This document shows positions 1-64,000 of a stretch of DNA of 64,000 bases, piece after piece (positions within the stretch are counted from its first letter, which is position 1; each line of letters begins with the position of its first letter). Source of the stretch: Paenibacillus crassostreae (GTDB lineage: Bacteria > Bacillota > Bacilli > Paenibacillales > Paenibacillaceae); the NCBI RefSeq assembly GCF_001857945.1, contig NZ_CP017770.1, forward strand, positions 2,914,001 to 2,978,000, read 5' to 3'. The position numbers and the translations under genes are program-made. The notes under the pieces were generated by a model. That model had not been told where the DNA came from. It did no database searches and saw only the letters and a list, made by a program, of their open reading frames with translations.

Positions 1-1
1 T

Positions 2-238
2 ATGAAAGTGCTAAGAAGAATGGTGAATGAGTTAGGCAAAACAGTCATTATCGTCATCCACGATATCAATTTCGCCTCTGTATATTCAGATTATATCGTA
101 GCTTTGAAGGATGGGAAGATTGTCAGAGAAGGCTCAACACACAACATTATTGATGCTCAAGTACTCTTGGATGTATATGGAATGGATATACATATTGAAG
201 AAATCAATGATAACAAAATTTGTGTATATTTTGCCTAA
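2..238 (+). CDS. Siderophore ABC importer ATPase, C-terminal part
   Basis: This is the last 78 codons of an ABC ATPase whose start lies before the window; the Met at base 2 is probably internal. The visible part has the H-loop region (VIHDINFAS, where His is the switch residue) followed by a short C-terminal tail typical of FecE/YclP-type iron-siderophore ATPases. Walker A, signature and Walker B are outside the window. The next gene encodes a siderophore-binding lipoprotein, so the pair resembles the end of the B. subtilis yclNOPQ (petrobactin) operon. The ATPase would sit on the cytoplasmic face and power ferric-siderophore uptake. The exact siderophore cannot be told. Confidence 0.85.
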   Translation: MKVLRRMVNELGKTVIIVIHDINFASVYSDYIVALKDGKIVREGSTHNIIDAQVLLDVYGMDIHIEEINDNKICVYFA

Positions 239-320
239 TGTAGGCCCTCAATTCAGAAATTATGATGCGTGAACACCATATGAAAGGCGCCAGTATGGTA
301 TTCCCATCAATGATTTTATA

Positions 321-339
321 GTGAATCATTTTCATAATC
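321..339. promoter_or_regulatory. Fur-box-like site
   Basis: The 19 bases match the classical 19-bp Fur consensus (GATAATGATTATCATTATC) at 14 positions by eye. The site lies in the 156-bp gap between the ATPase and the binding-protein gene, where an internal iron-controlled promoter would be expected. It is an inference from similarity and context. Confidence 0.4.
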
Positions 340-394
340 GTTTGTATTTATGAAATTGATTCTAGCATAATTATATTATATAGGAGTGATTCAA

Positions 395-1402
395 TTGAAG
401 AAGAGTGTGCTAGTAATCATGATGACTGTCATGCTGGCTATAGTGGTAGCCGCATGTGGTTCTAATAATAACAAAGAAGCTAACACTGCAACGAATCAGA
501 CGGAAACAGCAACAAATACAACGAATGCAGCAGCACCAGAAGTGGCAGCAGAGAGTAAAGAAATCACTATCAAGCATCAATTGGGCGAAACTGTCGTTAC
601 AACAAACCCAGAGAAGGTTGTTGTCTTTGACTTTGGTATTCTAGATTCACTTGATAAGTTAGCTGTTGAAGTTACAGGTGTACCACAAGCGAATATTCCT
701 CCATACCTTTCTAAATATGAAGATACTAAATATACCAACGTGGGAAGTTTGAAAGAGCCAGATTTCGAAGCAATCAATGCACTTAGCCCTGATCTAATCA
801 TTATTTCTGGAAGACAGCAGGATGCTTATGAAGAGTTGAATAAAATTGCTCCAACAATTTTCTTAGGCGTAGACAACACAAGATTAGTAGACTCTTTCAA
901 AGAGAATATGAATACATTAGGTCAAGTGTTTAATAAACAAGCAGAAATTGATGAAGAATTAGTAAATGTTGATGCTGCAATCAAAGAGATTCAAGATAAA
1001 GCAACAGCAAGTGGCAAGAATTCATTGATTGTGCTTGCCAATGAAGGCAAACTTAGTGCTTATGGGCCTGGTTCAAGATTTGGTATTATTCATGATGTAC
1101 TAGGATTTACACCAGTGGATGAGAATATCGAGTCATCGACTCACGGACAGACGATAACTTCCGAGTTTATTGCAGAGAAGAATCCGGATTACCTATTCGT
1201 AGTAGATAGAGGTAGTGTCGTTGTAGAAGGTGCGGAATCAGCTTCTGCAAAAGATACTGTGGAGAATGAATTGGTACAGAATACCAAGGCATTTAAAGAA
1301 GGACATATCGTCTATCTAGATCCGAATTACTGGTATCTATCCGGTGGTGGTCTAGTATCTATGGTTGAAATGATCAATTCGATCGGTGCAGCTATTCAAT
1401 AA
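395..1402 (+). CDS. Siderophore-binding lipoprotein of ABC importer (YclQ/CeuE type)
   Basis: Extracytoplasmic binding protein that captures a ferric siderophore for an ABC importer. The N-terminus is a lipoprotein signal: KK, a hydrophobic stretch, then the lipobox VAAC, followed by an Asn/Thr/Ala-rich linker. A Peripla_BP_2 fold follows (VVVFDFGILDSLDKL; DLIIISGRQ; LSAYGPGSRFG). I place the start at the TTG at 395, 8 nt after AGGAG; a GTG at 386 is also in frame but overlaps that ribosome site. About 335 residues, normal for the family. It follows the ATPase gene and ends in a strong terminator. Iron regulation is suggested by the upstream Fur-like box. Confidence 0.88.
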   Translation: MKKSVLVIMMTVMLAIVVAACGSNNNKEANTATNQTETATNTTNAAAPEVAAESKEITIKHQLGETVVTTNPEKVVVFDFGILDSLDKLAVEVTGVPQANIPPYLSKYEDTKYTNVGSLKEPDFEAINALSPDLIIISGRQQDAYEELNKIAPTIFLGVDNTRLVDSFKENMNTLGQVFNKQAEIDEELVNVDAAIKEIQDKATASGKNSLIVLANEGKLSAYGPGSRFGIIHDVLGFTPVDENIESSTHGQTITSEFIAEKNPDYLFVVDRGSVVVEGAESASAKDTVENELVQNTKAFKEGHIVYLDPNYWYLSGGGLVSMVEMINSIGAAIQ

Positions 1403-1426
1403 GAATATTAGTTTATTAATCTAGAT

Positions 1427-1455
1427 TGAAGCAGAACCGGCCATGCCGTCCTTAT
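1427..1455 (-). repeat. Copy 1 of the GGTTCTGCTT repeat family
   Basis: Read on the minus strand this stretch has AAGGACGG followed by CATGGCCGGTTCTGCTT. Closely similar plus-strand copies lie at 47838-47867 and 60277-60304. Here the repeat forms the 5' half of the terminator that follows the binding-protein gene. Confidence 0.6.
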
Positions 1456-1485
1456 ATGAAGGATAGCGTGGCCGGTTTTTTATTA
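1435..1485 (+). terminator. Rho-independent terminator after siderophore-binding gene
   Basis: A 12-bp stem (AACCGGCCATGC with GCGTGGCCGGTT, one G-T pair) with a smaller inner stem (TCCTT/AAGGA), then a run of six T within the 3' arm and tail. It starts 33 bases after the stop codon. Confidence 0.9.
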
Positions 1486-1585
1486 AAATATAAGAAAGTA
1501 TAAGTTTTACGCTATACATTATATCTTATATTTCTCGCTTAAACACTTACCGTCCTTATAAGGACGCCGAAGGCGTTTATACTTG
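1483..1585. repeat. Hairpin repeat element, copy A (decayed)
   Basis: About 103 bp nearly identical to 16240-16346. It has an AT-rich long inverted repeat, then the perfect palindrome GTCCTTATAAGGAC, then the small stem ACGCC-GAA-GGCGT. Compared with copy B, the left arm of the long stem lacks 4 bases and the right arm has one substitution, so this stem is imperfect. The element starts directly at the end of the preceding terminator, and its right end supplies the last two codons and the stop of the convergent glycosyltransferase gene. Confidence 0.85.
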
Positions 1586-2674
1586 CAGATTTCTGTATAG
1601 AGAAGCTAACTTTGCTGCCGTTCGGCTCCATGTAAAATGTTGTAGGACATCGCTACGACCGTTCGCACCCAACCGTTCTCTGAGGGATTTGTCTGTGGCT
1701 AGCTTCAATAAATAACTAGCAAATTGCTGTGGATGGTGGTATTGATCAACCAGGTAGCCATTATGACCGTGTTGTACGATTTCTTGAATACCGCCATTTC
1801 TTGAGGCTATGACAGGAATTCCAGAAGCCATGGCTTCAACGTTCACTAGGCCAAAAGCTTCATGCTTCTGTGATGGACAGACGAAACAATCGGCTAACCG
1901 GTATATCTTATGAATGGTGCTATGTGGTTTTTTTCCTATAAAAGTAATGGGTACACCCATTCTATAAGCCTGTAGCTTAAGACGTTTCATATAGGCTGAA
2001 GTACCACTTCCAGCAATAATGATATGGACGGGGATACTTCTACGTATAAGGGAGGCTGCTTCGATGAGTATGGGAACCCCTTTCCTTGGAATGACTCTTC
2101 CGACAAATAGGATGGTAAATGGATGACTCCCTAGATATTTTCTTCTAGTGGTAACCTTCTCCATTTCAGAAGCTACTCGGAAACGGGATATATCCACACC
2201 TAGCTCCACCTTCTTAATCTTCTTTGATGAGTCAGGGAAACGCTTCGCTAACTTCTCCTTTAAAGAGCTACTATTGGCGATAATCAGATCGGCCTTTTTT
2301 AAGCAGCTTGCAATACCTCTATCTTTAGGTACAAAAGTTAAGGAATGGAGGAAGAGGGTGACAGGGGTGCGAGGGAATGCCTGCTTTATTCGTGCCATAT
2401 AGTGAGGACGGTTATCGACTTGGATTACGTCGTATTTCCGCCCATTCATATAATGAAGCACGGAAGAGATATATGTCTTCGTGCTCCCAGATGGAACGCG
2501 GATGATCACCATATTCCCATTCAGACTCTGGTTCGGTAAAGTGGGCGAACGCTTACTAATAATGGTGACTCGATGGTTTCTAGCGAGTTGTCTAGCAATG
2601 GCAAGAATACATATTTCTACAGAACCACTACCGGGAACCGGGATCTGCTCCGGCGCTACGATTAGGATATGCAC
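1577..2674 (-). CDS. Glycosyltransferase family 4 (CotSA-like, spore-coat type)
   Basis: Retaining GT-B glycosyltransferase transferring a sugar from a nucleotide-sugar donor. The N-terminal domain opens with HILIVAPEQIPVPG and a Gly-rich acceptor-side loop. The C-terminal domain has ILFVGRVIPRKG and the donor-binding E-x7-E region (EAFGLVNVEAMASGIPVIASRNGG). I choose the GTG at 2674, 6 nt after AGGGGG, giving 365 residues and a start right at the first beta strand; the frame is open for 39 more codons upstream but these look non-coding. The divergent neighbour is a YheC/D-type spore gene, and CotSA of B. subtilis is a similar GT4, so spore-coat glycosylation is a reasonable inference. The last codons lie inside a repeat element, so the C-terminus may have been altered by insertion. 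Confidence 0.82.
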   Translation of the reverse strand: MHILIVAPEQIPVPGSGSVEICILAIARQLARNHRVTIISKRSPTLPNQSLNGNMVIIRVPSGSTKTYISSVLHYMNGRKYDVIQVDNRPHYMARIKQAFPRTPVTLFLHSLTFVPKDRGIASCLKKADLIIANSSSLKEKLAKRFPDSSKKIKKVELGVDISRFRVASEMEKVTTRRKYLGSHPFTILFVGRVIPRKGVPILIEAASLIRRSIPVHIIIAGSGTSAYMKRLKLQAYRMGVPITFIGKKPHSTIHKIYRLADCFVCPSQKHEAFGLVNVEAMASGIPVIASRNGGIQEIVQHGHNGYLVDQYHHPQQFASYLLKLATDKSLRERLGANGRSDVLQHFTWSRTAAKLASLYRNLQV

Positions 2675-2870
2675 TGTCTTCCCCCTATCGGTCAAGAATA
2701 ACCTGTTTGTACTCTTAGAGTATTCATTGTTGTAATAATAGGTAAGGTTTAAATCCCTAATTGAACGAATTATTAAATCAAAACGGTACATATGATCAAC
2801 CTATACAAATAAGGTTGTAGATGAATAGAATGTATAGACTTTCGGATATAAGCACAGGAAGGGGAAGCGG

Positions 2871-3611
2871 ATGGGTACAATAACTAGCAAGTGGATTAAG
2901 ACGAATGCGTTATTAGGGAACCAAGCGATTAGTAGGTTCATTCCGTTGACGCTTAGATTAACTAAAAAAAATCTATCAGATATGTTAGCAGCCTACGGTA
3001 TGGTCTATATTAAGCCGGAACACGGGACTCATGGAAATGGGGTTATTCGTGCTGAGCTGATTAAGGAACGAAACGCTTCATTCCAATACCAGCTTGACGT
3101 GAACAAGAAGACATTTCGGAATTACGACTCATTTTATCAATCCTTACGGAAATTGACGAAGAAGAAGAGTTATTTGGTCCAGAGGGGCATTCATTTACTG
3201 AAATATAATAAACGTAGATTCGATATACGTGTAATGGTTCAATTAAGTCCGAAGGGAACATGGGAGACAACAGGTATTATAGGAAGAGTAGCACATCCAG
3301 AGAAAATAGTTACGAATTATCATAGTGGTGGTAAACTCGTACCCATTGAAAAGTTGTTAGCACCTTATCATTCAGCGCGAACACAGAAGGCCCAAATTGA
3401 ACAAATGAGTCAACTTGGTGTGATGATCGCGAAGAAGTTACGGCAGAAGCAGAAGAGTATCCATCAGATTGGTGTTGATGTAGGATTAGATCAATCTATG
3501 AAGCCATGGATCATTGAGGTGAATACCAGTCCGGACCCTTATATTTTTAAGCAATTGGCAGATCTATCGATCTATCGCAAAATCATGAGATATAGACGTC
3601 TGAGAGGATAG
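2871..3611 (+). CDS. YheC/YheD-family ATP-grasp protein (spore-coat associated)
   Basis: ATP-grasp fold protein of the YheC/D family, known as endospore coat-associated proteins; the ligated substrates are unknown. Visible motifs: the nucleotide loop YIKPEHGTHGNGVIR near residues 46-60, FDIRVMVQ, and the metal-binding IIEVNTSPDP near the C-terminus. At 246 residues it is shorter than the usual 350-450, keeping the ATP-grasp core and little of the N-terminal extension. GGAAGGGG precedes the ATG at 2871. It is divergent from the glycosyltransferase, with about 196 bp between starts that should hold both promoters. Confidence 0.82.
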   Translation: MGTITSKWIKTNALLGNQAISRFIPLTLRLTKKNLSDMLAAYGMVYIKPEHGTHGNGVIRAELIKERNASFQYQLDVNKKTFRNYDSFYQSLRKLTKKKSYLVQRGIHLLKYNKRRFDIRVMVQLSPKGTWETTGIIGRVAHPEKIVTNYHSGGKLVPIEKLLAPYHSARTQKAQIEQMSQLGVMIAKKLRQKQKSIHQIGVDVGLDQSMKPWIIEVNTSPDPYIFKQLADLSIYRKIMRYRRLRG

Positions 3612-3630
3612 TTCGGCTCTAGGATGGATG

Positions 3631-3686
3631 AAAGAGGGATCCTTAGTTGTATGTATAAGACTGAGGTGCTCTCTTTATTTTTTTTG
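3631..3686 (+). terminator. Terminator after the ATP-grasp gene
   Basis: Stem AAAGAG/CTCTTT continuing through CTTAGT/ACTGAG with internal mismatches, followed by a long T run (ATTTTTTTTT). Confidence 0.8.
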
Positions 3687-3757
3687 CTTCTTTAAGGATA
3701 TACAATTTGTGCTTTCTAAGATATATTAAACGAAAATAAGAAAAGGGAGGTGCTTGA

Positions 3758-5383
3758 ATGGCTAAGGAAGTAGTCCGTAGTATCACCGTTAATCAGATTG
3801 GATATTTGACGAACCATAAGAAGATAGCATTATTCAAAGGAAGAGGAGGAACTTTTCGCGTTGTTAATGATCTAACAAAGGAAGTGGTCTTTCAAGGAGA
3901 AGCAGCAACCTCTATCAAAGATGAGGCCAGTGGTGTTAACGTCTACTCAGGAGATTTCACACATATAGGAATGCCGGGTCAATATCATATCGAACAAGAG
4001 GGTAGAGAACCATCAGGGTCATTCATTATATCGGATACGTCATATCATCAACTTCATAAAGGACTATTGAAAGCGTTCTATTATTTTCGATGTGGTGTGG
4101 AGTTAGAAGAATCATTCGCAGGGCCTTGGAAGCATAAGGCTTGTCACGTATCGAAAGGGAAAGTATATGCTCAACCGAATTGCTTATTAGATAGTAGTGG
4201 GGGTTGGCATGATGCTGGTGATTACGGTAAATATACAGGACCAGGAGCAAAAGCAGTAGCTGATTTACTATTAGCTTATGAACTGTATCCCGATGCTTTT
4301 AGTGAGCCGGTACCCCTACCAGAAAGTGATCGTGTCATGCCAGATGTATTACATGAGTGTCGTGTTGAATTGGAATGGTTATTTAAAATGCAAGATGCTT
4401 CAACAGGTGGTGCATTTCATAAATTGACAACACCGCATTTTCCGGCATTAGATGTTATGCCCGAGGAAGATGTAGCAGAGTTATACTTCTCACCGATTTC
4501 AAGTGCTGCAACAGGTTGCTTTGCTGGAGTGATGGCCATGGCTGCGCGTATTTATATGCCATTTAACAAAGGTTTTGCCGAGTCTTGTTTACAGGCATCA
4601 TTAACCGCTTGGAAATGGCTGGAACAGAATCCAGATGTAATTGGATTTAAGAACCCTTCAGAAATTTCAACTGGTGAATATGGTGATGAGCAGGATCTCG
4701 ACGAACGCTATTGGGCGGCAGCAGAATTATTCCGCACTACGGGTGACGAGTCTTATCAGCGTGTATTTATTACCCTGTCTCAGCAGCCTTTTTCTAAGAC
4801 GAATCTGGGTTGGGCTGATATGGGTGGCTATGGTACAATTGCATACTTCTTACATGGTGAGCAACAAGGGGTGGAGAGTGTATATAACGCGTTGAAAGGA
4901 GAATGGCTACAGGAGGCAGATCGTCTTGTTGAACAGTGTAGTCAGGATGGATATTCCATCTCACTTCGTACGGAGGATTATATATGGGGAAGTAATATGC
5001 TAGTTATGAATAATGCGATGCTTCTACTTATTGCATATCATGTACAGAAGGATGCTAAGTACGAGTCATGTGCGTTAGATCATCTTCATTATCTCATGGG
5101 GCGAAATGTGTTAGATATTAGCTATGTTACAGGATTCGGAGATCGTTCTGTAATGAATCCACATCATCGTCCATCTGTTGGTGATCATGTGATTCTGCCT
5201 GTTCCTGGTATGGTTGTAGGTGGACCGGATCGTGGACTGCATGATGACTATGTTAGAGAACATTTGCAGGGCTTGCCCGCTGCACAATGTTTCGCAGATC
5301 ATGAGGATAGTTATTCAACGAATGAAGTAACGATATATTGGAATTCTCCAGCAGTATTCGTAGTGTCACATTTTAATGGATAG
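3758..5383 (+). CDS. Glycoside hydrolase family 9 glucanase, probably intracellular
   Basis: Inverting beta-glucanase of family GH9. An N-terminal immunoglobulin-like CelD_N domain (about residues 8-95, starting ITVNQIGYL) precedes the (alpha/alpha)6 catalytic domain. Catalytic aspartates are in GGWHDAGDYGKY (D152, D155) and the general acid is E523 in the C-terminal NEVTIYW motif; VTGFGDRS with NPHHRPS is the conserved substrate-binding loop. 541 residues, complete. There is no signal peptide, carbohydrate-binding module or dockerin, so it should act in the cytoplasm on short cello- or mixed-linked oligosaccharides rather than as a secreted cellulase. AGGGAGGTG precedes the ATG. It appears monocistronic. 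Confidence 0.9.
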   Translation: MAKEVVRSITVNQIGYLTNHKKIALFKGRGGTFRVVNDLTKEVVFQGEAATSIKDEASGVNVYSGDFTHIGMPGQYHIEQEGREPSGSFIISDTSYHQLHKGLLKAFYYFRCGVELEESFAGPWKHKACHVSKGKVYAQPNCLLDSSGGWHDAGDYGKYTGPGAKAVADLLLAYELYPDAFSEPVPLPESDRVMPDVLHECRVELEWLFKMQDASTGGAFHKLTTPHFPALDVMPEEDVAELYFSPISSAATGCFAGVMAMAARIYMPFNKGFAESCLQASLTAWKWLEQNPDVIGFKNPSEISTGEYGDEQDLDERYWAAAELFRTTGDESYQRVFITLSQQPFSKTNLGWADMGGYGTIAYFLHGEQQGVESVYNALKGEWLQEADRLVEQCSQDGYSISLRTEDYIWGSNMLVMNNAMLLLIAYHVQKDAKYESCALDHLHYLMGRNVLDISYVTGFGDRSVMNPHHRPSVGDHVILPVPGMVVGGPDRGLHDDYVREHLQGLPAAQCFADHEDSYSTNEVTIYWNSPAVFVVSHFNG

Positions 5384-5737
5384 GATCGGATGGTATATAA
5401 TGAGTAGTCAAGCCATTTAGGACTAGGTTTGACTATTCATTATAATGTAAACAATATGAATAAAAAGGATATTTATAACATGTATAGAATTAATAGTCTT
5501 ATAAATCTATAAGAAAAGTGGGTCGATATATAAAGCTATAATAAAGGATATATGAAACTACAAGAGCGATTATAGGTAATACATAAAAGAAGTGAAGCAA
5601 TATGACCTTCATTTTTAGTTAACTTTATTCAGGTTATTGGGTATGTGGGATCTAGTAGTTTCCTAATTCACCCTTTTGATTAAATGTGAGGGAAGTAGTA
5701 AAGTTATATAGATATTAGTTAGGAGGTTCAGGCTATA
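5384..5737. other. 354-bp gap after the GH9 gene
   Basis: AT-rich. It holds an inverted repeat at 5397-5411/5429-5443 (ATAATGAGTAGTCAA with TTGACTATTCATTAT, one G-T wobble) that may terminate the GH9 transcript although no T run follows. The rest is presumably the promoter region of the next gene. No gene or recognised RNA was found. Confidence 0.5.
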
Positions 5738-6220
5738 ATGTATTACGAAGACAGCGAGAATTTAACAATTATGACCTATACACTGAATAGCGGTATTAAA
5801 GGAACCGTTCCTTTATCCAATAAACAAATTCAAGAATGGATCGAGAGTTATCGATCAAATACTAGATACATTACCACAATCGGTAAAGAGTTCTTCGGTC
5901 TTAATCCAGAGCTTGTGGCAGATTTCAAGGTACAGAATCGATTCTCCAACTATGTGGAGGTGATCAGACCTATCTCCATAGGAGATCAAGAGAAGAATGA
6001 TGAACTTTCGCAAGCTTATGAGGAGAATCTAGTATTCTTTAAAGTAGACTGCAAATGTGGGACAACGTATACAACTTACTCGCAATACTACACAACGAAA
6101 TGGTTTTGTTCAAAGTGTAAAGAGATTGTATTTATGGACAAGAAGAAGGGTAAGGTTCCCACCGACAAGGGTGAAGCTTGGTATATGACGAATAAATATT
6201 TTGTGGAGCGGGAAGCATAG
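5738..6220 (+). CDS. Conserved-looking protein with C-terminal zinc ribbon
   Basis: 160-residue soluble protein I do not recognise. A likely zinc ribbon is formed by C-K-C (residues about 110-112) and C-S-K-C (about 128-131), separated by an aromatic stretch rich in Tyr and Thr. The N-terminal 100 residues look like an alpha/beta domain without known motifs, and there is no signal or membrane segment. AGGAGGT lies 11 nt before the ATG. It is flanked by terminators on both sides of its transcription unit, so it is probably expressed alone. DNA, RNA or protein binding is possible but no function can be assigned. Confidence 0.75.
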   Translation: MYYEDSENLTIMTYTLNSGIKGTVPLSNKQIQEWIESYRSNTRYITTIGKEFFGLNPELVADFKVQNRFSNYVEVIRPISIGDQEKNDELSQAYEENLVFFKVDCKCGTTYTTYSQYYTTKWFCSKCKEIVFMDKKKGKVPTDKGEAWYMTNKYFVEREA

Positions 6221-6246
6221 AATTCAAATATATTAAACTATCAAAC

Positions 6247-6290
6247 AGAGGAACAATAGCTTGAGATAATCGGCTATGTTCCTCTTTCTA
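6247..6290. terminator. Bidirectional terminator
   Basis: Stem AGAGGAACAATAGC with GCTATGTTCCTCT (one bulge) between two convergent genes, with TTTCT on the plus side and TGTTTGA on the minus side. Confidence 0.8.
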
Positions 6291-6301
6291 TAGAAGAATG
6301 A

Positions 6302-7996
6302 TTATACTTTGAATCGTTCGATAAGAGAATGGAGTTTCTCCGACATTCCTGAAAGAATACTAGCAGAAGAATCAATCTCTTCTAGTGAAGAGAGTTGTTG
6401 TTGAGAGGCAGCGGATACAGTTTGTGCACCATCCGACGTTTGATTGGCCACTTCGACGAGGACTTTGGCTGTATCTACAAGGATATTTGCACTTTCTGAT
6501 AGCTGATGGACTGCAGTAGCAACATATTCATTCTGCGCACTAATGTGAGTAGCCGCAAATTCTATTTGTTCGAAAGAGGATCCTACTTCAGAGATTTGTT
6601 TGGTTCTTTCGGTTACTTGTGTGACTGTATTAAGCATACTATCACTAATATTTTCCATGAGGTGCATGGTTGTATTTACAACTGCAGATATTTCTTTCGC
6701 AGATTGAGCAGAGTTCTCCGACAATTTCTTTACTGAACTAGCTACAACAGCAAATCCTCGCCCTTCTTCACCTGCACGTGCTGCTTCAATCGCAGCGTTA
6801 AGAGCTAGTAGACTAGTTTCTTCGGCCATTCTAGTCATCACATGAAGCATATTTCTTATATCTTGAGAATGATCTTGGAGGCTTTGGATTGTTTGTGATA
6901 ATTCCTGAATATCTTTATTCATGAGAAGCATCTGAGCCACGGTATCGTTCATTGCTATTCTTCCTATTTGTGCTTTATGCAAATTATCAGAAGCTGAGTG
7001 AAGAGCTTGTTCTGTGCTTATAGATATCTCAGCAATAAAATTAGATATTTCAGCTATTTGTTGAGAGCCCACTTCTAGATTTTGTAATTGTTTTTCTGCG
7101 CCAGAAGCCATTTGCTCAATAATTATGGTGGTATGTTGTCCTGCTTCTCCAGATTGTTTAGAACTTGCGGATAGTTCTTGCGATGAGGAGGCAACTTGCA
7201 TGGAGGTATCGTTAACTTCACGGATCAGACTTTGAAGATTAGAAGTCATTATATTAATATCTGTTGCTAGCTTTCCGATCTCGTCTTTACTGTTAATTTT
7301 TAATGGTTTCAAGGTTAGATCACCCTTAGCAATTCGGTGAACGTTGGCTGACAGATGAGCTAGTGGATTGATCATTCTCCGAATGATGAGATGAATAATC
7401 AGAGCAGCAGCAATGAAAAGAATAGTACCTACAATGAATGGATATTTAAGCGTATCGATTGTACGTTGTTGGATCAACGGGGCGTCAACATTGATCGCTA
7501 ACAGGCCGACAATCTCCTGATTGGGATCATTATTTTTATATATAGGTCCGTAACCTGTCTTTAGTTGAACATCATCATATGTATATACTTCTGAGTAGGC
7601 TGAATGCTTCATACTAAGGATCATTTCTCGAGCATCTTCATCGAAATAGAAGGCATCTCCTGCTTTATAGCCTCTACTTTTTAAATTTGTATCAACAGCC
7701 AAAATTTTCCCTTCAAGAGATAGGATGTAAGCTTCCTTAAAAAGATCCTTCTTATGTACGATCCAATCTATGTTTGATTCTACTTCGCTAAGCAAGGTAG
7801 CGTCACCTTGGGCAAGTGCTATGATATCTTCGGGATCAACAAGGCCTGAAGTGATGTTGGCACATCCCACGGTTTCTATACCTAATGCCTCATCTACTTG
7901 TCTGTATGTAATCTGATAGGCAAAGATGCTAATTGATGCACCTACGATGATGAGTAGGGTAATTAAGGTTAATGTGACCCTTTTAGCCAATCCCAT
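6302..7996 (-). CDS. Methyl-accepting chemotaxis protein
   Basis: Transmembrane chemoreceptor. Order: N-terminal membrane helix (about 5-30), an extracytoplasmic single-Cache-like sensor (about 31-185), second membrane helix (about 190-210), HAMP, and the coiled-coil signalling domain with the hairpin tip ([28 protein letters not shown]). I choose the ATG at 7996, 8 nt after GGAGG, giving MGLAKRV; a TTG five codons upstream overlaps the ribosome site. 564 residues, normal for the family. Ligand unknown. It is divergent from cydA; the shared 300-bp gap carries redox-type operator sites placed on the cydA side. Confidence 0.92.
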
Positions 7997-8136
7997 TCTA
8001 ATGTCCTCCAATATTGTGTAATTTAAAATTAATATTCAATATGAATATAGTGGAAGTAATTATATTAGCTTTTAAATATTTAATCTGTGGTTATTATCAC
8101 TTATCCCGAGAAAAAAAGAGTTTATTTTTTAATATT

Positions 8137-8243
8137 GTGTGACAAACTTCACAATCGAGTTCATTTTCGTCTCAAAGTGTGATAAATATCACATGTGCTT
8201 TTTGAAGTGTCTGGCACAATGTATGAATGTGATAAATGTCATT
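8137..8243. promoter_or_regulatory. Three Rex/Fnr-like operators upstream of cydA
   Basis: Three TGTGA-N6-TCA(CA) palindromes: 8138-8153 (TGTGA-CAAACT-TCACA, flanked so that it fits the Rex consensus TTGTGA-N6-TCACAA at 11 of 12 positions), 8179-8194 (TGTGA-TAAATA-TCACA, perfect) and 8228-8243 (TGTGA-TAAATG-TCATT, weaker). Rex represses cydABCD in B. subtilis through multiple sites, and B. subtilis Fnr recognises TGTGA-N6-TCACA. Either could bind here. Centres are about 41 and 49 bp apart. Confidence 0.75.
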
Positions 8244-8303
8244 AAATAAATTTGCTGATGATGTATTTTGATAACTTAACTATAGGAAGAGGGATTGGAA
8301 ATC

Positions 8304-9704
8304 ATGGATCCGGTTATGCTTTCACGCATTCAATTTGCGTCGACCACACTGTTTCACTTTATTTTTGTACCATTATCTATTGGATTAGCATTATTGATCG
8401 CCATTATGGAAACAATGTATGTTATTAAAGGAAAAGAAGAATACAAGAAGATGGCTAAATTCTGGGCCCATCTGTTTCTCATCAACTTTGCAGTGGGTGT
8501 GGTAACAGGTATATTACAAGAGTTTCAGTTCGGGATGAACTGGTCTGACTACTCTAGATTTGTAGGAGATGTATTCGGAGCGCCGCTAGCGGTCGAAGCT
8601 TTGCTTGCGTTCTTCTTAGAGTCTACGTTCCTGGGTCTATGGATCTTTGGATGGGATCGCCTATCTAAAAAGCTTCACTTAATGAGCATATGGTTAGTAT
8701 TTTTTGGTACGCTGATGTCTGCATTTTGGATCATCGTTGCGAATGCCTTTATGCAAGTACCGGTTGGTTATGAGATTAATAATGGTCGAGCCGAGATGAA
8801 TGATTTCTTTGCTTTGATCACGAACAAGCAACTATTACTGGAGTTCCCACATACGGTACTAGCTGCATTTATGACAGGTGCTTTCTTTGTTGTAGGTGTC
8901 AGTGCCTATAAGATGTTAAAACGTAAAGATTATGAATTTTTCAAGAAGTCCTTTATTATAGCGATAATAGTAGGAATGGTTTCTTCAATTGGTGTCGCGC
9001 TTGTAGGACATAGTCAAGCTCAGTATCTGGTTGAGACTCAACCGATGAAGATGGCGGCCTCAGAAGCGCTATGGGATACAAGTTCCGATCCAGCGCCTTG
9101 GACGGTATTTGCGACTATAGATACGGATAATAAAGAGAACGGTTCAACTTTTCAGATCCCATATTTGCTAAGTTTCTTATCGTATAGCAAGTTCTCGGGT
9201 TCATTGGAAGGCATGAACCAGTTACAAGAACAATACGTAGAGGAATATGGCCCTGGGGATTATATTCCACCTGTAAAGACGACTTTCTGGAGCTTTCGGA
9301 TTATGGTAGGGAGCGGATCTATTCTTATTCTTCTAAGTATGTACGGTGTCTACCTCGTAGCTCGTAAAAAGCTAGATCAAGTCAATAAGTGGTTCTTGCA
9401 TATCATGGTATGGGCAATTTCATTACCATTTATTGCGAACTGGGCGGGATGGATCATGACAGAGATCGGTCGTCAACCATGGACGGTCTTTGGACTGTTT
9501 AAGACAGAGGATAGTGTTTCACCTAATGTATCTGCAGGGCAAATTTTGTTCTCATTAATTTCATTCTCACTTGCATATTTAATATTAGCTATCATCTTAG
9601 TTTACCTATTTTTACGTGTGATTAAGAAGGGACCGCATGATTCCGATACTCATAAGGAAGAATCTCACGACCCATTTGATAAGGAGGGTAATTATGTCTC
9701 TTAA
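8304..9704 (+). CDS. cydA: Cytochrome bd ubiquinol/menaquinol oxidase subunit I
   Basis: Heme-bearing subunit of cytochrome bd, a high-affinity terminal oxidase in the cytoplasmic membrane that reduces oxygen with electrons from quinol. The start MDPVMLSRIQFASTTLFHF is the family signature, with a conserved heme-ligand His near the N-terminus. The motif GWIMTEIGRQPW is present in the C-terminal half, and the quinol loop is the short type. 466 residues. I choose ATG 8304; a TTG three codons upstream is less likely. cydB overlaps its 3' end by 11 bp. Operator-like palindromes upstream suggest Rex or Fnr control by NADH/NAD or oxygen. Confidence 0.97.
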   Translation: MDPVMLSRIQFASTTLFHFIFVPLSIGLALLIAIMETMYVIKGKEEYKKMAKFWAHLFLINFAVGVVTGILQEFQFGMNWSDYSRFVGDVFGAPLAVEALLAFFLESTFLGLWIFGWDRLSKKLHLMSIWLVFFGTLMSAFWIIVANAFMQVPVGYEINNGRAEMNDFFALITNKQLLLEFPHTVLAAFMTGAFFVVGVSAYKMLKRKDYEFFKKSFIIAIIVGMVSSIGVALVGHSQAQYLVETQPMKMAASEALWDTSSDPAPWTVFATIDTDNKENGSTFQIPYLLSFLSYSKFSGSLEGMNQLQEQYVEEYGPGDYIPPVKTTFWSFRIMVGSGSILILLSMYGVYLVARKKLDQVNKWFLHIMVWAISLPFIANWAGWIMTEIGRQPWTVFGLFKTEDSVSPNVSAGQILFSLISFSLAYLILAIILVYLFLRVIKKGPHDSDTHKEESHDPFDKEGNYVS

Positions 9705-10707
9705 TGAGTTATGGTTCTTGTTGATAGCCGTACTATTCATTGGTTTCTTCTTCTTGGAAGGCTTCGACTTTGGCGTAGGTATGTCAACAAAGCTTCTAGC
9801 GAAGAATGATTCTGAGCGTCGCGTATTAATTAATTCGATTGGCCCCTTCTGGGATGCGAATGAAGTATGGTTGATTACTGCAGGGGGTGCGATGTTCGCG
9901 GCCTTCCCTCATTGGTATGCTACTTTGTTTAGTGGATTCTACACTGCATTAGTATTTGTTCTATTAGCCTTGATTGGTCGTGGTGTTGCATTTGAATTCA
10001 GAGGAAAGGTTCACTCAGAGACTTGGAAGAAAACTTGGGATATTGTTATTTTCTTAGGTAGTTTGCTTCCGCCGCTTCTATTCGGGGTCGTATTCGCTTG
10101 TTTAATACAAGGGGTCCCTATTGGCGAAGATATGAATATGAATGCGAGTTTCTCTGATATTGTCAATGGATATACGCTATTGGGAGGTATCACTGTAGTT
10201 GTTCTTTGCTTAGTGCATGGACTTATGTTTACTACCTTAAGAGTTATGGGAGATTTGCAGGATCGAGCACGTATGATGGCTAAGAAGCTATTGATTCCTC
10301 TAGCTGTTCTATTAGTAGGTTTTGCTGTGATGACGTATTTTGTGACGGATGTATTCGAAGTTCGTGGCACTATTCTTAGTGTAACTGCTGTTGTAGGCGT
10401 GATTGTCTACTTCTTAGCCGCATACTTTATTTCACGCAAAAAAGATGGTTGGGCTTTCGGTATGACAGGAGCCGTAATTATCGTATCCTTTGCATCCATA
10501 TTTATTGGGTTATTCCCACGGGTTATGGTCAGTTCGATCAGTGACACCTTTAGTTTAACGATTACGAACGCTGCATCGGGACAATATTCATTAAAGGTCA
10601 TGTCCATCGTTGCGCTAACCTTGCTTCCATTTGTTCTAGGGTACCAAATATGGAGCTACTTCGTATTCAATAAAAGAGTTAATGCGAAAGATCATTTGGA
10701 ATACTGA
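9694..10707 (+). CDS. cydB: Cytochrome bd oxidase subunit II
   Basis: Second subunit of cytochrome bd; it packs against CydA and stabilises the hemes. 337 residues with the typical opening LWFLLIAVLFIGFFFLEGFDFGVG and the motif GPFWDANEVWLITAGGAMFAAFP. About eight or nine membrane helices. The ATG at 9694 follows AAGGAGGG at ideal distance and lies inside the end of cydA. A longer frame upstream in the same phase lies wholly within cydA coding sequence and is not used. The next gene starts on its stop codon. Confidence 0.97.
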   Translation: MSLNELWFLLIAVLFIGFFFLEGFDFGVGMSTKLLAKNDSERRVLINSIGPFWDANEVWLITAGGAMFAAFPHWYATLFSGFYTALVFVLLALIGRGVAFEFRGKVHSETWKKTWDIVIFLGSLLPPLLFGVVFACLIQGVPIGEDMNMNASFSDIVNGYTLLGGITVVVLCLVHGLMFTTLRVMGDLQDRARMMAKKLLIPLAVLLVGFAVMTYFVTDVFEVRGTILSVTAVVGVIVYFLAAYFISRKKDGWAFGMTGAVIIVSFASIFIGLFPRVMVSSISDTFSLTITNAASGQYSLKVMSIVALTLLPFVLGYQIWSYFVFNKRVNAKDHLEY

Positions 10708-12437
10708 TGGGTCGCGACTTATTAGGTTTCAAAGGAATCAAACCCGTTCTATTGATGGTGGCACTACTGACCTTAGTGCAAAGTATATCCATATTGTGGA
10801 TGGCCAGAGGGTTGTCGGAAGTTGTCTCCGCACTTTTTGCTGGGGAAGCCCTGCAGAATCAGCATGATGGAATCTTCATGTTTCTGATGGCATTTCTGGT
10901 TCGCCATGTCATAAATTTCTTGCAACAAAAAATAACGTACCGCTATGCAGAGCATACCGGTGCGTTATTGCGCAAACAATTAATAGACAAGCTATTTCAA
11001 CTTGGACCTCGGTTCGCTAAGACAGAGGGAACAGGGAAGCTGGTTACGCTTGTTTTGGATGGAATATCAAAATTTAAGCTCTATTTAGAATTGATCATAC
11101 CGCGTACGGTAGCAACTGCGATAGTTCCAGTAGTCCTTCTTATATATATATTCACGCAAGATATGACGTCCGGAGTTATTCTCTTAGTTACGATGCCGAT
11201 TCTAATTGCATTCATGATTCTAATCGGACTTTCTTCGCGTAAGCAAGTAGATGGTCAAATGGAATCTTACCGGAATTTAGCGAATCATTTCGTTGACTCA
11301 TTACGTGGGCTAGAGACCCTGAAGTATTTAGGTCGAAGCAAGTCACATGAAGGTTCGATAGGCAAAGTTAGTGATAGGTATAGAAAAGCTACAATGAAAA
11401 CGTTGCGTGTTGCCTTCTTATCTTCGTTCGCATTGGACTTCTTCACGATGTTGTCTGTAGCTTCGGTTGCTGTTAGTCTAGGTCTGCGCTTAATCAACGG
11501 TGAAATGATGTTGGTCACAGCTCTAACGATCCTCATTCTAGCACCAGAGTATTTCCTACCCGTACGGATGGTAGGATCAGATTATCATGCTACTTTGAAT
11601 GGGAAGGAAGCAGGAGAGGCAATCCAAGCTGTAATCGATATGCCAATTGAGAAGGAGGAATTGTCTCTTCCTGAAGGGTTCTCTTATTCTTGGAATACCG
11701 ATAGCCAACTGTCATTATCACATGTACAGGTACAGCATGAAGCAGAGGGTCCTTATTCCCTGCATGATGCAACCCTACACATTCAAGGAATGAAGAAGAT
11801 TGGTATTATTGGCGAAAGTGGAGCTGGGAAATCAACGCTAATTGATGTGCTAAGTGGATTTCTACGACCCTCTTCAGGCACCGTAGAGTTGAACGGACAA
11901 GCGCTTTCGGCATTAACAGATGTGGCATGGCAGAATCAAATGACATATATCCCCCAGAGTCCCTATTTATTTAGCAGTAGTCTTGCTGATAATGTGCGCT
12001 TCTATACGCCTGATGCAAGTCAGGCAGAGGTTGAGGAAGCAGTTAAGAATGCGGGTCTATCTGAGCTTGTGGAGAGTCTACCAGCAGGCGTTGACGAGGT
12101 CATTGGTAGTGGTGGTCGTGTCTTGAGTGGTGGCCAAGCTCAGCGGGTAGCGCTCGCACGTGCATTCCTAAGTGATCGACCGGTGATTCTGTTAGATGAA
12201 CCAACAGCTCATTTGGATATCGAGACGGAATATGAGTTGAAGGAGACGATGCTTTCTCTTTTTAAGGAGAAGTTGGTATTCCTGGCTACACACCGTCTAC
12301 ACTGGATGCCAGACATGGATCAGATTATCGTGATGGATCAAGGTAGAGTAGCAGAAATTGGAACCCATGAGGAGTTAATCGCTTGTAAGGGTGTTTATTA
12401 TGCGTTAATTACTTCACAGCTGGAGGGTGTGCTATGA
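10707..12437 (+). CDS. cydC: Thiol-reductant ABC exporter, first half (CydD in E. coli naming)
   Basis: Fused membrane-ATPase half of the heterodimeric CydDC exporter, which moves glutathione or cysteine (and may bind heme) and is needed to assemble cytochrome bd. Six membrane helices fill the first half; Walker A is GESGAGKST near residue 369, the signature is LSGGQAQR, and Walker B is VILLDEPTAHLD. 576 residues. Its ATG shares one base with the cydB stop (TGATG), so translation is coupled. In B. subtilis the first of the two genes is called cydC; in E. coli nomenclature it is CydD. Confidence 0.93.
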   Translation: MGRDLLGFKGIKPVLLMVALLTLVQSISILWMARGLSEVVSALFAGEALQNQHDGIFMFLMAFLVRHVINFLQQKITYRYAEHTGALLRKQLIDKLFQLGPRFAKTEGTGKLVTLVLDGISKFKLYLELIIPRTVATAIVPVVLLIYIFTQDMTSGVILLVTMPILIAFMILIGLSSRKQVDGQMESYRNLANHFVDSLRGLETLKYLGRSKSHEGSIGKVSDRYRKATMKTLRVAFLSSFALDFFTMLSVASVAVSLGLRLINGEMMLVTALTILILAPEYFLPVRMVGSDYHATLNGKEAGEAIQAVIDMPIEKEELSLPEGFSYSWNTDSQLSLSHVQVQHEAEGPYSLHDATLHIQGMKKIGIIGESGAGKSTLIDVLSGFLRPSSGTVELNGQALSALTDVAWQNQMTYIPQSPYLFSSSLADNVRFYTPDASQAEVEEAVKNAGLSELVESLPAGVDEVIGSGGRVLSGGQAQRVALARAFLSDRPVILLDEPTAHLDIETEYELKETMLSLFKEKLVFLATHRLHWMPDMDQIIVMDQGRVAEIGTHEELIACKGVYYALITSQLEGVL

Positions 12438-14209
12438 AAGGCGAACAATGGCTACGGCCTTATATCACACAATATTTCTGGCGCTTCGTCATTATTGTAG
12501 TTTTGGGTGCGCTAACGTTACTAACAGCAAGTAGTTTAATGTTCTCCTCTGGGTATCTGATTTCTAAGTCTGCACTTCGGCCTGAGAATATCTTGATGGT
12601 GTACGTGCAGATCGTTATTGTAAGAACTTTTGGTACGAGTAGATCAGTTGTTCACTATGTGGAACGTCTCGTTGGACATGATACGATTCTGAGAATTCTA
12701 TCAAAAATGCGCGTACAGTTATATCGTATTCTCGAACCGCAAGCGCTATTTATTTCATCAAGATTCCGTACAGGGGATATCCTTGGAGTTCTTGCAGAGG
12801 ACATCGAGAAATTACAGGATGTGTACCTACGTACGATTTTCCCAAGCTTAGTAGCATTACTGCTATACGCTATATCCATTACGGCATTAGGGCAATTCGA
12901 TTTGCAATTTGCTCTATATATGGCGTTATATCTCCTTATTCTCATCCTTGTTCTGCCATGGATCTCACTGTGGCTCACGAAGAAGAAGAATCAGCAGTCA
13001 CAGCATAAGCGTGGTCGATTGTATCAGACTCTAACAGACGCTGTAATAGGCATGAGTGATTGGGTCATTAGTGGTAGACCAGCTCAATTCGTTGAACTCT
13101 ATGAGAACAATGAAGTAGAAGTAGCGCAAATTGATCGTAAGTTAAGTACATGGGCGAGATGGAGAAATCTGATCGGCCAAACAACGTCGGGGATCGCAGT
13201 AGTAGGTGTTTTATATTGGTCAGGTCAACAGTACGCTGATGGATTGATTGCCTCGACGATGATCGCAGCATTTGTACTTGTAATCTTTCCACTGATGGAT
13301 GCATTTCTTCCGATTTCTGAAGCTATCGAGAAAGTTCCACGTTATCAAGGTTCTTTTGTCCGTTTGGCTGAGATTGAGGATGCGGGAAAAGAGATGAAAG
13401 GGACAGATTCCTCGCGGATCGAGAAGATTAGTGAAGAGGTCTTGAATAGGGCTAGAAGTGACGCACATCTTAAGATAGATCATGCTTCATATCGATATGA
13501 TGACTTAGGAGTATGGTCTTTCCAAGACATTACATTAGATATTCCTCAAGGGAAGAAAATCGCTATTATTGGGCGAAGTGGTGCAGGTAAATCTACGCTA
13601 TTGAAATTGATTCAAGGCGCTGTTGTTCCTGAAAAGGGTAGTGCAACAATTCATGGGATGGATGCCCATCTATATGATGAACATATCCCTAGCATCATTT
13701 CCGTATTAAATCAAAGTCCACATCTATTTGATACAACGGTAACGAATAATATCCGCATGGGTAAATTAGATGCAACGGATGAGGAGATAGCTGAAGTAGC
13801 TCGTAAAGTGAAGATGGATCGTCTCATTGAATCACTTCCGGAGGGCTACAAAACGGCTATGCATGAGACAGGGCAACGTTTCTCTGGAGGAGAACGGCAA
13901 CGGATCGCATTAGCGCGTGTCCTATTGCAAGATACACCTGTTGTCATACTAGATGAACCTACAGTGGGACTTGATCCGCGGACAGAGAATGAGCTGCTCG
14001 CTACGATCTTTGAGACGCTTAGAGGGAAATCCCTTGTGTGGGTGACGCATCATCTCGTCGGTGCAGAGCGAATGGATGAGATCATCTTTATGGAGAATGG
14101 AAAGATTGAGATGAGAGGTTCACATGTTGAGCTCATGGAGAACTATCCACGCTACCGTAATCTCTATCATTTAGATCGGCCGGAGAGTTTCTTGAAAGCA
14201 TCAGATTAG
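12434..14209 (+). CDS. cydD: Thiol-reductant ABC exporter, second half (CydC in E. coli naming)
   Basis: Partner of the preceding exporter half; both are needed for cytochrome bd maturation. N-terminal six-helix domain, then an ATPase with Walker A GRSGAGKST near residue 379, signature FSGGERQR and Walker B VVILDEPTVGLD with a canonical Glu. 591 residues. Start and stop overlap by 4 bases with the previous gene (ATGA). It ends the operon. No strong terminator follows at once; a non-coding repeat array begins about 70 bp downstream. Confidence 0.93.
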   Translation: MKGEQWLRPYITQYFWRFVIIVVLGALTLLTASSLMFSSGYLISKSALRPENILMVYVQIVIVRTFGTSRSVVHYVERLVGHDTILRILSKMRVQLYRILEPQALFISSRFRTGDILGVLAEDIEKLQDVYLRTIFPSLVALLLYAISITALGQFDLQFALYMALYLLILILVLPWISLWLTKKKNQQSQHKRGRLYQTLTDAVIGMSDWVISGRPAQFVELYENNEVEVAQIDRKLSTWARWRNLIGQTTSGIAVVGVLYWSGQQYADGLIASTMIAAFVLVIFPLMDAFLPISEAIEKVPRYQGSFVRLAEIEDAGKEMKGTDSSRIEKISEEVLNRARSDAHLKIDHASYRYDDLGVWSFQDITLDIPQGKKIAIIGRSGAGKSTLLKLIQGAVVPEKGSATIHGMDAHLYDEHIPSIISVLNQSPHLFDTTVTNNIRMGKLDATDEEIAEVARKVKMDRLIESLPEGYKTAMHETGQRFSGGERQRIALARVLLQDTPVVILDEPTVGLDPRTENELLATIFETLRGKSLVWVTHHLVGAERMDEIIFMENGKIEMRGSHVELMENYPRYRNLYHLDRPESFLKASD

Positions 14210-14279
14210 CGCTGCGCGGTGGCGTGGCATTACCAATAGAAGAATTATCAGGCAAGCGTAAATGCCGTGGCATCGCCAG

Positions 14280-14463
14280 TAGTTGTAAATAGTACAATTA
14301 AAAGTAGTGCATTCCATACAATACTAATATTAGTTGCATAGAGTACAATTAAATCCGAGGAAATCACCAATTTGCTATCGACCCCTCATTTTAGATGTAT
14401 GTTATACAACTAATTTTCCACTTACTCTCAAACCCTCCCGAATAGATGTGCTTTATGCAACTA
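14280..14463. repeat. Palindrome tetrad array 1
   Basis: Four 21-bp imperfect palindromes at 14280, 14331, 14392 and 14443, so start-to-start spacings are 51, 61 and 51. Units follow TAG(T/A)TG(T/C)(A/G)-N5-T(A/G)CAA(T/C)TA or its reverse; units 1 and 2 point one way, units 3 and 4 the other. Array 2 at 25139-25321 has the same layout, and the spacer between units 2 and 3 is partly conserved too (GAAATCA then TGCTA or GCTA). A fifth, degenerate unit may lie near 14304-14322. Confidence 0.8.
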
Positions 14464-14567
14464 ATGGACAGAGGAGGGGGCGGTAGAGGTAGAGTACGTA
14501 GAGTATGAGGATCTGAAGATAGATTAGATGGAACTAACGGTAGAATATTTAGATCTGCCGTTAAATG

Positions 14568-14653
14568 AAAGACCGCCCAGTATATGGTATGCCCTTCCAA
14601 TTGATAATCATGACTATCAATGGGGGCTTGACCAATGAAACTGGGCGGTCTTT
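14568..14653. terminator. Large bidirectional terminator
   Basis: Outer stem AAAGACCGCCCAGT with ACTGGGCGGTCTTT, perfect over 14 bp, and an inner stem ATTGATA/TATCAAT. T7 follows on the plus strand. It would end fumC transcription on the minus strand and any read-through from cydD. Confidence 0.88.
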
Positions 14654-14672
14654 TTTTCAAAAAGAACTTAAC

Positions 14673-16064
14673 CTAATCTGCCTTCGGATGAATCATTTGT
14701 TCTGGTCGCACAATCTCATCGAACTGGGCTTCTGTTAATAGATTGCTCCGTAGCGCTGCTTCTTTGAGCGTTAGACCTTCTTTATGGGCTAGCTTAGCTA
14801 CAGCCGCTGCATTCTCATATCCGATATGCGGATTTAGCGCAGTCACAAGCATCAAGGATTGTTCTAAGTTACGTTGGATAACGGCGTAATTGGGTTCGAT
14901 CCCAATGGCACAATTATCATTAAATGATCTTATGGCATCTGCCAAAAGTCCTGCCGATTGAAGGAAATTATAGATAATGACAGGCTTGAATACATTCAAT
15001 TCGAAATTACCTTGGCTTGCTGCAAATCCAATCGCTGCATCATTCCCCATCACTTGGCAGACAACCATTGTTAGGGCTTCACTTTGAGTTGGATTGACTT
15101 TACCTGGCATGATGGAACTTCCAGGTTCATTCGCTGGTATAATCAGTTCTCCAATGCCGCATCGTGGACCACTTGCTAACCATCTCACATCGTTGGCAAT
15201 CTTCATGAGGTCTGTAGCGAGCGCTTTCAATGCACCATGAACATAGACGAGTTCATCATGGCTCGTAAGAGAATGGAACTTATTAGAGGCAGAGGTGAAC
15301 GTTTTGCCGGTTAGGTTGCTGATTTCCTCTGCGACCATATCCCCGAACTTAGGATGGGCATTAATACCGGTACCTACTGCTGTTCCACCAATAGCTAGTT
15401 CACGGACATATTCGACACTACTTCTAATCATACTTTCCGTCTTATCGAGCATGCGATACCAGCCACTTACTTCTTGACCTAAGGTCATAGGTGTGGCGTC
15501 CTGCAGATGAGTTCTGCCTATCTTAATAATATCTTGGAATTGTTCACTCTTGAGCAGGAATGTTTCTTTTAATTGAGCAATCGCAGGTAGTAATTGATCT
15601 TCTACCGCAATGAGGGCAGCCATATGCATAGCTGTTGGGAATGTATCATTGGAACTTTGTGATTTGTTAACATCATCATTGGGGTGAATGCGAAGTGGAC
15701 TATCTTTGAGTGCGAGAAGTTGATTGGCACGGTTCGCAATAACTTCGTTGACATTCATGTTAGACTGAGTTCCACTACCTGTTTGCCAGACGGCGAGCGG
15801 AAAGTGTTCATCGAGTTGGCCTGCGATAATTTCATCAGCGGCTTCAACGATGGCATTCACTTTAACGGAGTCCATTTTGCCAAGTTTACCATTAGCGATA
15901 GCGGCGCTTTTCTTCAAAATAGCAAATACCCGAATCAGATCTAAAGGCATTTTTTCAGTACCAATCTGGAAATTCTCAAAGCTGCGTTGGGTTTGAGCAG
16001 CCCATAACTTGTCCGCAGGTACTTTTATTTCCCCAATTGTATCTTTCTCGATTCTGAATTCCAT
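14673..16064 (-). CDS. fumC: Fumarate hydratase class II
   Basis: Iron-independent fumarase of the TCA cycle (fumarate + water to L-malate), cytoplasmic homotetramer. The family signature [15 protein letters not shown] is present, as are [14 protein letters not shown] and [18 protein letters not shown]. From the ATG at 16064 the protein has 463 residues, the normal length, and starts MEFRIEKDT. The GAGGAGG box is 11 nt from this ATG but only 5 nt from a GTG two codons earlier (16070), so that GTG may be the true start. Monocistronic. Confidence 0.96.
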
Positions 16065-16239
16065 CTGCACGTCGTCCTCCTCTATCATTATCAATCCTAC
16101 AAGAGCAATATATCATAATTTTAGGGTGAATTGGCAAATCCATTTCATTATGGAATGAAGGAGCTGTAGAATGGACATGATATCCAAAATGATCATTCAC
16201 ATGTGTTATGCTTGTTATGGAGTTGGTGATTGTAGTATT

Positions 16240-16346
16240 TTAAAATATAAGATATAAAGTATAAGTTTTACGCTATACTTTATATCTTATATTTCTCGCT
16301 TAAACACTTACCGTCCTTATAAGGACGCCGAAGGCGTTTATACTTG
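16240..16346. repeat. Hairpin repeat element, copy B (intact stem)
   Basis: Second copy of the element at 1483-1585. Its long stem is perfect: 21 bp (16243-16263 with 16274-16294) around a 10-nt loop. It is followed by the palindrome GTCCTTATAAGGAC (16313-16326) and the stem ACGCC-GAA-GGCGT (16325-16337). The two copies differ by a 4-base indel and one substitution over about 105 bp. It lies about 40 bp upstream of the alpha/beta hydrolase start. Confidence 0.88.
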
Positions 16347-16384
16347 ATAATGATCCATGCTTAAAAAGAGGAGAGAATAGACAA

Positions 16385-17317
16385 ATGAAGACTGCAATTC
16401 TCATCATGATGGTTGTCATTGTTATGCTTGCCTTAGTTCTTATCGCCGCCAGCGTATACTTATACAATGTCAGCATATACCGTAGTAAAAAGGATTTCAT
16501 GAACGTCGATCCTAATTTGCTCAAGACATCTCAGCCATGGGAATCAGCTACGGATTGGTTACAAGAACAACCTATAAGAACAATACAAATTAAATCAGAT
16601 GATGGTTTGCAATTAGCTGGCCATTATATACCATCCCCTGAGGATAGCAATAAAGTAGTTATTCTAGCCCACGGATATTCAGGTCAGGGTAGAGACATGT
16701 CGAACTTCGCTAAATTGTATCAGGAATTAGGTTATCATGTGCTGATGCCAGACGATCGAGGACATGGTCAAAGCGAAGGACATTACATCGGATTCGGTTG
16801 GCATGATCGTAAGGACTACCTGAAATGGATTGATTATGTGATCGCAAGCCATGGAGAAGGTTCACAAATTATCCTTCACGGAATCTCAATGGGTGGCGCT
16901 ACAGTGCTTATGACTAGTGGTGAACCATTACCAGAACAAGTGAAGTGTATTGTATCTGATTGTGCCTATACTTCGGTTAAAGATATCCTAACGTATCAAT
17001 TAAAAGAGATGTATAAGCTTCCTGCTTTCCCGTTGATTCCATTAACAAGCTTAGTATGCCGATTACGGGCGGGGTATTTCTTCGGTGAAGCTTCCGCATT
17101 AGAGCAAGTAAGTCGGACTAAACTTCCAATCCTATTCATTCATGGCAATGAGGACAGGTTCGTACCCTATGATATGGTACACCGCTTATATGAGGCTGCA
17201 GGCAGTGAGAAGGAACTATTATCTGTACCCCATGCACAACATGGAAATGCCTTCTTTGCAGATAAAGAGGGTTATGGAAGCAAGTTAACGTCATTTGTGA
17301 GTCGATATGTGCTCTGA
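16385..17317 (+). CDS. Membrane-anchored alpha/beta hydrolase
   Basis: Serine hydrolase of the alpha/beta fold. One N-terminal membrane helix (about residues 4-27) is followed by the hydrolase domain: HGYSGQG (oxyanion loop, residues 96-102), nucleophile elbow GISMGG (S168), and probable catalytic D257 (GNEDRFVP) and H286 (HAQHG). 310 residues. It resembles YqkD/YfhR-type proteins, whose substrates are mostly undefined; ester or peptide hydrolysis on the outer face is possible. AGGAGAG precedes the ATG. Hairpin repeat copy B occupies most of its leader, so it may influence transcript start or stability. Confidence 0.85.
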   Translation: MKTAILIMMVVIVMLALVLIAASVYLYNVSIYRSKKDFMNVDPNLLKTSQPWESATDWLQEQPIRTIQIKSDDGLQLAGHYIPSPEDSNKVVILAHGYSGQGRDMSNFAKLYQELGYHVLMPDDRGHGQSEGHYIGFGWHDRKDYLKWIDYVIASHGEGSQIILHGISMGGATVLMTSGEPLPEQVKCIVSDCAYTSVKDILTYQLKEMYKLPAFPLIPLTSLVCRLRAGYFFGEASALEQVSRTKLPILFIHGNEDRFVPYDMVHRLYEAAGSEKELLSVPHAQHGNAFFADKEGYGSKLTSFVSRYVL

Positions 17318-17320
17318 ACA

Positions 17321-17372
17321 AAAAGAGTGTTTGTACTTTATGGGACTAACCATGAAATACAGACACTCTTTT
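17321..17372. terminator. Bidirectional terminator
   Basis: Stem AAAAGAGTGTTTGTA with TACAGACACTCTTTT between convergent genes, one mismatch, with A and T runs on the two sides. Confidence 0.88.
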
Positions 17373-17398
17373 AAAATATATGAAAGCATAAGGTTCAC
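17371..17398. repeat. Left-end remnant of the hairpin element
   Basis: 28 bases matching the left end of copy A at about 24 positions (TTAAAATATA, GAAAG, ATAAG blocks). It begins at the 3' edge of a terminator, as copy A does. Confidence 0.5.
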
Positions 17399-17401
17399 TC
17401 T

Positions 17402-19249
17402 CTAAATAACTCGTTTGAACTGACCCGAATAAAGTTCATAATAGAACCCTTTGGCAATCAAAAGTTGCTCATGATTACCTCGTTCAATGATTCGACCTCC
17501 ATGCATGACCAATATCTGATCCGCATCTTGAATGGTGCTTAAGCGATGAGCAATGACGAAGCTGGTTCGACCCTGCATTAGATTCTTCATAGCCTCTTGG
17601 ATATGCATCTCTGTCCGGGTGTCGACGCTACTGGTTGCTTCATCAAGAATGAGCACCGATGGATTGGCTAGAATTGCTCTAGCAATGGTTAGGAGTTGTC
17701 GCTGTCCATGACTGAGATTGCTACCCCCTGCTTGTAATAGCATATCATAGCCATGAGGAAGTCTTGAGATAAAGCCATCTGCATTAGCGAGCTGTGCTGC
17801 TGCTTGAACCTCTTCATCGGTAGCATCTAGACGACCGAAGCGGATATTCTCACGAATGCTGCCTGAGAATACATAGGCATCTTGCAGAACCATTCCTAAA
17901 TTCATGCGAAGGCTATTTTTATCCATTTGACGAATATCTATACCATCGATAGAAATTTGACCTTCATCAATATCATAGAAGCGGGTCAGTAGATTGACGA
18001 TTGTTGTTTTGCCAGCACCTGTAGGTCCGACAAGCGCGATTTTCTCACCAGGCTTAGCTACAAAAGAAACCTGTTGCAGGATAGGTGAATCCGGTCTGTA
18101 ATTAAAGGATACGTTATCGAACGTAACATGGCCTTGCAAATCGTTAGAAACGATGACTTCATCATCTTCTGTATATTCCGACTTCAACTCCATAATCTCA
18201 AACACGCGTTCAGCTCCAGCAACAGCAGATTGAATAAGATTATATTGATTGGCAAGTTCAGTAATCGGGCGTCCGAATTGCTTAGAATAATTAAGGAAAC
18301 TAACGATCACGCCAACTGTTGTTAAATCTTTGAAGACCATCCAACCACCAATCGCAGCGATGAGGGCGAAGTTGAGGTTGTTCACAGCATTCATCACAGG
18401 ACCAACAAGACCAGAGACAATCTGTGCTTTGATACCCATCGTATTTAATTGTTGATTAATGCCTTTGAATCGCTTGATCTCCATCGATTCGCGACGATAT
18501 AACTTAACGACTTTTTGTCCTTGGATCGTCTCTTCAATGAATCCGTTCAGTTCTCCAAGATGTCTCTGCTGACCTTTGAAATATCGTCGCGTCAAGGTGG
18601 CGATCTTACGGGTTGCGAACACGACAAGAGGGATAGTGACTAGACTAACTAAGGTTAGTGGCAGATTCAGGCTTAACATAATGACAAGTGAACCCGAGAG
18701 GGTGATCATGCTTGTCAGCAGTTGGATGACACTCTGATTCAATGAATTGGATACATTCTCAATATCATTCGTAGTTCGGCTCATGAGTTCGCCAGTACTA
18801 TGAGTGTCGAAGAACTTTAAGGGTAACTGTTGGTATTTCTCGAAAAGATCATGTCTAAGATCAAGCACAGTCCGCTGGGATACGCCACTCATGACATAAG
18901 ATTGTACCCAGGATACGGCGCTTCCAAGAACGTAGATACCTAGCATCAGCAAGCATAGCCATATCAGACCATTATGATCCTTAGGAATGATGTAATCATC
19001 GATGGCTTTACCGATTAGGTAAGGGCCAACGAGAGAGATGACTGCACTTAGAAAAGTGGAAATATAGACAAGGATCAATCCTACACGTTGACGTTTCAGA
19101 TAGGTCCATAGTTTTTTTATCGTGGCGAGCGTATTTTTGGGACGCACCTTTGGAGTTGTTCCTAGTCCTGGGCCTTTTCCAGGCATCCCTATGCCTCCTG
19201 CCATTGGTTTAAATGTTGGAGTAGAGTCTCGATTAGTTGACTGGGACAT
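17402..19249 (-). CDS. ABC exporter subunit, catalytic half of heterodimer
   Basis: Half of a heterodimeric type IV ABC exporter (BmrCD, LmrCD and TM287/288 group), usually moving drugs or lipid-like compounds out of the cell. Six membrane helices then an ATPase: Walker A GPTGAGKTT, signature LSHGQRQ (not the canonical LSGGQ), Walker B VLILDEATSSVD with the catalytic Glu. A Gly/Pro-rich tail precedes the first helix. I choose the ATG at 19249, 9 nt after GGAGG, giving 615 residues; an open frame extends upstream into the partner gene but is not needed. It overlaps the partner by 17 bp. Confidence 0.9.
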   Translation of the reverse strand: MSQSTNRDSTPTFKPMAGGIGMPGKGPGLGTTPKVRPKNTLATIKKLWTYLKRQRVGLILVYISTFLSAVISLVGPYLIGKAIDDYIIPKDHNGLIWLCLLMLGIYVLGSAVSWVQSYVMSGVSQRTVLDLRHDLFEKYQQLPLKFFDTHSTGELMSRTTNDIENVSNSLNQSVIQLLTSMITLSGSLVIMLSLNLPLTLVSLVTIPLVVFATRKIATLTRRYFKGQQRHLGELNGFIEETIQGQKVVKLYRRESMEIKRFKGINQQLNTMGIKAQIVSGLVGPVMNAVNNLNFALIAAIGGWMVFKDLTTVGVIVSFLNYSKQFGRPITELANQYNLIQSAVAGAERVFEIMELKSEYTEDDEVIVSNDLQGHVTFDNVSFNYRPDSPILQQVSFVAKPGEKIALVGPTGAGKTTIVNLLTRFYDIDEGQISIDGIDIRQMDKNSLRMNLGMVLQDAYVFSGSIRENIRFGRLDATDEEVQAAAQLANADGFISRLPHGYDMLLQAGGSNLSHGQRQLLTIARAILANPSVLILDEATSSVDTRTEMHIQEAMKNLMQGRTSFVIAHRLSTIQDADQILVMHGGRIIERGNHEQLLIAKGFYYELYSGQFKRVI

Positions 19250-20990
19250 GGGTATCTTCCTCCTTCCATTGTGATCGATAAATATCTTGATATATTGAGC
19301 TGTTCTGAAGAAGTTCATCATGTGTACCTTCGCCAGCAATCGTACCGTTATCATCAAGAATAATGATGTGATCAGCATCAATGACGGATGAGATTCGCTG
19401 AGCAATGATGATATTCGTTGTATTGTTCATCAATTCTCTGAGCGATTTCTGTATCCGAGATTCCGTTCCTAAATCTACCGCGCTAGTGCTATCGTCTAGA
19501 ATTAGAATAACAGGCCGAAGGAGTAATGCTCTGGCTATGGATATCCGCTGCTTCTGACCCCCTGATAAGTTGACGCCTTGTTGGCCGAGTATCGTATCAT
19601 ATCCATCTGGCATCTGTTGGATGAAGTCATGCGCTTCAGCTGCTATCGCAGCGGCCTCAATCTCCTCTTGATTAGCATCTGATTTGCCATAGCTAATGTT
19701 ATCTCTGATCGTACCGGTGAACAGAATGGATTGTTGCATAACCATACCAATATGTGATCTCAAATAATCCAAGGAAATATCTTTAATATTGATTCCATCG
19801 ATAAGTATACTGCCGCTCGTCGTATCGTATAGTCGAGGGATCAGACTGATCAGTGAAGATTTCCCCGAGCCAGTAGCACCGAGAATAGCTAACGTCTGAC
19901 CGGATTCAGCATGAAATGATATGTTGTGAAGGACAAGTTCTGCTTGAGCTCTGTCGTAGGCAAAAGATACATTCTTGAACTGAATATATCCATTCGTAAT
20001 GAGAGCTTCTTTCTTGTTGCTATCCCCTTGAATAGGATCAGTAATCTCAGTTAGGGTATCTAGCACCTCGTTGATACGTGCCGCAGATACCTTTGCACGG
20101 GAGACGAAGGGGAGCAGACTGCTAATCATTAGCATAGAGAACAGTAACTGAGTTACATAGTTGATAAAGGCGATTAAATCCCCAGTAGAAAGAGAACCAC
20201 CTTGGGTTAGTCCTCCGCCATACCACAATACAGCAACCACGCTTACATTTAGAATAAGGGTCATCATAGGCATATTGATAGCCATTAAACGGGCGGCTTT
20301 AATAGCAACCCCAGTATATTCTTCATTTGCTGTACCAAAGCGTTTGCCTTCATAATTTGCTCTAACGAAAGCCTTTACGACACGAATACCAGATAGGTTC
20401 TCCTGAAGCACACTGTTCACGCCATCGAGCTTAGACTGAACTTTGGTGAACAGAGGGAAGGATTTTCGAATGAGAATAACTAATACGATGAATAGAAGTG
20501 GAGTGGCAACAGCAAGAATGAGTGTTAATCTAGGGCTAATCGAAAAAGCCATAATGAAGCTACCAACAAATAGAAGTGGAGAGCGGATGAAGGCTCGCAT
20601 GATCATTTGTACAAAAGTCTGCATTTGCATGACATCATTGGTTAGTCGAGTAATAAGCGAACCTGTCTCCAGTTGATCAAGGTTGCGGAAGGAGAAGGTC
20701 TGCACTTTCTCGAATAAGTTGTTTCGTAGATCTCTTCCGAAGTTCTGAGAAGCAATACTTGAGAATATGGAACAGCCAATACCACCGATGACTCCAATTA
20801 AGGCAACACCAATCATGATGAGTCCAGTATGCTGGATATGAGTGAGATCCCGATTGACAATGCCATCATTAATGATGCTTGCCATCAACATCGGTTGTAA
20901 TAAATCCATCCATACCTCAAGCACCATAAATAGAGGGGCTAGTAGACTAGATACCCAATATGGTTTTAGATATGATTTTAATCTCCACAT
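19233..20990 (-). CDS. ABC exporter subunit, degenerate half of heterodimer
   Basis: Partner of the preceding subunit. Six membrane helices then an ATPase with Walker A GATGSGKSS, canonical signature LSGGQKQR, and a Walker B ending LILDDSTSAVD in which Asp replaces the catalytic Glu. That Asp, paired with the partner's altered LSHGQ signature, marks the non-catalytic site known from TM287/288 and BmrCD. 585 residues. Its ATG shares one base with the stop of the upstream small gene (TAATG on the minus strand), so translation is coupled. Confidence 0.9.
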   Translation of the reverse strand: MWRLKSYLKPYWVSSLLAPLFMVLEVWMDLLQPMLMASIINDGIVNRDLTHIQHTGLIMIGVALIGVIGGIGCSIFSSIASQNFGRDLRNNLFEKVQTFSFRNLDQLETGSLITRLTNDVMQMQTFVQMIMRAFIRSPLLFVGSFIMAFSISPRLTLILAVATPLLFIVLVILIRKSFPLFTKVQSKLDGVNSVLQENLSGIRVVKAFVRANYEGKRFGTANEEYTGVAIKAARLMAINMPMMTLILNVSVVAVLWYGGGLTQGGSLSTGDLIAFINYVTQLLFSMLMISSLLPFVSRAKVSAARINEVLDTLTEITDPIQGDSNKKEALITNGYIQFKNVSFAYDRAQAELVLHNISFHAESGQTLAILGATGSGKSSLISLIPRLYDTTSGSILIDGINIKDISLDYLRSHIGMVMQQSILFTGTIRDNISYGKSDANQEEIEAAAIAAEAHDFIQQMPDGYDTILGQQGVNLSGGQKQRISIARALLLRPVILILDDSTSAVDLGTESRIQKSLRELMNNTTNIIIAQRISSVIDADHIIILDDNGTIAGEGTHDELLQNSSIYQDIYRSQWKEEDTHVPVN

Positions 20991-21439
20991 TACAAATCAC
21001 CTCGTGGGTGTGTCGGGTCATCGTCACCAGATTCAGCTGCACGCAATTCAAATAAGTGTGTGTATTGTTGAATGATCTCATCGACTGCTTTCAATTCACC
21101 ACTAATGACTTGTTCAATCGATTTGAATTCTGGCTGTTGCAGCTGTTGCATTAAGGTAGAACGCTTCACCTGTAACTGTTTCAGAAAGACAATAATGCGC
21201 CCTCGACGAAAGGTCTTTGCACTGTGGATGTGCTTGTCACCAAGATCTACATGTCGTTTATCTAATGCATATTCTGGAATATTTTGGTGCGAGTTGCGGC
21301 TGTTCCTTTTGGAATGACGACCTCCATCATTTTCCGCACGATCGAGATTATTGACTTCTCTTCTTTTACCTTTATGGTGAGAAGGGGTGTCTAAATGCTT
21401 CTCGGAACTTGTTCCTTGTGAGGTTGAACGACGACGCAT
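20990..21439 (-). CDS. Small charged protein leading the ABC exporter operon
   Basis: 149-residue soluble protein. The first 90 residues are rich in Arg, Lys, His, Ser and Asp and look disordered; the last 60 look like a helical hairpin (TFRRGRIIVFLKQLQ, then LKAVDEIIQQYTHLFEL). From memory, similar C-terminal helices occur in small proteins beside ABC exporters in other Firmicutes, often labelled as regulators, but I see no clear helix-turn-helix. AAAGGATGG precedes the ATG. It is the first gene of the operon and overlaps the next by one base, so a role in regulating or assembling the exporter is likely but unproven. Confidence 0.65.
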   Translation of the reverse strand: MRRRSTSQGTSSEKHLDTPSHHKGKRREVNNLDRAENDGGRHSKRNSRNSHQNIPEYALDKRHVDLGDKHIHSAKTFRRGRIIVFLKQLQVKRSTLMQQLQQPEFKSIEQVISGELKAVDEIIQQYTHLFELRAAESGDDDPTHPRGDL

Positions 21440-21468
21440 ATGTATCCATCCTTTTCGTTGTATTATAC

Positions 21469-21531
21469 GTATACAATTGTATACGAGATCGATATGTATA
21501 CAAATGTATACATTTAATTAAATGTTGTCAA
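21469..21531 (-). promoter_or_regulatory. Promoter and two palindromic operators of ABC exporter operon
   Basis: A perfect 18-bp palindrome at 21468-21485 (core GTATACAATTGTATAC) and a second at 21494-21513 (ATGTATAC-AAAT-GTATACAT), centres 27 bp apart. On the minus strand a TTGACA box at 21526-21531 lies just upstream of the second palindrome, with a poor -10 (TACATT, 17 nt away) inside it. A dimeric repressor binding here would block transcription. The ATGT-N-ACAT shape recalls PadR and TetR operators. The cognate regulator is unknown. Confidence 0.6.
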
Positions 21532-21665
21532 TATGATGTAAATATATAGATGAAGATATATGATCTGGGCAGCTTTATTGTTATAATAAAGTTATGAATT
21601 AATGATAACAAACGGGGATTTTTACGAATCTAATAGTTAATAATGATTTGAGGTGGGTTGGAAAT

Positions 21666-22730
21666 ATGGCTAAGAAAATCACGATGCAACAGATTGCTGA
21701 CCATTTAGGTGTGTCTAAATTTGTTGTCTCAAAGGCGTTATCTGGTAAGGGTGGTGTCAATGAAGATACGAAAGAGAGAGTAATTCAGGCGGCATCACAG
21801 CTTGGCTACTTCTCTCAGAAGAATGCCTATGTTAAGAAACCAGATCGTAAGATAGCCTACGCGAATGGTAAACAATCTGTTATTGTGCTCATGCCGAATA
21901 TTCGCTCTCAGACGCGGGAGTCACTTTATTGGGGACGGATTATGGAAGGAATCTCAATGCAATTGGAAGAGGAAGGACTTGGAATGGTCATCATTTCAGA
22001 GCAGAGTGTGGACAGCTTTCTAGATATATTAAATCCTAATGGAATTCTAGGTCTGATTGGTGTAGGGCAGATTTCTACGCCTCTATTACTAGAGATCCAT
22101 CGAATTGGACTTCCTATTGTTCTGGTAGACCATGAGGACCCCTTGATACCGTCAGATACGATATTTGTAAACAATGTAGATGCTATGGCTCGTCTAGCGA
22201 ACCACTTAATGGAAACAGGGCATCAACAGCTACAGTTCATTGGTAATAACCGATTCTCGAGAAGCTTTAGAGATCGCTTTATTGGTTTCCGCTCCGCGAT
22301 AGAGGAGAGAGGACTGGAGCTACAAGCAATTGGAGAAGCCATGGAGAATCTGGTGGGGGTTGAGAATAATGAATTTGCAGGTGAGATACGGTCCTGGTTG
22401 ATTAACTTGAAGAAGAGTAGAACGATGCCAACGGTTCTTGTCTGTGCAAATGATTTCATAGCTCGAACCACCATGAAGTCCTTGATTGAACTCGGTATTG
22501 ATGTTCCAGGGGAGGTCTCGGTTACTGGATTCGATAATATTGATGTCGGCTACAGTGATATACCACTTCCCACGCTAACTACCGTGCATGTTCCTAAAGA
22601 AGCTATGGGGCGTCGTGCCGTAGAGAAGTTGCTTGAACGATTAGCCAAGGTCAACGAGCCTATGGAGAAGATTCTATTATCAGGGGATATCGTATTCCGT
22701 GACTCCACAACTGCTGCTAGAGTACAATAG
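21666..22730 (+). CDS. LacI-family transcriptional regulator
   Basis: Sugar-responsive DNA-binding repressor. N-terminal helix-turn-helix and hinge (ITMQQIADHLGVSKFVVSKALSGKGGVNEDTKERV, in the first 45 residues) then a periplasmic-binding-type effector domain ending in VTGFDNIDVGYSDIPLPTLTTVHVP. I choose ATG 21666 after GAGGTG; a GTG six codons upstream is also open. 354 residues, a little longer than average because of an insert after the helix-turn-helix. It lies beside the mannan operon with only one unrelated gene between, so control of mannan genes is a fair guess. A palindrome CTTTATT-N5-AATAAAG (21573-21591) in its own leader could be an autoregulatory site. Confidence 0.9.
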   Translation: MAKKITMQQIADHLGVSKFVVSKALSGKGGVNEDTKERVIQAASQLGYFSQKNAYVKKPDRKIAYANGKQSVIVLMPNIRSQTRESLYWGRIMEGISMQLEEEGLGMVIISEQSVDSFLDILNPNGILGLIGVGQISTPLLLEIHRIGLPIVLVDHEDPLIPSDTIFVNNVDAMARLANHLMETGHQQLQFIGNNRFSRSFRDRFIGFRSAIEERGLELQAIGEAMENLVGVENNEFAGEIRSWLINLKKSRTMPTVLVCANDFIARTTMKSLIELGIDVPGEVSVTGFDNIDVGYSDIPLPTLTTVHVPKEAMGRRAVEKLLERLAKVNEPMEKILLSGDIVFRDSTTAARVQ

Positions 22731-22754
22731 GGATTATCATCTCCATCTATAAAG

Positions 22755-22793
22755 AAACAGCTCCGTCTCCAAGGAATTGGAACAGAGCTGTTT
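22755..22793. terminator. Hairpin after LacI-family gene
   Basis: Stem AAACAGCTC/GAGCTGTTT with inner TCCAA/TTGGA. The T run is short (TTT), so termination may be weak. Confidence 0.6.
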
Positions 22794-22847
22794 GGCGATC
22801 CATTGAATGCTTCCTATATCGTACTCCATAGTTGTCACTCCTCTTGA

Positions 22848-23600
22848 TTAGAATGTAATTCCCTTAATACGTTCTCGAAATAGTATACTTGCAATGAGTA
22901 TTCCAAGTATTAACCCTGATATCGAAGAGACGATGATGATCCCTAATATATTTGGGCTTGTAGTTAAGGCTAGCTTTGCAATCATGACGCTTATTGTGAT
23001 AATACATACACTGGACCAATATAAGATTTTTCTTTTCGAAGGTACTCTTCTAAATGAACTTATGGAGTAGGGAGTATTGATGACAAGCAATAAGATCAAT
23101 AACAATTGCACCAGCATACCGATGATGGAGAGTGAATATTGCAGTATTTTGTACATTGGAAGATTGAAATAGCTATTCTGAAAAAAGGGGTATCTCATGA
23201 CAAAATATCCTGAGAGATGAGTAAATGCATCTACGAATAGATGACTGTAGAATCCGATCACAACAGAGATAAGAAATTTTAGCCAATTGAGGGGATCTCG
23301 ATAGTCAAAAAATTTAAGAAATGTGTATAATCTTATATCGATATTAAAGGTAGAGGGCAAATGGGATACTAGAGTCTTCATAACTCCACTTATTAGCAAT
23401 ATAAAGATTACACTTAATGGAAGGGCTTGTAGTAGTAATCCCAGATGTGTATGGCCAATAGTCTGGTAGGGTTCCAATGCAATGAAATACTCAAAGTCGG
23501 GTGACATACTTCCGAGAATAAGTCCGGCTAAATTAATATATCGTGGTTTAATCAATTTGAGTGGAACGATATACAGTGGATGTGCAAATGTAAATGGCAA
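22848..23600 (-). CDS. DUF4184 integral membrane protein
   Basis: Polytopic membrane protein of the DUF4184 family, function unknown. The family opening (PFTFAHPLYIVPLK, then LAGLILGSMSPDFEYF with conserved Asp) is intact. About six membrane helices. I choose the TTG at 23600, 7 nt after GAGGAG, which puts the conserved motif at the N-terminus and gives 250 residues; the frame stays open for 37 codons upstream but those look unrelated. Conserved His and Asp residues (HTHLG, HLFVDAFTH) could bind a metal. No link with the neighbouring sugar genes is evident. Confidence 0.8.
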   Translation of the reverse strand: MPFTFAHPLYIVPLKLIKPRYINLAGLILGSMSPDFEYFIALEPYQTIGHTHLGLLLQALPLSVIFILLISGVMKTLVSHLPSTFNIDIRLYTFLKFFDYRDPLNWLKFLISVVIGFYSHLFVDAFTHLSGYFVMRYPFFQNSYFNLPMYKILQYSLSIIGMLVQLLLILLLVINTPYSISSFRRVPSKRKILYWSSVCIITISVMIAKLALTTSPNILGIIIVSSISGLILGILIASILFRERIKGITF

Positions 23601-23724
23601 TAGATCACTCCTCGAACTTCTGAATATTGCGCATGCTGATGAACCGCATGGATAGACGAATAGTATACATTCGCTTTTAATATCCATATTCCTTCCAAAT
23701 ATTGATTTCAATAGATGATATATG

Positions 23725-23760
23725 TCAAAAAGACAGACTGCTCATCAGAGCAATCTGCCT
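23725..23760 (-). terminator. Terminator of mannan operon
   Basis: On the minus strand, stem AGGCAGATTGCTC-TGAT-GAGCAGTCTGTCT followed by TTTT, 22 bp after the GH130 stop codon. Confidence 0.85.
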
Positions 23761-23782
23761 TCGGATAGTATTTCTAATCTAT

Positions 23783-24955
23783 CTATAGATTTAGATTGCG
23801 ATCCACTAACTCAATCCGTTGCTGTACACAAGCGTAAGAACGGAAAGGATCTTCTGGTGTGTTCATCGCGTAATCAAGTAATTGGTCTACTGTAGTTGTA
23901 GCCACATGAAGTCTCGTATCCGAGGAAGCGTAGTAAATGTATACTTCGCCATTATCGAGTGCGATTACACCGTTCGAGAACACCACGTTGGATACATCAC
24001 CAACACGTTCTTCCCCATCAGGAGCAATGAAATGTCCTCCGGGACGATGCGTAACGACTTGAGGATTCTTAAGATCAGATAAGAAAACATAAAGTACATA
24101 ACGCAGACCAGCCGCGGTATTTCTAACACCATGAGCAATATGCAACCAGCCCTTATCTGTCTTGATTGGTGCAGGTCCTTGACCATTCTTCACTTCTTTG
24201 ATGGTATGATAATATCTTTCGTCGATAATGATTTCTTCGTCAATCACAGCATTTTCGATGGAATCAGACACTCCGAAGCCAATACCGCCACCTGATCCTG
24301 TATCGATGAACCCGTCTTGTGGACGTGTATAGAAAGCGTATTTACCATCAACAAATTCTGGGTGTAATACGACATTCCGTTGTTGGGCAGAAGCTGTCTT
24401 GAGATCTGCTAGACGTTCCCAAGTGATAAGATCCTTCGTACGGGCAATACCACATTGAGCAACGGCGCTGGATAGATCACCTCTAGGTGCATCTGGATCT
24501 TTACGTTCTGTGCAGAACAACCCATAAATCCAGCCATCTTCATGCTGTACAAGACGCATATCATAGACATTCACATCGGGAACTTCGGTCTCGGGCAATA
24601 CAACGGGATGATCCCAGAAACGGAAGCCATCTACGCCATTGTCACTCTCAGCTACAGCGAAGAATGATTTGCGGTCTAGACCCTCCACACGTGCGATTAG
24701 ATAGAATTTACCATTCAGATGAATAGCACCGGCATTAAATACCCCATTAATTCCGAGGCGCTCCATGAAATATGGATTAGTCGCTGGGTTGAAATCATAT
24801 TTCCAGATTAGTGGTGAATGATCAGCCGTAAGAACAGGATATTGATATCGATCATAAATGCCATTACCATAAGGAACCTTTTCATTCTTGCGACTAATTA
24901 ACACCTCATAGCGTTCTGTAAGCTGTTGTTTACGAGCATTAAATAATGAATTCAT
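23783..24955 (-). CDS. GH130 4-O-beta-D-mannosyl-D-glucose phosphorylase
   Basis: Inverting phosphorylase that cleaves beta-1,4-mannosyl-glucose with phosphate to alpha-mannose 1-phosphate and glucose in the cytoplasm. 390 residues, the same length as characterised GH130_1 enzymes. The general acid Asp is D132 in [32 protein letters not shown] and the phosphate-binding basic residues further on fit the five-bladed propeller. Good AGGAGG site before the ATG. It is separated by 477 bp from the epimerase gene, with a repeat array between, but shares strand and pathway with it. Subfamily assignment rests on length, motifs and the neighbouring epimerase; mannan oligosaccharide phosphorylase (GH130_2) is the alternative. 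Confidence 0.88.
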
Positions 24956-25432
24956 AAATTATAATCCTCCTGAGATTATCCAAATTGATACTACGGTTGC
25001 AAATTACGGTCATATAATTCGAGAAAATAAGAAATTAACATGAGTAGCCAATATATGCATACTACAATAACAAACCAAAACACCATACTATTACTATTTA
25101 CTCCGTGGTGGCATCGTGGCGCGTACGGTATAACCTAATAGTTGTAAAAAATACATCTATTCCAGAAGAAATGTAAGCATAGGAAAAGTAGTTGTAAATA
25201 GTACAGTTAGTTTTGATGAAATCATGCAAAATGCTAAAAATGCTATATTTAGATGTAGTTTGTGCAATTAAAAAAGGCAAAAGATTAATATAGCTAGAAT
25301 TAGTTGTACTTTTTGCAATTATTGCTGTGTTGACGATGAACAAATCAAAATCGACAGCTAGGCTGGCATACAATCATGCGAATATTTCTATTAGTGAGCG
25401 AATTGATATGCTTATGGGCGTTGTGTATTGGC
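24956..25432. other. 477-bp gap inside the mannan operon
   Basis: Contains palindrome array 2 (25139-25321) and otherwise AT-rich sequence. A 91-codon frame on the minus strand at 25098-25373 runs through the array and is not coding. Whether GH130 has its own promoter here or depends on read-through through the array cannot be told. Confidence 0.6.
25139..25321. repeat. Palindrome tetrad array 2
   Basis: Four 21-bp units at 25139, 25189, 25250 and 25301, spacings 50, 61 and 51, almost the same as array 1. Units have the form TAGTTGTA or TAGATGTA, N5, then TACATCTA, TACAGTTA or TGCAATTA. The spacer between units 2 and 3 shares GAAATCA and TGCTA with array 1. It sits between the epimerase and GH130 genes of the mannan operon. 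Confidence 0.8.
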
Positions 25433-26629
25433 CTACAACCGCTCCAGCATTTCCATACAAGCTCTTCCATTATGATAAGGGCATTTCCAAGGGCTGACTT
25501 TGGAATGTTCTAAGTTAGGAACACCTTCACGCGTGACACTCCAAATCCATTCACCATGCTCGTGGTCAACGATATATTTCTGAATGAAAGACCATGAATC
25601 TAATGCTGCTTGTTTGTACTTAACGTCATCTGTCATTTGAAAAGCGTTATAGAATCCAACCATCGCCTCTGCTTGTGGCCACCAGTCTTTATCTGTATCT
25701 ATAAGCCCTTCAGCATTAGCTTCATTCAGAATCCCTCCATCAGGATCGATACCTTCAACATAGGTAGCCTCTGCCATTGCAATGGCAACTATCTTCGTTC
25801 GTTCTAGAAGATCGGCATTTCCTAGAACCTCTGCTGCTTCTAACAGAAGCCAGCTACCCTCAATATCATGCCCGTATGAGATATGATCTGATTTCACTTG
25901 CCATTCTTCGTTGAAGAATAACTTGAAGTGACTTGTAATGGGATCGACGATATGGTCTAAAGTGACTTCTATAAGTTCTGCTAATTGAACTTTAAGCTCA
26001 TCTGATGGCCATACACGCAATAGGTTAGTATAAGCCTCCATGACATGGAGATGGGTATTCATCGATTTTTTTTCATTTAAATCCTTATCACTGAGGCTAA
26101 GATTATCGGTCACCTTCCAGTCACGCGTATGAGCTTCTAGATATCCTTTATATTGGGGATCGTAGCTGTATTTCTCCAGAAGATGGAACAATTTAATAGC
26201 TAATGATAAAGATTCCTCATGCCCAGTAGCTCGATGATATTCTGTCAGGGCATAGATGGCAAATGCCTGGCCATAGACTTGTTTCTTGTCATCCGTAGGT
26301 GTCCCCTCGGCAGAGAGCATCCAGAACAACCCACCATATTCAGAATCTAAGAAATGTTCTGTTACATATTCATACGCACGTTCTGCCATTTGCAAGTATT
26401 CTGGGTTACGATAGATTCGGTATGCAGCAGAGAAAGTCCAAAGTATCCGGGTATTCAGGACTAAACTTTTCTCAGCACCTTCAATTACATGTAGGTCTGG
26501 AGTGATCTCACCAAGGAAACCTCCGTGTTGTTTATCGAGGGTATACTTCATCCAGAATCCCAGAATATTGTCTTTTAATTCGCGCTCAAGGTCAGCTTTC
26601 CATGTTGTAACTAAGTTTTCCATATTCAT
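25433..26629 (-). CDS. Cellobiose 2-epimerase (AGE family)
   Basis: (alpha/alpha)6-barrel epimerase that interconverts the reducing-end glucose and mannose of beta-1,4-disaccharides; with mannobiose it gives mannosyl-glucose for the GH130 enzyme. 398 residues, full length. Conserved catalytic features: SYGHDIEGSWLLLEAAE with H254 and E257, the LNTRILWTFSAAYR motif near residues 58-71 and HDxE spacing typical of cellobiose epimerases rather than GlcNAc epimerases. Starts at ATG 26629 after AGGTGG, 17 bp downstream of the GH113 gene, so co-transcribed. Cytoplasmic. Confidence 0.92.
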   Translation of the reverse strand: MNMENLVTTWKADLERELKDNILGFWMKYTLDKQHGGFLGEITPDLHVIEGAEKSLVLNTRILWTFSAAYRIYRNPEYLQMAERAYEYVTEHFLDSEYGGLFWMLSAEGTPTDDKKQVYGQAFAIYALTEYHRATGHEESLSLAIKLFHLLEKYSYDPQYKGYLEAHTRDWKVTDNLSLSDKDLNEKKSMNTHLHVMEAYTNLLRVWPSDELKVQLAELIEVTLDHIVDPITSHFKLFFNEEWQVKSDHISYGHDIEGSWLLLEAAEVLGNADLLERTKIVAIAMAEATYVEGIDPDGGILNEANAEGLIDTDKDWWPQAEAMVGFYNAFQMTDDVKYKQAALDSWSFIQKYIVDHEHGEWIWSVTREGVPNLEHSKVSPWKCPYHNGRACMEMLERL

Positions 26630-26646
26630 TAGAGCACCACCTATAA

Positions 26647-27594
26647 TTAATTTTTAAGCAATTCATATTGACGGTTGATAATTCCTTCTGCCTTCTTGCC
26701 ATATGGACAGTAATCATCGTCGCTTGATGCATCCTGTGGATCATAGAGATTTGCTTTCCAATCCCATAACATGAATCCCTGCACCCAATCACGCTTACTG
26801 CATTGATCGAACATGACTCGGTAGAATTGAGCTTGTTCCTCCTCGTTCGGATCTCCTTGTAGCGACCAGTCATTAGGTAAATGCTGAGATCCTGTACGAC
26901 TAGGGCAACCGACCTCCATGAAGAAAAAGGGCTTGTCGTATTGCTGGACGACTTGTTCGATGCGATCTAGCTGCTCTTCCCAAGTGTTGATGGGGTAGTA
27001 TCCACTAGATGAGATCATATCAACAGCATCCCACCATTTGACCTGATCCTCCTGATATTTATCACAGTTATAAGTGACTATACCGGAATACACTTGTCTA
27101 ACATCGTGAATGAGTTGACGCCACTGTGTTTCCCGTCGATCAGTTTGTACCATTTCACACCCTACACAGAACATTTCACATCCTAGTTCCTCAGCGATGG
27201 CAGCATAATGGAGGATGAATCGAGTGTAGGAGGAGAACCATTCAGACCATTTCGGTTCACAAGGCACATCGATATCAAAAAAGTTAATATGTGCTCTCCA
27301 CGTACCATCAGCGCAGTTAACGATTGGCTTCAAGCAGACCTGAAGACCTAAGGATTGTGCCTTTTGAATAGCCCAACGTACTTCGGTATCCGTAACAGTA
27401 GGTTCATCTTCGAATAGGATTTCAGTAGAATGAGCAGTCTCCTGCAAGGCAGAGAATGCAATCGTAGTCCAATTCACACTTAGAGTACGAACCATTTCCT
27501 CCATGGAGTGTTCAGCACTTGGATTATTCCAAGTACCTCGGACACCCGTGAATCCCCATGTCATTCCCCCGATAAATGGATTGAGTGATTTCAT
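26647..27594 (-). CDS. GH113 beta-1,4-mannanase
   Basis: Retaining endo- or exo-beta-mannanase with a TIM barrel, like Alicyclobacillus ManA. The acid/base is E147 (CVGCEMVQTDR) and the nucleophile E227 (FFFMEVGCPS). FIGGMTWGFTGVRG opens the barrel. 315 residues, normal length, no signal peptide, so it acts on imported mannooligosaccharides. AGAGGT precedes the ATG; it follows the GH2 gene by 50 bp and precedes the epimerase by 17 bp. Release of mannobiose would feed the epimerase and phosphorylase. Confidence 0.92.
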   Translation of the reverse strand: MKSLNPFIGGMTWGFTGVRGTWNNPSAEHSMEEMVRTLSVNWTTIAFSALQETAHSTEILFEDEPTVTDTEVRWAIQKAQSLGLQVCLKPIVNCADGTWRAHINFFDIDVPCEPKWSEWFSSYTRFILHYAAIAEELGCEMFCVGCEMVQTDRRETQWRQLIHDVRQVYSGIVTYNCDKYQEDQVKWWDAVDMISSSGYYPINTWEEQLDRIEQVVQQYDKPFFFMEVGCPSRTGSQHLPNDWSLQGDPNEEEQAQFYRVMFDQCSKRDWVQGFMLWDWKANLYDPQDASSDDDYCPYGKKAEGIINRQYELLKN

Positions 27595-27644
27595 ATCTAT
27601 ACCTCTTTCTTTAAGTGATATAAAGGGTCGCTCGTAGCATCAAC

Positions 27645-30110
27645 TTAATCAGCCATATCAATGGCGCTACGGATCTGCAGTGCCGATTGAAGAGTCTCTA
27701 GAGTAACAGATGGTGCTAATGACGTTTTGTTCAGAGTTATCTTTTTCACATAATCAGGGCATAGGTCGAAGTAATTATCGCTCCATTTAGCATCGAGATC
27801 TGTAAATTCTAATTCCACGTATTTCGCAAGTTCATCTGATGTTAACTTCAGTTCGAAAGTAGATTCATCTTCAGACCATTCGGTAGTGATGGTTACCGGA
27901 TTTAGTATGAAATGTTTAGCAACTGAGAAGAGAAGAACACCTTCACTTACTCGATCGCAAGCTACATTATCGAGACTGTATTCTAAATAAGCGGAACGCA
28001 TATCATCATCTGTTAGAAGTGAAGTGAAATCGAGTTCAACTACAGATGTAGAACTAAGCGAATTGATTTCAACAGACTGAACTCCTTGAAGATACAGATC
28101 CGATGTCGTGCTACGGAGCTTCCAGGATACGTTTCCTGTGAATGAGTTCATCGTTTCGTTGGACACATGTAGTGCGACCTTCTTACCTTCTTCGCAAGCA
28201 GAGAGAAGAATTGGAGAGAAGAATCGTTTGGCGAAATAATGAAGAGCTTTCCAACGGCCGTAGTAATCAATACTTGACCAGGAAGCAACCGGCCAACAGT
28301 CATTTAGCTGCCAGTAGATCGCACCCATACAACGACCACGATGGCGTCTCCAATGTTCTACCCCGTATTTCATGGCTTCTGCTTGCAATAGCTGAGAGGC
28401 ATAGACAAGTGAAGAGAAATCTTTAGGATATTTGAAATTCTGAGAAAGATAGTACATGATCTTTCCATTTGCTCCATCATTCTTCTGATGTCTCTCCATG
28501 ACATAAGAGAAGATGTTACGATCCTCAGGCTCAGTGAAAGTTTCAATCGTCTTTAGGCTTGGGAAAGACTGAAAGCCAAATTCAGAGCAGAATCGGAAGT
28601 GGAATGAGCGATATTCAGTGAAAGGCTTCAGACCATGCCACACATCCCAGTAATGGTTATCTCCTCGGTTTGGATCGCTGGGGTTATCAAAACTACCACC
28701 AGATGATGGGGAGGAGGACCAATAGAATGTGTTGGGATCATATTGAGCGGCTACGTCTGCGAGAAGGACTTCAAATTGTTTGATGTAATCTTCCTTCATC
28801 TTCTCGGTCTTAGGGAATCCCCAGTCAACGATGGCTGATTCAATCTCGTTATTACCACACCAAATACCGAGCGAAGCGTGATGACGCAAGCGACGAATAT
28901 TATCAATCGCTTCTTGTTTAATGTTTGCTGCGAATTCATCAGTCATATCGTACACAGCACAGGCGAACATGAAATCTTGCCAGACAATAAGTCCGTAACG
29001 GTCACAGAGATCATAGAAATTGTGATCTGGGTAAATTCCTCCACCCCAAATACGAATGCAGTTAAAGTTCGCATCGATGCAATCGCGAATAAGAATTTCT
29101 GTTTTTTCCTTAGAGGTTCTAGGTAATAGATTATCTTCAGGAATGTAATTTGCACCCATAGCAAATATAGATACACCATTGATCTCGAATTCGAACGTTT
29201 CGCCCCAAGTATCAGGTTCTTGTTTAATCCGAATATTCCGTAGCCCAATCGTGTACTTCTGTTCATCGACTTTCATAGCACCATCAAAAAGCTCAATAGC
29301 TACTGTATAAAGGGGTTGATTGCCGTACCCATTAGGCCACCAAAGTTGTGGCTGATCGATTGCCATCGTAAAGGACTGAATTCCAGATTCAGCTTGATAT
29401 CGACTCTGTATCAATTGTCCATCTGGAGTTGTGATGATGACTTCGACGTTTAATTGTTCCGAACTCCATGATTCTAACTCTAGGCGAAGGTCTAATTCGA
29501 CTTGTTCTTCTGTGTGATGCTGAGTCATATAGACATCTTGAATACGTGCAGTGTTGTGTGCTTTTAGATAAATATCTCTCCAGATACCTGCATCGGGTAA
29601 TTGTGGACCCCAATCCCAACCATAACTGGAATGAGCTTTACGAATGTGAGGGAAGCCGTCAACAGTTGTCTCAACACCCCATAAATAAGAAGCTTCTTGT
29701 TTATGTGCAATATAATCCAACGTATTATGGAAATGAATCTCGATGTCATTCGTTCCTAGTTGGATATAAGGTTTAATGTCAAGAACATAAGTGCGGTGCA
29801 TGTTATTGGTATTAGCGATAAGGTGACCATTGACATGAATGGAAGTAAGCGTATCCAGTCCTTCGCATATTAACTCTAGGCGATCACTCTGATAAATATC
29901 ATTTCCTACATCGAAACTGCGGGAATAGCGGTACTCTCGTTGCATAATGTCTTTGCTATTCTTCTCGTTATCACGATAGAAAGGATCAGCAATAATTTCA
30001 GCCTCTAGTAAATCGTTATATACGGAACCTGGTACTTGCACTTCAGTTGAAATATGTCCTTCTTCATCTTGTAGTTGCCATAATCCGGTTAGTGTTAGGA
30101 TTTCCATCAT
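27645..30110 (-). CDS. GH2 beta-mannosidase
   Basis: Exo-acting retaining beta-mannosidase releasing mannose from non-reducing ends of mannooligosaccharides, cytoplasmic. N-terminal sugar-binding domain ([32 protein letters not shown]), immunoglobulin-like domain, TIM barrel with acid/base near E422 (GNNEIESA) and nucleophile near E510 (CSEFGFQSF), and a C-terminal beta domain. ATG ATG at 30110/30107 lies 5 or 8 nt after GGAG; about 821 residues, normal for the family. First gene of the mannan operon; a palindrome just before the ribosome site may be its operator. Confidence 0.94.
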
Positions 30111-30126
30111 GAAGTCTCCTTTTCTC

Positions 30127-30146
30127 AACAAATATTATTATTTGTT
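30127..30146 (-). promoter_or_regulatory. Palindrome upstream of mannan operon
   Basis: Perfect 8-bp arms AACAAATA-TTAT-TATTTGTT, about 17 bp before the GH2 start. The position suits a repressor site. Its AT-rich centre differs from the CG centre usual for LacI-family operators, so the link to the LacI gene is weak. Confidence 0.4.
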
Positions 30147-30315
30147 TTTAATTTGTTATTTAAATTAGCTACTTTATTTATAAGCTTATTTCGCAATAAT
30201 TTCAAGACTTAATATGGATTACTAACAATATCTATGAATAAATAAGTTAAATTGATGATCTAATAAAAAATATGTTATTAAAATGTTATTTTTTTCAGAG
30301 AATGTTTAAGTACAG

Positions 30316-30361
30316 GAAAAAGATGCCTCTCAGCCATTTATATAGCTGTGGAGACACCTTT
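30316..30361 (-). terminator. Terminator of LTA synthase-like gene
   Basis: On the minus strand, stem AAAGGTGTCTCCACAGC with GCTGAGAGGCATCTTT, followed by TTT. It lies 28 bp after the stop codon. Confidence 0.75.
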
Positions 30362-30389
30362 ATAGACTTAGATATATTGGAACAATAAT

Positions 30390-32252
30390 TTATTCTTGAA
30401 CGCGATCGGGAAGCTGGCTCACATAGCTGTCGGATAGGTGAAGAAGCTTCAATGCCCGTTCATATTCTGCTTCTGTTGCGCTTATAGAATCTTCACCTTC
30501 ACCAGCGAATGGGTAATGAGTACCGTCTTCGTATCCATTACCAGGCAGGAATAGGGCACTATCGCTCATAAAAGAACCCGTGGGCAGATAATATCTCTCT
30601 GGTAGCAAATTATAGCTTTGATTAAGAAGATCCTGTCCGAAATGAATTTGTTGGTTAAGCGATGCGCCTACTAGGTTGGCTATCGTTGGCATAACGTCAA
30701 CTTGCCCACCAATCTGCTCTAGAACACGTGATGAAGTGATACCATTGCCACTAATAATAAGGGGAATATTCATCATGTCCGCATAGCTATATTCATGTCC
30801 ATAGATTTCTTGCAACAGCTCCTCATCATCATTATCAAGAGAATATAAAGGTAAACCTAAATGATCTCCGTAAGTAATAACAAGGCTGTTGTCCCATACG
30901 CCATTCTCCTTAAGTTCCTCGATGAATTGGCCTAAAGCATAATCAGCATAATTCTGTGAACGAATATAATCACCAACGAATGTGTCCTCGTAACGTTCTG
31001 GTAAAGTCATCTGATATTTATCTTCTGGAATAGTATATGGATGATGAGCTGTCATCGAGATAACTTGAGCATAAAAGGGTTTTTCTTGATCATCCATCTC
31101 TTTAAGTTTATCTGCAGTTTTCTCATAGAGTACTTCATCAGAAGATCCGAAGAAAATAACATCTTTATCTTCGAAGAACTCTTGTGCATAATATTTGTCG
31201 AACCCAAGCGCAGCATATAGTTCTCTACGATTCCAAAACTCAACATCATTCGTATGAAAGGTTGCAGTCTGATATCCGAATTCTTTCAGCAGTTTGGGGA
31301 GGCTCGGTAAATGCTTGTTAGCATAGACTTGAGTTGCTGCCCCGTTAGGTGGAATATAAAAAGAAGTATTAACAACAAATTCTGCATCTGAAGTATTACC
31401 TTGACCGACTTGCTGATAAAAATTAGGGAAGTACAAGCTTCCTGCAGCAAGCTTATTCATATTAGGAGTAATTTCATGTCCGTCGATCTTAAGATCGATG
31501 AGAAAGTTCTGAAAGGACTCCATTTGAAGGATAATGACGTTTTTCCCTTCAGCCTTCTGCCAGTAAGCAGAGGGTGATGGTAAGGTCACTCCTTTTAACT
31601 CATTAATCGATTCTTGTGTAATGTTGCTGCTAGGAATCCAATCTGTATTCTCTTTGGCGAGAATCGTGTAGGTCTCATAACTGAGAATTCCCATCTCTTG
31701 AGCTTGAGTGATTTCACTCATACTAGCACGATTAGGAAGGATGTTGAACAAACACACGACCAAGGAGAGGATGAATAAAGCAAATGTACCTTTACTTCTT
31801 CCTTTTTTCGCTGTGTGTAACCGCCAAGTTTTAAACTTTTCATTGCGGAGTGCTAGGATGAAGAAGATAATAATGTCCGTAAAAATGAATAAATAATAGG
31901 GATCAAGCAATGAAAAAACACTGTTACGAACTGCGGTTACCTGATTCACTTGTTCTAATGCGTGGTAAGTTACGATAACTCCGTAATATTTATAATACAT
32001 AATGACTGCGAAATATATTGCTGTTATAAGTAGATCGATCAATATATACAGGCTGACTTTTCGTTTGCTCGCGAAGAACTCAACAAGCGTAAACAGCATC
32101 CAGATATAGGGTAGTTCGGTAAGAATCAATTTCCACGGAAATGGATCTCCGAAAGTTACTGCCCAAGTTAAATATCCTTTTAGCATTAGTATGATGGTGA
32201 ATAGAACAAAAGGCGTCTTCAGAATACTTTTCGTTGACGTTGACCAAGACAT
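30390..32252 (-). CDS. LTA synthase-family sulfatase (LtaS/YfnI type)
   Basis: Membrane enzyme of the lipoteichoic-acid synthase family, transferring glycerol phosphate from phosphatidylglycerol to a growing chain on the outer face. Five membrane helices in the first 170 residues, then an extracellular sulfatase-like domain with metal ligand E245 (LQMESFQN), nucleophile T287 (GQGNTSDAEF), and TYGDHLGLP near the end. 620 residues, full length. It could be LTA synthase, primase or a stress paralogue (LtaS, YvgJ, YfnI, YqgS are separate in B. subtilis). The leader before ATG 32252 is shared with the divergent receptor gene. Confidence 0.9.
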   Translation of the reverse strand: MSWSTSTKSILKTPFVLFTIILMLKGYLTWAVTFGDPFPWKLILTELPYIWMLFTLVEFFASKRKVSLYILIDLLITAIYFAVIMYYKYYGVIVTYHALEQVNQVTAVRNSVFSLLDPYYLFIFTDIIIFFILALRNEKFKTWRLHTAKKGRSKGTFALFILSLVVCLFNILPNRASMSEITQAQEMGILSYETYTILAKENTDWIPSSNITQESINELKGVTLPSPSAYWQKAEGKNVIILQMESFQNFLIDLKIDGHEITPNMNKLAAGSLYFPNFYQQVGQGNTSDAEFVVNTSFYIPPNGAATQVYANKHLPSLPKLLKEFGYQTATFHTNDVEFWNRRELYAALGFDKYYAQEFFEDKDVIFFGSSDEVLYEKTADKLKEMDDQEKPFYAQVISMTAHHPYTIPEDKYQMTLPERYEDTFVGDYIRSQNYADYALGQFIEELKENGVWDNSLVITYGDHLGLPLYSLDNDDEELLQEIYGHEYSYADMMNIPLIISGNGITSSRVLEQIGGQVDVMPTIANLVGASLNQQIHFGQDLLNQSYNLLPERYYLPTGSFMSDSALFLPGNGYEDGTHYPFAGEGEDSISATEAEYERALKLLHLSDSYVSQLPDRVQE

Positions 32253-32496
32253 ATGAATAACGTCCTTTCATGGATAATCAATAGATATAGAACTAATAAA
32301 TGGCCACAGACAATAAATATTATTATGCGCTCGTGGAAGGTGAATGTCAAAAAATAGGTTTGGATATCGCTGTAATTATTTTTTTTAGAATATCGTAATT
32401 TAAACATTGTAATATTAGAAAATATTAGGTACAATGACCCAATAAAGAATAATGTTAAATTAGTTAACATTGCCGCGTCATATTGGGGGGATATTT

Positions 32497-34704
32497 ATGT
32501 TCGAGTGGTTAGGTTTCAAAACAGGACTACCACTATGGTGGTCGTATCGGTTAAATCAGCATATGAAGAACGATATAGAAGAAATATTCGAAGGCATAGC
32601 CTTCACGCGGATGGATATTTTGAAGGACTGGGTTGATGAATATTGGTCACATTTAGAACGGTTACTTGGACAGATGGTGTCTAATGGACTATACGCTGAT
32701 CATTATAAGGATTCTGGATACCTACTTGATAGTTTATTTGCAGCTTCTAGAAAACGAGGGATAGCCTTTTCAGAAATTTTTCTGCTAGATCAGAATCGAA
32801 ACGTTACTTTTTCCACGTATTCAAATCATATCGGAATGCAATATAGTGATGATGCTGAGATTACTAAAGCTATCCAACACTCATCGTATGATAAGAAGTG
32901 TCTATTAGGTCCCTACGCTGATCCTTTAACATTAGAAATAGGTCCAAGTACCTCAAGGTTTCATGATGAGATGACTCTGCTCTACATAGTGCCTATCGTT
33001 GAAAAGGGGGTCTGGAAAGGCGCTCTTTGTGGTCGAGTTCCGAATGATGTCCTTGGTGATCTGATCCAAAGGGAGTCTGGTCATGTGTACCCCGATTCAG
33101 GAGACAATTATATATTTATGGCGAAGCCTAACTTGAATAAAGGTATTACTCCTGGGACAGCTTTATCGCGTAGTCGATTTGAAGATGTTACCTTTACACA
33201 TGGAGATAATCTTAAAGAAGGGATTCATACAGATTTTGGCATGGTTCAAGTACAGCAACATACCGAATTAGAGTTAATTTTTAAAGATCCGGCAACTGGT
33301 GAACTACATCCTGGTGTTGCTAATACGATTCGCAATGGAAGCAATCTGTTTGTGGAATTCCCGGGGTATTCGGATTATCGTCATATTCCTGTCATAGGTA
33401 AAGGAGTGACTTTTCAGCTTCCTCACTGTCCAGATGTATGGGGTATGATGTGTGAAGGTGATTTGGAAGAAGTTTATCGAATTCGAAGCATAGGCTGGAA
33501 GATAAAGAAGATGAATATGATGTCTGCACTATGCTTCGTTGCTCTTAATATTCTCATGTATGTGATTATGTCCAATATGGATTCCGTGGTCTTAGGTGCG
33601 ACTGTCGTAGGCATTGTAAACATCCTATTGGGCTATACTATCCAATCGATATCAGAAGGAAAGGCGAACAAGCCCATCGTACGTAATATGAGTCGTTTGA
33701 ACCAATTCGTTCGACTTAACGCAGAGGGAAAAGGGGATTTGACGAAACGTCTACCTATTCAGGAATTCTCTAATGATGAGACCCGAGAGTTGGCAAAATG
33801 GATTAACAACATGATTGACTCATTGGAAGGGATCATGCTTAAAGTGAAATATGCTGCTGAGGACGTAATACATAGTCAGGAGCTTCTCAAAGAGTCAACG
33901 GCATCTACTGAGAGCTCTACAAATCGAGTAAGTGGGAAAATTTTACTGATGATTCGTGGTATTCGTAGTCAACTAAAGGATATCGATGTAGCTAAGGATG
34001 TCTCTCTTCATATGAGTGATACACTTCGCGAGCTTGAACAATCAGCAACAAATCAAATTGCGATAGCTCAAGAAGAAGTAGAGCATATTGGTGACAAGAT
34101 GCATCAAATTAAATTTAAGGTTGAAGAGAGCAATCGTACCATTCGTGATTTCCTAGATACCACTCAGAATATTAGTAAGGTTCTCCAATCGATTGAAGAA
34201 ATATCAGCACAGACCCACTTGCTATCGTTGAATGCATCTATTGAAGCGGCTCATGCGGGAGAGCACGGTAGAGGATTCGCTATCGTTGCGGATGAGATCC
34301 GAAAGCTAGCGGAATTAACGAATGGATCTACAACACAGATTAAAGACATCATTTCTACGATTAATAGACAAGTCGAAATTGCATTCCAATATATGGGCGA
34401 GGGGTCGGAAACAGTCATAGAAGGAAATAATATGGTTGCTAGTGCGAAAGAGATACTAAGTAATGCAAATAGCCATGATACTCAGAAGACGAAAGTCGTG
34501 GATGAAGTGGTAGCGTTGATGGAAAAGATTGCTACTGTAAGTATCGATAATCGGAAAATTTCCGCTGATGTGGAACAGACTGTTCAAGATTTACAGACCG
34601 ACGTGGTTCATGCTCGAAGCACATCAGAGAATGTAGATTCCATTACACAATCGCTTCTTCAAATGGTGAACCAGTTCCAGTTAACAGATCGTACGCAACG
34701 ATAA
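32497..34704 (+). CDS. Chemotaxis receptor with N-terminal sensor lacking a leading membrane helix
   Basis: 735-residue methyl-accepting protein. Unlike standard receptors it has no hydrophobic N-terminus: about 340 mostly polar residues come first, with a Cache-like stretch (FSEIFLLDQNRNVTFSTYSNHIG...TLLYIVPIVEKGVWKGALCGRV). Two close membrane helices follow near residues 340-385 (MSALCFVALNILMYVIMS and LGATVVGIVNILLGYTI), then HAMP-like sequence and the signalling tip (SLNASIEAAHAGEHGRGFAIVADE). The predicted topology is a cytoplasmic sensor on a membrane hairpin. I start at ATG 32497 after GGGGGG. Ligand unknown. Confidence 0.88.
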   Translation: MFEWLGFKTGLPLWWSYRLNQHMKNDIEEIFEGIAFTRMDILKDWVDEYWSHLERLLGQMVSNGLYADHYKDSGYLLDSLFAASRKRGIAFSEIFLLDQNRNVTFSTYSNHIGMQYSDDAEITKAIQHSSYDKKCLLGPYADPLTLEIGPSTSRFHDEMTLLYIVPIVEKGVWKGALCGRVPNDVLGDLIQRESGHVYPDSGDNYIFMAKPNLNKGITPGTALSRSRFEDVTFTHGDNLKEGIHTDFGMVQVQQHTELELIFKDPATGELHPGVANTIRNGSNLFVEFPGYSDYRHIPVIGKGVTFQLPHCPDVWGMMCEGDLEEVYRIRSIGWKIKKMNMMSALCFVALNILMYVIMSNMDSVVLGATVVGIVNILLGYTIQSISEGKANKPIVRNMSRLNQFVRLNAEGKGDLTKRLPIQEFSNDETRELAKWINNMIDSLEGIMLKVKYAAEDVIHSQELLKESTASTESSTNRVSGKILLMIRGIRSQLKDIDVAKDVSLHMSDTLRELEQSATNQIAIAQEEVEHIGDKMHQIKFKVEESNRTIRDFLDTTQNISKVLQSIEEISAQTHLLSLNASIEAAHAGEHGRGFAIVADEIRKLAELTNGSTTQIKDIISTINRQVEIAFQYMGEGSETVIEGNNMVASAKEILSNANSHDTQKTKVVDEVVALMEKIATVSIDNRKISADVEQTVQDLQTDVVHARSTSENVDSITQSLLQMVNQFQLTDRTQR

Positions 34705-34715
34705 ATGCATACAAA

Positions 34716-34761
34716 AAGAGCATCGCGTAATCAGTATAATGGCTGATTACGCGATGCTCTT
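34716..34761. terminator. Bidirectional terminator
   Basis: Perfect 19-bp stem (AAGAGCATCGCGTAATCAG and complement) with an 8-nt loop, A run before and short T run after; between convergent receptor and gdhA genes. Confidence 0.9.
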
Positions 34762-34788
34762 CACAACATAAGTACATAAAAAGGGTAA

Positions 34789-36183
<1,395 letters not shown>

Positions 36184-36202
36184 CTAGTAACTCATTTTTC
36201 TC

Positions 36203-36260
36203 TGTATAATAGAGAAATTATACACTTTTTATGAGGCACTTCAACACTTTAACCGGTTAA
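36203..36260 (-). promoter_or_regulatory. gdhA promoter with flanking palindromes
   Basis: On the minus strand: TTGAAG (36239-36244), 16 nt, TATAAT (36217-36222), a good sigma-A promoter about 50 bp before gdhA. The -10 lies in a perfect palindrome TGTATAAT-N6-ATTATACA (36203-36224), and TTAACCGGTTAA (36249-36260) sits 4 bp upstream of the -35. The latter resembles a cre site with two mismatches. Regulators are inferred, not known. Confidence 0.6.
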
Positions 36261-36265
36261 TTGAT

Positions 36266-36303
36266 CATCATAATTTTTTATTGCTGTATGATGGTTTTTT
36301 TTA
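36266..36303 (+). terminator. Hairpin with T8 on plus strand, no obvious gene upstream
   Basis: Stem CATCATA/TATGATG followed by GTTTTTTTTA. On the plus strand nothing annotated precedes it except the divergent gdhA promoter, so it could end a short RNA or simply insulate the next gene. Confidence 0.45.
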
Positions 36304-36449
36304 TACAGTGAAATGAAACCCATTATTTGTAATTCATTATCAAGAGATCCTCCTGCAAAACTTGTATTCGTATGTTCAGATAGGATACTGTAAGTATTAT
36401 ATAATTATTCATTAATTTCTAATGCTATTTAACGTTGGAGGGAAGAACT

Positions 36450-37430
36450 ATGATGCAACAATTACGAATTGGGATGATTGGAACAGGGTGGTTCTCACAA
36501 GTTCATGCAGATAATTTGATTGTGATGGAAGGGCTCAAGCTTCAAGCTATTTGTGGTAGTAGTATAGACAAAGGAAAACAAATGGCTAAACATTATGGAG
36601 CAAATGGTTACGGAAATGTGACAGAGATGCTGGAAGCTGAACAGCTTGATGCTGTATATATCTGTGTACCACCAATGGTACATGGGGAAATCGAAGAGCA
36701 GTTAATTGAAAGAGGTATTCCATTTCTTGTAGAGAAACCTATTGCAATTAACTCAGAAGTACCTCGCCAATTGCTGCAAAAAATTAAAGATAAATCATTA
36801 CTGACTTCCGTTGGATATCACTTACGATATAAAGAAACAGTCCATCAAATGAAACAATTACTTAGTGAGCAAATGGTTGGTATGGCTGTGGGACAATGGA
36901 TGGGTAGTATGCCTGGCGTGTCATGGTGGAGACAACAAGAAGGATCAGGTGGACAATTTATTGAGCAGACAACGCACATTGTTGATATTCTAAGATATTG
37001 CCTGGGAGAAGTTGAAGAGGTCTACGCCGTATATGGGAATCGTGTTGCACATGAGCAACATGAAAATGTAAGCGTTGCCGATGTGGGTACAGTAACGTTG
37101 AAGCTGATGAATGGTGTGATTGCGAACATCTCTAATACCTGTATTCTTCCAGGTAATGTAGACCAGTCAGGAATCACGTTCTATACAAATGAAGGATTGC
37201 TGGACTGGAATAATAACAGATTGAATGTGGTGACATCCAATATTCGTACAGAGTATAGCGATCCAACCAATCCCTATGTGGCAGAAAGTGAAGCATTCAT
37301 CCATGCCATACGTACGGGTGATTCCTCACGGATCCGTTCGGATTATGAGGATGCTTTCAAGACCCAACTAGTGACTTCTGCCGCATTAGAATCTGCCAAC
37401 ACAGGACTACCAACCAAGATTCAATATTAA
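36450..37430 (+). CDS. Gfo/Idh/MocA-family oxidoreductase
   Basis: NAD(P)-dependent dehydrogenase likely acting on a sugar, inositol or related polyol; substrate unknown. N-terminal Rossmann fold (RIGMIGTGWFSQVHADNL), the EKP motif with its conserved Lys (FLVEKPIAIN, about residues 93-102), and a C-terminal alpha/beta domain with EQTTHIVDILRYCLG carrying the usual His. 326 residues. I choose ATG 36450, 7 nt after GGAGGG; a TTG five codons upstream overlaps that site. Its stop overlaps the convergent cidB stop by 4 bp, so no terminator separates the two. Confidence 0.9.
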   Translation: MMQQLRIGMIGTGWFSQVHADNLIVMEGLKLQAICGSSIDKGKQMAKHYGANGYGNVTEMLEAEQLDAVYICVPPMVHGEIEEQLIERGIPFLVEKPIAINSEVPRQLLQKIKDKSLLTSVGYHLRYKETVHQMKQLLSEQMVGMAVGQWMGSMPGVSWWRQQEGSGGQFIEQTTHIVDILRYCLGEVEEVYAVYGNRVAHEQHENVSVADVGTVTLKLMNGVIANISNTCILPGNVDQSGITFYTNEGLLDWNNNRLNVVTSNIRTEYSDPTNPYVAESEAFIHAIRTGDSSRIRSDYEDAFKTQLVTSAALESANTGLPTKIQY

Positions 37431-38113
37431 TATTGTAATAATATTGACATCATGTAAGGTGCCATACCTAAGGTGAACAGAGCTGCCAGAATCATCGAGA
37501 TGCTGGAGATGGTACCACTTAATTTACTTAGTTCAAATGCTTTGGATGTGCCCATTCCATGTGCGCTTGTTCCGAGTAAGATCCCTCTCGCAACTTCATT
37601 ATCAATATGAAAAATTTTTAATACAGAAGGACCGATGATCGTTCCAAGAAGTCCTGTGATAATAACAAATACAGCCGTGATATTAGGAACCCCACCTATG
37701 ACTTCAGATACATTGATGGCAATGGGTGTTGTAATCGAGCGTGGCATAAGGCTAGTTACAAGTGAACTGTTTAGATGCATCCATTTACCAAGAACAACAG
37801 ATGTGATCATGGCGACGATTGAACCAAACAGTACGCTGGCGATAATCTCGACGGCGTGCTTTTTTAATACTTTGAAATGTTTATACAAAGGAACTGCAAA
37901 TGCTACGGTTGCGGGTTGGAGTAAATCACTGAGCCATTGACCACCCATGTTGTAGGTTTCGTACGGCACTCCTCCCCATAGTAACAAGAGAACAAGAGCT
38001 AATGGTGTAATTAATAATGGGGATAAGAATACTTTTGTCCACTTCTTATAGATGAATTTAGCCGTATAATAAATGGTGAGAGTGAGTATTAGGTATAGTA
38101 TTCCGGTCATCAT
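37427..38113 (-). CDS. cidB: LrgB/CidB-family membrane protein
   Basis: Polytopic membrane protein partnering a CidA/LrgA-type holin-like protein. Related pairs affect murein hydrolase activity and cell lysis, and some B. subtilis members take up pyruvate. 228 residues with the family motif SLMPRSITTPIAINVSEVIGG and LLGTSAHGMGTSKAFE. ATG ATG at 38113/38110 overlaps the cidA stop, so the two are translationally coupled. The divergent LysR gene makes this resemble ywbHG-ywbI (cidAB-cidR) of B. subtilis rather than lrgAB-lytSR. Confidence 0.85.
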   Translation of the reverse strand: MMTGILYLILTLTIYYTAKFIYKKWTKVFLSPLLITPLALVLLLLWGGVPYETYNMGGQWLSDLLQPATVAFAVPLYKHFKVLKKHAVEIIASVLFGSIVAMITSVVLGKWMHLNSSLVTSLMPRSITTPIAINVSEVIGGVPNITAVFVIITGLLGTIIGPSVLKIFHIDNEVARGILLGTSAHGMGTSKAFELSKLSGTISSISMILAALFTLGMAPYMMSILLQY

Positions 38114-38481
38114 GATACGTGTGGCTCCTTTCTCTTAGAAATTCTTTTGGCCATAAGTCCTGTACTGAGCATAACAACAAAAGTACTTATGATGACAACA
38201 ATCAGAATACGTAAACCGTCACTTTGTAGCATAGGGATATATTTCATGATCCCGACAGCAGCGGGGACGAAGAATAATAGAAGTTCAGCAAGTAACCAAT
38301 TCGCTCCGATTTCGATCCATTCTAGACGAATAATATGGGTTTCTAAGAGAATGAAGATCACCAAGATACCTAGGATGCTGCCAGGCACTTTCCATTGGAG
38401 CCACTCTGTTAATTGATTCATTAGTATGGAGAAGCCCATTAAGGCTGCGACTTGTAGGATCCCTTTGATCATATTTCTCAT
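38110..38481 (-). CDS. cidA: CidA/LrgA-family holin-like protein
   Basis: Small membrane protein with four helices over 123 residues, holin-like, forming a complex with the CidB protein. The family motif is VPGSILGILVIFILL, and LLFFVPAAVGIMKY follows. GAGGTG precedes the ATG by 7 nt. First gene of a two-gene operon facing the LysR gene, with an LTTR box in the 125-bp gap. Control by acetate or pyruvate status through a CidR-type regulator is known in relatives. Confidence 0.87.
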   Translation of the reverse strand: MRNMIKGILQVAALMGFSILMNQLTEWLQWKVPGSILGILVIFILLETHIIRLEWIEIGANWLLAELLLFFVPAAVGIMKYIPMLQSDGLRILIVVIISTFVVMLSTGLMAKRISKRKEPHVS

Positions 38482-38551
38482 GTATCTTCACCTCTTTCAT
38501 TTGATATGAAAATCTTACATCACTTCCTTTCATAGGTAAAATGAATATAAT

Positions 38552-38578
38552 GAATGATTATCATTCCGTTTTGGAATG
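38552..38578. promoter_or_regulatory. LysR-type operator between cidA and its regulator
   Basis: Perfect inverted repeat CATTCC-GTTTT-GGAATG (38562-38578) containing the T-N11-A pattern of LysR-type boxes. It overlaps a second near-palindrome, GAATGATTATCATTC (38552-38566). It lies in the divergent gap, about 30 bp before the LysR start, where CidR-like autoregulation and cid activation would act. Confidence 0.65.
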
Positions 38579-38606
38579 GTAGTGGTTAGAAAGGAGAGCC
38601 ACCTAC

Positions 38607-39509
38607 ATGGACATAAGACATTTACAATATTTCATGGAAGTAGCCCATCATAAGAGTTTCACCAAGGCCGCAGAATCGCTGTTCATCACTCAGCCTACGA
38701 TTAGTAAGACAATCAAGAATATTGAAGAGGAGCTTCAGATTGTATTATTTGATCGTTCCAGTAAAAAGATTGAGCTAACGGATGCAGGGAGGATCATGTA
38801 TGAACAAGGAAGACATATTGTGAAATCCTTTCACAACCTTTCATCCGAACTACAGGATCTTCAGAATTTAAAGAAAGGTCATATTCGAATCGGCTTACCA
38901 CCTATGGTGGGTTCAAGCTTCTTTCCTGAGGTCATAGGGCAATTCCATAAAGAGTACCCTGACGTAACGATTCAAATCTTCGAAGATGGTGCCAAGAAAG
39001 TCGAACTTGATGTTGAAAGTGGGCTACTCGATATTGGGGTAACTGTGTTACCAACGGATGATGAATTGTTTCATTCATTTTCTTTTGTACAAGAGAAGTT
39101 AATGTTAATAGTGCACCATACACATGCATTAGCTAATAAACAGGATGTCTCATTGTCAGAGCTAGAAGATGAGTCATTCGTATTATTTAGAGAAGATTTC
39201 GCCATGCATGATCGGATTATTAAAGAGTGTGTTCGCTTGGGATTCCAGCCGCATGTTGTTTATGAAAGTTCACAGTGGGATTTAATCAGTGGAATGGTGG
39301 CTGCCAATTTAGGGATTGCTCTCTTACCTGAGACGATCTGTCGTGAAGTCGATCATGCCAAAATACAAATTATACCGCTCGTCAATCCAACGATTCCATG
39401 GCAACTTGGGATGATTTGGCGTAAAGAACGGTATCAGTCCTTTGCAGCGCAGGAATGGATTCAATTTACACAGCGTATTTTCAGCGGAGATCGGAAAACG
39501 ATTTACTAA
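38607..39509 (+). CDS. cidR: LysR-family regulator (CidR/YwbI-like)
   Basis: Transcription factor with an N-terminal winged helix (HLQYFMEVAHHKSFTKAAESLFITQPTISKTIKNIEEEL) and a two-lobed effector domain (IRIGLPPMVGSSFFPEVI...). 300 residues, standard. It is divergent from cidAB, the arrangement of B. subtilis ywbI and staphylococcal cidR, where the regulator responds to acetate or pyruvate metabolism. AAAGGAGAG precedes the ATG. The name follows context; the ligand is not shown by the sequence. Confidence 0.82.
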   Translation: MDIRHLQYFMEVAHHKSFTKAAESLFITQPTISKTIKNIEEELQIVLFDRSSKKIELTDAGRIMYEQGRHIVKSFHNLSSELQDLQNLKKGHIRIGLPPMVGSSFFPEVIGQFHKEYPDVTIQIFEDGAKKVELDVESGLLDIGVTVLPTDDELFHSFSFVQEKLMLIVHHTHALANKQDVSLSELEDESFVLFREDFAMHDRIIKECVRLGFQPHVVYESSQWDLISGMVAANLGIALLPETICREVDHAKIQIIPLVNPTIPWQLGMIWRKERYQSFAAQEWIQFTQRIFSGDRKTIY

Positions 39510-39511
39510 AT

Positions 39512-39577
39512 TTGACTTCATATTTTAGAAGGAATTATAATAGATAGGCTACCTAATTAATTGGTAACCTATCTATT
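39512..39577 (+). promoter_or_regulatory. Promoter and inverted repeat controlling the MarR-ABC operon
   Basis: TTGACT (39512-39517), 18 nt, TATAAT (39536-39541). Directly over the expected start point is a long inverted repeat, ATAGATAGGCTACC-N9-GGTAACCTATCTAT, one mismatch, then ATTTTT. The placement fits an operator for the MarR protein encoded 30 bp downstream; the T run means it may also end the LysR transcript. Both roles are possible. Confidence 0.7.
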
Positions 39578-39608
39578 TTTGTGATAAGGGGGATAATAAC
39601 TTTTTATA

Positions 39609-40082
39609 ATGGATATTTCAATTGCACAAAAGCTATTTGAAGCGATGAAGAGATTCAATAAGGCAGAGTTTAATCACCGCTCAATCAAGGGTGTGCGTCA
39701 TAGTGAAATGATGCTTATGTTTTATGTGAAAAAGCGAACGGAAGCTAATACAGCAGGATTGAAAGTTTCTGAGATAAGTGAAATGTTGGGAGTGACCTCT
39801 CCTACAGTGACTCAGTTGCTGAATTCATTGGAAGTGAAAGACTGGATTGAGCGAACGGTGGATCAGAAAGATCGCAGGGCTGTTCGGGTTAAGCTGAGTA
39901 TTGAGGGAGAAAGGGTGATCCAGCAGGCTATTGCTGTGACTGAAGCATCTTTTAATGAATTAATTCAATACTTAGGGGAAGAAGAGAGCAATCATTTGGC
40001 TGACCTTCTAACCAAGGCTTATCAGTATTTTGAACAGAAAGAAATGGACTTGACGCAGAGTGGGGATGAATCATTATGTTGA
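39609..40082 (+). CDS. MarR-family regulator of ABC exporter operon
   Basis: 157-residue winged-helix repressor: helix-turn-helix around VSEISEMLGVTSPTVTQLLNSLE (about residues 53-75), wing with DQKDRRAVRVKLS (the DxRxxR-type motif), dimer helices at both ends. It overlaps the first exporter gene by 7 bp. MarR proteins next to BmrCD/LmrCD-type exporters often repress them and release on drug binding. The purine-rich AAGGGGG box is 16 nt before the ATG, unusually far, so translation may be weak. Confidence 0.88.
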   Translation: MDISIAQKLFEAMKRFNKAEFNHRSIKGVRHSEMMLMFYVKKRTEANTAGLKVSEISEMLGVTSPTVTQLLNSLEVKDWIERTVDQKDRRAVRVKLSIEGERVIQQAIAVTEASFNELIQYLGEEESNHLADLLTKAYQYFEQKEMDLTQSGDESLC

Positions 40083-41803
40083 AATTATTTAAATATCTAA
40101 GCCCCTATAGGCTTCCTATTATACTTGTACTTTTTCTGGTCTTTATTCAATCCTTATCCGACCTGTACTTACCTACAATGATGGCGGATATTGTTGATAA
40201 AGGAATCGTAGGTGAAGACATCTCGTATATTTGGACAATCGGTGGCGTTATGCTGTTGATCTCAGGAGTTGGAGCGATTTGTTCCATTGCAGCTAGTTAT
40301 TATTCTTCAAAAGTAGCGGTGGGCTTCGGTCAGAGATTACGGAGTAAGGTTTTCCGTCATGTGCAGAATTTCTCATTGCAGGAATTCGATAAGATTGGAA
40401 CAGCATCATTAATTACACGTACGACCAATGATATAAACCAAGTTCAGCAAGTGCTGATCATGTTGCTTCGCATGATGGTTAGTGCTCCCCTGATGTGTAT
40501 CGGTGGGATTATCATGGCGGTGAATCAAGATGCCAAGCTATCGCTTGTTATTGTGGTTGTTATTCCTATTTTAGTAGGAGCTATTGCCATTATTGCGCTG
40601 AAGGGATTACCACTATTTAAAGTGATGCAGGTTAAATTAGATACGTTGAACCGTGTCTTACGTGAGAATCTGACTGGGATGCGAGTGATTCGTTCTTTCA
40701 ATCGCACAGAGCATGAGACGAAACGATTTAACGACGCTAACGTTGATCTGACTGAAACAGCGATAAAAGTAAATAAAATTATGGCAGCGATGATGCCGGT
40801 TATGATGCTGGTCATGAATTTCGCAACGATTGCCATCGTTTGGTTCGGTGGGATTCGTATTAGCGATGGTGAAATGCAAGTGGGTTCATTAATGGCATTC
40901 ATTCAATATGCGACACAAATTATGTTCTCGCTTATTATGTTGTCGATTATCTTTGTTATGGTTCCACGTGCTTCTGCTTCAGCAGTTCGTATTAATGAAG
41001 TATTGGACATGGTTCCGGAGATTAATGATCCTAAGCAGCCGAAGAAAGGTGATCTTGAACAGGGCTTCCTTAAATTCGAAGATGTTACCTACCATTATCC
41101 GGGTGCGGAACAACCAGCGATTTCTAATATTTCCTTTGAAGCTCGGCCAGGTGAGACAACCGCGATTATAGGGGGTACTGGTTCAGGTAAGTCAACATTA
41201 CTTAGTCTGATCCCCCGTTTCTATGATGTAGGAAGTGGAAGGGTATTGATCGATGGCGTGGATGTTCGTGAGCTTACACAAGAACAGTTACGTGCAAAAA
41301 TTGGTTTCGTACCGCAGAAATCAGTGCTATTCACGGGGACGATTGCGGATAATATACGTTATGGTAAAGAAGATGCTAGTGATGAAGAAATACAACGTGC
41401 AGCGGACATAGCACAAGCAACCGATTTTATATCCGAAATGAAAGATGGATTTCAATCTGAGATCGCTCAAGGGGGCGGAAATGTCTCTGGTGGACAGAAA
41501 CAAAGACTTTCCATTGCACGGGCATTAGTGCGTAAACCAGAGGTCTATGTTTTTGATGATAGTTTCTCAGCACTTGATTTCAAGACGGATTCTAAACTAC
41601 GTGCAGCTCTAAAAGAAACAACAACGGATGCTACTGTACTATTGGTCGCACAACGAGTGAGTACAGTCATGGATGCGGATCGTATTATTGTATTAGATGA
41701 TGGTTCGATTGTTGGAATAGGGACACATCGTGAGTTGATGATTACTTGTGATGTCTATCGTGAGATTGTATCCTCACAGCTGTCAGAGGAGGAAAGCGCA
41801 TGA
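40076..41803 (+). CDS. ABC exporter subunit, degenerate half (second system)
   Basis: Six-helix membrane domain plus ATPase: Walker A GGTGSGKST, canonical signature VSGGQKQR, Walker B VYVFDDSFSALD with Asp in place of the catalytic Glu. This is the non-catalytic signature of heterodimeric exporters, completed by the partner's altered ISQGQ signature. 575 residues. Overlaps the MarR gene upstream and the partner gene downstream (ATGA). It parallels the exporter at 17402-20990, so the window carries two paralogous systems with different regulators. Multidrug or lipid export is the likely class of function. Confidence 0.91.
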   Translation: MLKLFKYLSPYRLPIILVLFLVFIQSLSDLYLPTMMADIVDKGIVGEDISYIWTIGGVMLLISGVGAICSIAASYYSSKVAVGFGQRLRSKVFRHVQNFSLQEFDKIGTASLITRTTNDINQVQQVLIMLLRMMVSAPLMCIGGIIMAVNQDAKLSLVIVVVIPILVGAIAIIALKGLPLFKVMQVKLDTLNRVLRENLTGMRVIRSFNRTEHETKRFNDANVDLTETAIKVNKIMAAMMPVMMLVMNFATIAIVWFGGIRISDGEMQVGSLMAFIQYATQIMFSLIMLSIIFVMVPRASASAVRINEVLDMVPEINDPKQPKKGDLEQGFLKFEDVTYHYPGAEQPAISNISFEARPGETTAIIGGTGSGKSTLLSLIPRFYDVGSGRVLIDGVDVRELTQEQLRAKIGFVPQKSVLFTGTIADNIRYGKEDASDEEIQRAADIAQATDFISEMKDGFQSEIAQGGGNVSGGQKQRLSIARALVRKPEVYVFDDSFSALDFKTDSKLRAALKETTTDATVLLVAQRVSTVMDADRIIVLDDGSIVGIGTHRELMITCDVYREIVSSQLSEEESA

Positions 41804-43674
41804 GTGAGAATCAGAGAGAGCATAAAAAAGCTGGAGGAGGTGGACCTAGACCTGGAGGTGGACATCCTGGGGGTCCACCAGGAGTAGTTATACCTGGCGA
41901 GAAGGCCAAAGATTTCAAAGGATCTTTAAAGAGATTAGTTGGTTATCTGAAACCTCGTAGAGTGGTCTTGTTGTTTATTCTATTGATGGCCATTTTGAGT
42001 ACCTTATTCAGTATCGTAAGTCCGAAGATTCTAGGTAAAGCAACAACTAAATTATTCGAAGGGATCATGGCTGGGACAGCCATCGATTTCGACTATATTA
42101 CTCAAATTTTACTAACGTTAGCCGGATTATATATCATCAGTGCAGCATTTAGTTATGTACAGCAATATCTAATGGCGGGTGTAGCACAGAAGGTTGTACT
42201 CGATATGCGTACTCAGATTAATGGTAAACTGACTCGCTTACCTCTTAAATATTTCGATTCGAAGACACATGGTGAAATTCTGAGTCGGGCTACGAATGAT
42301 GTTGATAACATTAGTACAACGTTGCAGCAAAGTTTAACTCAACTGATTACCTCAGTTGTGACGATTGTAGGGGTTATCATCATGATGCTGACGATTAGCC
42401 CATGGCTGACCCTAATTACAATCGTTACTTTACCGCTTAGTGTATTAGTCGTCAAAGGTGTTGCATCTCGTTCACAGAAATACTTCATGGGCCAACAGAA
42501 ATCACTAGGTGATCTCAATGGACATGTCGAGGAAATGTATACGGGACACAAGATTGTTAAGGCCTTCGGCCGTGAAGAGCAATCGATGAAGGATTTCGAT
42601 GAGATCAATGAGGAATTGTACCACTCTGGTTGGAAAGCGCAGTTCCTGTCTGGGATGATTATGCCGTTAATGGGTTTTGTAAGTAATATAGGATATGTGT
42701 TGGTGTGTGTAGTTGGAGGGATATTCGTTGCCAATAAATCAATCACAATTGGTGATGTTCAAGCCTTCATTCAATACACAAGACAATTCTCAATGCCTAT
42801 TGCTCAAACAGCGAATATTGCCAATGTAATTCAGTCCACAATCGCTTCTGCTGAACGTGTATTTGAATTGTTGGATGAAGAAGAGGAAGTACCTGAACTT
42901 CAGAATGCAAAGACGATTCCATATCCACAAGGATCTGTCCAATTCGAACATGTGAAGTTTGGATATAAGCAAGATGAACTGCTCATTGAAGATATGAATA
43001 TCGATGTGAAGCCAGGCGAGACCATTGCAATTGTGGGTCCTACCGGTGCAGGGAAGACGACGCTTATTAATCTGCTTATGCGCTTCTATGAGTTGACTGA
43101 TGGAGCCATAAAGATTGATGGTGTGAACATTGCGGAGATGAAACGGGGCGATCTTCGTAGTAAGTTCGGTATGGTGCTACAAGATACTTGGCTCTTTAAT
43201 GGAACAATCAAGGATAATATTGCTTATGGTCGAGAAGATGCAACGGATGAGGAGATCATTAATGCCTCTAAGGCAGCTCATGCAGATCATTTCATTCGTA
43301 CGCTCCCAGATGGATATCAGACCATTCTGAATGAAGAAGCATCGAATATTTCTCAGGGACAGAAGCAACTATTGACTATAGCTAGAGCTATTCTTGCCAA
43401 TCCGTCTATTCTAATTCTAGATGAGGCAACTAGTAGCGTTGATACGCGCACGGAGATTCATATACAGAAAGCTATGAATGAATTAATGAAGGGTAGAACC
43501 AGCTTCGTCATTGCACATCGTTTATCTACGATACGCGATGCTGATCTAATCCTCGTAATGAATCATGGTAGTGTGATTGAGCAGGGCAACCATATAGAGT
43601 TACTCAATCAAGGAGGCTTCTATGCCGACCTATATAACAGCCAATTTTCGCAATCTACGCAGAATGCCGTCTAA
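41800..43674 (+). CDS. ABC exporter subunit, catalytic half (second system)
   Basis: Partner of the preceding subunit. A Gly/Pro/His-rich N-terminal segment of about 35 residues, then six membrane helices, then an ATPase with Walker A GPTGAGKTT, signature ISQGQKQ (altered from LSGGQ) and Walker B ILILDEATSSVD with catalytic Glu. 624 residues. A similar Gly/Pro-rich leader occurs in the subunit at 17402-19249, supporting paralogy. Ends in a very strong terminator. Confidence 0.91.
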   Translation: MSENQREHKKAGGGGPRPGGGHPGGPPGVVIPGEKAKDFKGSLKRLVGYLKPRRVVLLFILLMAILSTLFSIVSPKILGKATTKLFEGIMAGTAIDFDYITQILLTLAGLYIISAAFSYVQQYLMAGVAQKVVLDMRTQINGKLTRLPLKYFDSKTHGEILSRATNDVDNISTTLQQSLTQLITSVVTIVGVIIMMLTISPWLTLITIVTLPLSVLVVKGVASRSQKYFMGQQKSLGDLNGHVEEMYTGHKIVKAFGREEQSMKDFDEINEELYHSGWKAQFLSGMIMPLMGFVSNIGYVLVCVVGGIFVANKSITIGDVQAFIQYTRQFSMPIAQTANIANVIQSTIASAERVFELLDEEEEVPELQNAKTIPYPQGSVQFEHVKFGYKQDELLIEDMNIDVKPGETIAIVGPTGAGKTTLINLLMRFYELTDGAIKIDGVNIAEMKRGDLRSKFGMVLQDTWLFNGTIKDNIAYGREDATDEEIINASKAAHADHFIRTLPDGYQTILNEEASNISQGQKQLLTIARAILANPSILILDEATSSVDTRTEIHIQKAMNELMKGRTSFVIAHRLSTIRDADLILVMNHGSVIEQGNHIELLNQGGFYADLYNSQFSQSTQNAV

Positions 43675-43682
43675 ATATTAGT

Positions 43683-43737
43683 ATTGTCAAAAAGGAGTAC
43701 GCACTGGATACCAGTGTCGTACTCCTTTTTGACAATA
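43683..43737 (+). terminator. Very long terminator hairpin
   Basis: About 25 paired bases: ATTGTCAAAAAGGAGTACG then CACTGG, a 3-nt loop, CCAGTG, one bulged T, and the complement. T5 lies inside the 3' arm. It begins 9 bp after the exporter stop codon. Confidence 0.88.
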
Positions 43738-43759
43738 TAAGAAAGTATAAGTTTCACTT
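43734..43759. repeat. Left-end remnant of the hairpin element
   Basis: Matches the left end of hairpin copy A (AATATAAGAAAGTATAAGTTT then CAC instead of TAC) at all but one position, directly overlapping the end of a terminator. The rest of the element is absent. Confidence 0.6.
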
Positions 43760-43943
43760 AATTTACAACAATATATGACTTTTTTCGCGATTTAATCGAT
43801 TGAAATGCGTTTATATAGCGTAATTACAACTATAATGTCTAAAAATGTTGACGGTATTGTGAATTTAGGATATATTCCACAAAGATGACTAACCTTTTTT
43901 TGGATAATGATCATTGGAATTTAATAAAGGAAGGTAGAGAATA

Positions 43944-45665
43944 ATGAAGAGAAAAATTTGGGGACTACGTTCTAAACTAGTCCTTTTAATGGTTATTTTT
44001 ATGATTGCTGGAACGACAGTTCTTGGTTACTACAGTATCTTCCATGCAGAGGTTAAGATCCTCGAGACTGCACAATCTAAGCTTTTATCTGATGCTGCTA
44101 CCGGTATGATGTTACTGGATTATGAGATTCCTGGATATTGGCATGTGAAAGAGGGGGAATTGTACAAAGGAACTGTTCTTATGAATGGTAATCAAGCTTT
44201 AATTGATGAGTTAGGAAGAAAGACTGGCGATACGGTGACTCTATTTATGGGAGATACTCGAGTGGCTACGAATGTGACTAAACCAGATGGGAGCCGTGCT
44301 ACGGGAACTCAAGTATCTGAACAAGTCGCTCAAATCGTACTTACGCAAGGAGAGCAATACATAGGTGAGGCTAATGTTCTAGGTCAAATGAACCAAGCGG
44401 TGTACCAACCGATTAAAGATAAGACAGGAGCGGTTATTGGGATCTGGTATGTAGGTGTCCCAGTGGCTCCTTTTGATGAAATTGTAAGTTCTTTCGAGAA
44501 GCAAGTTGTGAAGATCGTTTGTATTGAGTTATTGATTGTTACACTCGTGATCTGGTTTATGGTTAGCGCAAGTGTCAAGCCGCTTGAGGAACTGACAGTT
44601 ATTGCCGATAAGATCGCTAACGGAGACCTTGATGCACCTATCCCTAAGAATAAAAGTAAGGATGAAATTGGACGGTTAACAGTAGCTGTGGGTAGTATGG
44701 TGAATCATTTATCAACATTGATTTATGATATACGTGAGAATGTTCACTCTTCTGCGGGTCAGGTTTCGGCATCGACGGAAGAAGTATCGCGTTCTTTGGA
44801 ACAAATTACACATGACTATGATGGGGTTGTATCAAATACGAAGAGTATGAATGAAAGAGCACAAAAGGGTAGCCGTTTCGTTCACCAATCTACAATGGCA
44901 ATATCCCAACTAACTGAAATGATTGATAATTCGTATCAACAAGCGAATCATGCGGTGGAGGAATCTCAAGAGACATTAGAAACGGCTACGATGGGTAAAG
45001 AGACGGTGCTTACAAGTGTGGTGGCTATGGATGCGATTAGAAGTAGTGCTATTCAGACTCAGGAACAGATTATAGCGCTCAGTGAATATTCAATTGAGAT
45101 TGAGAACATGGCAAGAAATATATCTGCAATTTCTGAATCAACTAATTTACTAGCACTTAACGCATCAATTGAGGCTGCACGAGCAGGTGAGGCTGGAAGA
45201 GGATTTAGCGTTGTTGCGCAAGAGGTTAGACGGTTGGCAGATCAATCAAATAAGGAGACTATGGCTGTATCCCGCATTGTATCTAAGATTACGGAGGCTA
45301 TTAACCATTCTGCGTTGATGATCGAGCACAGCGTTGAGCAATGCGAACGAGGCACTACGGCAGCAATTACTAGTGGAGAGGCATTGGAACAAATCGTGAA
45401 GGCAATGGAAGGTACGGTACACCGCATTAATAGTATTGCTACAGTAACTAATCAACAAGTGGATCAATCGAGGGTTATTTCAGAAGCAGTGAATCAACTT
45501 GCTACTGCAGTGGATAACACGTTGCATTCATCACAAGAAGTGTTGGATGCATCTGAGAATATATCGGGTGAAATACAATCGTTGGCTGCCAGCTCTGAGG
45601 AAATTAGCGCGATGGCAGCACAATTAGAAACTGCAGTTAGTCAAATCAATATGAAAAAATCATAG
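43944..45665 (+). CDS. Methyl-accepting chemotaxis protein with single Cache sensor
   Basis: 573-residue chemoreceptor. First membrane helix about residues 10-30, single Cache-type extracytoplasmic sensor (about 33-185; VYQPIKDKTGAVIGIWYVGVP is typical of sCache_3), second helix about 190-210, HAMP with KSKDEIGRL, and signalling domain with tip [44 protein letters not shown] precedes the ATG. Such sensors often bind small carboxylates, but the ligand is not shown. Monocistronic. Confidence 0.92.
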   Translation: MKRKIWGLRSKLVLLMVIFMIAGTTVLGYYSIFHAEVKILETAQSKLLSDAATGMMLLDYEIPGYWHVKEGELYKGTVLMNGNQALIDELGRKTGDTVTLFMGDTRVATNVTKPDGSRATGTQVSEQVAQIVLTQGEQYIGEANVLGQMNQAVYQPIKDKTGAVIGIWYVGVPVAPFDEIVSSFEKQVVKIVCIELLIVTLVIWFMVSASVKPLEELTVIADKIANGDLDAPIPKNKSKDEIGRLTVAVGSMVNHLSTLIYDIRENVHSSAGQVSASTEEVSRSLEQITHDYDGVVSNTKSMNERAQKGSRFVHQSTMAISQLTEMIDNSYQQANHAVEESQETLETATMGKETVLTSVVAMDAIRSSAIQTQEQIIALSEYSIEIENMARNISAISESTNLLALNASIEAARAGEAGRGFSVVAQEVRRLADQSNKETMAVSRIVSKITEAINHSALMIEHSVEQCERGTTAAITSGEALEQIVKAMEGTVHRINSIATVTNQQVDQSRVISEAVNQLATAVDNTLHSSQEVLDASENISGEIQSLAASSEEISAMAAQLETAVSQINMKKS

Positions 45666-45675
45666 TAAAGTAAAC

Positions 45676-45736
45676 CACCACGGTTGGGAAGAACTCTTTT
45701 AATAGCGAGAGGTGATCCTAGCACGTGGTGTTTTTT
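45676..45736 (+). terminator. Terminator after chemoreceptor gene
   Basis: Stem CACCACG/CGTGGTG with weaker inner pairing, followed by T6. Confidence 0.75.
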
Positions 45737-45804
45737 ACATTTCTCGTAATGATCGATTCCTTCTTTGTAAATGACGAACTCGGTTCTACATATAAAGCGA
45801 CGTT

Positions 45805-45969
45805 TTAACTCTTTTTCGATTCAGTGTCACTATACGCAACTGGCTTAGCTACCCATTCATCTGCTTGCGGTTCAATGTCTACGCCATTTTCCATTTTCTT
45901 GATTTCGGCAAGAGAATCTCCATCTTTATTGATTTTATTTCGAACTTGATCCTCATTTTGATGCTCCAT
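45805..45969 (-). CDS. Small hydrophilic protein
   Basis: 54 residues from ATG 45969, which lies 7 nt after an excellent AAGGAGGG. Acidic and Lys-rich (EHQNEDQVRNKINKDGDSLAEIKK...), no Cys, no membrane segment; it looks disordered. The frame remains open 12 codons upstream but without a ribosome site. I do not recognise it. The ribosome site and isolated position between terminators make it a credible gene, perhaps a small stress or spore protein by analogy only. Confidence 0.55.
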   Translation of the reverse strand: MEHQNEDQVRNKINKDGDSLAEIKKMENGVDIEPQADEWVAKPVAYSDTESKKS

Positions 45970-46093
45970 TGGTTTCCCTCCTTCTAAATACTTTTCTGCT
46001 GGCACTTAGTAAGGTAACCCAATAGGAGATTTATCATGCATGGAATTACTTATTAATGGTGAGTCAGCGTCGGAGGCGGGTGAAACAAAACAC

Positions 46094-46132
46094 AAACAGA
46101 CCACTCCATCGTTGAATGAGAGTGGTCTGTTT
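46094..46132 (-). terminator. Terminator of the Rieske flavoprotein gene
   Basis: Perfect 13-bp stem AAACAGACCACTC/GAGTGGTCTGTTT with 13-nt loop, 35 bp after the stop. Confidence 0.88.
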
Positions 46133-46166
46133 AAATTTCTATAACCTAGATATATTTCATCAAATA

Positions 46167-47708
46167 CTAGCTTAACTTAGTTAAAGGTTTTTGCGCTGGA
46201 CCCTCGATGACATCCCCATCATATCCGAATCTAGAACCATGACAAGGACAATCCCAAGTGCGTTCGCCTTCGTTCCATTCTACCTCGCAACCCATGTGGG
46301 TGCATGTCGTATCCACGAGATGCAGATTTCCGTCGGGGTCGCGGTAGGCTCCTGCTCTTTTTCCATGATGTTTAACGACGGAGCCTGAATCTTTCTCAAG
46401 CTCGTCCGCTTGGGTATAGACGATACCAACCTTACCCGTTATTAATTCCTTAGCCACATTGGCATTCTGTACAACGAAATTCTTCACATCTGGATTAGCG
46501 TTAAATCGTGAAGGAGAAAAAAGATCGGAATATGGGTTGTCTCTCCCTTGAATTTGATCTGTGATAAGTTTGGCGGCTACAGCGCTTGTTGTCATTCCCC
46601 ATTTGGCAAAGCCTGTCGCGACATACATCCCCTCCGCTTTCGATGTAATCTGACCGATAAAGGGAACTTTATCGAGCGTAACTAAATCTTGCGTAGACCA
46701 ACGAAAGGGAATACCTTTATTCCCCAGTACCTTCTCTCCAAATTGCTCCAGATTCTCATAATGCTGATAGGTGCAAATTCCTTGTCCGGTTTTATGGCTC
46801 TCTCCACCTACAAGAACGACTTGTTCTCCATTCCATGAAGCAGATCTAAGAGACCGCGTGGGTTCATCGACGCTGATATACATCCCACCTGCAAAAGGAG
46901 TCTCTGGTTTCATCGCAACAACATAGGATCGCTCCGCGTACAGCCGTGAGAAGAAGAAACCTCCACCATCGCTAAATGGAAAGTGGGAAGCGGAGACGAG
47001 ATGTTGACATGTCATATGATGCTCGCCATCAAGGGTAGTGACGGTGAAGGGACGATCTCCCTCTAGTTTGTTACTAACGGTTGTATGTTCATAAATCTTA
47101 CCACCAGCTTTGATGATGGCTTCTACCAGCGTTTTTAAATATTCTAACGGATGGAATTGTGCTTGTCCCGGGAGTTGAATAGCAGCTTTCATCTGCAGTG
47201 GAATCGGCAAGTGCTCTTTCCATAATCCAGGAATAGCTAGTTTCTCATAGGCTTTAAATTCCTTCTGAAGCTTGCCCGCAGATTGTTCACTTTCGGCATA
47301 TACATAGGCATCTTCTGGTTGCCATTCACATGATATTTGAAGTTCCTTAACCGTTTGGGTAATCCATTGCAGAGCTTCGTTGTTGGCGTGATAGTATTTC
47401 GAAGCTTGTGCCTCCCCGAGAGTCTGGATTAATTGGTCATATATTAGGCCATGTTGGGTCGTAATTTTAGCTGTCGTATGCCCTGTGGTTCCTTGTAGAA
47501 TAGATCCGGCATCTAGCAAAGCAACTTTGTAACCTTCTTTAGACAAAATGTAGGCTGTTGTGATTCCTGTAATTCCAGCGCCAACAATACCTACATCCAC
47601 GGTGATATCTTCTGTTAGTTGGGGAAAGGTAGGCAATTTGGTTGAGGCTCTCCATAAGGATTCGGGATATTGAGGTAAGGCTTGTGAGGATGGTGAAGGT
47701 GTATTCAA
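46167..47708 (-). CDS. FAD-dependent oxidoreductase with C-terminal Rieske domain (YhfW-like)
   Basis: Fusion of a DAO-type FAD domain (VGIVGAGITGITTAYILSKEGYKVALLDA near residue 40) with a C-terminal Rieske [2Fe-2S] domain. The cluster ligands are C469, H471, C487 and H490, with C474 and C489 able to form the usual disulfide. 513 residues, as in B. subtilis YhfW. Substrate unknown; probably soluble. The start is a TTG at 47708, 7 nt after AGGGGGT, since no closer ATG has a ribosome site. Monocistronic. Confidence 0.87.
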   Translation of the reverse strand: MNTPSPSSQALPQYPESLWRASTKLPTFPQLTEDITVDVGIVGAGITGITTAYILSKEGYKVALLDAGSILQGTTGHTTAKITTQHGLIYDQLIQTLGEAQASKYYHANNEALQWITQTVKELQISCEWQPEDAYVYAESEQSAGKLQKEFKAYEKLAIPGLWKEHLPIPLQMKAAIQLPGQAQFHPLEYLKTLVEAIIKAGGKIYEHTTVSNKLEGDRPFTVTTLDGEHHMTCQHLVSASHFPFSDGGGFFFSRLYAERSYVVAMKPETPFAGGMYISVDEPTRSLRSASWNGEQVVLVGGESHKTGQGICTYQHYENLEQFGEKVLGNKGIPFRWSTQDLVTLDKVPFIGQITSKAEGMYVATGFAKWGMTTSAVAAKLITDQIQGRDNPYSDLFSPSRFNANPDVKNFVVQNANVAKELITGKVGIVYTQADELEKDSGSVVKHHGKRAGAYRDPDGNLHLVDTTCTHMGCEVEWNEGERTWDCPCHGSRFGYDGDVIEGPAQKPLTKLS

Positions 47709-47837
47709 ATAAGGTACCCCCTAGTTAAGTATTTATTTAGGATTAGTTTGCCTCATTATTTGTAAATTACTACTATCCTTCTAAAATAGACCAGCTATTC
47801 TCATAATAAATTCCGATTAGTCACATAAACTCCTTGA

Positions 47838-47867
47838 ACAAGGACGGTATAGCCGGTTCTGCTTGTT
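47838..47867 (+). repeat. Copy 2 of the GGTTCTGCTT repeat family
   Basis: ACAAGGACGGTATA followed by GCCGGTTCTGCTTGTT. Ends AACAAG and CTTGTT can pair. Lies between the divergent flavoprotein and aldo-keto reductase genes. Confidence 0.6.
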
Positions 47868-47954
47868 TAAATAGAACTTATAAGATTACAATAGTCATGT
47901 ACGAATGCTAGACCATGTATACAATAATGTAATTCTGGAGGAGGATACACGATC

Positions 47955-48893
47955 ATGGAATATCGGAGACTTGGAGCAAGCGGACTGAAGGTTAGTGAAA
48001 TAAGCTTGGGAAGTTGGTTGACTTACGGTGGGTATGTGGAACAAGAGAATGCGGTTAAGGCGATTCAGACGGCATATGATGCGGGAGTCAATTTCTTTGA
48101 CACAGCGAATGTTTATGAACGTGGAGCGGCAGAACAGTTATTAGGTCCTACACTGAAGGCATATCCTCGCGAGTCTTATGTATTGGCTACGAAAGTATAT
48201 GGCAACATGGGAGATGGACCTAATGATTCAGGATTGTCTCGTAAACATATTATGGAGCAATGTCACGCTAGTCTGAAACGTTTAGACACGGACTATGTAG
48301 ATATTTACTATTGTCATCGTTTCTCCCCCGACACCCCAATTGAGGAAACCTTACGTGCGTTGGATGACTTAGTGCGCCAAGGCAAAGTACTCTATGTCGG
48401 AGTTAGTCAATGGACAGCAGCACAGATGGAAGCGGCGCTAGCCGTAGCAGATCGTTACTTGCTAGACCGAATCGTTGTTAATCAACCCCTATATAATATG
48501 TTCGAGCGTGAGATCGAGAAAGAGATTATTCCACTCGGTGAGCAGAAAGGTATCGGTCAAGTCGTATACTCACCATTAGCTCAAGGATTATTGACTGGCA
48601 AGTATAGCTCAGCAGGAGCAATTCCAGAGAATAGTCGCGCGGCTAAGCTTGGATGGAATGAAGATAAGATTAGTGATGTTCGCATTGCTAAAGTTCAACA
48701 GCTGGAGAAAGTAGCGAACGAGTTAGGCATTAAGGTTGGGCAGTTAGCACTAGCCTGGATATTGCGTCAGGACAATGTATCTAGCGCGCTTGTTGGAGCG
48801 AGTCGCCCTGAGCAAGTGGTTCAGAATGTTGAAGCTTCGGGGATTACCTTGTCCGCAGACGTACTTACGCAAATCGAGGGAATACTAGCTTAA
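47955..48893 (+). CDS. Aldo/keto reductase
   Basis: NADPH-dependent reductase with a TIM barrel, 312 residues. Catalytic tetrad: D49 (FFDTANVYERG), Y54, K80 (LATKVYG) and H121 (YYCHRF). The C-terminus (ALVGASRPEQVVQNVEA) carries the NADPH-binding residues. The overall shape is that of the potassium-channel beta-subunit/YrpG group (AKR6 or AKR11-like). Good GGAGGAGG site. Substrates are likely small aldehydes; the physiological one is unknown. Confidence 0.92.
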   Translation: MEYRRLGASGLKVSEISLGSWLTYGGYVEQENAVKAIQTAYDAGVNFFDTANVYERGAAEQLLGPTLKAYPRESYVLATKVYGNMGDGPNDSGLSRKHIMEQCHASLKRLDTDYVDIYYCHRFSPDTPIEETLRALDDLVRQGKVLYVGVSQWTAAQMEAALAVADRYLLDRIVVNQPLYNMFEREIEKEIIPLGEQKGIGQVVYSPLAQGLLTGKYSSAGAIPENSRAAKLGWNEDKISDVRIAKVQQLEKVANELGIKVGQLALAWILRQDNVSSALVGASRPEQVVQNVEASGITLSADVLTQIEGILA

Positions 48894-48914
48894 TGAAAAT
48901 CATCAACATTAACT

Positions 48915-48966
48915 AAAAATAAGGCAGTTAAATTGCATGGAAGGTGCATTTTGCCTGCCTATTTTT
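48915..48966 (+). terminator. Terminator after aldo/keto reductase
   Basis: Stem AAAAATA-GGCAG with CTGCC-TATTTTT and an inner TGCA pairing; T5 at the end. Confidence 0.82.
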
Positions 48967-49115
48967 ATGTTTATTTTTAGATCAAGAGATGGAAGCCTCG
49001 ATACACTTATCTATAATTAGACAATCCAAATGTAGATGAAAAAGGAAAATTCATAAAAATGTCGAATATAGTACTTTTGTATCATACGAGATCAATTTAT
49101 TCAGGAGTGTACACC

Positions 49116-50933
49116 ATGAGCATAGGTAAGTATTTATTCGCATTATTGCTTGTAGCAACATGTCTTATGCTGTTCATTTCCTATCTTTCATTTAGAAAAC
49201 GTAAGCTACTCGTAGCCAAATTCAATGCACTAATGATGTTGGCTGCCTCTTTCTATTCCTTCGGTTACGCGTTTGAGATCATAAGCGAAGATATCGAGAT
49301 TATCAAATTCTGGTTAAGTTTTGAATATATTGGAATCCCCTTTATAACTACGTTTTGGTTGATTCTTGTCATTTATTTTACAGGATATCAAAAGGTACTG
49401 AAACGATGGGTATGGCTACTACTTTTTCTCATACCAGTCCTTACGTTTCTATTACAATTAACCAACGATCTGCACTACCTTTTTTATCGAAATATTATGA
49501 TGGATTATAGTTCTATTATACCGACAGTCGATTCTCTCAAAGGACCTTGGTACTGGGTACATATTTGCTATATATATATTCAAGTCATAGTGGGTATGAC
49601 TCTATTCGTGATGATGTATCTGAAAGCAGTACCTCTTGTTCGTAAGCAGATCACGGTAATTATCCTTGGAGCTGTAGCCCCATGGATATCCAACTTGGTC
49701 TACGTTTTTGGAATTTTTGGGTTACATGTGGATTTGACGCCGTTCGGATTCACCTTGTCCGGTATTTTATATATTTGGGGGATCTATCAGTTTAACCTCC
49801 TTAGATTAGCACCTATTGCATTGCAAAAAGTGTATGAAACGATGCAGGATGGGGTTGTCTTCCTTGATTATGACAACAACATTATTAATTATAATGAAGC
49901 TGCCCAAGAGGTGTTTGAAGAGTTACATGATATGAAAGGGAATAAGGGTTCAGCTTATCATGTATTCTCTAACTATCCGGAGCTATTGCAGAAAATCATA
50001 GTTTTGGAAAATAGTGATATCCAAATTACGATCACGAGAAAAGAAGAAACTAGGTACTACCATTTAAAAGTATCGCTCATTTACGATAAAGGTCAAATTA
50101 CCCTGGGGAAAATGCTTATTTTTAGTGATATTACGCAATTAATAGATTACCAGGAGAAGCTACAATCCAATGTCAATCAATTGGCGGAGTTGAATGCTTT
50201 TAAGGATAAGTTATTTACTGTTGTTGCACATGACATCCGTGATCCGCTTGCTGTACTCGTTAATTTAACAGAAATACTAGATGAGGAGATGAAGACGGTT
50301 GGAAGCGAGAATATTGAGATTTTCCAAGAGGTAAGCGGTCAGGTAAGAAATACGTATACGTTAGTTGAAAATCTACTGGATTGGTTCAGGAGCCAAAGTG
50401 GGAAGATCATGTTCAATCCATTGGTATGGGATTTATCATCGATTGTACAGCAGTTTATTCATTCCATAACCATACGAAGTGAAATCAAAGAAATTAAGAT
50501 TACCTTCAAGATCGATGATGAAATCCAGGTATTTGCTGATAAAGAAATACTGAATTTAATATTACGAAATCTGCTTTCCAATGCCATCAAATTTACTGAC
50601 ATAGGCGGGAATATTCATATAGGGGCAATAAAGAAGGGGGATCAGGTCATTATCTCTGTCAGGGATTCAGGTGTGGGAATAGACTCGGTTATCGTGAAAT
50701 CTCTTTTTCATAAAGCGCTAGATGCTCCATCTCAAGGCACGAAAGGGGAGAAAGGAACAGGATTAGGTCTCTTCCTATCTAGTGAATTTATTCAAATGCA
50801 TGGTGGTGAAATTTGGGTTGAAAGCATTCAGGGAGAAGGCAGTACATTTTTCTTCTCACTACCGGTGAATGAAGCGGGAAGAAATACGAAATCACGATTG
50901 GAACGGGAGTTCGATCTAACATGGAAGTCATAA
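49116..50933 (+). CDS. 7TM-sensor histidine kinase
   Basis: Membrane sensor kinase of 605 residues. An N-terminal 7TM domain of the HisKA_7TM type (about 1-215) is followed by a PAS-like domain (about 235-340), a HisKA helix with phosphoacceptor H372 (VVAHDIRDPLA), and the ATPase domain with N box (NLLSNAIKFT), G1 (RDSGVGID) and G2 (GTGLGLFLSS). I choose ATG 49116, 6 nt after AGGAGTG; nineteen more codons are open upstream. It overlaps the regulator gene by 13 bp. The signal is unknown. Confidence 0.91.
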   Translation: MSIGKYLFALLLVATCLMLFISYLSFRKRKLLVAKFNALMMLAASFYSFGYAFEIISEDIEIIKFWLSFEYIGIPFITTFWLILVIYFTGYQKVLKRWVWLLLFLIPVLTFLLQLTNDLHYLFYRNIMMDYSSIIPTVDSLKGPWYWVHICYIYIQVIVGMTLFVMMYLKAVPLVRKQITVIILGAVAPWISNLVYVFGIFGLHVDLTPFGFTLSGILYIWGIYQFNLLRLAPIALQKVYETMQDGVVFLDYDNNIINYNEAAQEVFEELHDMKGNKGSAYHVFSNYPELLQKIIVLENSDIQITITRKEETRYYHLKVSLIYDKGQITLGKMLIFSDITQLIDYQEKLQSNVNQLAELNAFKDKLFTVVAHDIRDPLAVLVNLTEILDEEMKTVGSENIEIFQEVSGQVRNTYTLVENLLDWFRSQSGKIMFNPLVWDLSSIVQQFIHSITIRSEIKEIKITFKIDDEIQVFADKEILNLILRNLLSNAIKFTDIGGNIHIGAIKKGDQVIISVRDSGVGIDSVIVKSLFHKALDAPSQGTKGEKGTGLGLFLSSEFIQMHGGEIWVESIQGEGSTFFFSLPVNEAGRNTKSRLEREFDLTWKS

Positions 50934-52054
50934 TCATTGATGATGAAAAAGCCATGCATTTGATTATGAGAAAATTCCTTGAGAAAATTCCTCATATCGA
51001 AATCATTGGTTCGTTTCAGGATACGGAATCTGCCACCTTGTTTTTACAGGATCATACTGCACAATTGGCATTTGTTGATATAAGTATGCCTAATGAGAGT
51101 GGTATGCAATTTGCCAAGAGAATGGCAGAGACGTGCAAGGATCTCCATATTGTGTTTGTAACCTCCCATAAAGAATATGCAATTGATGCATTTGATATCT
51201 TCGCATTGGATTATATCGTTAAGCCTATTTCATTTGAACGACTTGAGAAGACGGTGAGAAGGGCGATAGCCATTCATCAATTATCCGAAGCCGCAAAGGA
51301 TGATCAGAATGCAAATCGTATCTTTATTTATTGTATGGGTGGGTTAGAGCTTCGCAGCGAGCAAGGAGGCGGGATGAAATGGATATCTAGAAAAAGCGCG
51401 GAGCTATTCGGATATTTACTTTTTCATCGTGGTAGGATGGTATCGAGAGCAAAAATAACGGAAGATATTTTTGGTGGAATGCCTACAAAAAATGCAGAGA
51501 CATACCTCAATACGACCATTTATCAATTAAGGAAATCTCTTGAGTCGCACGGATTGAAATCTCTGGTGAAATCTAATATGGATAGTTATGGCATAGATAT
51601 CACAGATGAGCATATCGATTTTGTTGAATTCGAGGACAAGCTTAAAGATTTTGACGTCATTGACGCTTCAAATCTTGACCAGGCCATCGCAGTGGAGGAG
51701 CTTTTTACGGGTGATTTATTCGGGGAGAAGGCTTTTTTGTGGGCCTTGAATGATATAGAGCGATTCTCGAGGATGTATGCCGTATTTGTTAAGAAATTAG
51801 CAATGGCTTTGATGAATTATCGTGATCGAGATTCTGTTACAGTAAGACTCCTTCTTAAACTGCTAGCTCGCAATGAATTGGATGAAGAAGTATTTCGATT
51901 GCTAATGAAAGCTTATACTTTGCAAAAAGACAAGGGTTCCTTAATCAGACAGTATGGGCAATATGTAAAAATGCTGCGTAAAGAGCTTGGAATTAGCCCA
52001 TCGCAGGAACTGGTTGTTCTGCATTCTCAATTACTATCAACCCTCAAATCTTGA
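50921..52054 (+). CDS. Response regulator with SARP-type output (REC, winged helix, BTAD)
   Basis: Cognate regulator of the upstream kinase. Receiver domain about 1-120 with D7/D8, phosphoacceptor D53 (FVDISMP), T81 and K101; then an OmpR-like winged helix (about 140-210) and a bacterial transcriptional activator domain of helical repeats (about 225-375). 377 residues. REC-SARP proteins with 7TM kinases are known in Bacillus and Paenibacillus but few have defined targets. Its nearest possible targets are the receiver-like gene 175 bp downstream and the SLH remnant after it. Confidence 0.9.
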   Translation: MEVIIIDDEKAMHLIMRKFLEKIPHIEIIGSFQDTESATLFLQDHTAQLAFVDISMPNESGMQFAKRMAETCKDLHIVFVTSHKEYAIDAFDIFALDYIVKPISFERLEKTVRRAIAIHQLSEAAKDDQNANRIFIYCMGGLELRSEQGGGMKWISRKSAELFGYLLFHRGRMVSRAKITEDIFGGMPTKNAETYLNTTIYQLRKSLESHGLKSLVKSNMDSYGIDITDEHIDFVEFEDKLKDFDVIDASNLDQAIAVEELFTGDLFGEKAFLWALNDIERFSRMYAVFVKKLAMALMNYRDRDSVTVRLLLKLLARNELDEEVFRLLMKAYTLQKDKGSLIRQYGQYVKMLRKELGISPSQELVVLHSQLLSTLKS

Positions 52055-52091
52055 TTAAATAGCACGTGATAAAAATCATATCGTTTTTTGT

Positions 52092-52133
52092 AAACCCGTG
52101 AGGCTAGATGCTGAGCGGGTTTTGACGTTTTTT
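52092..52133 (+). terminator. Terminator after response regulator
   Basis: Stem AAACCCG/CGGGTTT with a 17-nt loop; TTTT and then TTTTTT follow within 11 bases. Confidence 0.7.
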
Positions 52134-52228
52134 ATCGAAATTCTTTCATTATTCTTTCATTGAGGGAAAGTAGAGTTTAAATACAGGCAAGCATCTGGAT
52201 AGAAAACATAGGAGGTGAATCTATCTGA

Positions 52229-52588
52229 ATGCTCAAGTTGATGGTTGTTGATGATAATATCTCGGATCTGGAAGCTATTCAACAAATCGTGAACTCCATT
52301 TCATTTTTTGAATGGGTAGGAGGATTTGCAAATCCCCATGAAGCCTTATCCGAAATGATGCGGAAGCCGCCAGATATCGTAATCACCACCGTAGAGTTGC
52401 CGGAGATGAATGGATTGTCTTTGACCCGTAAGATGCAGGAAGTTCTGCCTTGGGTTCATGTCATTATTGCAGCACGAAACAGTAATTTTGCCACAGAAGC
52501 CTACGAGGTCGGAGCAAGGGGTTATCTTATCAAGCCCTTCCGGCAGGAAAGTCTATTGAAGTTGATTGGCAATGTATTTAGCTTCTGA
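52229..52588 (+). CDS. Stand-alone receiver domain lacking the phosphoacceptor Asp
   Basis: 119 residues, a whole receiver fold and nothing else. The acidic pair D8/D9 and the switch Lys K102 (LIKPF) are kept, but the phosphorylation site, four residues before the Pro of VELPEMNG, is Thr54 instead of Asp, and the usual Thr/Ser at the end of beta 4 is Ala (A81/A82). It should not be phosphorylated in the normal way. AGGAGGTGA lies 10 nt before the ATG, so it is likely translated. It follows a kinase-regulator pair and may modulate it by binding. No output domain is present; the stop is followed by the SLH fragment. Confidence 0.82.
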   Translation: MLKLMVVDDNISDLEAIQQIVNSISFFEWVGGFANPHEALSEMMRKPPDIVITTVELPEMNGLSLTRKMQEVLPWVHVIIAARNSNFATEAYEVGARGYLIKPFRQESLLKLIGNVFSF

Positions 52589-52881
52589 AGTTACTGGAAC
52601 TTATAAGTTATAAGATAGCGGCCGGACAAGGGAATCAAGTAGCCATTAGCGTAACAGAAATGAAAGTAGATACAGTAGCAACACCAAGCACTACCTTAGC
52701 TAAATTCAGTGACAAAGTAGATATAAGTAGCTGGGCACAAGAGGCTGTAACACAATCAGTGGAAGCCAAGATTATTTATGGTATGACTGATAACACGTTC
52801 GTCCCAACAGAGTATGCGACCCGTGCTCAAGCAGTAGTTATGCTTAAACGTTTGTTGCAATATACAAGCTTTATCAATTAA
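52582..52881 (+). pseudogene. Fragment of an S-layer homology (SLH) domain protein
   Basis: An open frame beginning just after an in-frame TAG (52579-52581) encodes one nearly complete SLH motif at its C-terminus: F-SD...SSWAQEAVTQSVEAKIIYG...F.P...ATRAQAVVMLKRLL. SLH modules anchor proteins to the cell wall and normally come in threes at the end of much larger secreted proteins. Here there is no signal peptide, no ribosome site before the first Met (52660), and the receiver gene ends inside its 5' edge. I read it as the surviving tail of a deleted SLH gene. Confidence 0.7.
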
Positions 52882-52923
52882 ACGACTATAAAAATAATAG
52901 ATTAAAATGCTGAGATTGGTATG

Positions 52924-52998
52924 ATCCCCTTTAAGTAGTCACTCGAATAAAACCTCACTTACTATGAGGAATTGGGTGAACTTGGAGGGGATATTTTT
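52924..52998 (+). terminator. Tiered hairpin with T run after SLH fragment
   Basis: Nested stems: ATCCCCT/AGGGGAT, AAGT/ACTT, TCAC/GTGA and an inner hairpin CCTCA/TGAGG, then ATTTTT. It probably terminates transcripts from the receiver/SLH region. Confidence 0.7.
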
Positions 52999-53160
52999 AT
53001 GGAAATAAAATATGAAGGAAGCGGTTGGTGAATTTCAAGTTTAAAGAACGGAACATGATTTTTTAATCCATACTTTACAGGTGTGATTAATTGGTTATAT
53101 GATAGTGACAACAATTCAATACTGATTAAATGAACAGTGAAAGTTTATTTCGAGCTGATT

Positions 53161-53219
53161 GGACCACCAAAGGCTCCCGCACACTTCCCTTAATAGGAAT
53201 CTGTGCCGGGGGTCTTTTT
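53161..53219 (+). terminator. Terminator-like hairpin in the leader of the MarR gene
   Basis: Outer GACC/GGTC, then CCC-GCACA with TGTGC-GGG (one bulge), TTCC/GGAA at the top, then T5. It ends 34 bp before the MarR start, so it either insulates the operon or works as an attenuator. No known riboswitch or T-box core was recognised. Confidence 0.6.
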
Positions 53220-53252
53220 GTGTTATATGCCGTTAGATTATGGAGGATTCTT

Positions 53253-53798
53253 ATGGAGGACAGTACCTGGGGACGATTGCAAGAAGCCGATTGGCTGTTC
53301 CGTAAAATGATTAGAAGATATGTGAAAGAAAGAGACCGCGTTACGGTAGCGGGGATTACATTACCCGGGATGCTGATTCTTCACAAGATCATCAACGAGG
53401 GTGAACAGCGACTCGGTGATCTAGCAGAGGAGTTCGATTTCACCTCTGGGGCCATCACCGCACTGAGCGATAAGCTGGAGAAAGCGGGTTATACCGTGCG
53501 CAAACGTAAAGAGGATGATAGGCGAACAGTTCTGCTGGATGTCACGGATAAAGGTCGTGAATTATACGACCGTAACGATAACATCGGGGCTCGATGTATA
53601 ACGCTTCTGTTCGAGGGATTTACAGAGGAAGAGATTGCATTGCAGAGCCGCTTCTATGAGCGGATGGTTAGCAATCTTGAGAAATTCTCAGAGACGCTAC
53701 TGACACTTGGGAAGCAGAATGCCGAAGTTACTGAGCCTCCTACCCCCGAACAGAAGCGAAGCAGCACACCGAAGAAGAGTAATTACTTAAGCTATTAA
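53253..53798 (+). CDS. MarR-family regulator beside the sulfotransferase operon
   Basis: 181-residue winged-helix regulator. Recognition region LGDLAEEFDFTSGAITALSDKLEKAG (about 57-82) and wing KRKEDDRRTVLLDVT with the DDRR motif; helical ends for dimerisation and a Pro/Lys-rich tail. I choose ATG 53253, 6 nt after GGAGG; an open frame of 41 codons upstream crosses the leader hairpin and is not coding. It is 44 bp upstream of the sulfotransferase gene, so it may control that cluster, perhaps sensing a phenolic compound as many MarR proteins do. Confidence 0.85.
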   Translation: MEDSTWGRLQEADWLFRKMIRRYVKERDRVTVAGITLPGMLILHKIINEGEQRLGDLAEEFDFTSGAITALSDKLEKAGYTVRKRKEDDRRTVLLDVTDKGRELYDRNDNIGARCITLLFEGFTEEEIALQSRFYERMVSNLEKFSETLLTLGKQNAEVTEPPTPEQKRSSTPKKSNYLSY

Positions 53799-53842
53799 AG
53801 TGAAGCTTCATTATTTGATATTCCAAAGGAGATATGTAAATT

Positions 53843-55303
53843 ATGGGACATTCAACAGTTTATCCAACAGGCGCTACCGTATATAACCCTGAGAAGGCGT
53901 GGAGCGGTTATACCGTATACCAAGCAGGAGATGAAGGCGTAGTATTAATCGATATGAATGGGAAAGAAGTACATCTATGGAAAGGGTTACTTGGGTTTCC
54001 GGCTAAAGTATTCCCAGGTGGGTATGTTCTTGGAAGCACAGGAAGGAGAGATCCTAAATTCGGAATTCAAGATAATGTAGATCTTGTACAGGTGGATTGG
54101 AATGGGAATATTGTATGGAAATTCAATAGTTATGAGCATATAGAGGACCCCGGTTATGAGCCACTATGGTATGCCCGCCAACATCATGACTACCAGAGAG
54201 AGGGTAATCCTGTTGGTTACTATGCACCGGGACTTGAACCCAAAGTTACAAGTGGTAACACACTTATTCTTGCACACAAGAATCTGTTCAACAGTGAAAT
54301 CTCCGACAAAGAGTTATTGGATGACGCGATCTTAGAAGTAGATTGGGAAGGGAATATCATCTGGGAATGGCTTCCGAGCGAACATTTTGATGAATTGGGC
54401 TTCGATGAAGCTGCCAAGAATGTTTTGTTCCGAGATCCAAATACACGCTCCTTCGGCAAACTTGGAGGTGGTGTAGGGGACTGGTTGCATATCAACTCTG
54501 CTTCGTATGTGGGCCCTAATAAATTTTATGATGCAGGGGATGAACGGTTCCATCCAGATAATATTATATGGGATGCGCGAGAAGCGAATATTATCGCAAT
54601 TACGGATAAGAAGACTGGAAAGATTGTTTGGAGAATCGGACCTGATTATTCTCTGCCAGAATTGAAGCATATTGATTGGATTATCGGTCAGCATCATGCT
54701 CATATCATTCCAAAAGGCTTGCCTGGAGAAGGTAATTTACTTGTATTTGATAACGGCGGCTGGGGTGGTTATGGACTGCCGAACCCATCATCACCATTTG
54801 GGCAAAAGAATGCCCTGCGAGATCATTCACGCATATTGGAGATTAATCCTGTTACGCTGGAGATTGAATGGCAGTACACCGCAGCAGAGGCAGGTTTCTC
54901 TGTTCCAACGGATTCCTATAAATTCTATAGTCCCTATATTAGCGCGGCACAGCGGTTGGCAAATGGAAACACCTTAATTACTGAAGGATCTAATGGGAGA
55001 CTTTTCGAAGTTACGCCAGAGCATGAACTAGTCTGGGAATATATCTCGCCGTATACAGATACAAGAAATACGAACATGGTCTACCGTTCCTATCGTTTGC
55101 CCTATGAATGGGTACCACAGTTAGAAGAGCCTGTGGAAATTGCCATTGAGGCAATTGATGTATCCAGTTTCAGATTGCCTGGAGCTGCAACGAAGGGTTC
55201 AGATTCTGTTGTGAGCGTGGAAACGACACTGCCATTTGCGGAAGGTGCCGCTTGTGTGGCTACTTCGGGAGAAGGCAGACATCATAAGAGTCAAAGTAAA
55301 TAG
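53843..55303 (+). CDS. Aryl-sulfate sulfotransferase (ASST family), no signal peptide
   Basis: 486-residue beta-propeller protein of the arylsulfotransferase family, which moves sulfate from one phenolic ester to another phenol without PAPS through a sulfo-histidine. Repeated propeller strands of the type G-x-I-V/I-W (NIVWKF, NIIWEW, KIVWRIGPD, LVWEYISP) and His-rich motifs (RQHHDYQ, GQHHAHIIPKG, RDHSRILEI) fit the family's active site. Most studied members are exported; this one lacks a signal peptide and should be cytoplasmic. AAAGGAG precedes the ATG. It is followed by a sulfonate-type ABC importer, suggesting its donor is imported. Confidence 0.83.
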   Translation: MGHSTVYPTGATVYNPEKAWSGYTVYQAGDEGVVLIDMNGKEVHLWKGLLGFPAKVFPGGYVLGSTGRRDPKFGIQDNVDLVQVDWNGNIVWKFNSYEHIEDPGYEPLWYARQHHDYQREGNPVGYYAPGLEPKVTSGNTLILAHKNLFNSEISDKELLDDAILEVDWEGNIIWEWLPSEHFDELGFDEAAKNVLFRDPNTRSFGKLGGGVGDWLHINSASYVGPNKFYDAGDERFHPDNIIWDAREANIIAITDKKTGKIVWRIGPDYSLPELKHIDWIIGQHHAHIIPKGLPGEGNLLVFDNGGWGGYGLPNPSSPFGQKNALRDHSRILEINPVTLEIEWQYTAAEAGFSVPTDSYKFYSPYISAAQRLANGNTLITEGSNGRLFEVTPEHELVWEYISPYTDTRNTNMVYRSYRLPYEWVPQLEEPVEIAIEAIDVSSFRLPGAATKGSDSVVSVETTLPFAEGAACVATSGEGRHHKSQSK

Positions 55304-55361
55304 AATAATAAATTTCACAGGTCATAACGAATATAAATCGATGATGAAGAGGTGTATGCTC

Positions 55362-56369
55362 GTGAGAAAGACATTCCTTAGCTCAGCTATTCTGCTCTTA
55401 TCCTTATCGTTAGTTATTGTATTATCAGGCTGCAGCTCACAAGGAGATGCAGCGGCATCTGAGACAAAGCTGAAAATAAAAATTGCTGATATAAATACGA
55501 ATCCAACATTCCGTGTAGCTTTAGAACAAGGCTACTTCGCTAAACATGGCATTGATGCAGAGTTGGTTGATTTCGGAACTCCTGCAGAAGGTGTGAATTC
55601 CCTATTCATAAAACAGGTAGATGTAGCCTTCGGTGCGGACTTTCCGTTATTGAATGCAGTCGCAAAGGGCGAATACTCTATCATTGCATCAGCAGGACTG
55701 GCAACGGATGAATCAGCTTCAGAATGGAAGCTGTTTGTAAGGGACGATATTCAGAATCCTGAAGATTTGAAAGGAAAGAAACTGAGCTTTATGCGAGGAA
55801 CCTTTCTTCCGTATTTGTGGGATGAATATCTGAAGGAACATCATGTATCTTTAGATGATGTTGAATTGATCGGTCAGGGCGCATTTGATGAGGCTTATAT
55901 AGCTTTGAAACAAGGTGATTTGGATGCAGCCTGGTTCGTTGGTTCGGCGCTGATCGATAAGTTCGTTGGCCTCGAAGGTGTGCACGAACTCACGGACATG
56001 TCCCAAACAACAGTACGGCTTGGTTCAGGAATTGTAACGTCAGATGAATTTCTTAAGAACAATCCAGAAGGCATAGAGAATTTTCTTGCTGCAGTTGATG
56101 AAGCGGCTGTTTATGCTGCTTCTCATGCTGAAGAGGTTGCTGATCTCATGTATAAAGAAGTGAAACAGCCTAAAGAAGCAACACTAAAAGATTTGCCGAA
56201 GAATATATGGGAGGTTGGGTTTACACAAGCAGCCTATGACAGCCTTGCAAATCAGAAGAAATACATGGTCGATACTGGATTGATTGAAAATGATTTTGAT
56301 CTAAATAGTAAGCTAAATCTTGAACCTTTAAAGATAGCCTTGCCGGAGAAAGTTACCTATCAGAAGTAG
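55362..56369 (+). CDS. Sulfonate/nitrate-type ABC importer, binding lipoprotein
   Basis: Extracytoplasmic lipoprotein of the SsuA/TauA/NrtA family. Signal peptide with lipobox LSGC, then an NMT1/OpuAC-like fold (PTFRVALEQGYFAKHGIDAELVDFG; LKGKKLSFMRGTFLPYLWDEYL). I choose GTG 55362 (7 nt after GAGGTG), giving a compact signal peptide MRKTFLSSAILLL and 335 residues; the frame is open 42 codons further upstream, overlapping the sulfotransferase gene. Substrate unknown; aliphatic or aryl sulfonates or sulfate esters fit the context. Confidence 0.87.
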   Translation: MRKTFLSSAILLLSLSLVIVLSGCSSQGDAAASETKLKIKIADINTNPTFRVALEQGYFAKHGIDAELVDFGTPAEGVNSLFIKQVDVAFGADFPLLNAVAKGEYSIIASAGLATDESASEWKLFVRDDIQNPEDLKGKKLSFMRGTFLPYLWDEYLKEHHVSLDDVELIGQGAFDEAYIALKQGDLDAAWFVGSALIDKFVGLEGVHELTDMSQTTVRLGSGIVTSDEFLKNNPEGIENFLAAVDEAAVYAASHAEEVADLMYKEVKQPKEATLKDLPKNIWEVGFTQAAYDSLANQKKYMVDTGLIENDFDLNSKLNLEPLKIALPEKVTYQK

Positions 56370-56381
56370 GAGGTGATTAGC

Positions 56382-57164
56382 ATGAATCTACTTGTTAAGC
56401 AGAATACCATTCATATCGAGCAGTTACGTAAAAGCTATACTGAGCCTAATGTAGGTGACGTGCATTACATTCTCAAAGACGTGAATTTGGTCATTAAGGG
56501 TGGCGAATTTTTTATTCTACTCGGACCAAGCGGATGCGGAAAGTCGACACTACTCAACATGATTGCAGGATTTATCTCCAAGTCCAGTGGGAATCTACGA
56601 GTGAATAATGAAGAAGTGAATAAACCAGGTAGAGATCGTGCGGTTGTTTTCCAGCAAGCAGATTCTTCTTTATTTCCTTGGTTAACGGTACGTCAGAATG
56701 TAGAATTCGGCTTACGAATGAAGAAGACACCGAAACAAGAACGACGTGTCATCTCTGATCGGTATATCAAGCTTGTTGGTCTAGTTGGACATGAAGATAA
56801 GTATCCGAAGGAACTATCAGGAGGTATGAAACAGCGTGTGCAGTTGGCACGTGTGCTTGCCAACGATCCAGCGATTCTACTCATGGATGAGCCGTTTGGT
56901 GCTCTGGATGCAATGACTCGTCGGACGATGCAGAAGGAACTCGTGAGTATTTGGCGTGAAACACATAAGACCGTGATTTTTGTTACCCATGATATACAAG
57001 AGGCACTTCTATTGGGAGAACGAATCGGAATTATGTCGGTGGGGCCATCATCGAACATTACGAGTATCTATGATAATCGCTTGTCATATCCAAGAGATGT
57101 AGCTTCACAAGAGTTCAACAGCTTGTACAATACCATTCAGGGTCATTTCGAAGAACAGGATTAG
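56382..57164 (+). CDS. Sulfonate/nitrate-type ABC importer, ATPase
   Basis: SsuB/TauB-like ATPase of 260 residues. Walker [11 protein letters not shown]-loop [16 protein letters not shown], signature [15 protein letters not shown], Walker [13 protein letters not shown] and switch THDIQEA are all intact. ATG 56382 is preceded by TAGGAGGTGATT, an almost full Shine-Dalgarno; a GTG three codons earlier lies within that box. 12 bp after the binding-protein gene. Confidence 0.92.
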
Positions 57165-57173
57165 GTGAGGTAT

Positions 57174-57950
57174 ATGATGAAATGGATAGAGAAGAAATGG
57201 GTTTCTGTATCGTTGTTGTGGATTGCTGTACTGTGCATTTGGCAATTAGGGGCCATCGTTTATGGATCTGATGTGATTCCCGGTCCGTGGAATACACTGA
57301 AGGGTGGGCAAGAGTTACTTGCGGATGGCACCTTGATGCAATATATCGGTATTAGTTTTTACCGTGTACTGATCGGTTGGGTATTAGGTAGCTTAATTGC
57401 AATTCCGATAGGGCTCATTATTGGGAAAGTGTATGTCATTCGTATTTTTGCCGAACCGTTTCTGAACTTTATCCGCTTTATCCCGCCGATTGCTTTTATC
57501 ACTCTATTTCTAGTGTGGTTCGGCATTGGAGAACAATCCAAGATCGCACTTATTATGTACGCTACCTTTTTCATCGTCATATTGAATGTTTTAACAGGTG
57601 TGATGTCGGTGGAGGAGGATAAAATCCGTTCAGCCCGCAGTATGGGAGCGAACGAGTGGCAGATTCTGATACATGTCATCGTTCCAGCAACGGTGCCTTA
57701 TATTTTTACCGGCGTTCGCCTAGCGATGGGAACCTCTTATATGGCTATTATTGGTGCAGAGATGATCGCATCTAATGAAGGAGTAGGTTACTTGATTTGG
57801 AACTCACGATTGTTCTTCCGTACAGATTGGATCTTTGTTGGTCTATTTTGCCTAGGGTGTATGGGTTTTTTCACCGATCGCCTATTCGGTTGGTTCGGGA
57901 AGAAGGTGCTCTATAAATATGGTGTGGTTAGTGTAGCAGCGAAAAGGTAA
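57174..57950 (+). CDS. Sulfonate/nitrate-type ABC importer, permease
   Basis: SsuC/TauC-like permease, about 258 residues with six membrane helices and the coupling-helix motif ARSMGANEWQILIHVIVPATVPYIFTGVRLAMG. The start is uncertain among GTG 57165, ATG 57174 and ATG 57177; AGGTGAGG lies just upstream and the last two are most likely. Last gene of the sulfotransferase-importer cluster. Confidence 0.9.
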   Translation: MMKWIEKKWVSVSLLWIAVLCIWQLGAIVYGSDVIPGPWNTLKGGQELLADGTLMQYIGISFYRVLIGWVLGSLIAIPIGLIIGKVYVIRIFAEPFLNFIRFIPPIAFITLFLVWFGIGEQSKIALIMYATFFIVILNVLTGVMSVEEDKIRSARSMGANEWQILIHVIVPATVPYIFTGVRLAMGTSYMAIIGAEMIASNEGVGYLIWNSRLFFRTDWIFVGLFCLGCMGFFTDRLFGWFGKKVLYKYGVVSVAAKR

Positions 57951-58036
57951 CAAAGTCCAATACAAATAATCCCTCATATGGGTATAAGGAATCATTTATT
58001 CCATTTACGTTCACTTTTGTAATGGTTTCTCCGATA

Positions 58037-58106
58037 GTTATTTATTGTAAGTGGCGAAATGTCAACTCATCTGAATGAAGACGCGACATTTCGTCTAGTA
58101 AATAAC
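58037..58106 (+). promoter_or_regulatory. Two-tier hairpin in leader of DUF2167 gene
   Basis: Outer stem GTTATTTA/TAAATAAC and inner stem CGAAATGTC/GACATTTCG with a 21-nt loop. It ends 5 bp before the ribosome site of the DUF2167 gene. It has no T run, so it is more likely a leader structure or operator than a terminator, though it could protect the 3' end of the importer transcript. Confidence 0.5.
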
Positions 58107-58124
58107 AATTAGGGGAGAAATATT

Positions 58125-59099
58125 ATGGTGACTCATAGGTCTAGAAGAGTTAGAAAAGAACAAAAGGGCTTTAACTTGATGGTGGCTTTCATTCTGGTAT
58201 TATGTGCAATGATGAGCTTTACAGAGGTTGTAAGTGCAACAAGTGCAGAAAGTACAGAGATTACAGAGAGTACAGAGCTGAATTGGGTTGAGGGTTCAGG
58301 TCAGGAAGTGGGTCTCGGATCCATAGCAACGCTTAAGTTACAGACAGGTCTAGTATTCCTTGATAAGGACAATACGTTAGCCCATGAGTTGTCCTACGGT
58401 GGGGTGCCAAGCTATAAAGAGATTGGCTCTGTGTATCCAATGGATGAGAATGAAACATGGGCCGTGTTCTTTGATTATGATGAAGTCGGTCATATTGATG
58501 ATGCTGAGAAGAATGATATCGATGCAGATGCATTACTAAAAAGCTATAAAGAAGGAACAGAAGCAGCTAACAAGGAAACGACAGAGGACAATCACCTGTT
58601 CGTGGATGGATGGGATGTTCCTCCAACTTACGATGACAACCTACATAATTTGAAATGGTCATTGCTTGCTCATGATATTAATAACCAACCGCTCATCAAT
58701 TATAATGTTCGTATATTGACGAGAGAGGGATATATCTCGGCTATACTAGTAACGGACCCTGAGCATATGGATGAAGATCGGAAGTCATTTGAGAATCTCG
58801 TATTATCAAATTTTTCAGTAAATACAGGTGAAGGGTATACGGACTTCGATGAATCGACGGATAAGTTAGCTGAAATGGGCCTTACAGGACTTATTGTTGG
58901 TGGTGCTGGTGTGGTCGTGGCGAAGAAGGTTGGATTAATTGCCATGCTGGTCGTATTGCTCAAAAAATTTGGAATTATTATAGTTGTAGCTATTGGTGGA
59001 TTATTCAGATATTTGTTCAAAAAACGTAAGAACAAAGAAACTATGTTGACTCCTGATCGTGATATTGATGCCCCGATAGATTCTGACAATAGACTATAA
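58125..59099 (+). CDS. DUF2167 membrane protein
   Basis: 324 residues. Signal peptide or first membrane helix (about 17-38), a Ser/Thr/Glu linker, an extracytoplasmic DUF2167 domain (LGSIATLKLQTGLVFLDKDNT; WAVFFDYDEVGHIDDAEKNDIDADALLKSYKEG; VDGWDVPPTYDDNLHNLKWSL) and two C-terminal membrane helices (about 247-300) ending in a Lys-rich tail. Function unknown. The N-terminus has an alternative start at Met19, which gives a cleaner signal. AGGGGAG precedes the annotated ATG. Monocistronic between a leader hairpin and a terminator. Confidence 0.86.
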   Translation: MVTHRSRRVRKEQKGFNLMVAFILVLCAMMSFTEVVSATSAESTEITESTELNWVEGSGQEVGLGSIATLKLQTGLVFLDKDNTLAHELSYGGVPSYKEIGSVYPMDENETWAVFFDYDEVGHIDDAEKNDIDADALLKSYKEGTEAANKETTEDNHLFVDGWDVPPTYDDNLHNLKWSLLAHDINNQPLINYNVRILTREGYISAILVTDPEHMDEDRKSFENLVLSNFSVNTGEGYTDFDESTDKLAEMGLTGLIVGGAGVVVAKKVGLIAMLVVLLKKFGIIIVVAIGGLFRYLFKKRKNKETMLTPDRDIDAPIDSDNRL

Positions 59100-59112
59100 A
59101 GATGTGCAGATG

Positions 59113-59153
59113 AACCGTTACCGTTGACATCATGTCAGCTGTAGCGGTTTTTT
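59113..59153 (+). terminator. Terminator after DUF2167 gene
   Basis: Stem AACCG..TGACA with TGTCA..CGGTT with internal mismatches, then T6. Confidence 0.8.
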
Positions 59154-59244
59154 CTACTTGTCTGATCCTCAATTAATCATGAGTGGAAACAACCCCAATT
59201 GGCAGGTTAATCGCACTTTGTCCATGAATACTTCCACGAAACAA

Positions 59245-59316
59245 TAAACACACAAGGGTAAAGATGGTATAATCAAACAAAAAATGATGTGTCGGCAATG
59301 GTATAGCTTGCTATAC
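59245..59316 (+). promoter_or_regulatory. Promoter and palindrome before hemD-like gene
   Basis: Possible sigma-A promoter TAAACA (59245-59250), 17 nt, TATAAT (59268-59273). Downstream in the leader is the perfect palindrome GTATAGC-TT-GCTATAC (59301-59316), a candidate operator or start of a leader hairpin. Confidence 0.4.
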
Positions 59317-59348
59317 TTTCAGTAAAGTAGACGAGGAGAGATGATATT

Positions 59349-60200
59349 ATGGCTCAGAATATGAAGGGGAAAACCGTTGCTATCGCTGCTTCACGTAAAG
59401 TTGATGAAATGTCCAAGTTAGTAGAGAATATGGGAGGAACTCCGGTTCATCGCCCTGCACAGGGAACGGTATTTCTAGACGATGAGAAGCTTCGTGAAGG
59501 GTTACTCTCATGGATTCAGAACCCTCCGCAATGGGTAATTCTTACTACAGGTATGGGCCTAGAAGCTATATTCAATGTCGCTGAGGATATGGGTGTAGCA
59601 GAGAAGTTATTAGATATCCTATCGAAGTCCTCTATAGCGGCGCGAGGGTATAAGACGGTGAATGCTTTGAAGAAGCGTCAATTGTCGCCGATCGTTAGAG
59701 ATGATGATGGAAGTAGTGCCGGACTGATTCGTTCTTTTCAAACCCATCATCTAAGTGGAGCTAACATCATTCTGCAACTGCATGGTGAATCAGCACCTAA
59801 ACTTACAAAGTGGCTCCAAGAACAAGGAGCGATAGTAACCCCATTATTACCCTATCGTCATGTACAACCAGAAGAGCAGCATTTAGAACAACTCCTGAAT
59901 GATATTATACAAGCTAATGTAGATGCTGTTACTTTCACAAGTGCACCTCAATTTCATTTCTTAGTCGAGTATGCTCATAAACAAGATAAGATGAAGGAAT
60001 TACTCAAGGCATTTGCAGGGCCAGTTGTTGCTGTAGCTGTAGGGAAAGTGACCGCTCAGGTGTTGTTGGAAGAAGGAGTAGAACGTGTTATCGCTCCTGA
60101 AGAAGAACGTATGGGGAGTATGATGGTAACGTTAGGTCGTTATTTCGTATCACAAGTCAACAATGAAATTGCCGCATCAGGTGAACCTAACAAACTCTAA
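59349..60200 (+). CDS. hemD: Uroporphyrinogen-III synthase-family protein
   Basis: 283 residues, two alternating Rossmann-like lobes of the HemD fold: KTVAIAASRKVDEMSKLVENMGGTPVHRPA at the N-terminus, VTFTSAPQFHFLVEYA and VVAVAVGKVTAQVLLEEGV in the second lobe. HemD closes and isomerises hydroxymethylbilane to uroporphyrinogen III in heme and siroheme synthesis. It is not in a hem operon here and no other tetrapyrrole gene is near, so it may be a second copy serving siroheme or another role. GAGGAGAG precedes the ATG. Confidence 0.8.
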   Translation: MAQNMKGKTVAIAASRKVDEMSKLVENMGGTPVHRPAQGTVFLDDEKLREGLLSWIQNPPQWVILTTGMGLEAIFNVAEDMGVAEKLLDILSKSSIAARGYKTVNALKKRQLSPIVRDDDGSSAGLIRSFQTHHLSGANIILQLHGESAPKLTKWLQEQGAIVTPLLPYRHVQPEEQHLEQLLNDIIQANVDAVTFTSAPQFHFLVEYAHKQDKMKELLKAFAGPVVAVAVGKVTAQVLLEEGVERVIAPEEERMGSMMVTLGRYFVSQVNNEIAASGEPNKL

Positions 60201-60216
60201 TAGAGCATAATGTTTT

Positions 60217-60256
60217 AAAATGGTGCGACTAACATAGTTGTGCCATTTTGTGTTTT
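60217..60256 (+). terminator. Terminator after hemD-like gene
   Basis: Stem AAAATGG-GC-ACTA with TAGT-GC-CCATTTT (mismatches inside), then GTGTTTTT. Confidence 0.72.
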
Positions 60257-60276
60257 TAAAAGGATGAATTCGTTGA

Positions 60277-60304
60277 GCAAGGGCGCATATCCGGTTCTGC
60301 TTGT
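60277..60304 (+). repeat. Copy 3 of the GGTTCTGCTT repeat family
   Basis: GCAAGGGCGCATAT followed by CCGGTTCTGCTTGT; aligns with 47838-47867 with one gap and few changes, and with the minus strand of 1427-1455. Confidence 0.55.
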
Positions 60305-60441
60305 GGCGTCTGATGTTTTAAAATATTGTAGATTATTTGTTCTATAGATACATAATTTAGTATATCGTGATATGAAAAGGGTTTTTTATACTGTATGTGG
60401 AATGCTATAAACAATAGACAGAATGAACAGGAGGAGCGTGC

Positions 60442-60915
60442 ATGTTAAGAACGGCATGTATGACTGGCGCAGACCGAGGTATAGGTCTAAGTCTTGTTCG
60501 GGAATTATTACAATATGGAGTTACGGTGTATGATGGCAAATTTCTCAGAGATTTGGATGCTCTGGATCGGTTGAAGGAACAATATCCGTAGACGCTGCAT
60601 GTGATTGAGTTAGATATCGGATATGAGGATAGTCAAGTGGTCGGAGTAGCTGGTTCGCATACTGCATGTCCAAATCAGCATTGAATATGGAGTCCCAACT
60701 GATTCATAATGGTATTAAAGAATTTAGTGGTCAAGTTCTTGTTATTCATCCAGGATGGGTACAGACATATATGCGCAGTAAACGAGATGAAGATGCCTTG
60801 TTAACTGTTGAGTAATCAGCCATGCATATTATACAGCTTATTTTAAGAAGCGAGGAATTTAAGGGTGAGCAAGCTGCCTTTGTGGATTATAAGGGTCAGT
60901 TCCTTTCCTGGTAAC
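60442..60915 (+). pseudogene. Broken short-chain dehydrogenase/reductase gene
   Basis: A good AGGAGGAG site and ATG at 60442 open an SDR N-terminus with the cofactor motif TGADRGIGLSLVRELL, but the frame stops at TAG 60589. A further stretch in the same frame is followed, after a frame change near 60660, by the catalytic YCMSK motif and VLVIHPGWVQTYM, with another stop at TAA 60813 and the C-terminal tail ending at 60915. The middle (about 90-100 residues, including the catalytic Ser region) is missing. It is therefore a decayed NAD(P)-dependent reductase with two stops, a frameshift and an internal deletion. Confidence 0.85.
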
Positions 60916-60933
60916 ATGAGGAGGAATAAATAA

Positions 60934-61572
60934 ATGAACACAAATATTCAAAAGAAATGTCTGTTACTTGGAGATTACACACATCCTAAATTTCATCCGT
61001 TACAAGGGGTGGATGCGCAGATTAGTCATATATTAAACGATGTGATGACAGTTCAATGTAGCGAGAATAAGAATATGCTCCTAACTAGCAATATTAAGCA
61101 GTTCGATCTCTGTATTTCCTATCTTGATTTATGGGATGAGAAGGTCTCTCCTAGGCAAACAGCGGATTTGTTGTCTTATGTTAGTCAGGGTGGAGGGCTA
61201 TTCGTTATCCATAATGGGATATCTCTCGAGGATCGATTCGAACTTGCACAGTTAATAGGTGGGAAATTTAACGGTCATCCACCCTATCAATCTCTATCCT
61301 TCCGGGCGACAGGGAATGACCATGTTATAACAGAAGGCATACAACCTTTTGAATTAGAAGAAGAGCCATATCAATTTGAATTTGATCCCTTCACAGAGAA
61401 ACAAGTTCTATTGGAGTATCAAATGGACGATGAATGGTATCCAGCCGCTTGGAGTCTTACGTATGGACTAGGCCGAGTTACATTCTTGATGCCAGGACAT
61501 CATGTGCCTACATTTAATCAACCAGAAATACGTCAACTTATTCTTCAAGCAGCACAATGGACAGCCCGTTAG
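60934..61572 (+). CDS. ThuA-like glutamine-amidotransferase-fold protein
   Basis: 212-residue protein of the ThuA family (trehalose utilisation, DJ-1/PfpI-like fold). Typical features: FDLCISYLDLWDE, the VSQGGGLFVIHNGIS loop, GGKFNGHPPYQ, and the C-terminal YGLGRVTFLMPGHH motif. No catalytic Cys at the usual elbow. ThuA proteins are linked to disaccharide catabolism but the reaction is poorly defined. GAGGAGG precedes the ATG. It starts 18 bp after the broken SDR gene and may once have formed an operon with it. Confidence 0.85.
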   Translation: MNTNIQKKCLLLGDYTHPKFHPLQGVDAQISHILNDVMTVQCSENKNMLLTSNIKQFDLCISYLDLWDEKVSPRQTADLLSYVSQGGGLFVIHNGISLEDRFELAQLIGGKFNGHPPYQSLSFRATGNDHVITEGIQPFELEEEPYQFEFDPFTEKQVLLEYQMDDEWYPAAWSLTYGLGRVTFLMPGHHVPTFNQPEIRQLILQAAQWTAR

Positions 61573-61643
61573 AGCCCATTACGTTCTTAACTTATAATGA
61601 TATTTTATTCATAGTATAATGAAGATGTAAATAGCCGTAGGGA

Positions 61644-61767
61644 ATGCTTCCGTAGTAGTTTTTTCGAAGTTATTCAAGATGTCTATGCTCAAAAACTTTT
61701 AGTGTATGCTTCCGTAGTAGCTTTTTCGAAGTTAGCCAAGATGACTATGCTCAAAAACTTTTAGGAG
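61644..61767 (+). repeat. 62-bp tandem duplication in leader of phasin-UbiB operon
   Basis: Unit 1 is 61644-61705, unit 2 is 61706-61767; about 55 of 62 bases are the same. Both begin ATGCTTCCGTAGTAG and contain TTTTTCGAAGTTA, CAAGATG and TATGCTCAAAAACTTTTAG. Only unit 2 ends in AGGAGG, the ribosome site of the following gene; unit 1 ends AGTGT. Each unit has CTTC and GAAG arms that can form a small hairpin. Confidence 0.85.
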
Positions 61768-61775
61768 GTAAACAC

Positions 61776-62093
61776 ATGAGTGATCTGTTTAAGAAAGCTA
61801 TTTCTTTAGGATGGGGTCTCACAGTGGTTAGTAAGGAAAAGGTTGAGAAGGTCGTAGATGATCTTGTAAGCCGAGGTGAGCTTGCTCCTAACGAATCGAA
61901 GGCGTTGGTAAATCGCCTTATTGAACGAGGAGAGGAAGAACAAACTCAGTTCAAAACTGTCGTTCATGAGCAAGTAAATCGTATTCTGAAAGAACTTCAT
62001 GTACCTACAGGTAGTGATGTGACTAGCTTGGAGCAACGGATCGCTGCTTTGGAGAGCAAAATCGCGGAGCTGGAATCACCGAAGGCTGAATAA
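61776..62093 (+). CDS. Phasin-like coiled-coil protein
   Basis: 105 residues, soluble, mainly helical: an N-terminal amphipathic segment (DLFKKAISLGWGLTVVSKEKVEKVVDDLVSRGELAP) and a C-terminal coiled coil (VTSLEQRIAALESKIAELE). The first part matches the small polyhydroxyalkanoate-granule or phasin-like family found next to UbiB kinases. Ribosome site AGGAGG at 8 nt. Its stop overlaps the kinase ATG (TAATG), implying coupled translation. It may act as a lipid- or membrane-surface adaptor for the kinase; this is inference from context. Confidence 0.8.
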   Translation: MSDLFKKAISLGWGLTVVSKEKVEKVVDDLVSRGELAPNESKALVNRLIERGEEEQTQFKTVVHEQVNRILKELHVPTGSDVTSLEQRIAALESKIAELESPKAE

Positions 62094-63763
62094 TGGCTAT
62101 ACGAATTAGACATACTGGACGTTATCGAGAAATTGCCATGGCGCTTATACGCCATGGTTTTGGTTATATGGTGGAAGAAATTGAACTGTTTCAGGTCCTT
62201 ACGCTACCGAGACGGTGGATCACACATGAATCATTGGAGAGTAAATCGTTAGGTGAGAGGATTCGGCATGTGCTTGAAGATTTGGGTCCGACCTTTATTA
62301 AATTGGGTCAGCTTGCGAGTACAAGAGCTGATTTGCTTCCAGATTCCCTGATCCAAGAACTTGTCAAACTTCAAGCACAAGTCCCATCTTTCTCATCAGA
62401 GACAGCTAAGGGAATTCTAGCTCAAGAATTAGGTACAACGGTAGAAGATGCTTTTTCATGGTTTGAGGATAATCCAGTTGCTGCTGCATCCATTGGACAA
62501 GTTCATCTCGGTAAGTTAACAACTGGTGAGGCTGTAGCTGTCAAGATCCAACGACCAGGTGTAATGAAGATGGTTAGCCGCGACCTTGATATTATTAGCG
62601 ATCTTGCGGTTGTGATTGAGAAACGTTGGGAATGGGCGAGGCAATACCAATTGAAGCGAATTGTGCAAGAGTTATCCAAGTCGATTATGGCAGAGCTGGA
62701 CTATGCACAGGAAGCCCGAAATGCAGAGAGAATTGCACTGCAATTCCAGAACAACCGTCATATTCACATTCCCCAAATTTATTGGCAATTCACATCATCT
62801 CGTGTACTTACTATGGAATATGTGGAAGGGATCATGGTTCGGAACAAGCATGAATTGATTGAAGAAGGATATGATCTGAAGGAAATTGCTGAACGTATCA
62901 CCAACGGGATGCTACATCAAATATTTATAGAGGGATTCTTTCACGGTGACCCACATCCAGGTAATATTCTAGTCCGCAAGGACGGTAGTATTGCCTTCAT
63001 CGACTTTGGGATGGTAGGTCGAATTAGTACAGAGATGAAAGAACAGTTATCGTCACTCATTATTGCGCTCATGCGTAAAAATAGTGAAGGTATGGTTCGC
63101 GCTATTCTAAAGCTTGGTTTATTCCCGGATGATGGAGAAATATCTGCGTTACGAGCTGATCTATCACGCTTGCAGGAGGAGTATTATGATATCCCTTTCG
63201 CGGATATGAGTATGGGAAAAGCTTTGAATGATCTATTCGGAGTTGCTAGACAACATCAGATCATCATCCCTCCAGACTTAACGCTTCTTGGAAAAGCTTT
63301 ATTGACCATAGAAGGTGTGATTGAGAATATAGATCCCACGCTTAGTATTATTGATATGGCAGAGCCCTTCGGAAAGAAACTTGTGAAGGAACGTTATAGT
63401 GCAGAAAAGTTGACCAAGAAGTTGTTCGTGGGATTAGGCAGTCTGTTCGAAGGTGTATTGGATCTTCCTGGACAAGCTCGGCAGTTATCATCGCTAATCA
63501 GTAAGGGGAAATTAAAAGTTGAGATAAGTGTACCTGAACTGAGTGCCATGATGCGTCATCTAGATCAGATTAGCAACAGATTATCGATAAGTATTGTTCT
63601 GCTGGCATTCAGTATTATTATGGCGGGGCTTATTATTGGCTCAGCTATGAATAACGAAGCTTCGATCTTATGGCAACTGCCTGTGATCGGTATTGCATTC
63701 ATCATCGCATTGCTCATGGTATTGTGGTTGTTGTATGGTATATTTAAATCAGGGAGGTTCTAG
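62093..63763 (+). CDS. UbiB/ABC1/AarF-family atypical kinase
   Basis: 556-residue member of the UbiB atypical protein-kinase-like family, linked to isoprenoid lipid (quinone) homeostasis. The KxGQ motif (TFIKLGQLASTRADLLP), the Ala-rich loop replacing the Gly loop (VAAASIGQVHLG), the catalytic HGDPHPGNIL and the metal-binding IDFGM are intact. Two membrane helices at the C-terminus (about 497-553) anchor it. It is coupled to the phasin-like gene upstream. Bacterial homologues show ATPase activity rather than classical protein phosphorylation. Confidence 0.92.
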   Translation: MAIRIRHTGRYREIAMALIRHGFGYMVEEIELFQVLTLPRRWITHESLESKSLGERIRHVLEDLGPTFIKLGQLASTRADLLPDSLIQELVKLQAQVPSFSSETAKGILAQELGTTVEDAFSWFEDNPVAAASIGQVHLGKLTTGEAVAVKIQRPGVMKMVSRDLDIISDLAVVIEKRWEWARQYQLKRIVQELSKSIMAELDYAQEARNAERIALQFQNNRHIHIPQIYWQFTSSRVLTMEYVEGIMVRNKHELIEEGYDLKEIAERITNGMLHQIFIEGFFHGDPHPGNILVRKDGSIAFIDFGMVGRISTEMKEQLSSLIIALMRKNSEGMVRAILKLGLFPDDGEISALRADLSRLQEEYYDIPFADMSMGKALNDLFGVARQHQIIIPPDLTLLGKALLTIEGVIENIDPTLSIIDMAEPFGKKLVKERYSAEKLTKKLFVGLGSLFEGVLDLPGQARQLSSLISKGKLKVEISVPELSAMMRHLDQISNRLSISIVLLAFSIIMAGLIIGSAMNNEASILWQLPVIGIAFIIALLMVLWLLYGIFKSGRF

Positions 63764-63807
63764 CGTGAAATATATTAGGATATATTTCAGCTGAACCTTT
63801 GAATTTC

Positions 63808-63857
63808 AAGTAGAAATGGCTTTGCTGTCTAATATGACGGTAAAGCCGTTTCTACTT
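63808..63857 (+). terminator. Terminator after UbiB gene
   Basis: Stem AAGTAGAAA-GGCTTT with AAAGCC-TTTCTACTT and an inner GTC/GAC. The palindrome TGAAATATAT-N4-ATATATTTCA just after the stop codon (63767-63790) is a second hairpin. Confidence 0.78.
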
Positions 63858-63933
63858 ACGTGTTGGCATGTTACAATGGGGTTTAGGTTCAATATAAGAC
63901 GTGGTTATCAATGTTAAAGAGATAATGTTGTTT

Positions 63934-64000
63934 ATGCGATTTACGTATATACAGCCATACATAACTATCAGAGCAATGGCTGGCATGGAAGTTAATTTTG
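63934..64000 (+). CDS. Possible start of a gene cut by the window end
   Basis: An ATG at 63934 opens 22 codons to the window edge (MRFTYIQPYITIRAM...). A weak AAAGAGAT box lies upstream at a longer than usual distance. Too short to identify. Confidence 0.25.
   Translation, partial: MRFTYIQPYITIRAMAGMEVNF

Follow-up and report, generated by a model that had tools for sequence, protein, structure and literature searches.

The two palindromic blocks of this Paenibacillus crassostreae sequence are copies of a short element, made of four evenly spaced palindromes, that is dispersed through Paenibacillus genomes. The element is matched, family by family, to a protein of about 225 amino acids with a predicted Vsr/EDxHD-like PD-(D/E)XK nuclease domain and a C-terminal winged helix, which is encoded right beside one copy. 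The pair looks like a new kind of miniature mobile-DNA system, although transposition itself is inferred and not shown.

The tetrad element and its distribution

The preliminary description reported four imperfect 21-bp palindromes at each of two places in the window (the whole 64,000-nucleotide stretch that was analysed, C1:2914001-2978000, C1 being the contig), and this observation is confirmed, the phenomenon being larger than was reported. The features are as follows.

14280..14463, minus strand: tetrad element 1 (184 bp), between the end of the cydABCD-like operon and a convergent aspartase/fumarase-type gene
14280..14300, plus strand: unit 1, TAGTTGTAAATAGTACAATTA
14331..14351, plus strand: unit 2, TAGTTGCATAGAGTACAATTA
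14392..14412, minus strand: unit 3, TAGATGTATGTTATACAACTA, inverted relative to units 1-2
14443..14463, minus strand: unit 4, TAGATGTGCTTTATGCAACTA, inverted
25139..25321, plus strand: tetrad element 2 (183 bp), in the intergenic region between two minus-strand genes
25139..25159, plus strand: unit 1, TAGTTGTAAAAAATACATCTA
25189..25209, plus strand: unit 2, TAGTTGTAAATAGTACAGTTA
25250..25270, minus strand: unit 3, TAGATGTAGTTTGTGCAATTA, inverted
25301..25321, minus strand: unit 4, TAGTTGTACTTTTTGCAATTA, inverted

The spacings are 51-61-51 in the first array and 50-61-51 in the second, as had been described. The central trinucleotide shows units 1-2 and 3-4 pointing in opposite directions (TAAAG against CTTTA), and inward, so the whole element is a rough inverted repeat of about 184 bp. 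One correction is needed, as leave-one-out scoring puts array 1 on the minus strand relative to the family (100.7 against 64.6 bits) and array 2 on the plus strand (132.6 against 55.5 bits).

The window has 32 unit matches with up to 3 mismatches against 15.6 expected, and 0 of 100 shuffles reach 32. In the 4.76-Mb genome two units of the general pattern 28-32 bp apart occur 21 times on the forward strand, and the backwards control pattern occurs 0 times. All of the 19 distinct perfect unit matches in the genome lie in a tetrad or a deleted remnant, and chance clustering of randomly spaced units is thus excluded. There are about 14 full copies, at C1 2008233, 2484010, 2755146, 2928280 (array 1), 2939139 (array 2), 3088647, 3133116, 3137587, 3145996, 3147248, 3165447, 3168611, 3217452 (unit 1 decayed) and 3498949, with deleted or partial copies at 1947487, 3054384 and 4423982. 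Spacings are 50/51-60/61-50/51 apart from one 190-bp copy. All are intergenic, mostly at 3' ends of genes, and three (loci L033, L034 and L036) directly follow the 5S rRNA gene of three rRNA operons, two of these (L034 and L036) sharing 80% identity across the element. We first thought that every copy points with replication, but leave-one-out scoring makes array 1 an exception, and 13 of the 14 full tetrads are oriented with replication away from parS/oriC at about 2.58 Mb.

Unit columns are conserved (majority-base frequency 0.84) and spacers less so (0.60). Within one genome the two arms of a unit pair no better than shuffled partners, and at positions 4/18 they pair less often than chance (14 observed against 27.0 expected in G001, the handles G001 and so on standing for related genomes and G000 for the window's own). 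RNAalifold finds 22 pairs with only 1 compensatory change, and there was no Rfam match over the tetrads of 33 loci. This is what a double-stranded site for a protein dimer looks like, and not an RNA or a hairpin.

A sequence-only model (R1) finds the element in 35 of 61 related genomes in 6 of 18 genera, the counts of hits being lower bounds. Relatives carry tens of copies each. A looser pair pattern gives 105 forward pairs in G001, 152 in G021, 51 in G007, 42 in G027 and 27 in G039 (another family), with 0 in every control. Spacing is nearly constant (51-61-51, 51-62-51 or 52-62-52) while the palindrome differs by genome, with TAGTTGCA, TAGTTGGA, TAACGGGA, TAGTGGGA, ATTAGGGA, ATTGTTGTA and others. 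A de novo search by palindromicity alone was too noisy, but adding similarity among the units made it specific.

Copies at unrelated loci share 70-94% identity over exactly the element, and G012 and G017 share a 90% identical copy at different loci. Between argD and argF the own genome has about 400 bp with a tetrad, directly followed by a run of about ten GGCTC/CTCGG pentamers (L029:4201-4260), while G008, G005 and G004 have a gap of tens of bp and no tetrad. Other places are held in common across species: the ctpA-side tetrad in G000 and G010, the locus pairs L065/L115 and L108/L046, and the region upstream of the U32 peptidase gene in G000, G001, G007 and G017. The elements thus spread but also persist for a long time. 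However no insertion was caught in the act, and no clean empty site was found, as absent sites differ from filled ones by more or other DNA. Orthologous loci of G027, G033 and G015 mostly share the element and differ by tandem repeats or other elements, and G012 lacks the G017 copy but holds other repeat DNA there. A separate dispersed repeat of about 60 bp (around AAATATTCACCGCAGTTACGATTAAAGCC) shows up in the flank of a tetrad in G017 (L056:1770-1850) and at about 30 places in G012 and G017. In G027 there is an unrelated element of about 215 bp with terminal inverted repeats (TATATAAATTGAACTTG type), at L171:2598-2813 and L164:3011-3233, 90% identical between the two loci and absent from the orthologous G033 locus (L184), which is a conventional MITE. 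Tetrad units also seem prone to tandem expansion, with local amplification to ten or so copies of a single 51-bp period (one palindrome plus one spacer) at L103:9935-10600 in G001, and also at L155, L185 and L203.

A partner gene with predicted nuclease and winged-helix domains

On reading the genes beside tetrads in unrelated genomes, one gene kept recurring, for the protein of about 225 amino acids with a DUF559-like nuclease part and a winged helix. It occurs in 45 of the 61 genomes, with up to 11 copies. All 23 genomes with 5 or more R1 hits carry it, and the 16 without it have 0-3 hits (Fisher p 1.6e-4 over all and 1.1e-3 within the genus, both rough as the genomes are related). Some genomes have the gene but few hits with the single model used, and G010 has 3 hits, with tetrads of the ATTGTTGTA type, and no detectable gene, which makes it a candidate orphaned family.

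Of 80 such genes in named Paenibacillaceae genomes (Paenibacillus, Cohnella, Gordonibacillus and others), 50 have a tetrad within 1 kb, against 0 of 240 shuffled loci. Of these 41 are downstream, many 1-25 bp past the stop and eight of them 1 bp past the match end. Tetrads fall off steeply with distance, 40 downstream tetrads being in the first 500 bp against 5 in the next 500, and an earlier set of 30 loci shows the same. The other 30 of the 80 genes have no detectable tetrad within 1 kb, though some may have diverged below the threshold. No other gene recurred beside the tetrads in the loci read.

Paralogues in G001 and G007 have an adjacent tetrad with an unrelated palindrome, ATTAGGGAN5TCCCTAAT, and if each paralogue serves its own family we predicted that this palindrome would be dispersed as spaced pairs in those genomes and not generally elsewhere. 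The search, with AGGGAN5TCCCT, gave 36 and 42 pairs in those two genomes, 9 (a variant) in G012 and 0 in 13 others, including the own genome, and the reversed control gave 0.

Over 48 gene-tetrad pairs, divergence of the winged-helix part tracks divergence of the half-site (Mantel 0.64, and 0.55 after accounting for the nuclease part), whereas the partial correlation for the nuclease part is 0.16, although this does not fully remove shared ancestry. The AlphaFold model (mean pLDDT 86.4) has two domains. Structural alignment (VIA-align) puts the first on the catalytic domain of the I-Bth0305I homing endonuclease (PDB 3r3p, Z 11.0 over 96 residues), with 3hrl at Z 10.2, and the second on MepR, MexR, MarR and similar regulators (Z 9-10 over about 70-80 residues). 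Pfam DUF559 passes its cut-off of 20.6 bits in 2 of 4 proteins (21.2 and 21.5 bits), and Pfam MarR models are below their cut-offs. D69, E82-x-K84, H89 and D94 (numbering of the protein of locus L293) are invariant in 39 sequences, so cutting is probably under selection. A phage or plasmid origin of the nuclease was rejected, the searches giving no phage match and one large Paenibacillus replicon, and defence-system and phage-family libraries gave only marginal matches.

The own genome's only copy of the gene, C1:3146221-3146887 on the minus strand, lies about 168 kb outside the window, where the preliminary description could not have seen it. It is between two tetrads, one of them 43 bp from its end, and is split between two frames at the junction of nuclease and winged helix, around 3146432-3146436. 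The two blocks of the window thus belong to a family whose partner gene is probably dead, unless the frameshift is a sequencing error or is read through.

Interpretation and rival explanations

We suggest, with fair confidence, that the tetrad is the dispersed DNA half of a two-part system, the other half being the nuclease-winged-helix protein, encoded once per family with one tetrad beside its gene. In this view each palindrome is a double-stranded site for a dimer of the protein, read by the winged helix, and four dimers sit on one helical face, about 5, 6 and 5 turns apart, and are held together as one complex. MarR-type domains bind palindromes of about this size as dimers. The nuclease would then cut the element, and repair or some host factor would copy it to new intergenic sites, while the gene stays put and is mostly inherited vertically. 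The tetrads would spread in trans, as REPINs do with RAYT genes, and the two blocks of the window would be orphaned copies of a once active family. The data establish the family and its constant spacing, the adjacency of gene and tetrad, the cognate dispersal per paralogue, the model fold with nuclease and winged helix, and the spread of copies. Binding by dimers, the joint complex, cutting (including nuclease activity as such) and the role of this protein in driving the copying are inferred. Binding by this protein is likely, but that it drives copying is less sure, as no insertion event or clean junction was seen, and PD-(D/E)XK nucleases do not by themselves join DNA, so that an integration step is missing.

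The preliminary description had offered a binding array for a nucleoid or repressor protein, a mobile non-autonomous element or a structured RNA, and its interpretation is partly supported. The first two are right in part, since the block is best read as both a protein-binding array and a dispersed non-autonomous element, while the structured RNA is not supported. A nucleoid or repressor role is not excluded, but the association with a nuclease gene, the dispersal of cognate families and the sequence turnover between species point elsewhere.

The main rival, which we think unlikely, is that the tetrad is a host-serving chromosomal site, bound by the protein as an architectural or genome-maintenance factor (nucleoid domains, 3' ends of busy operons), with copies kept by selection at each locus. 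The conservation of units and spacings with differing spacers, the copies after 5S rRNA genes and the orientation with replication are in its favour, and the tetrads that hold the same intergenic place in different species fit either slow turnover or a retained host function. However palindromes turn over completely between species and several families coexist in one genome, the nearest relative, G008, has neither gene nor tetrads in the region compared, an enzyme with invariant catalytic residues is not needed for a scaffold, and the own genome keeps the tetrads with a broken gene.

A more doubtful alternative is that the tetrads are ordinary MITEs, shortened copies of a conventional insertion sequence moved by its DDE or other transposase, with the nuclease-winged-helix protein merely binding them, for instance as a regulator. 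They are indeed short, non-coding, dispersed, roughly inverted-repeat elements with sharp ends, each starting and ending in TA. However no consistent flanking repeat was found in 14 own and 23 G001 copies, though a bare TA duplication cannot be excluded, and the nuclease gene explains the cognate families. The lone half-tetrads examined, in G001, G030 and G039, were local tandem repeats or degenerate copies and gave no longer element with the same ends, this being a reading of those loci and not an exhaustive survey.

A structured RNA, or single-stranded hairpins recognised by an HUH (RAYT-type) transposase, is very unlikely despite the imperfect palindromes with short centres and a spread by an unlinked gene that resembles REPINs (PMC3116915), as there is no covariation and the Y1 transposase (PF01797) is absent from G000, G001, G011, G012, G036, G039 and G046, all of which have tetrads.

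Comparison with known systems

The pairing of this nuclease family with fixed four-palindrome arrays appears to be undescribed, as judged from titles and abstracts of open-access papers, among which none linked DUF559 or Vsr-like nucleases to dispersed repeats, and none was found on dispersed repeats and endonucleases in Paenibacillus. It is somewhat more likely than not that we have a new class of bacterial miniature mobile element, a four-palindrome element of about 185 bp mobilised in trans by a non-mobile homing-endonuclease-like protein with a winged helix. It would be a REPIN/RAYT analogue that arose independently from a double-strand-cutting nuclease, with several co-evolved, mutually specific nuclease-tetrad pairs in one genome. 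If this is right, miniature mobile DNA kept going by a separate, vertically inherited gene is not a peculiarity of HUH (RAYT) enzymes but evolved a second time from a homing-type nuclease. It would also name a function for a widespread, unannotated protein family and a cognate target for each paralogue, so that binding specificity could be read from genomes, and the many natural protein-palindrome pairs would make a good test set for winged-helix recognition. The fixed 51-61/62-51 geometry predicts a multi-dimer complex, and for annotation the system would explain tens of intergenic blocks per Paenibacillus genome.

With MITEs and other small bacterial repeats (reviewed in PMC10969869), such as the bcr1-type repeats of Bacillus cereus (PMC6542083), the tetrads share being short, non-coding, dispersed and intergenic, but they differ in the internal four-site architecture and in having a nuclease gene as partner, and no target duplication or parent insertion sequence was found at the loci examined.

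TnsA of Tn7 also has a PD-(D/E)XK nuclease followed by a winged-helix domain, and is the first Foldseek row for the model (1t0f, E 1.6e-3). However the TM-score is low (0.21), and no TnsB/TnsC-like partner was noticed beside the genes read, nor Tn7-type ends, without a dedicated search, so that the resemblance seen is one of fold only.

The Vsr/EDxHD homing endonucleases (I-Bth0305I) and DUF559 proteins share the predicted catalytic fold, but homing endonucleases spread their own gene whereas here it is the non-coding tetrads that spread, and no winged-helix fusion with dispersed cognate sites was found in the papers searched.

The closest parallel is with REPIN/RAYT systems (PMC3116915, PMC2817692), which also have short dispersed intergenic palindromic elements, a gene in trans that is distinct for each family, a copy of the element beside the gene in non-coding DNA, co-evolution of element and protein, and long persistence in a lineage. 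However RAYTs are Y1 HUH transposases, and here the protein is a predicted PD-(D/E)XK nuclease with a winged helix. REPINs are inverted doublets thought to act as hairpins, and here there are four units that look like double-stranded dimer-type sites at fixed spacing. With neither a Y1 enzyme nor hairpins, the system is thus an analogue of REPIN/RAYT and not a member.
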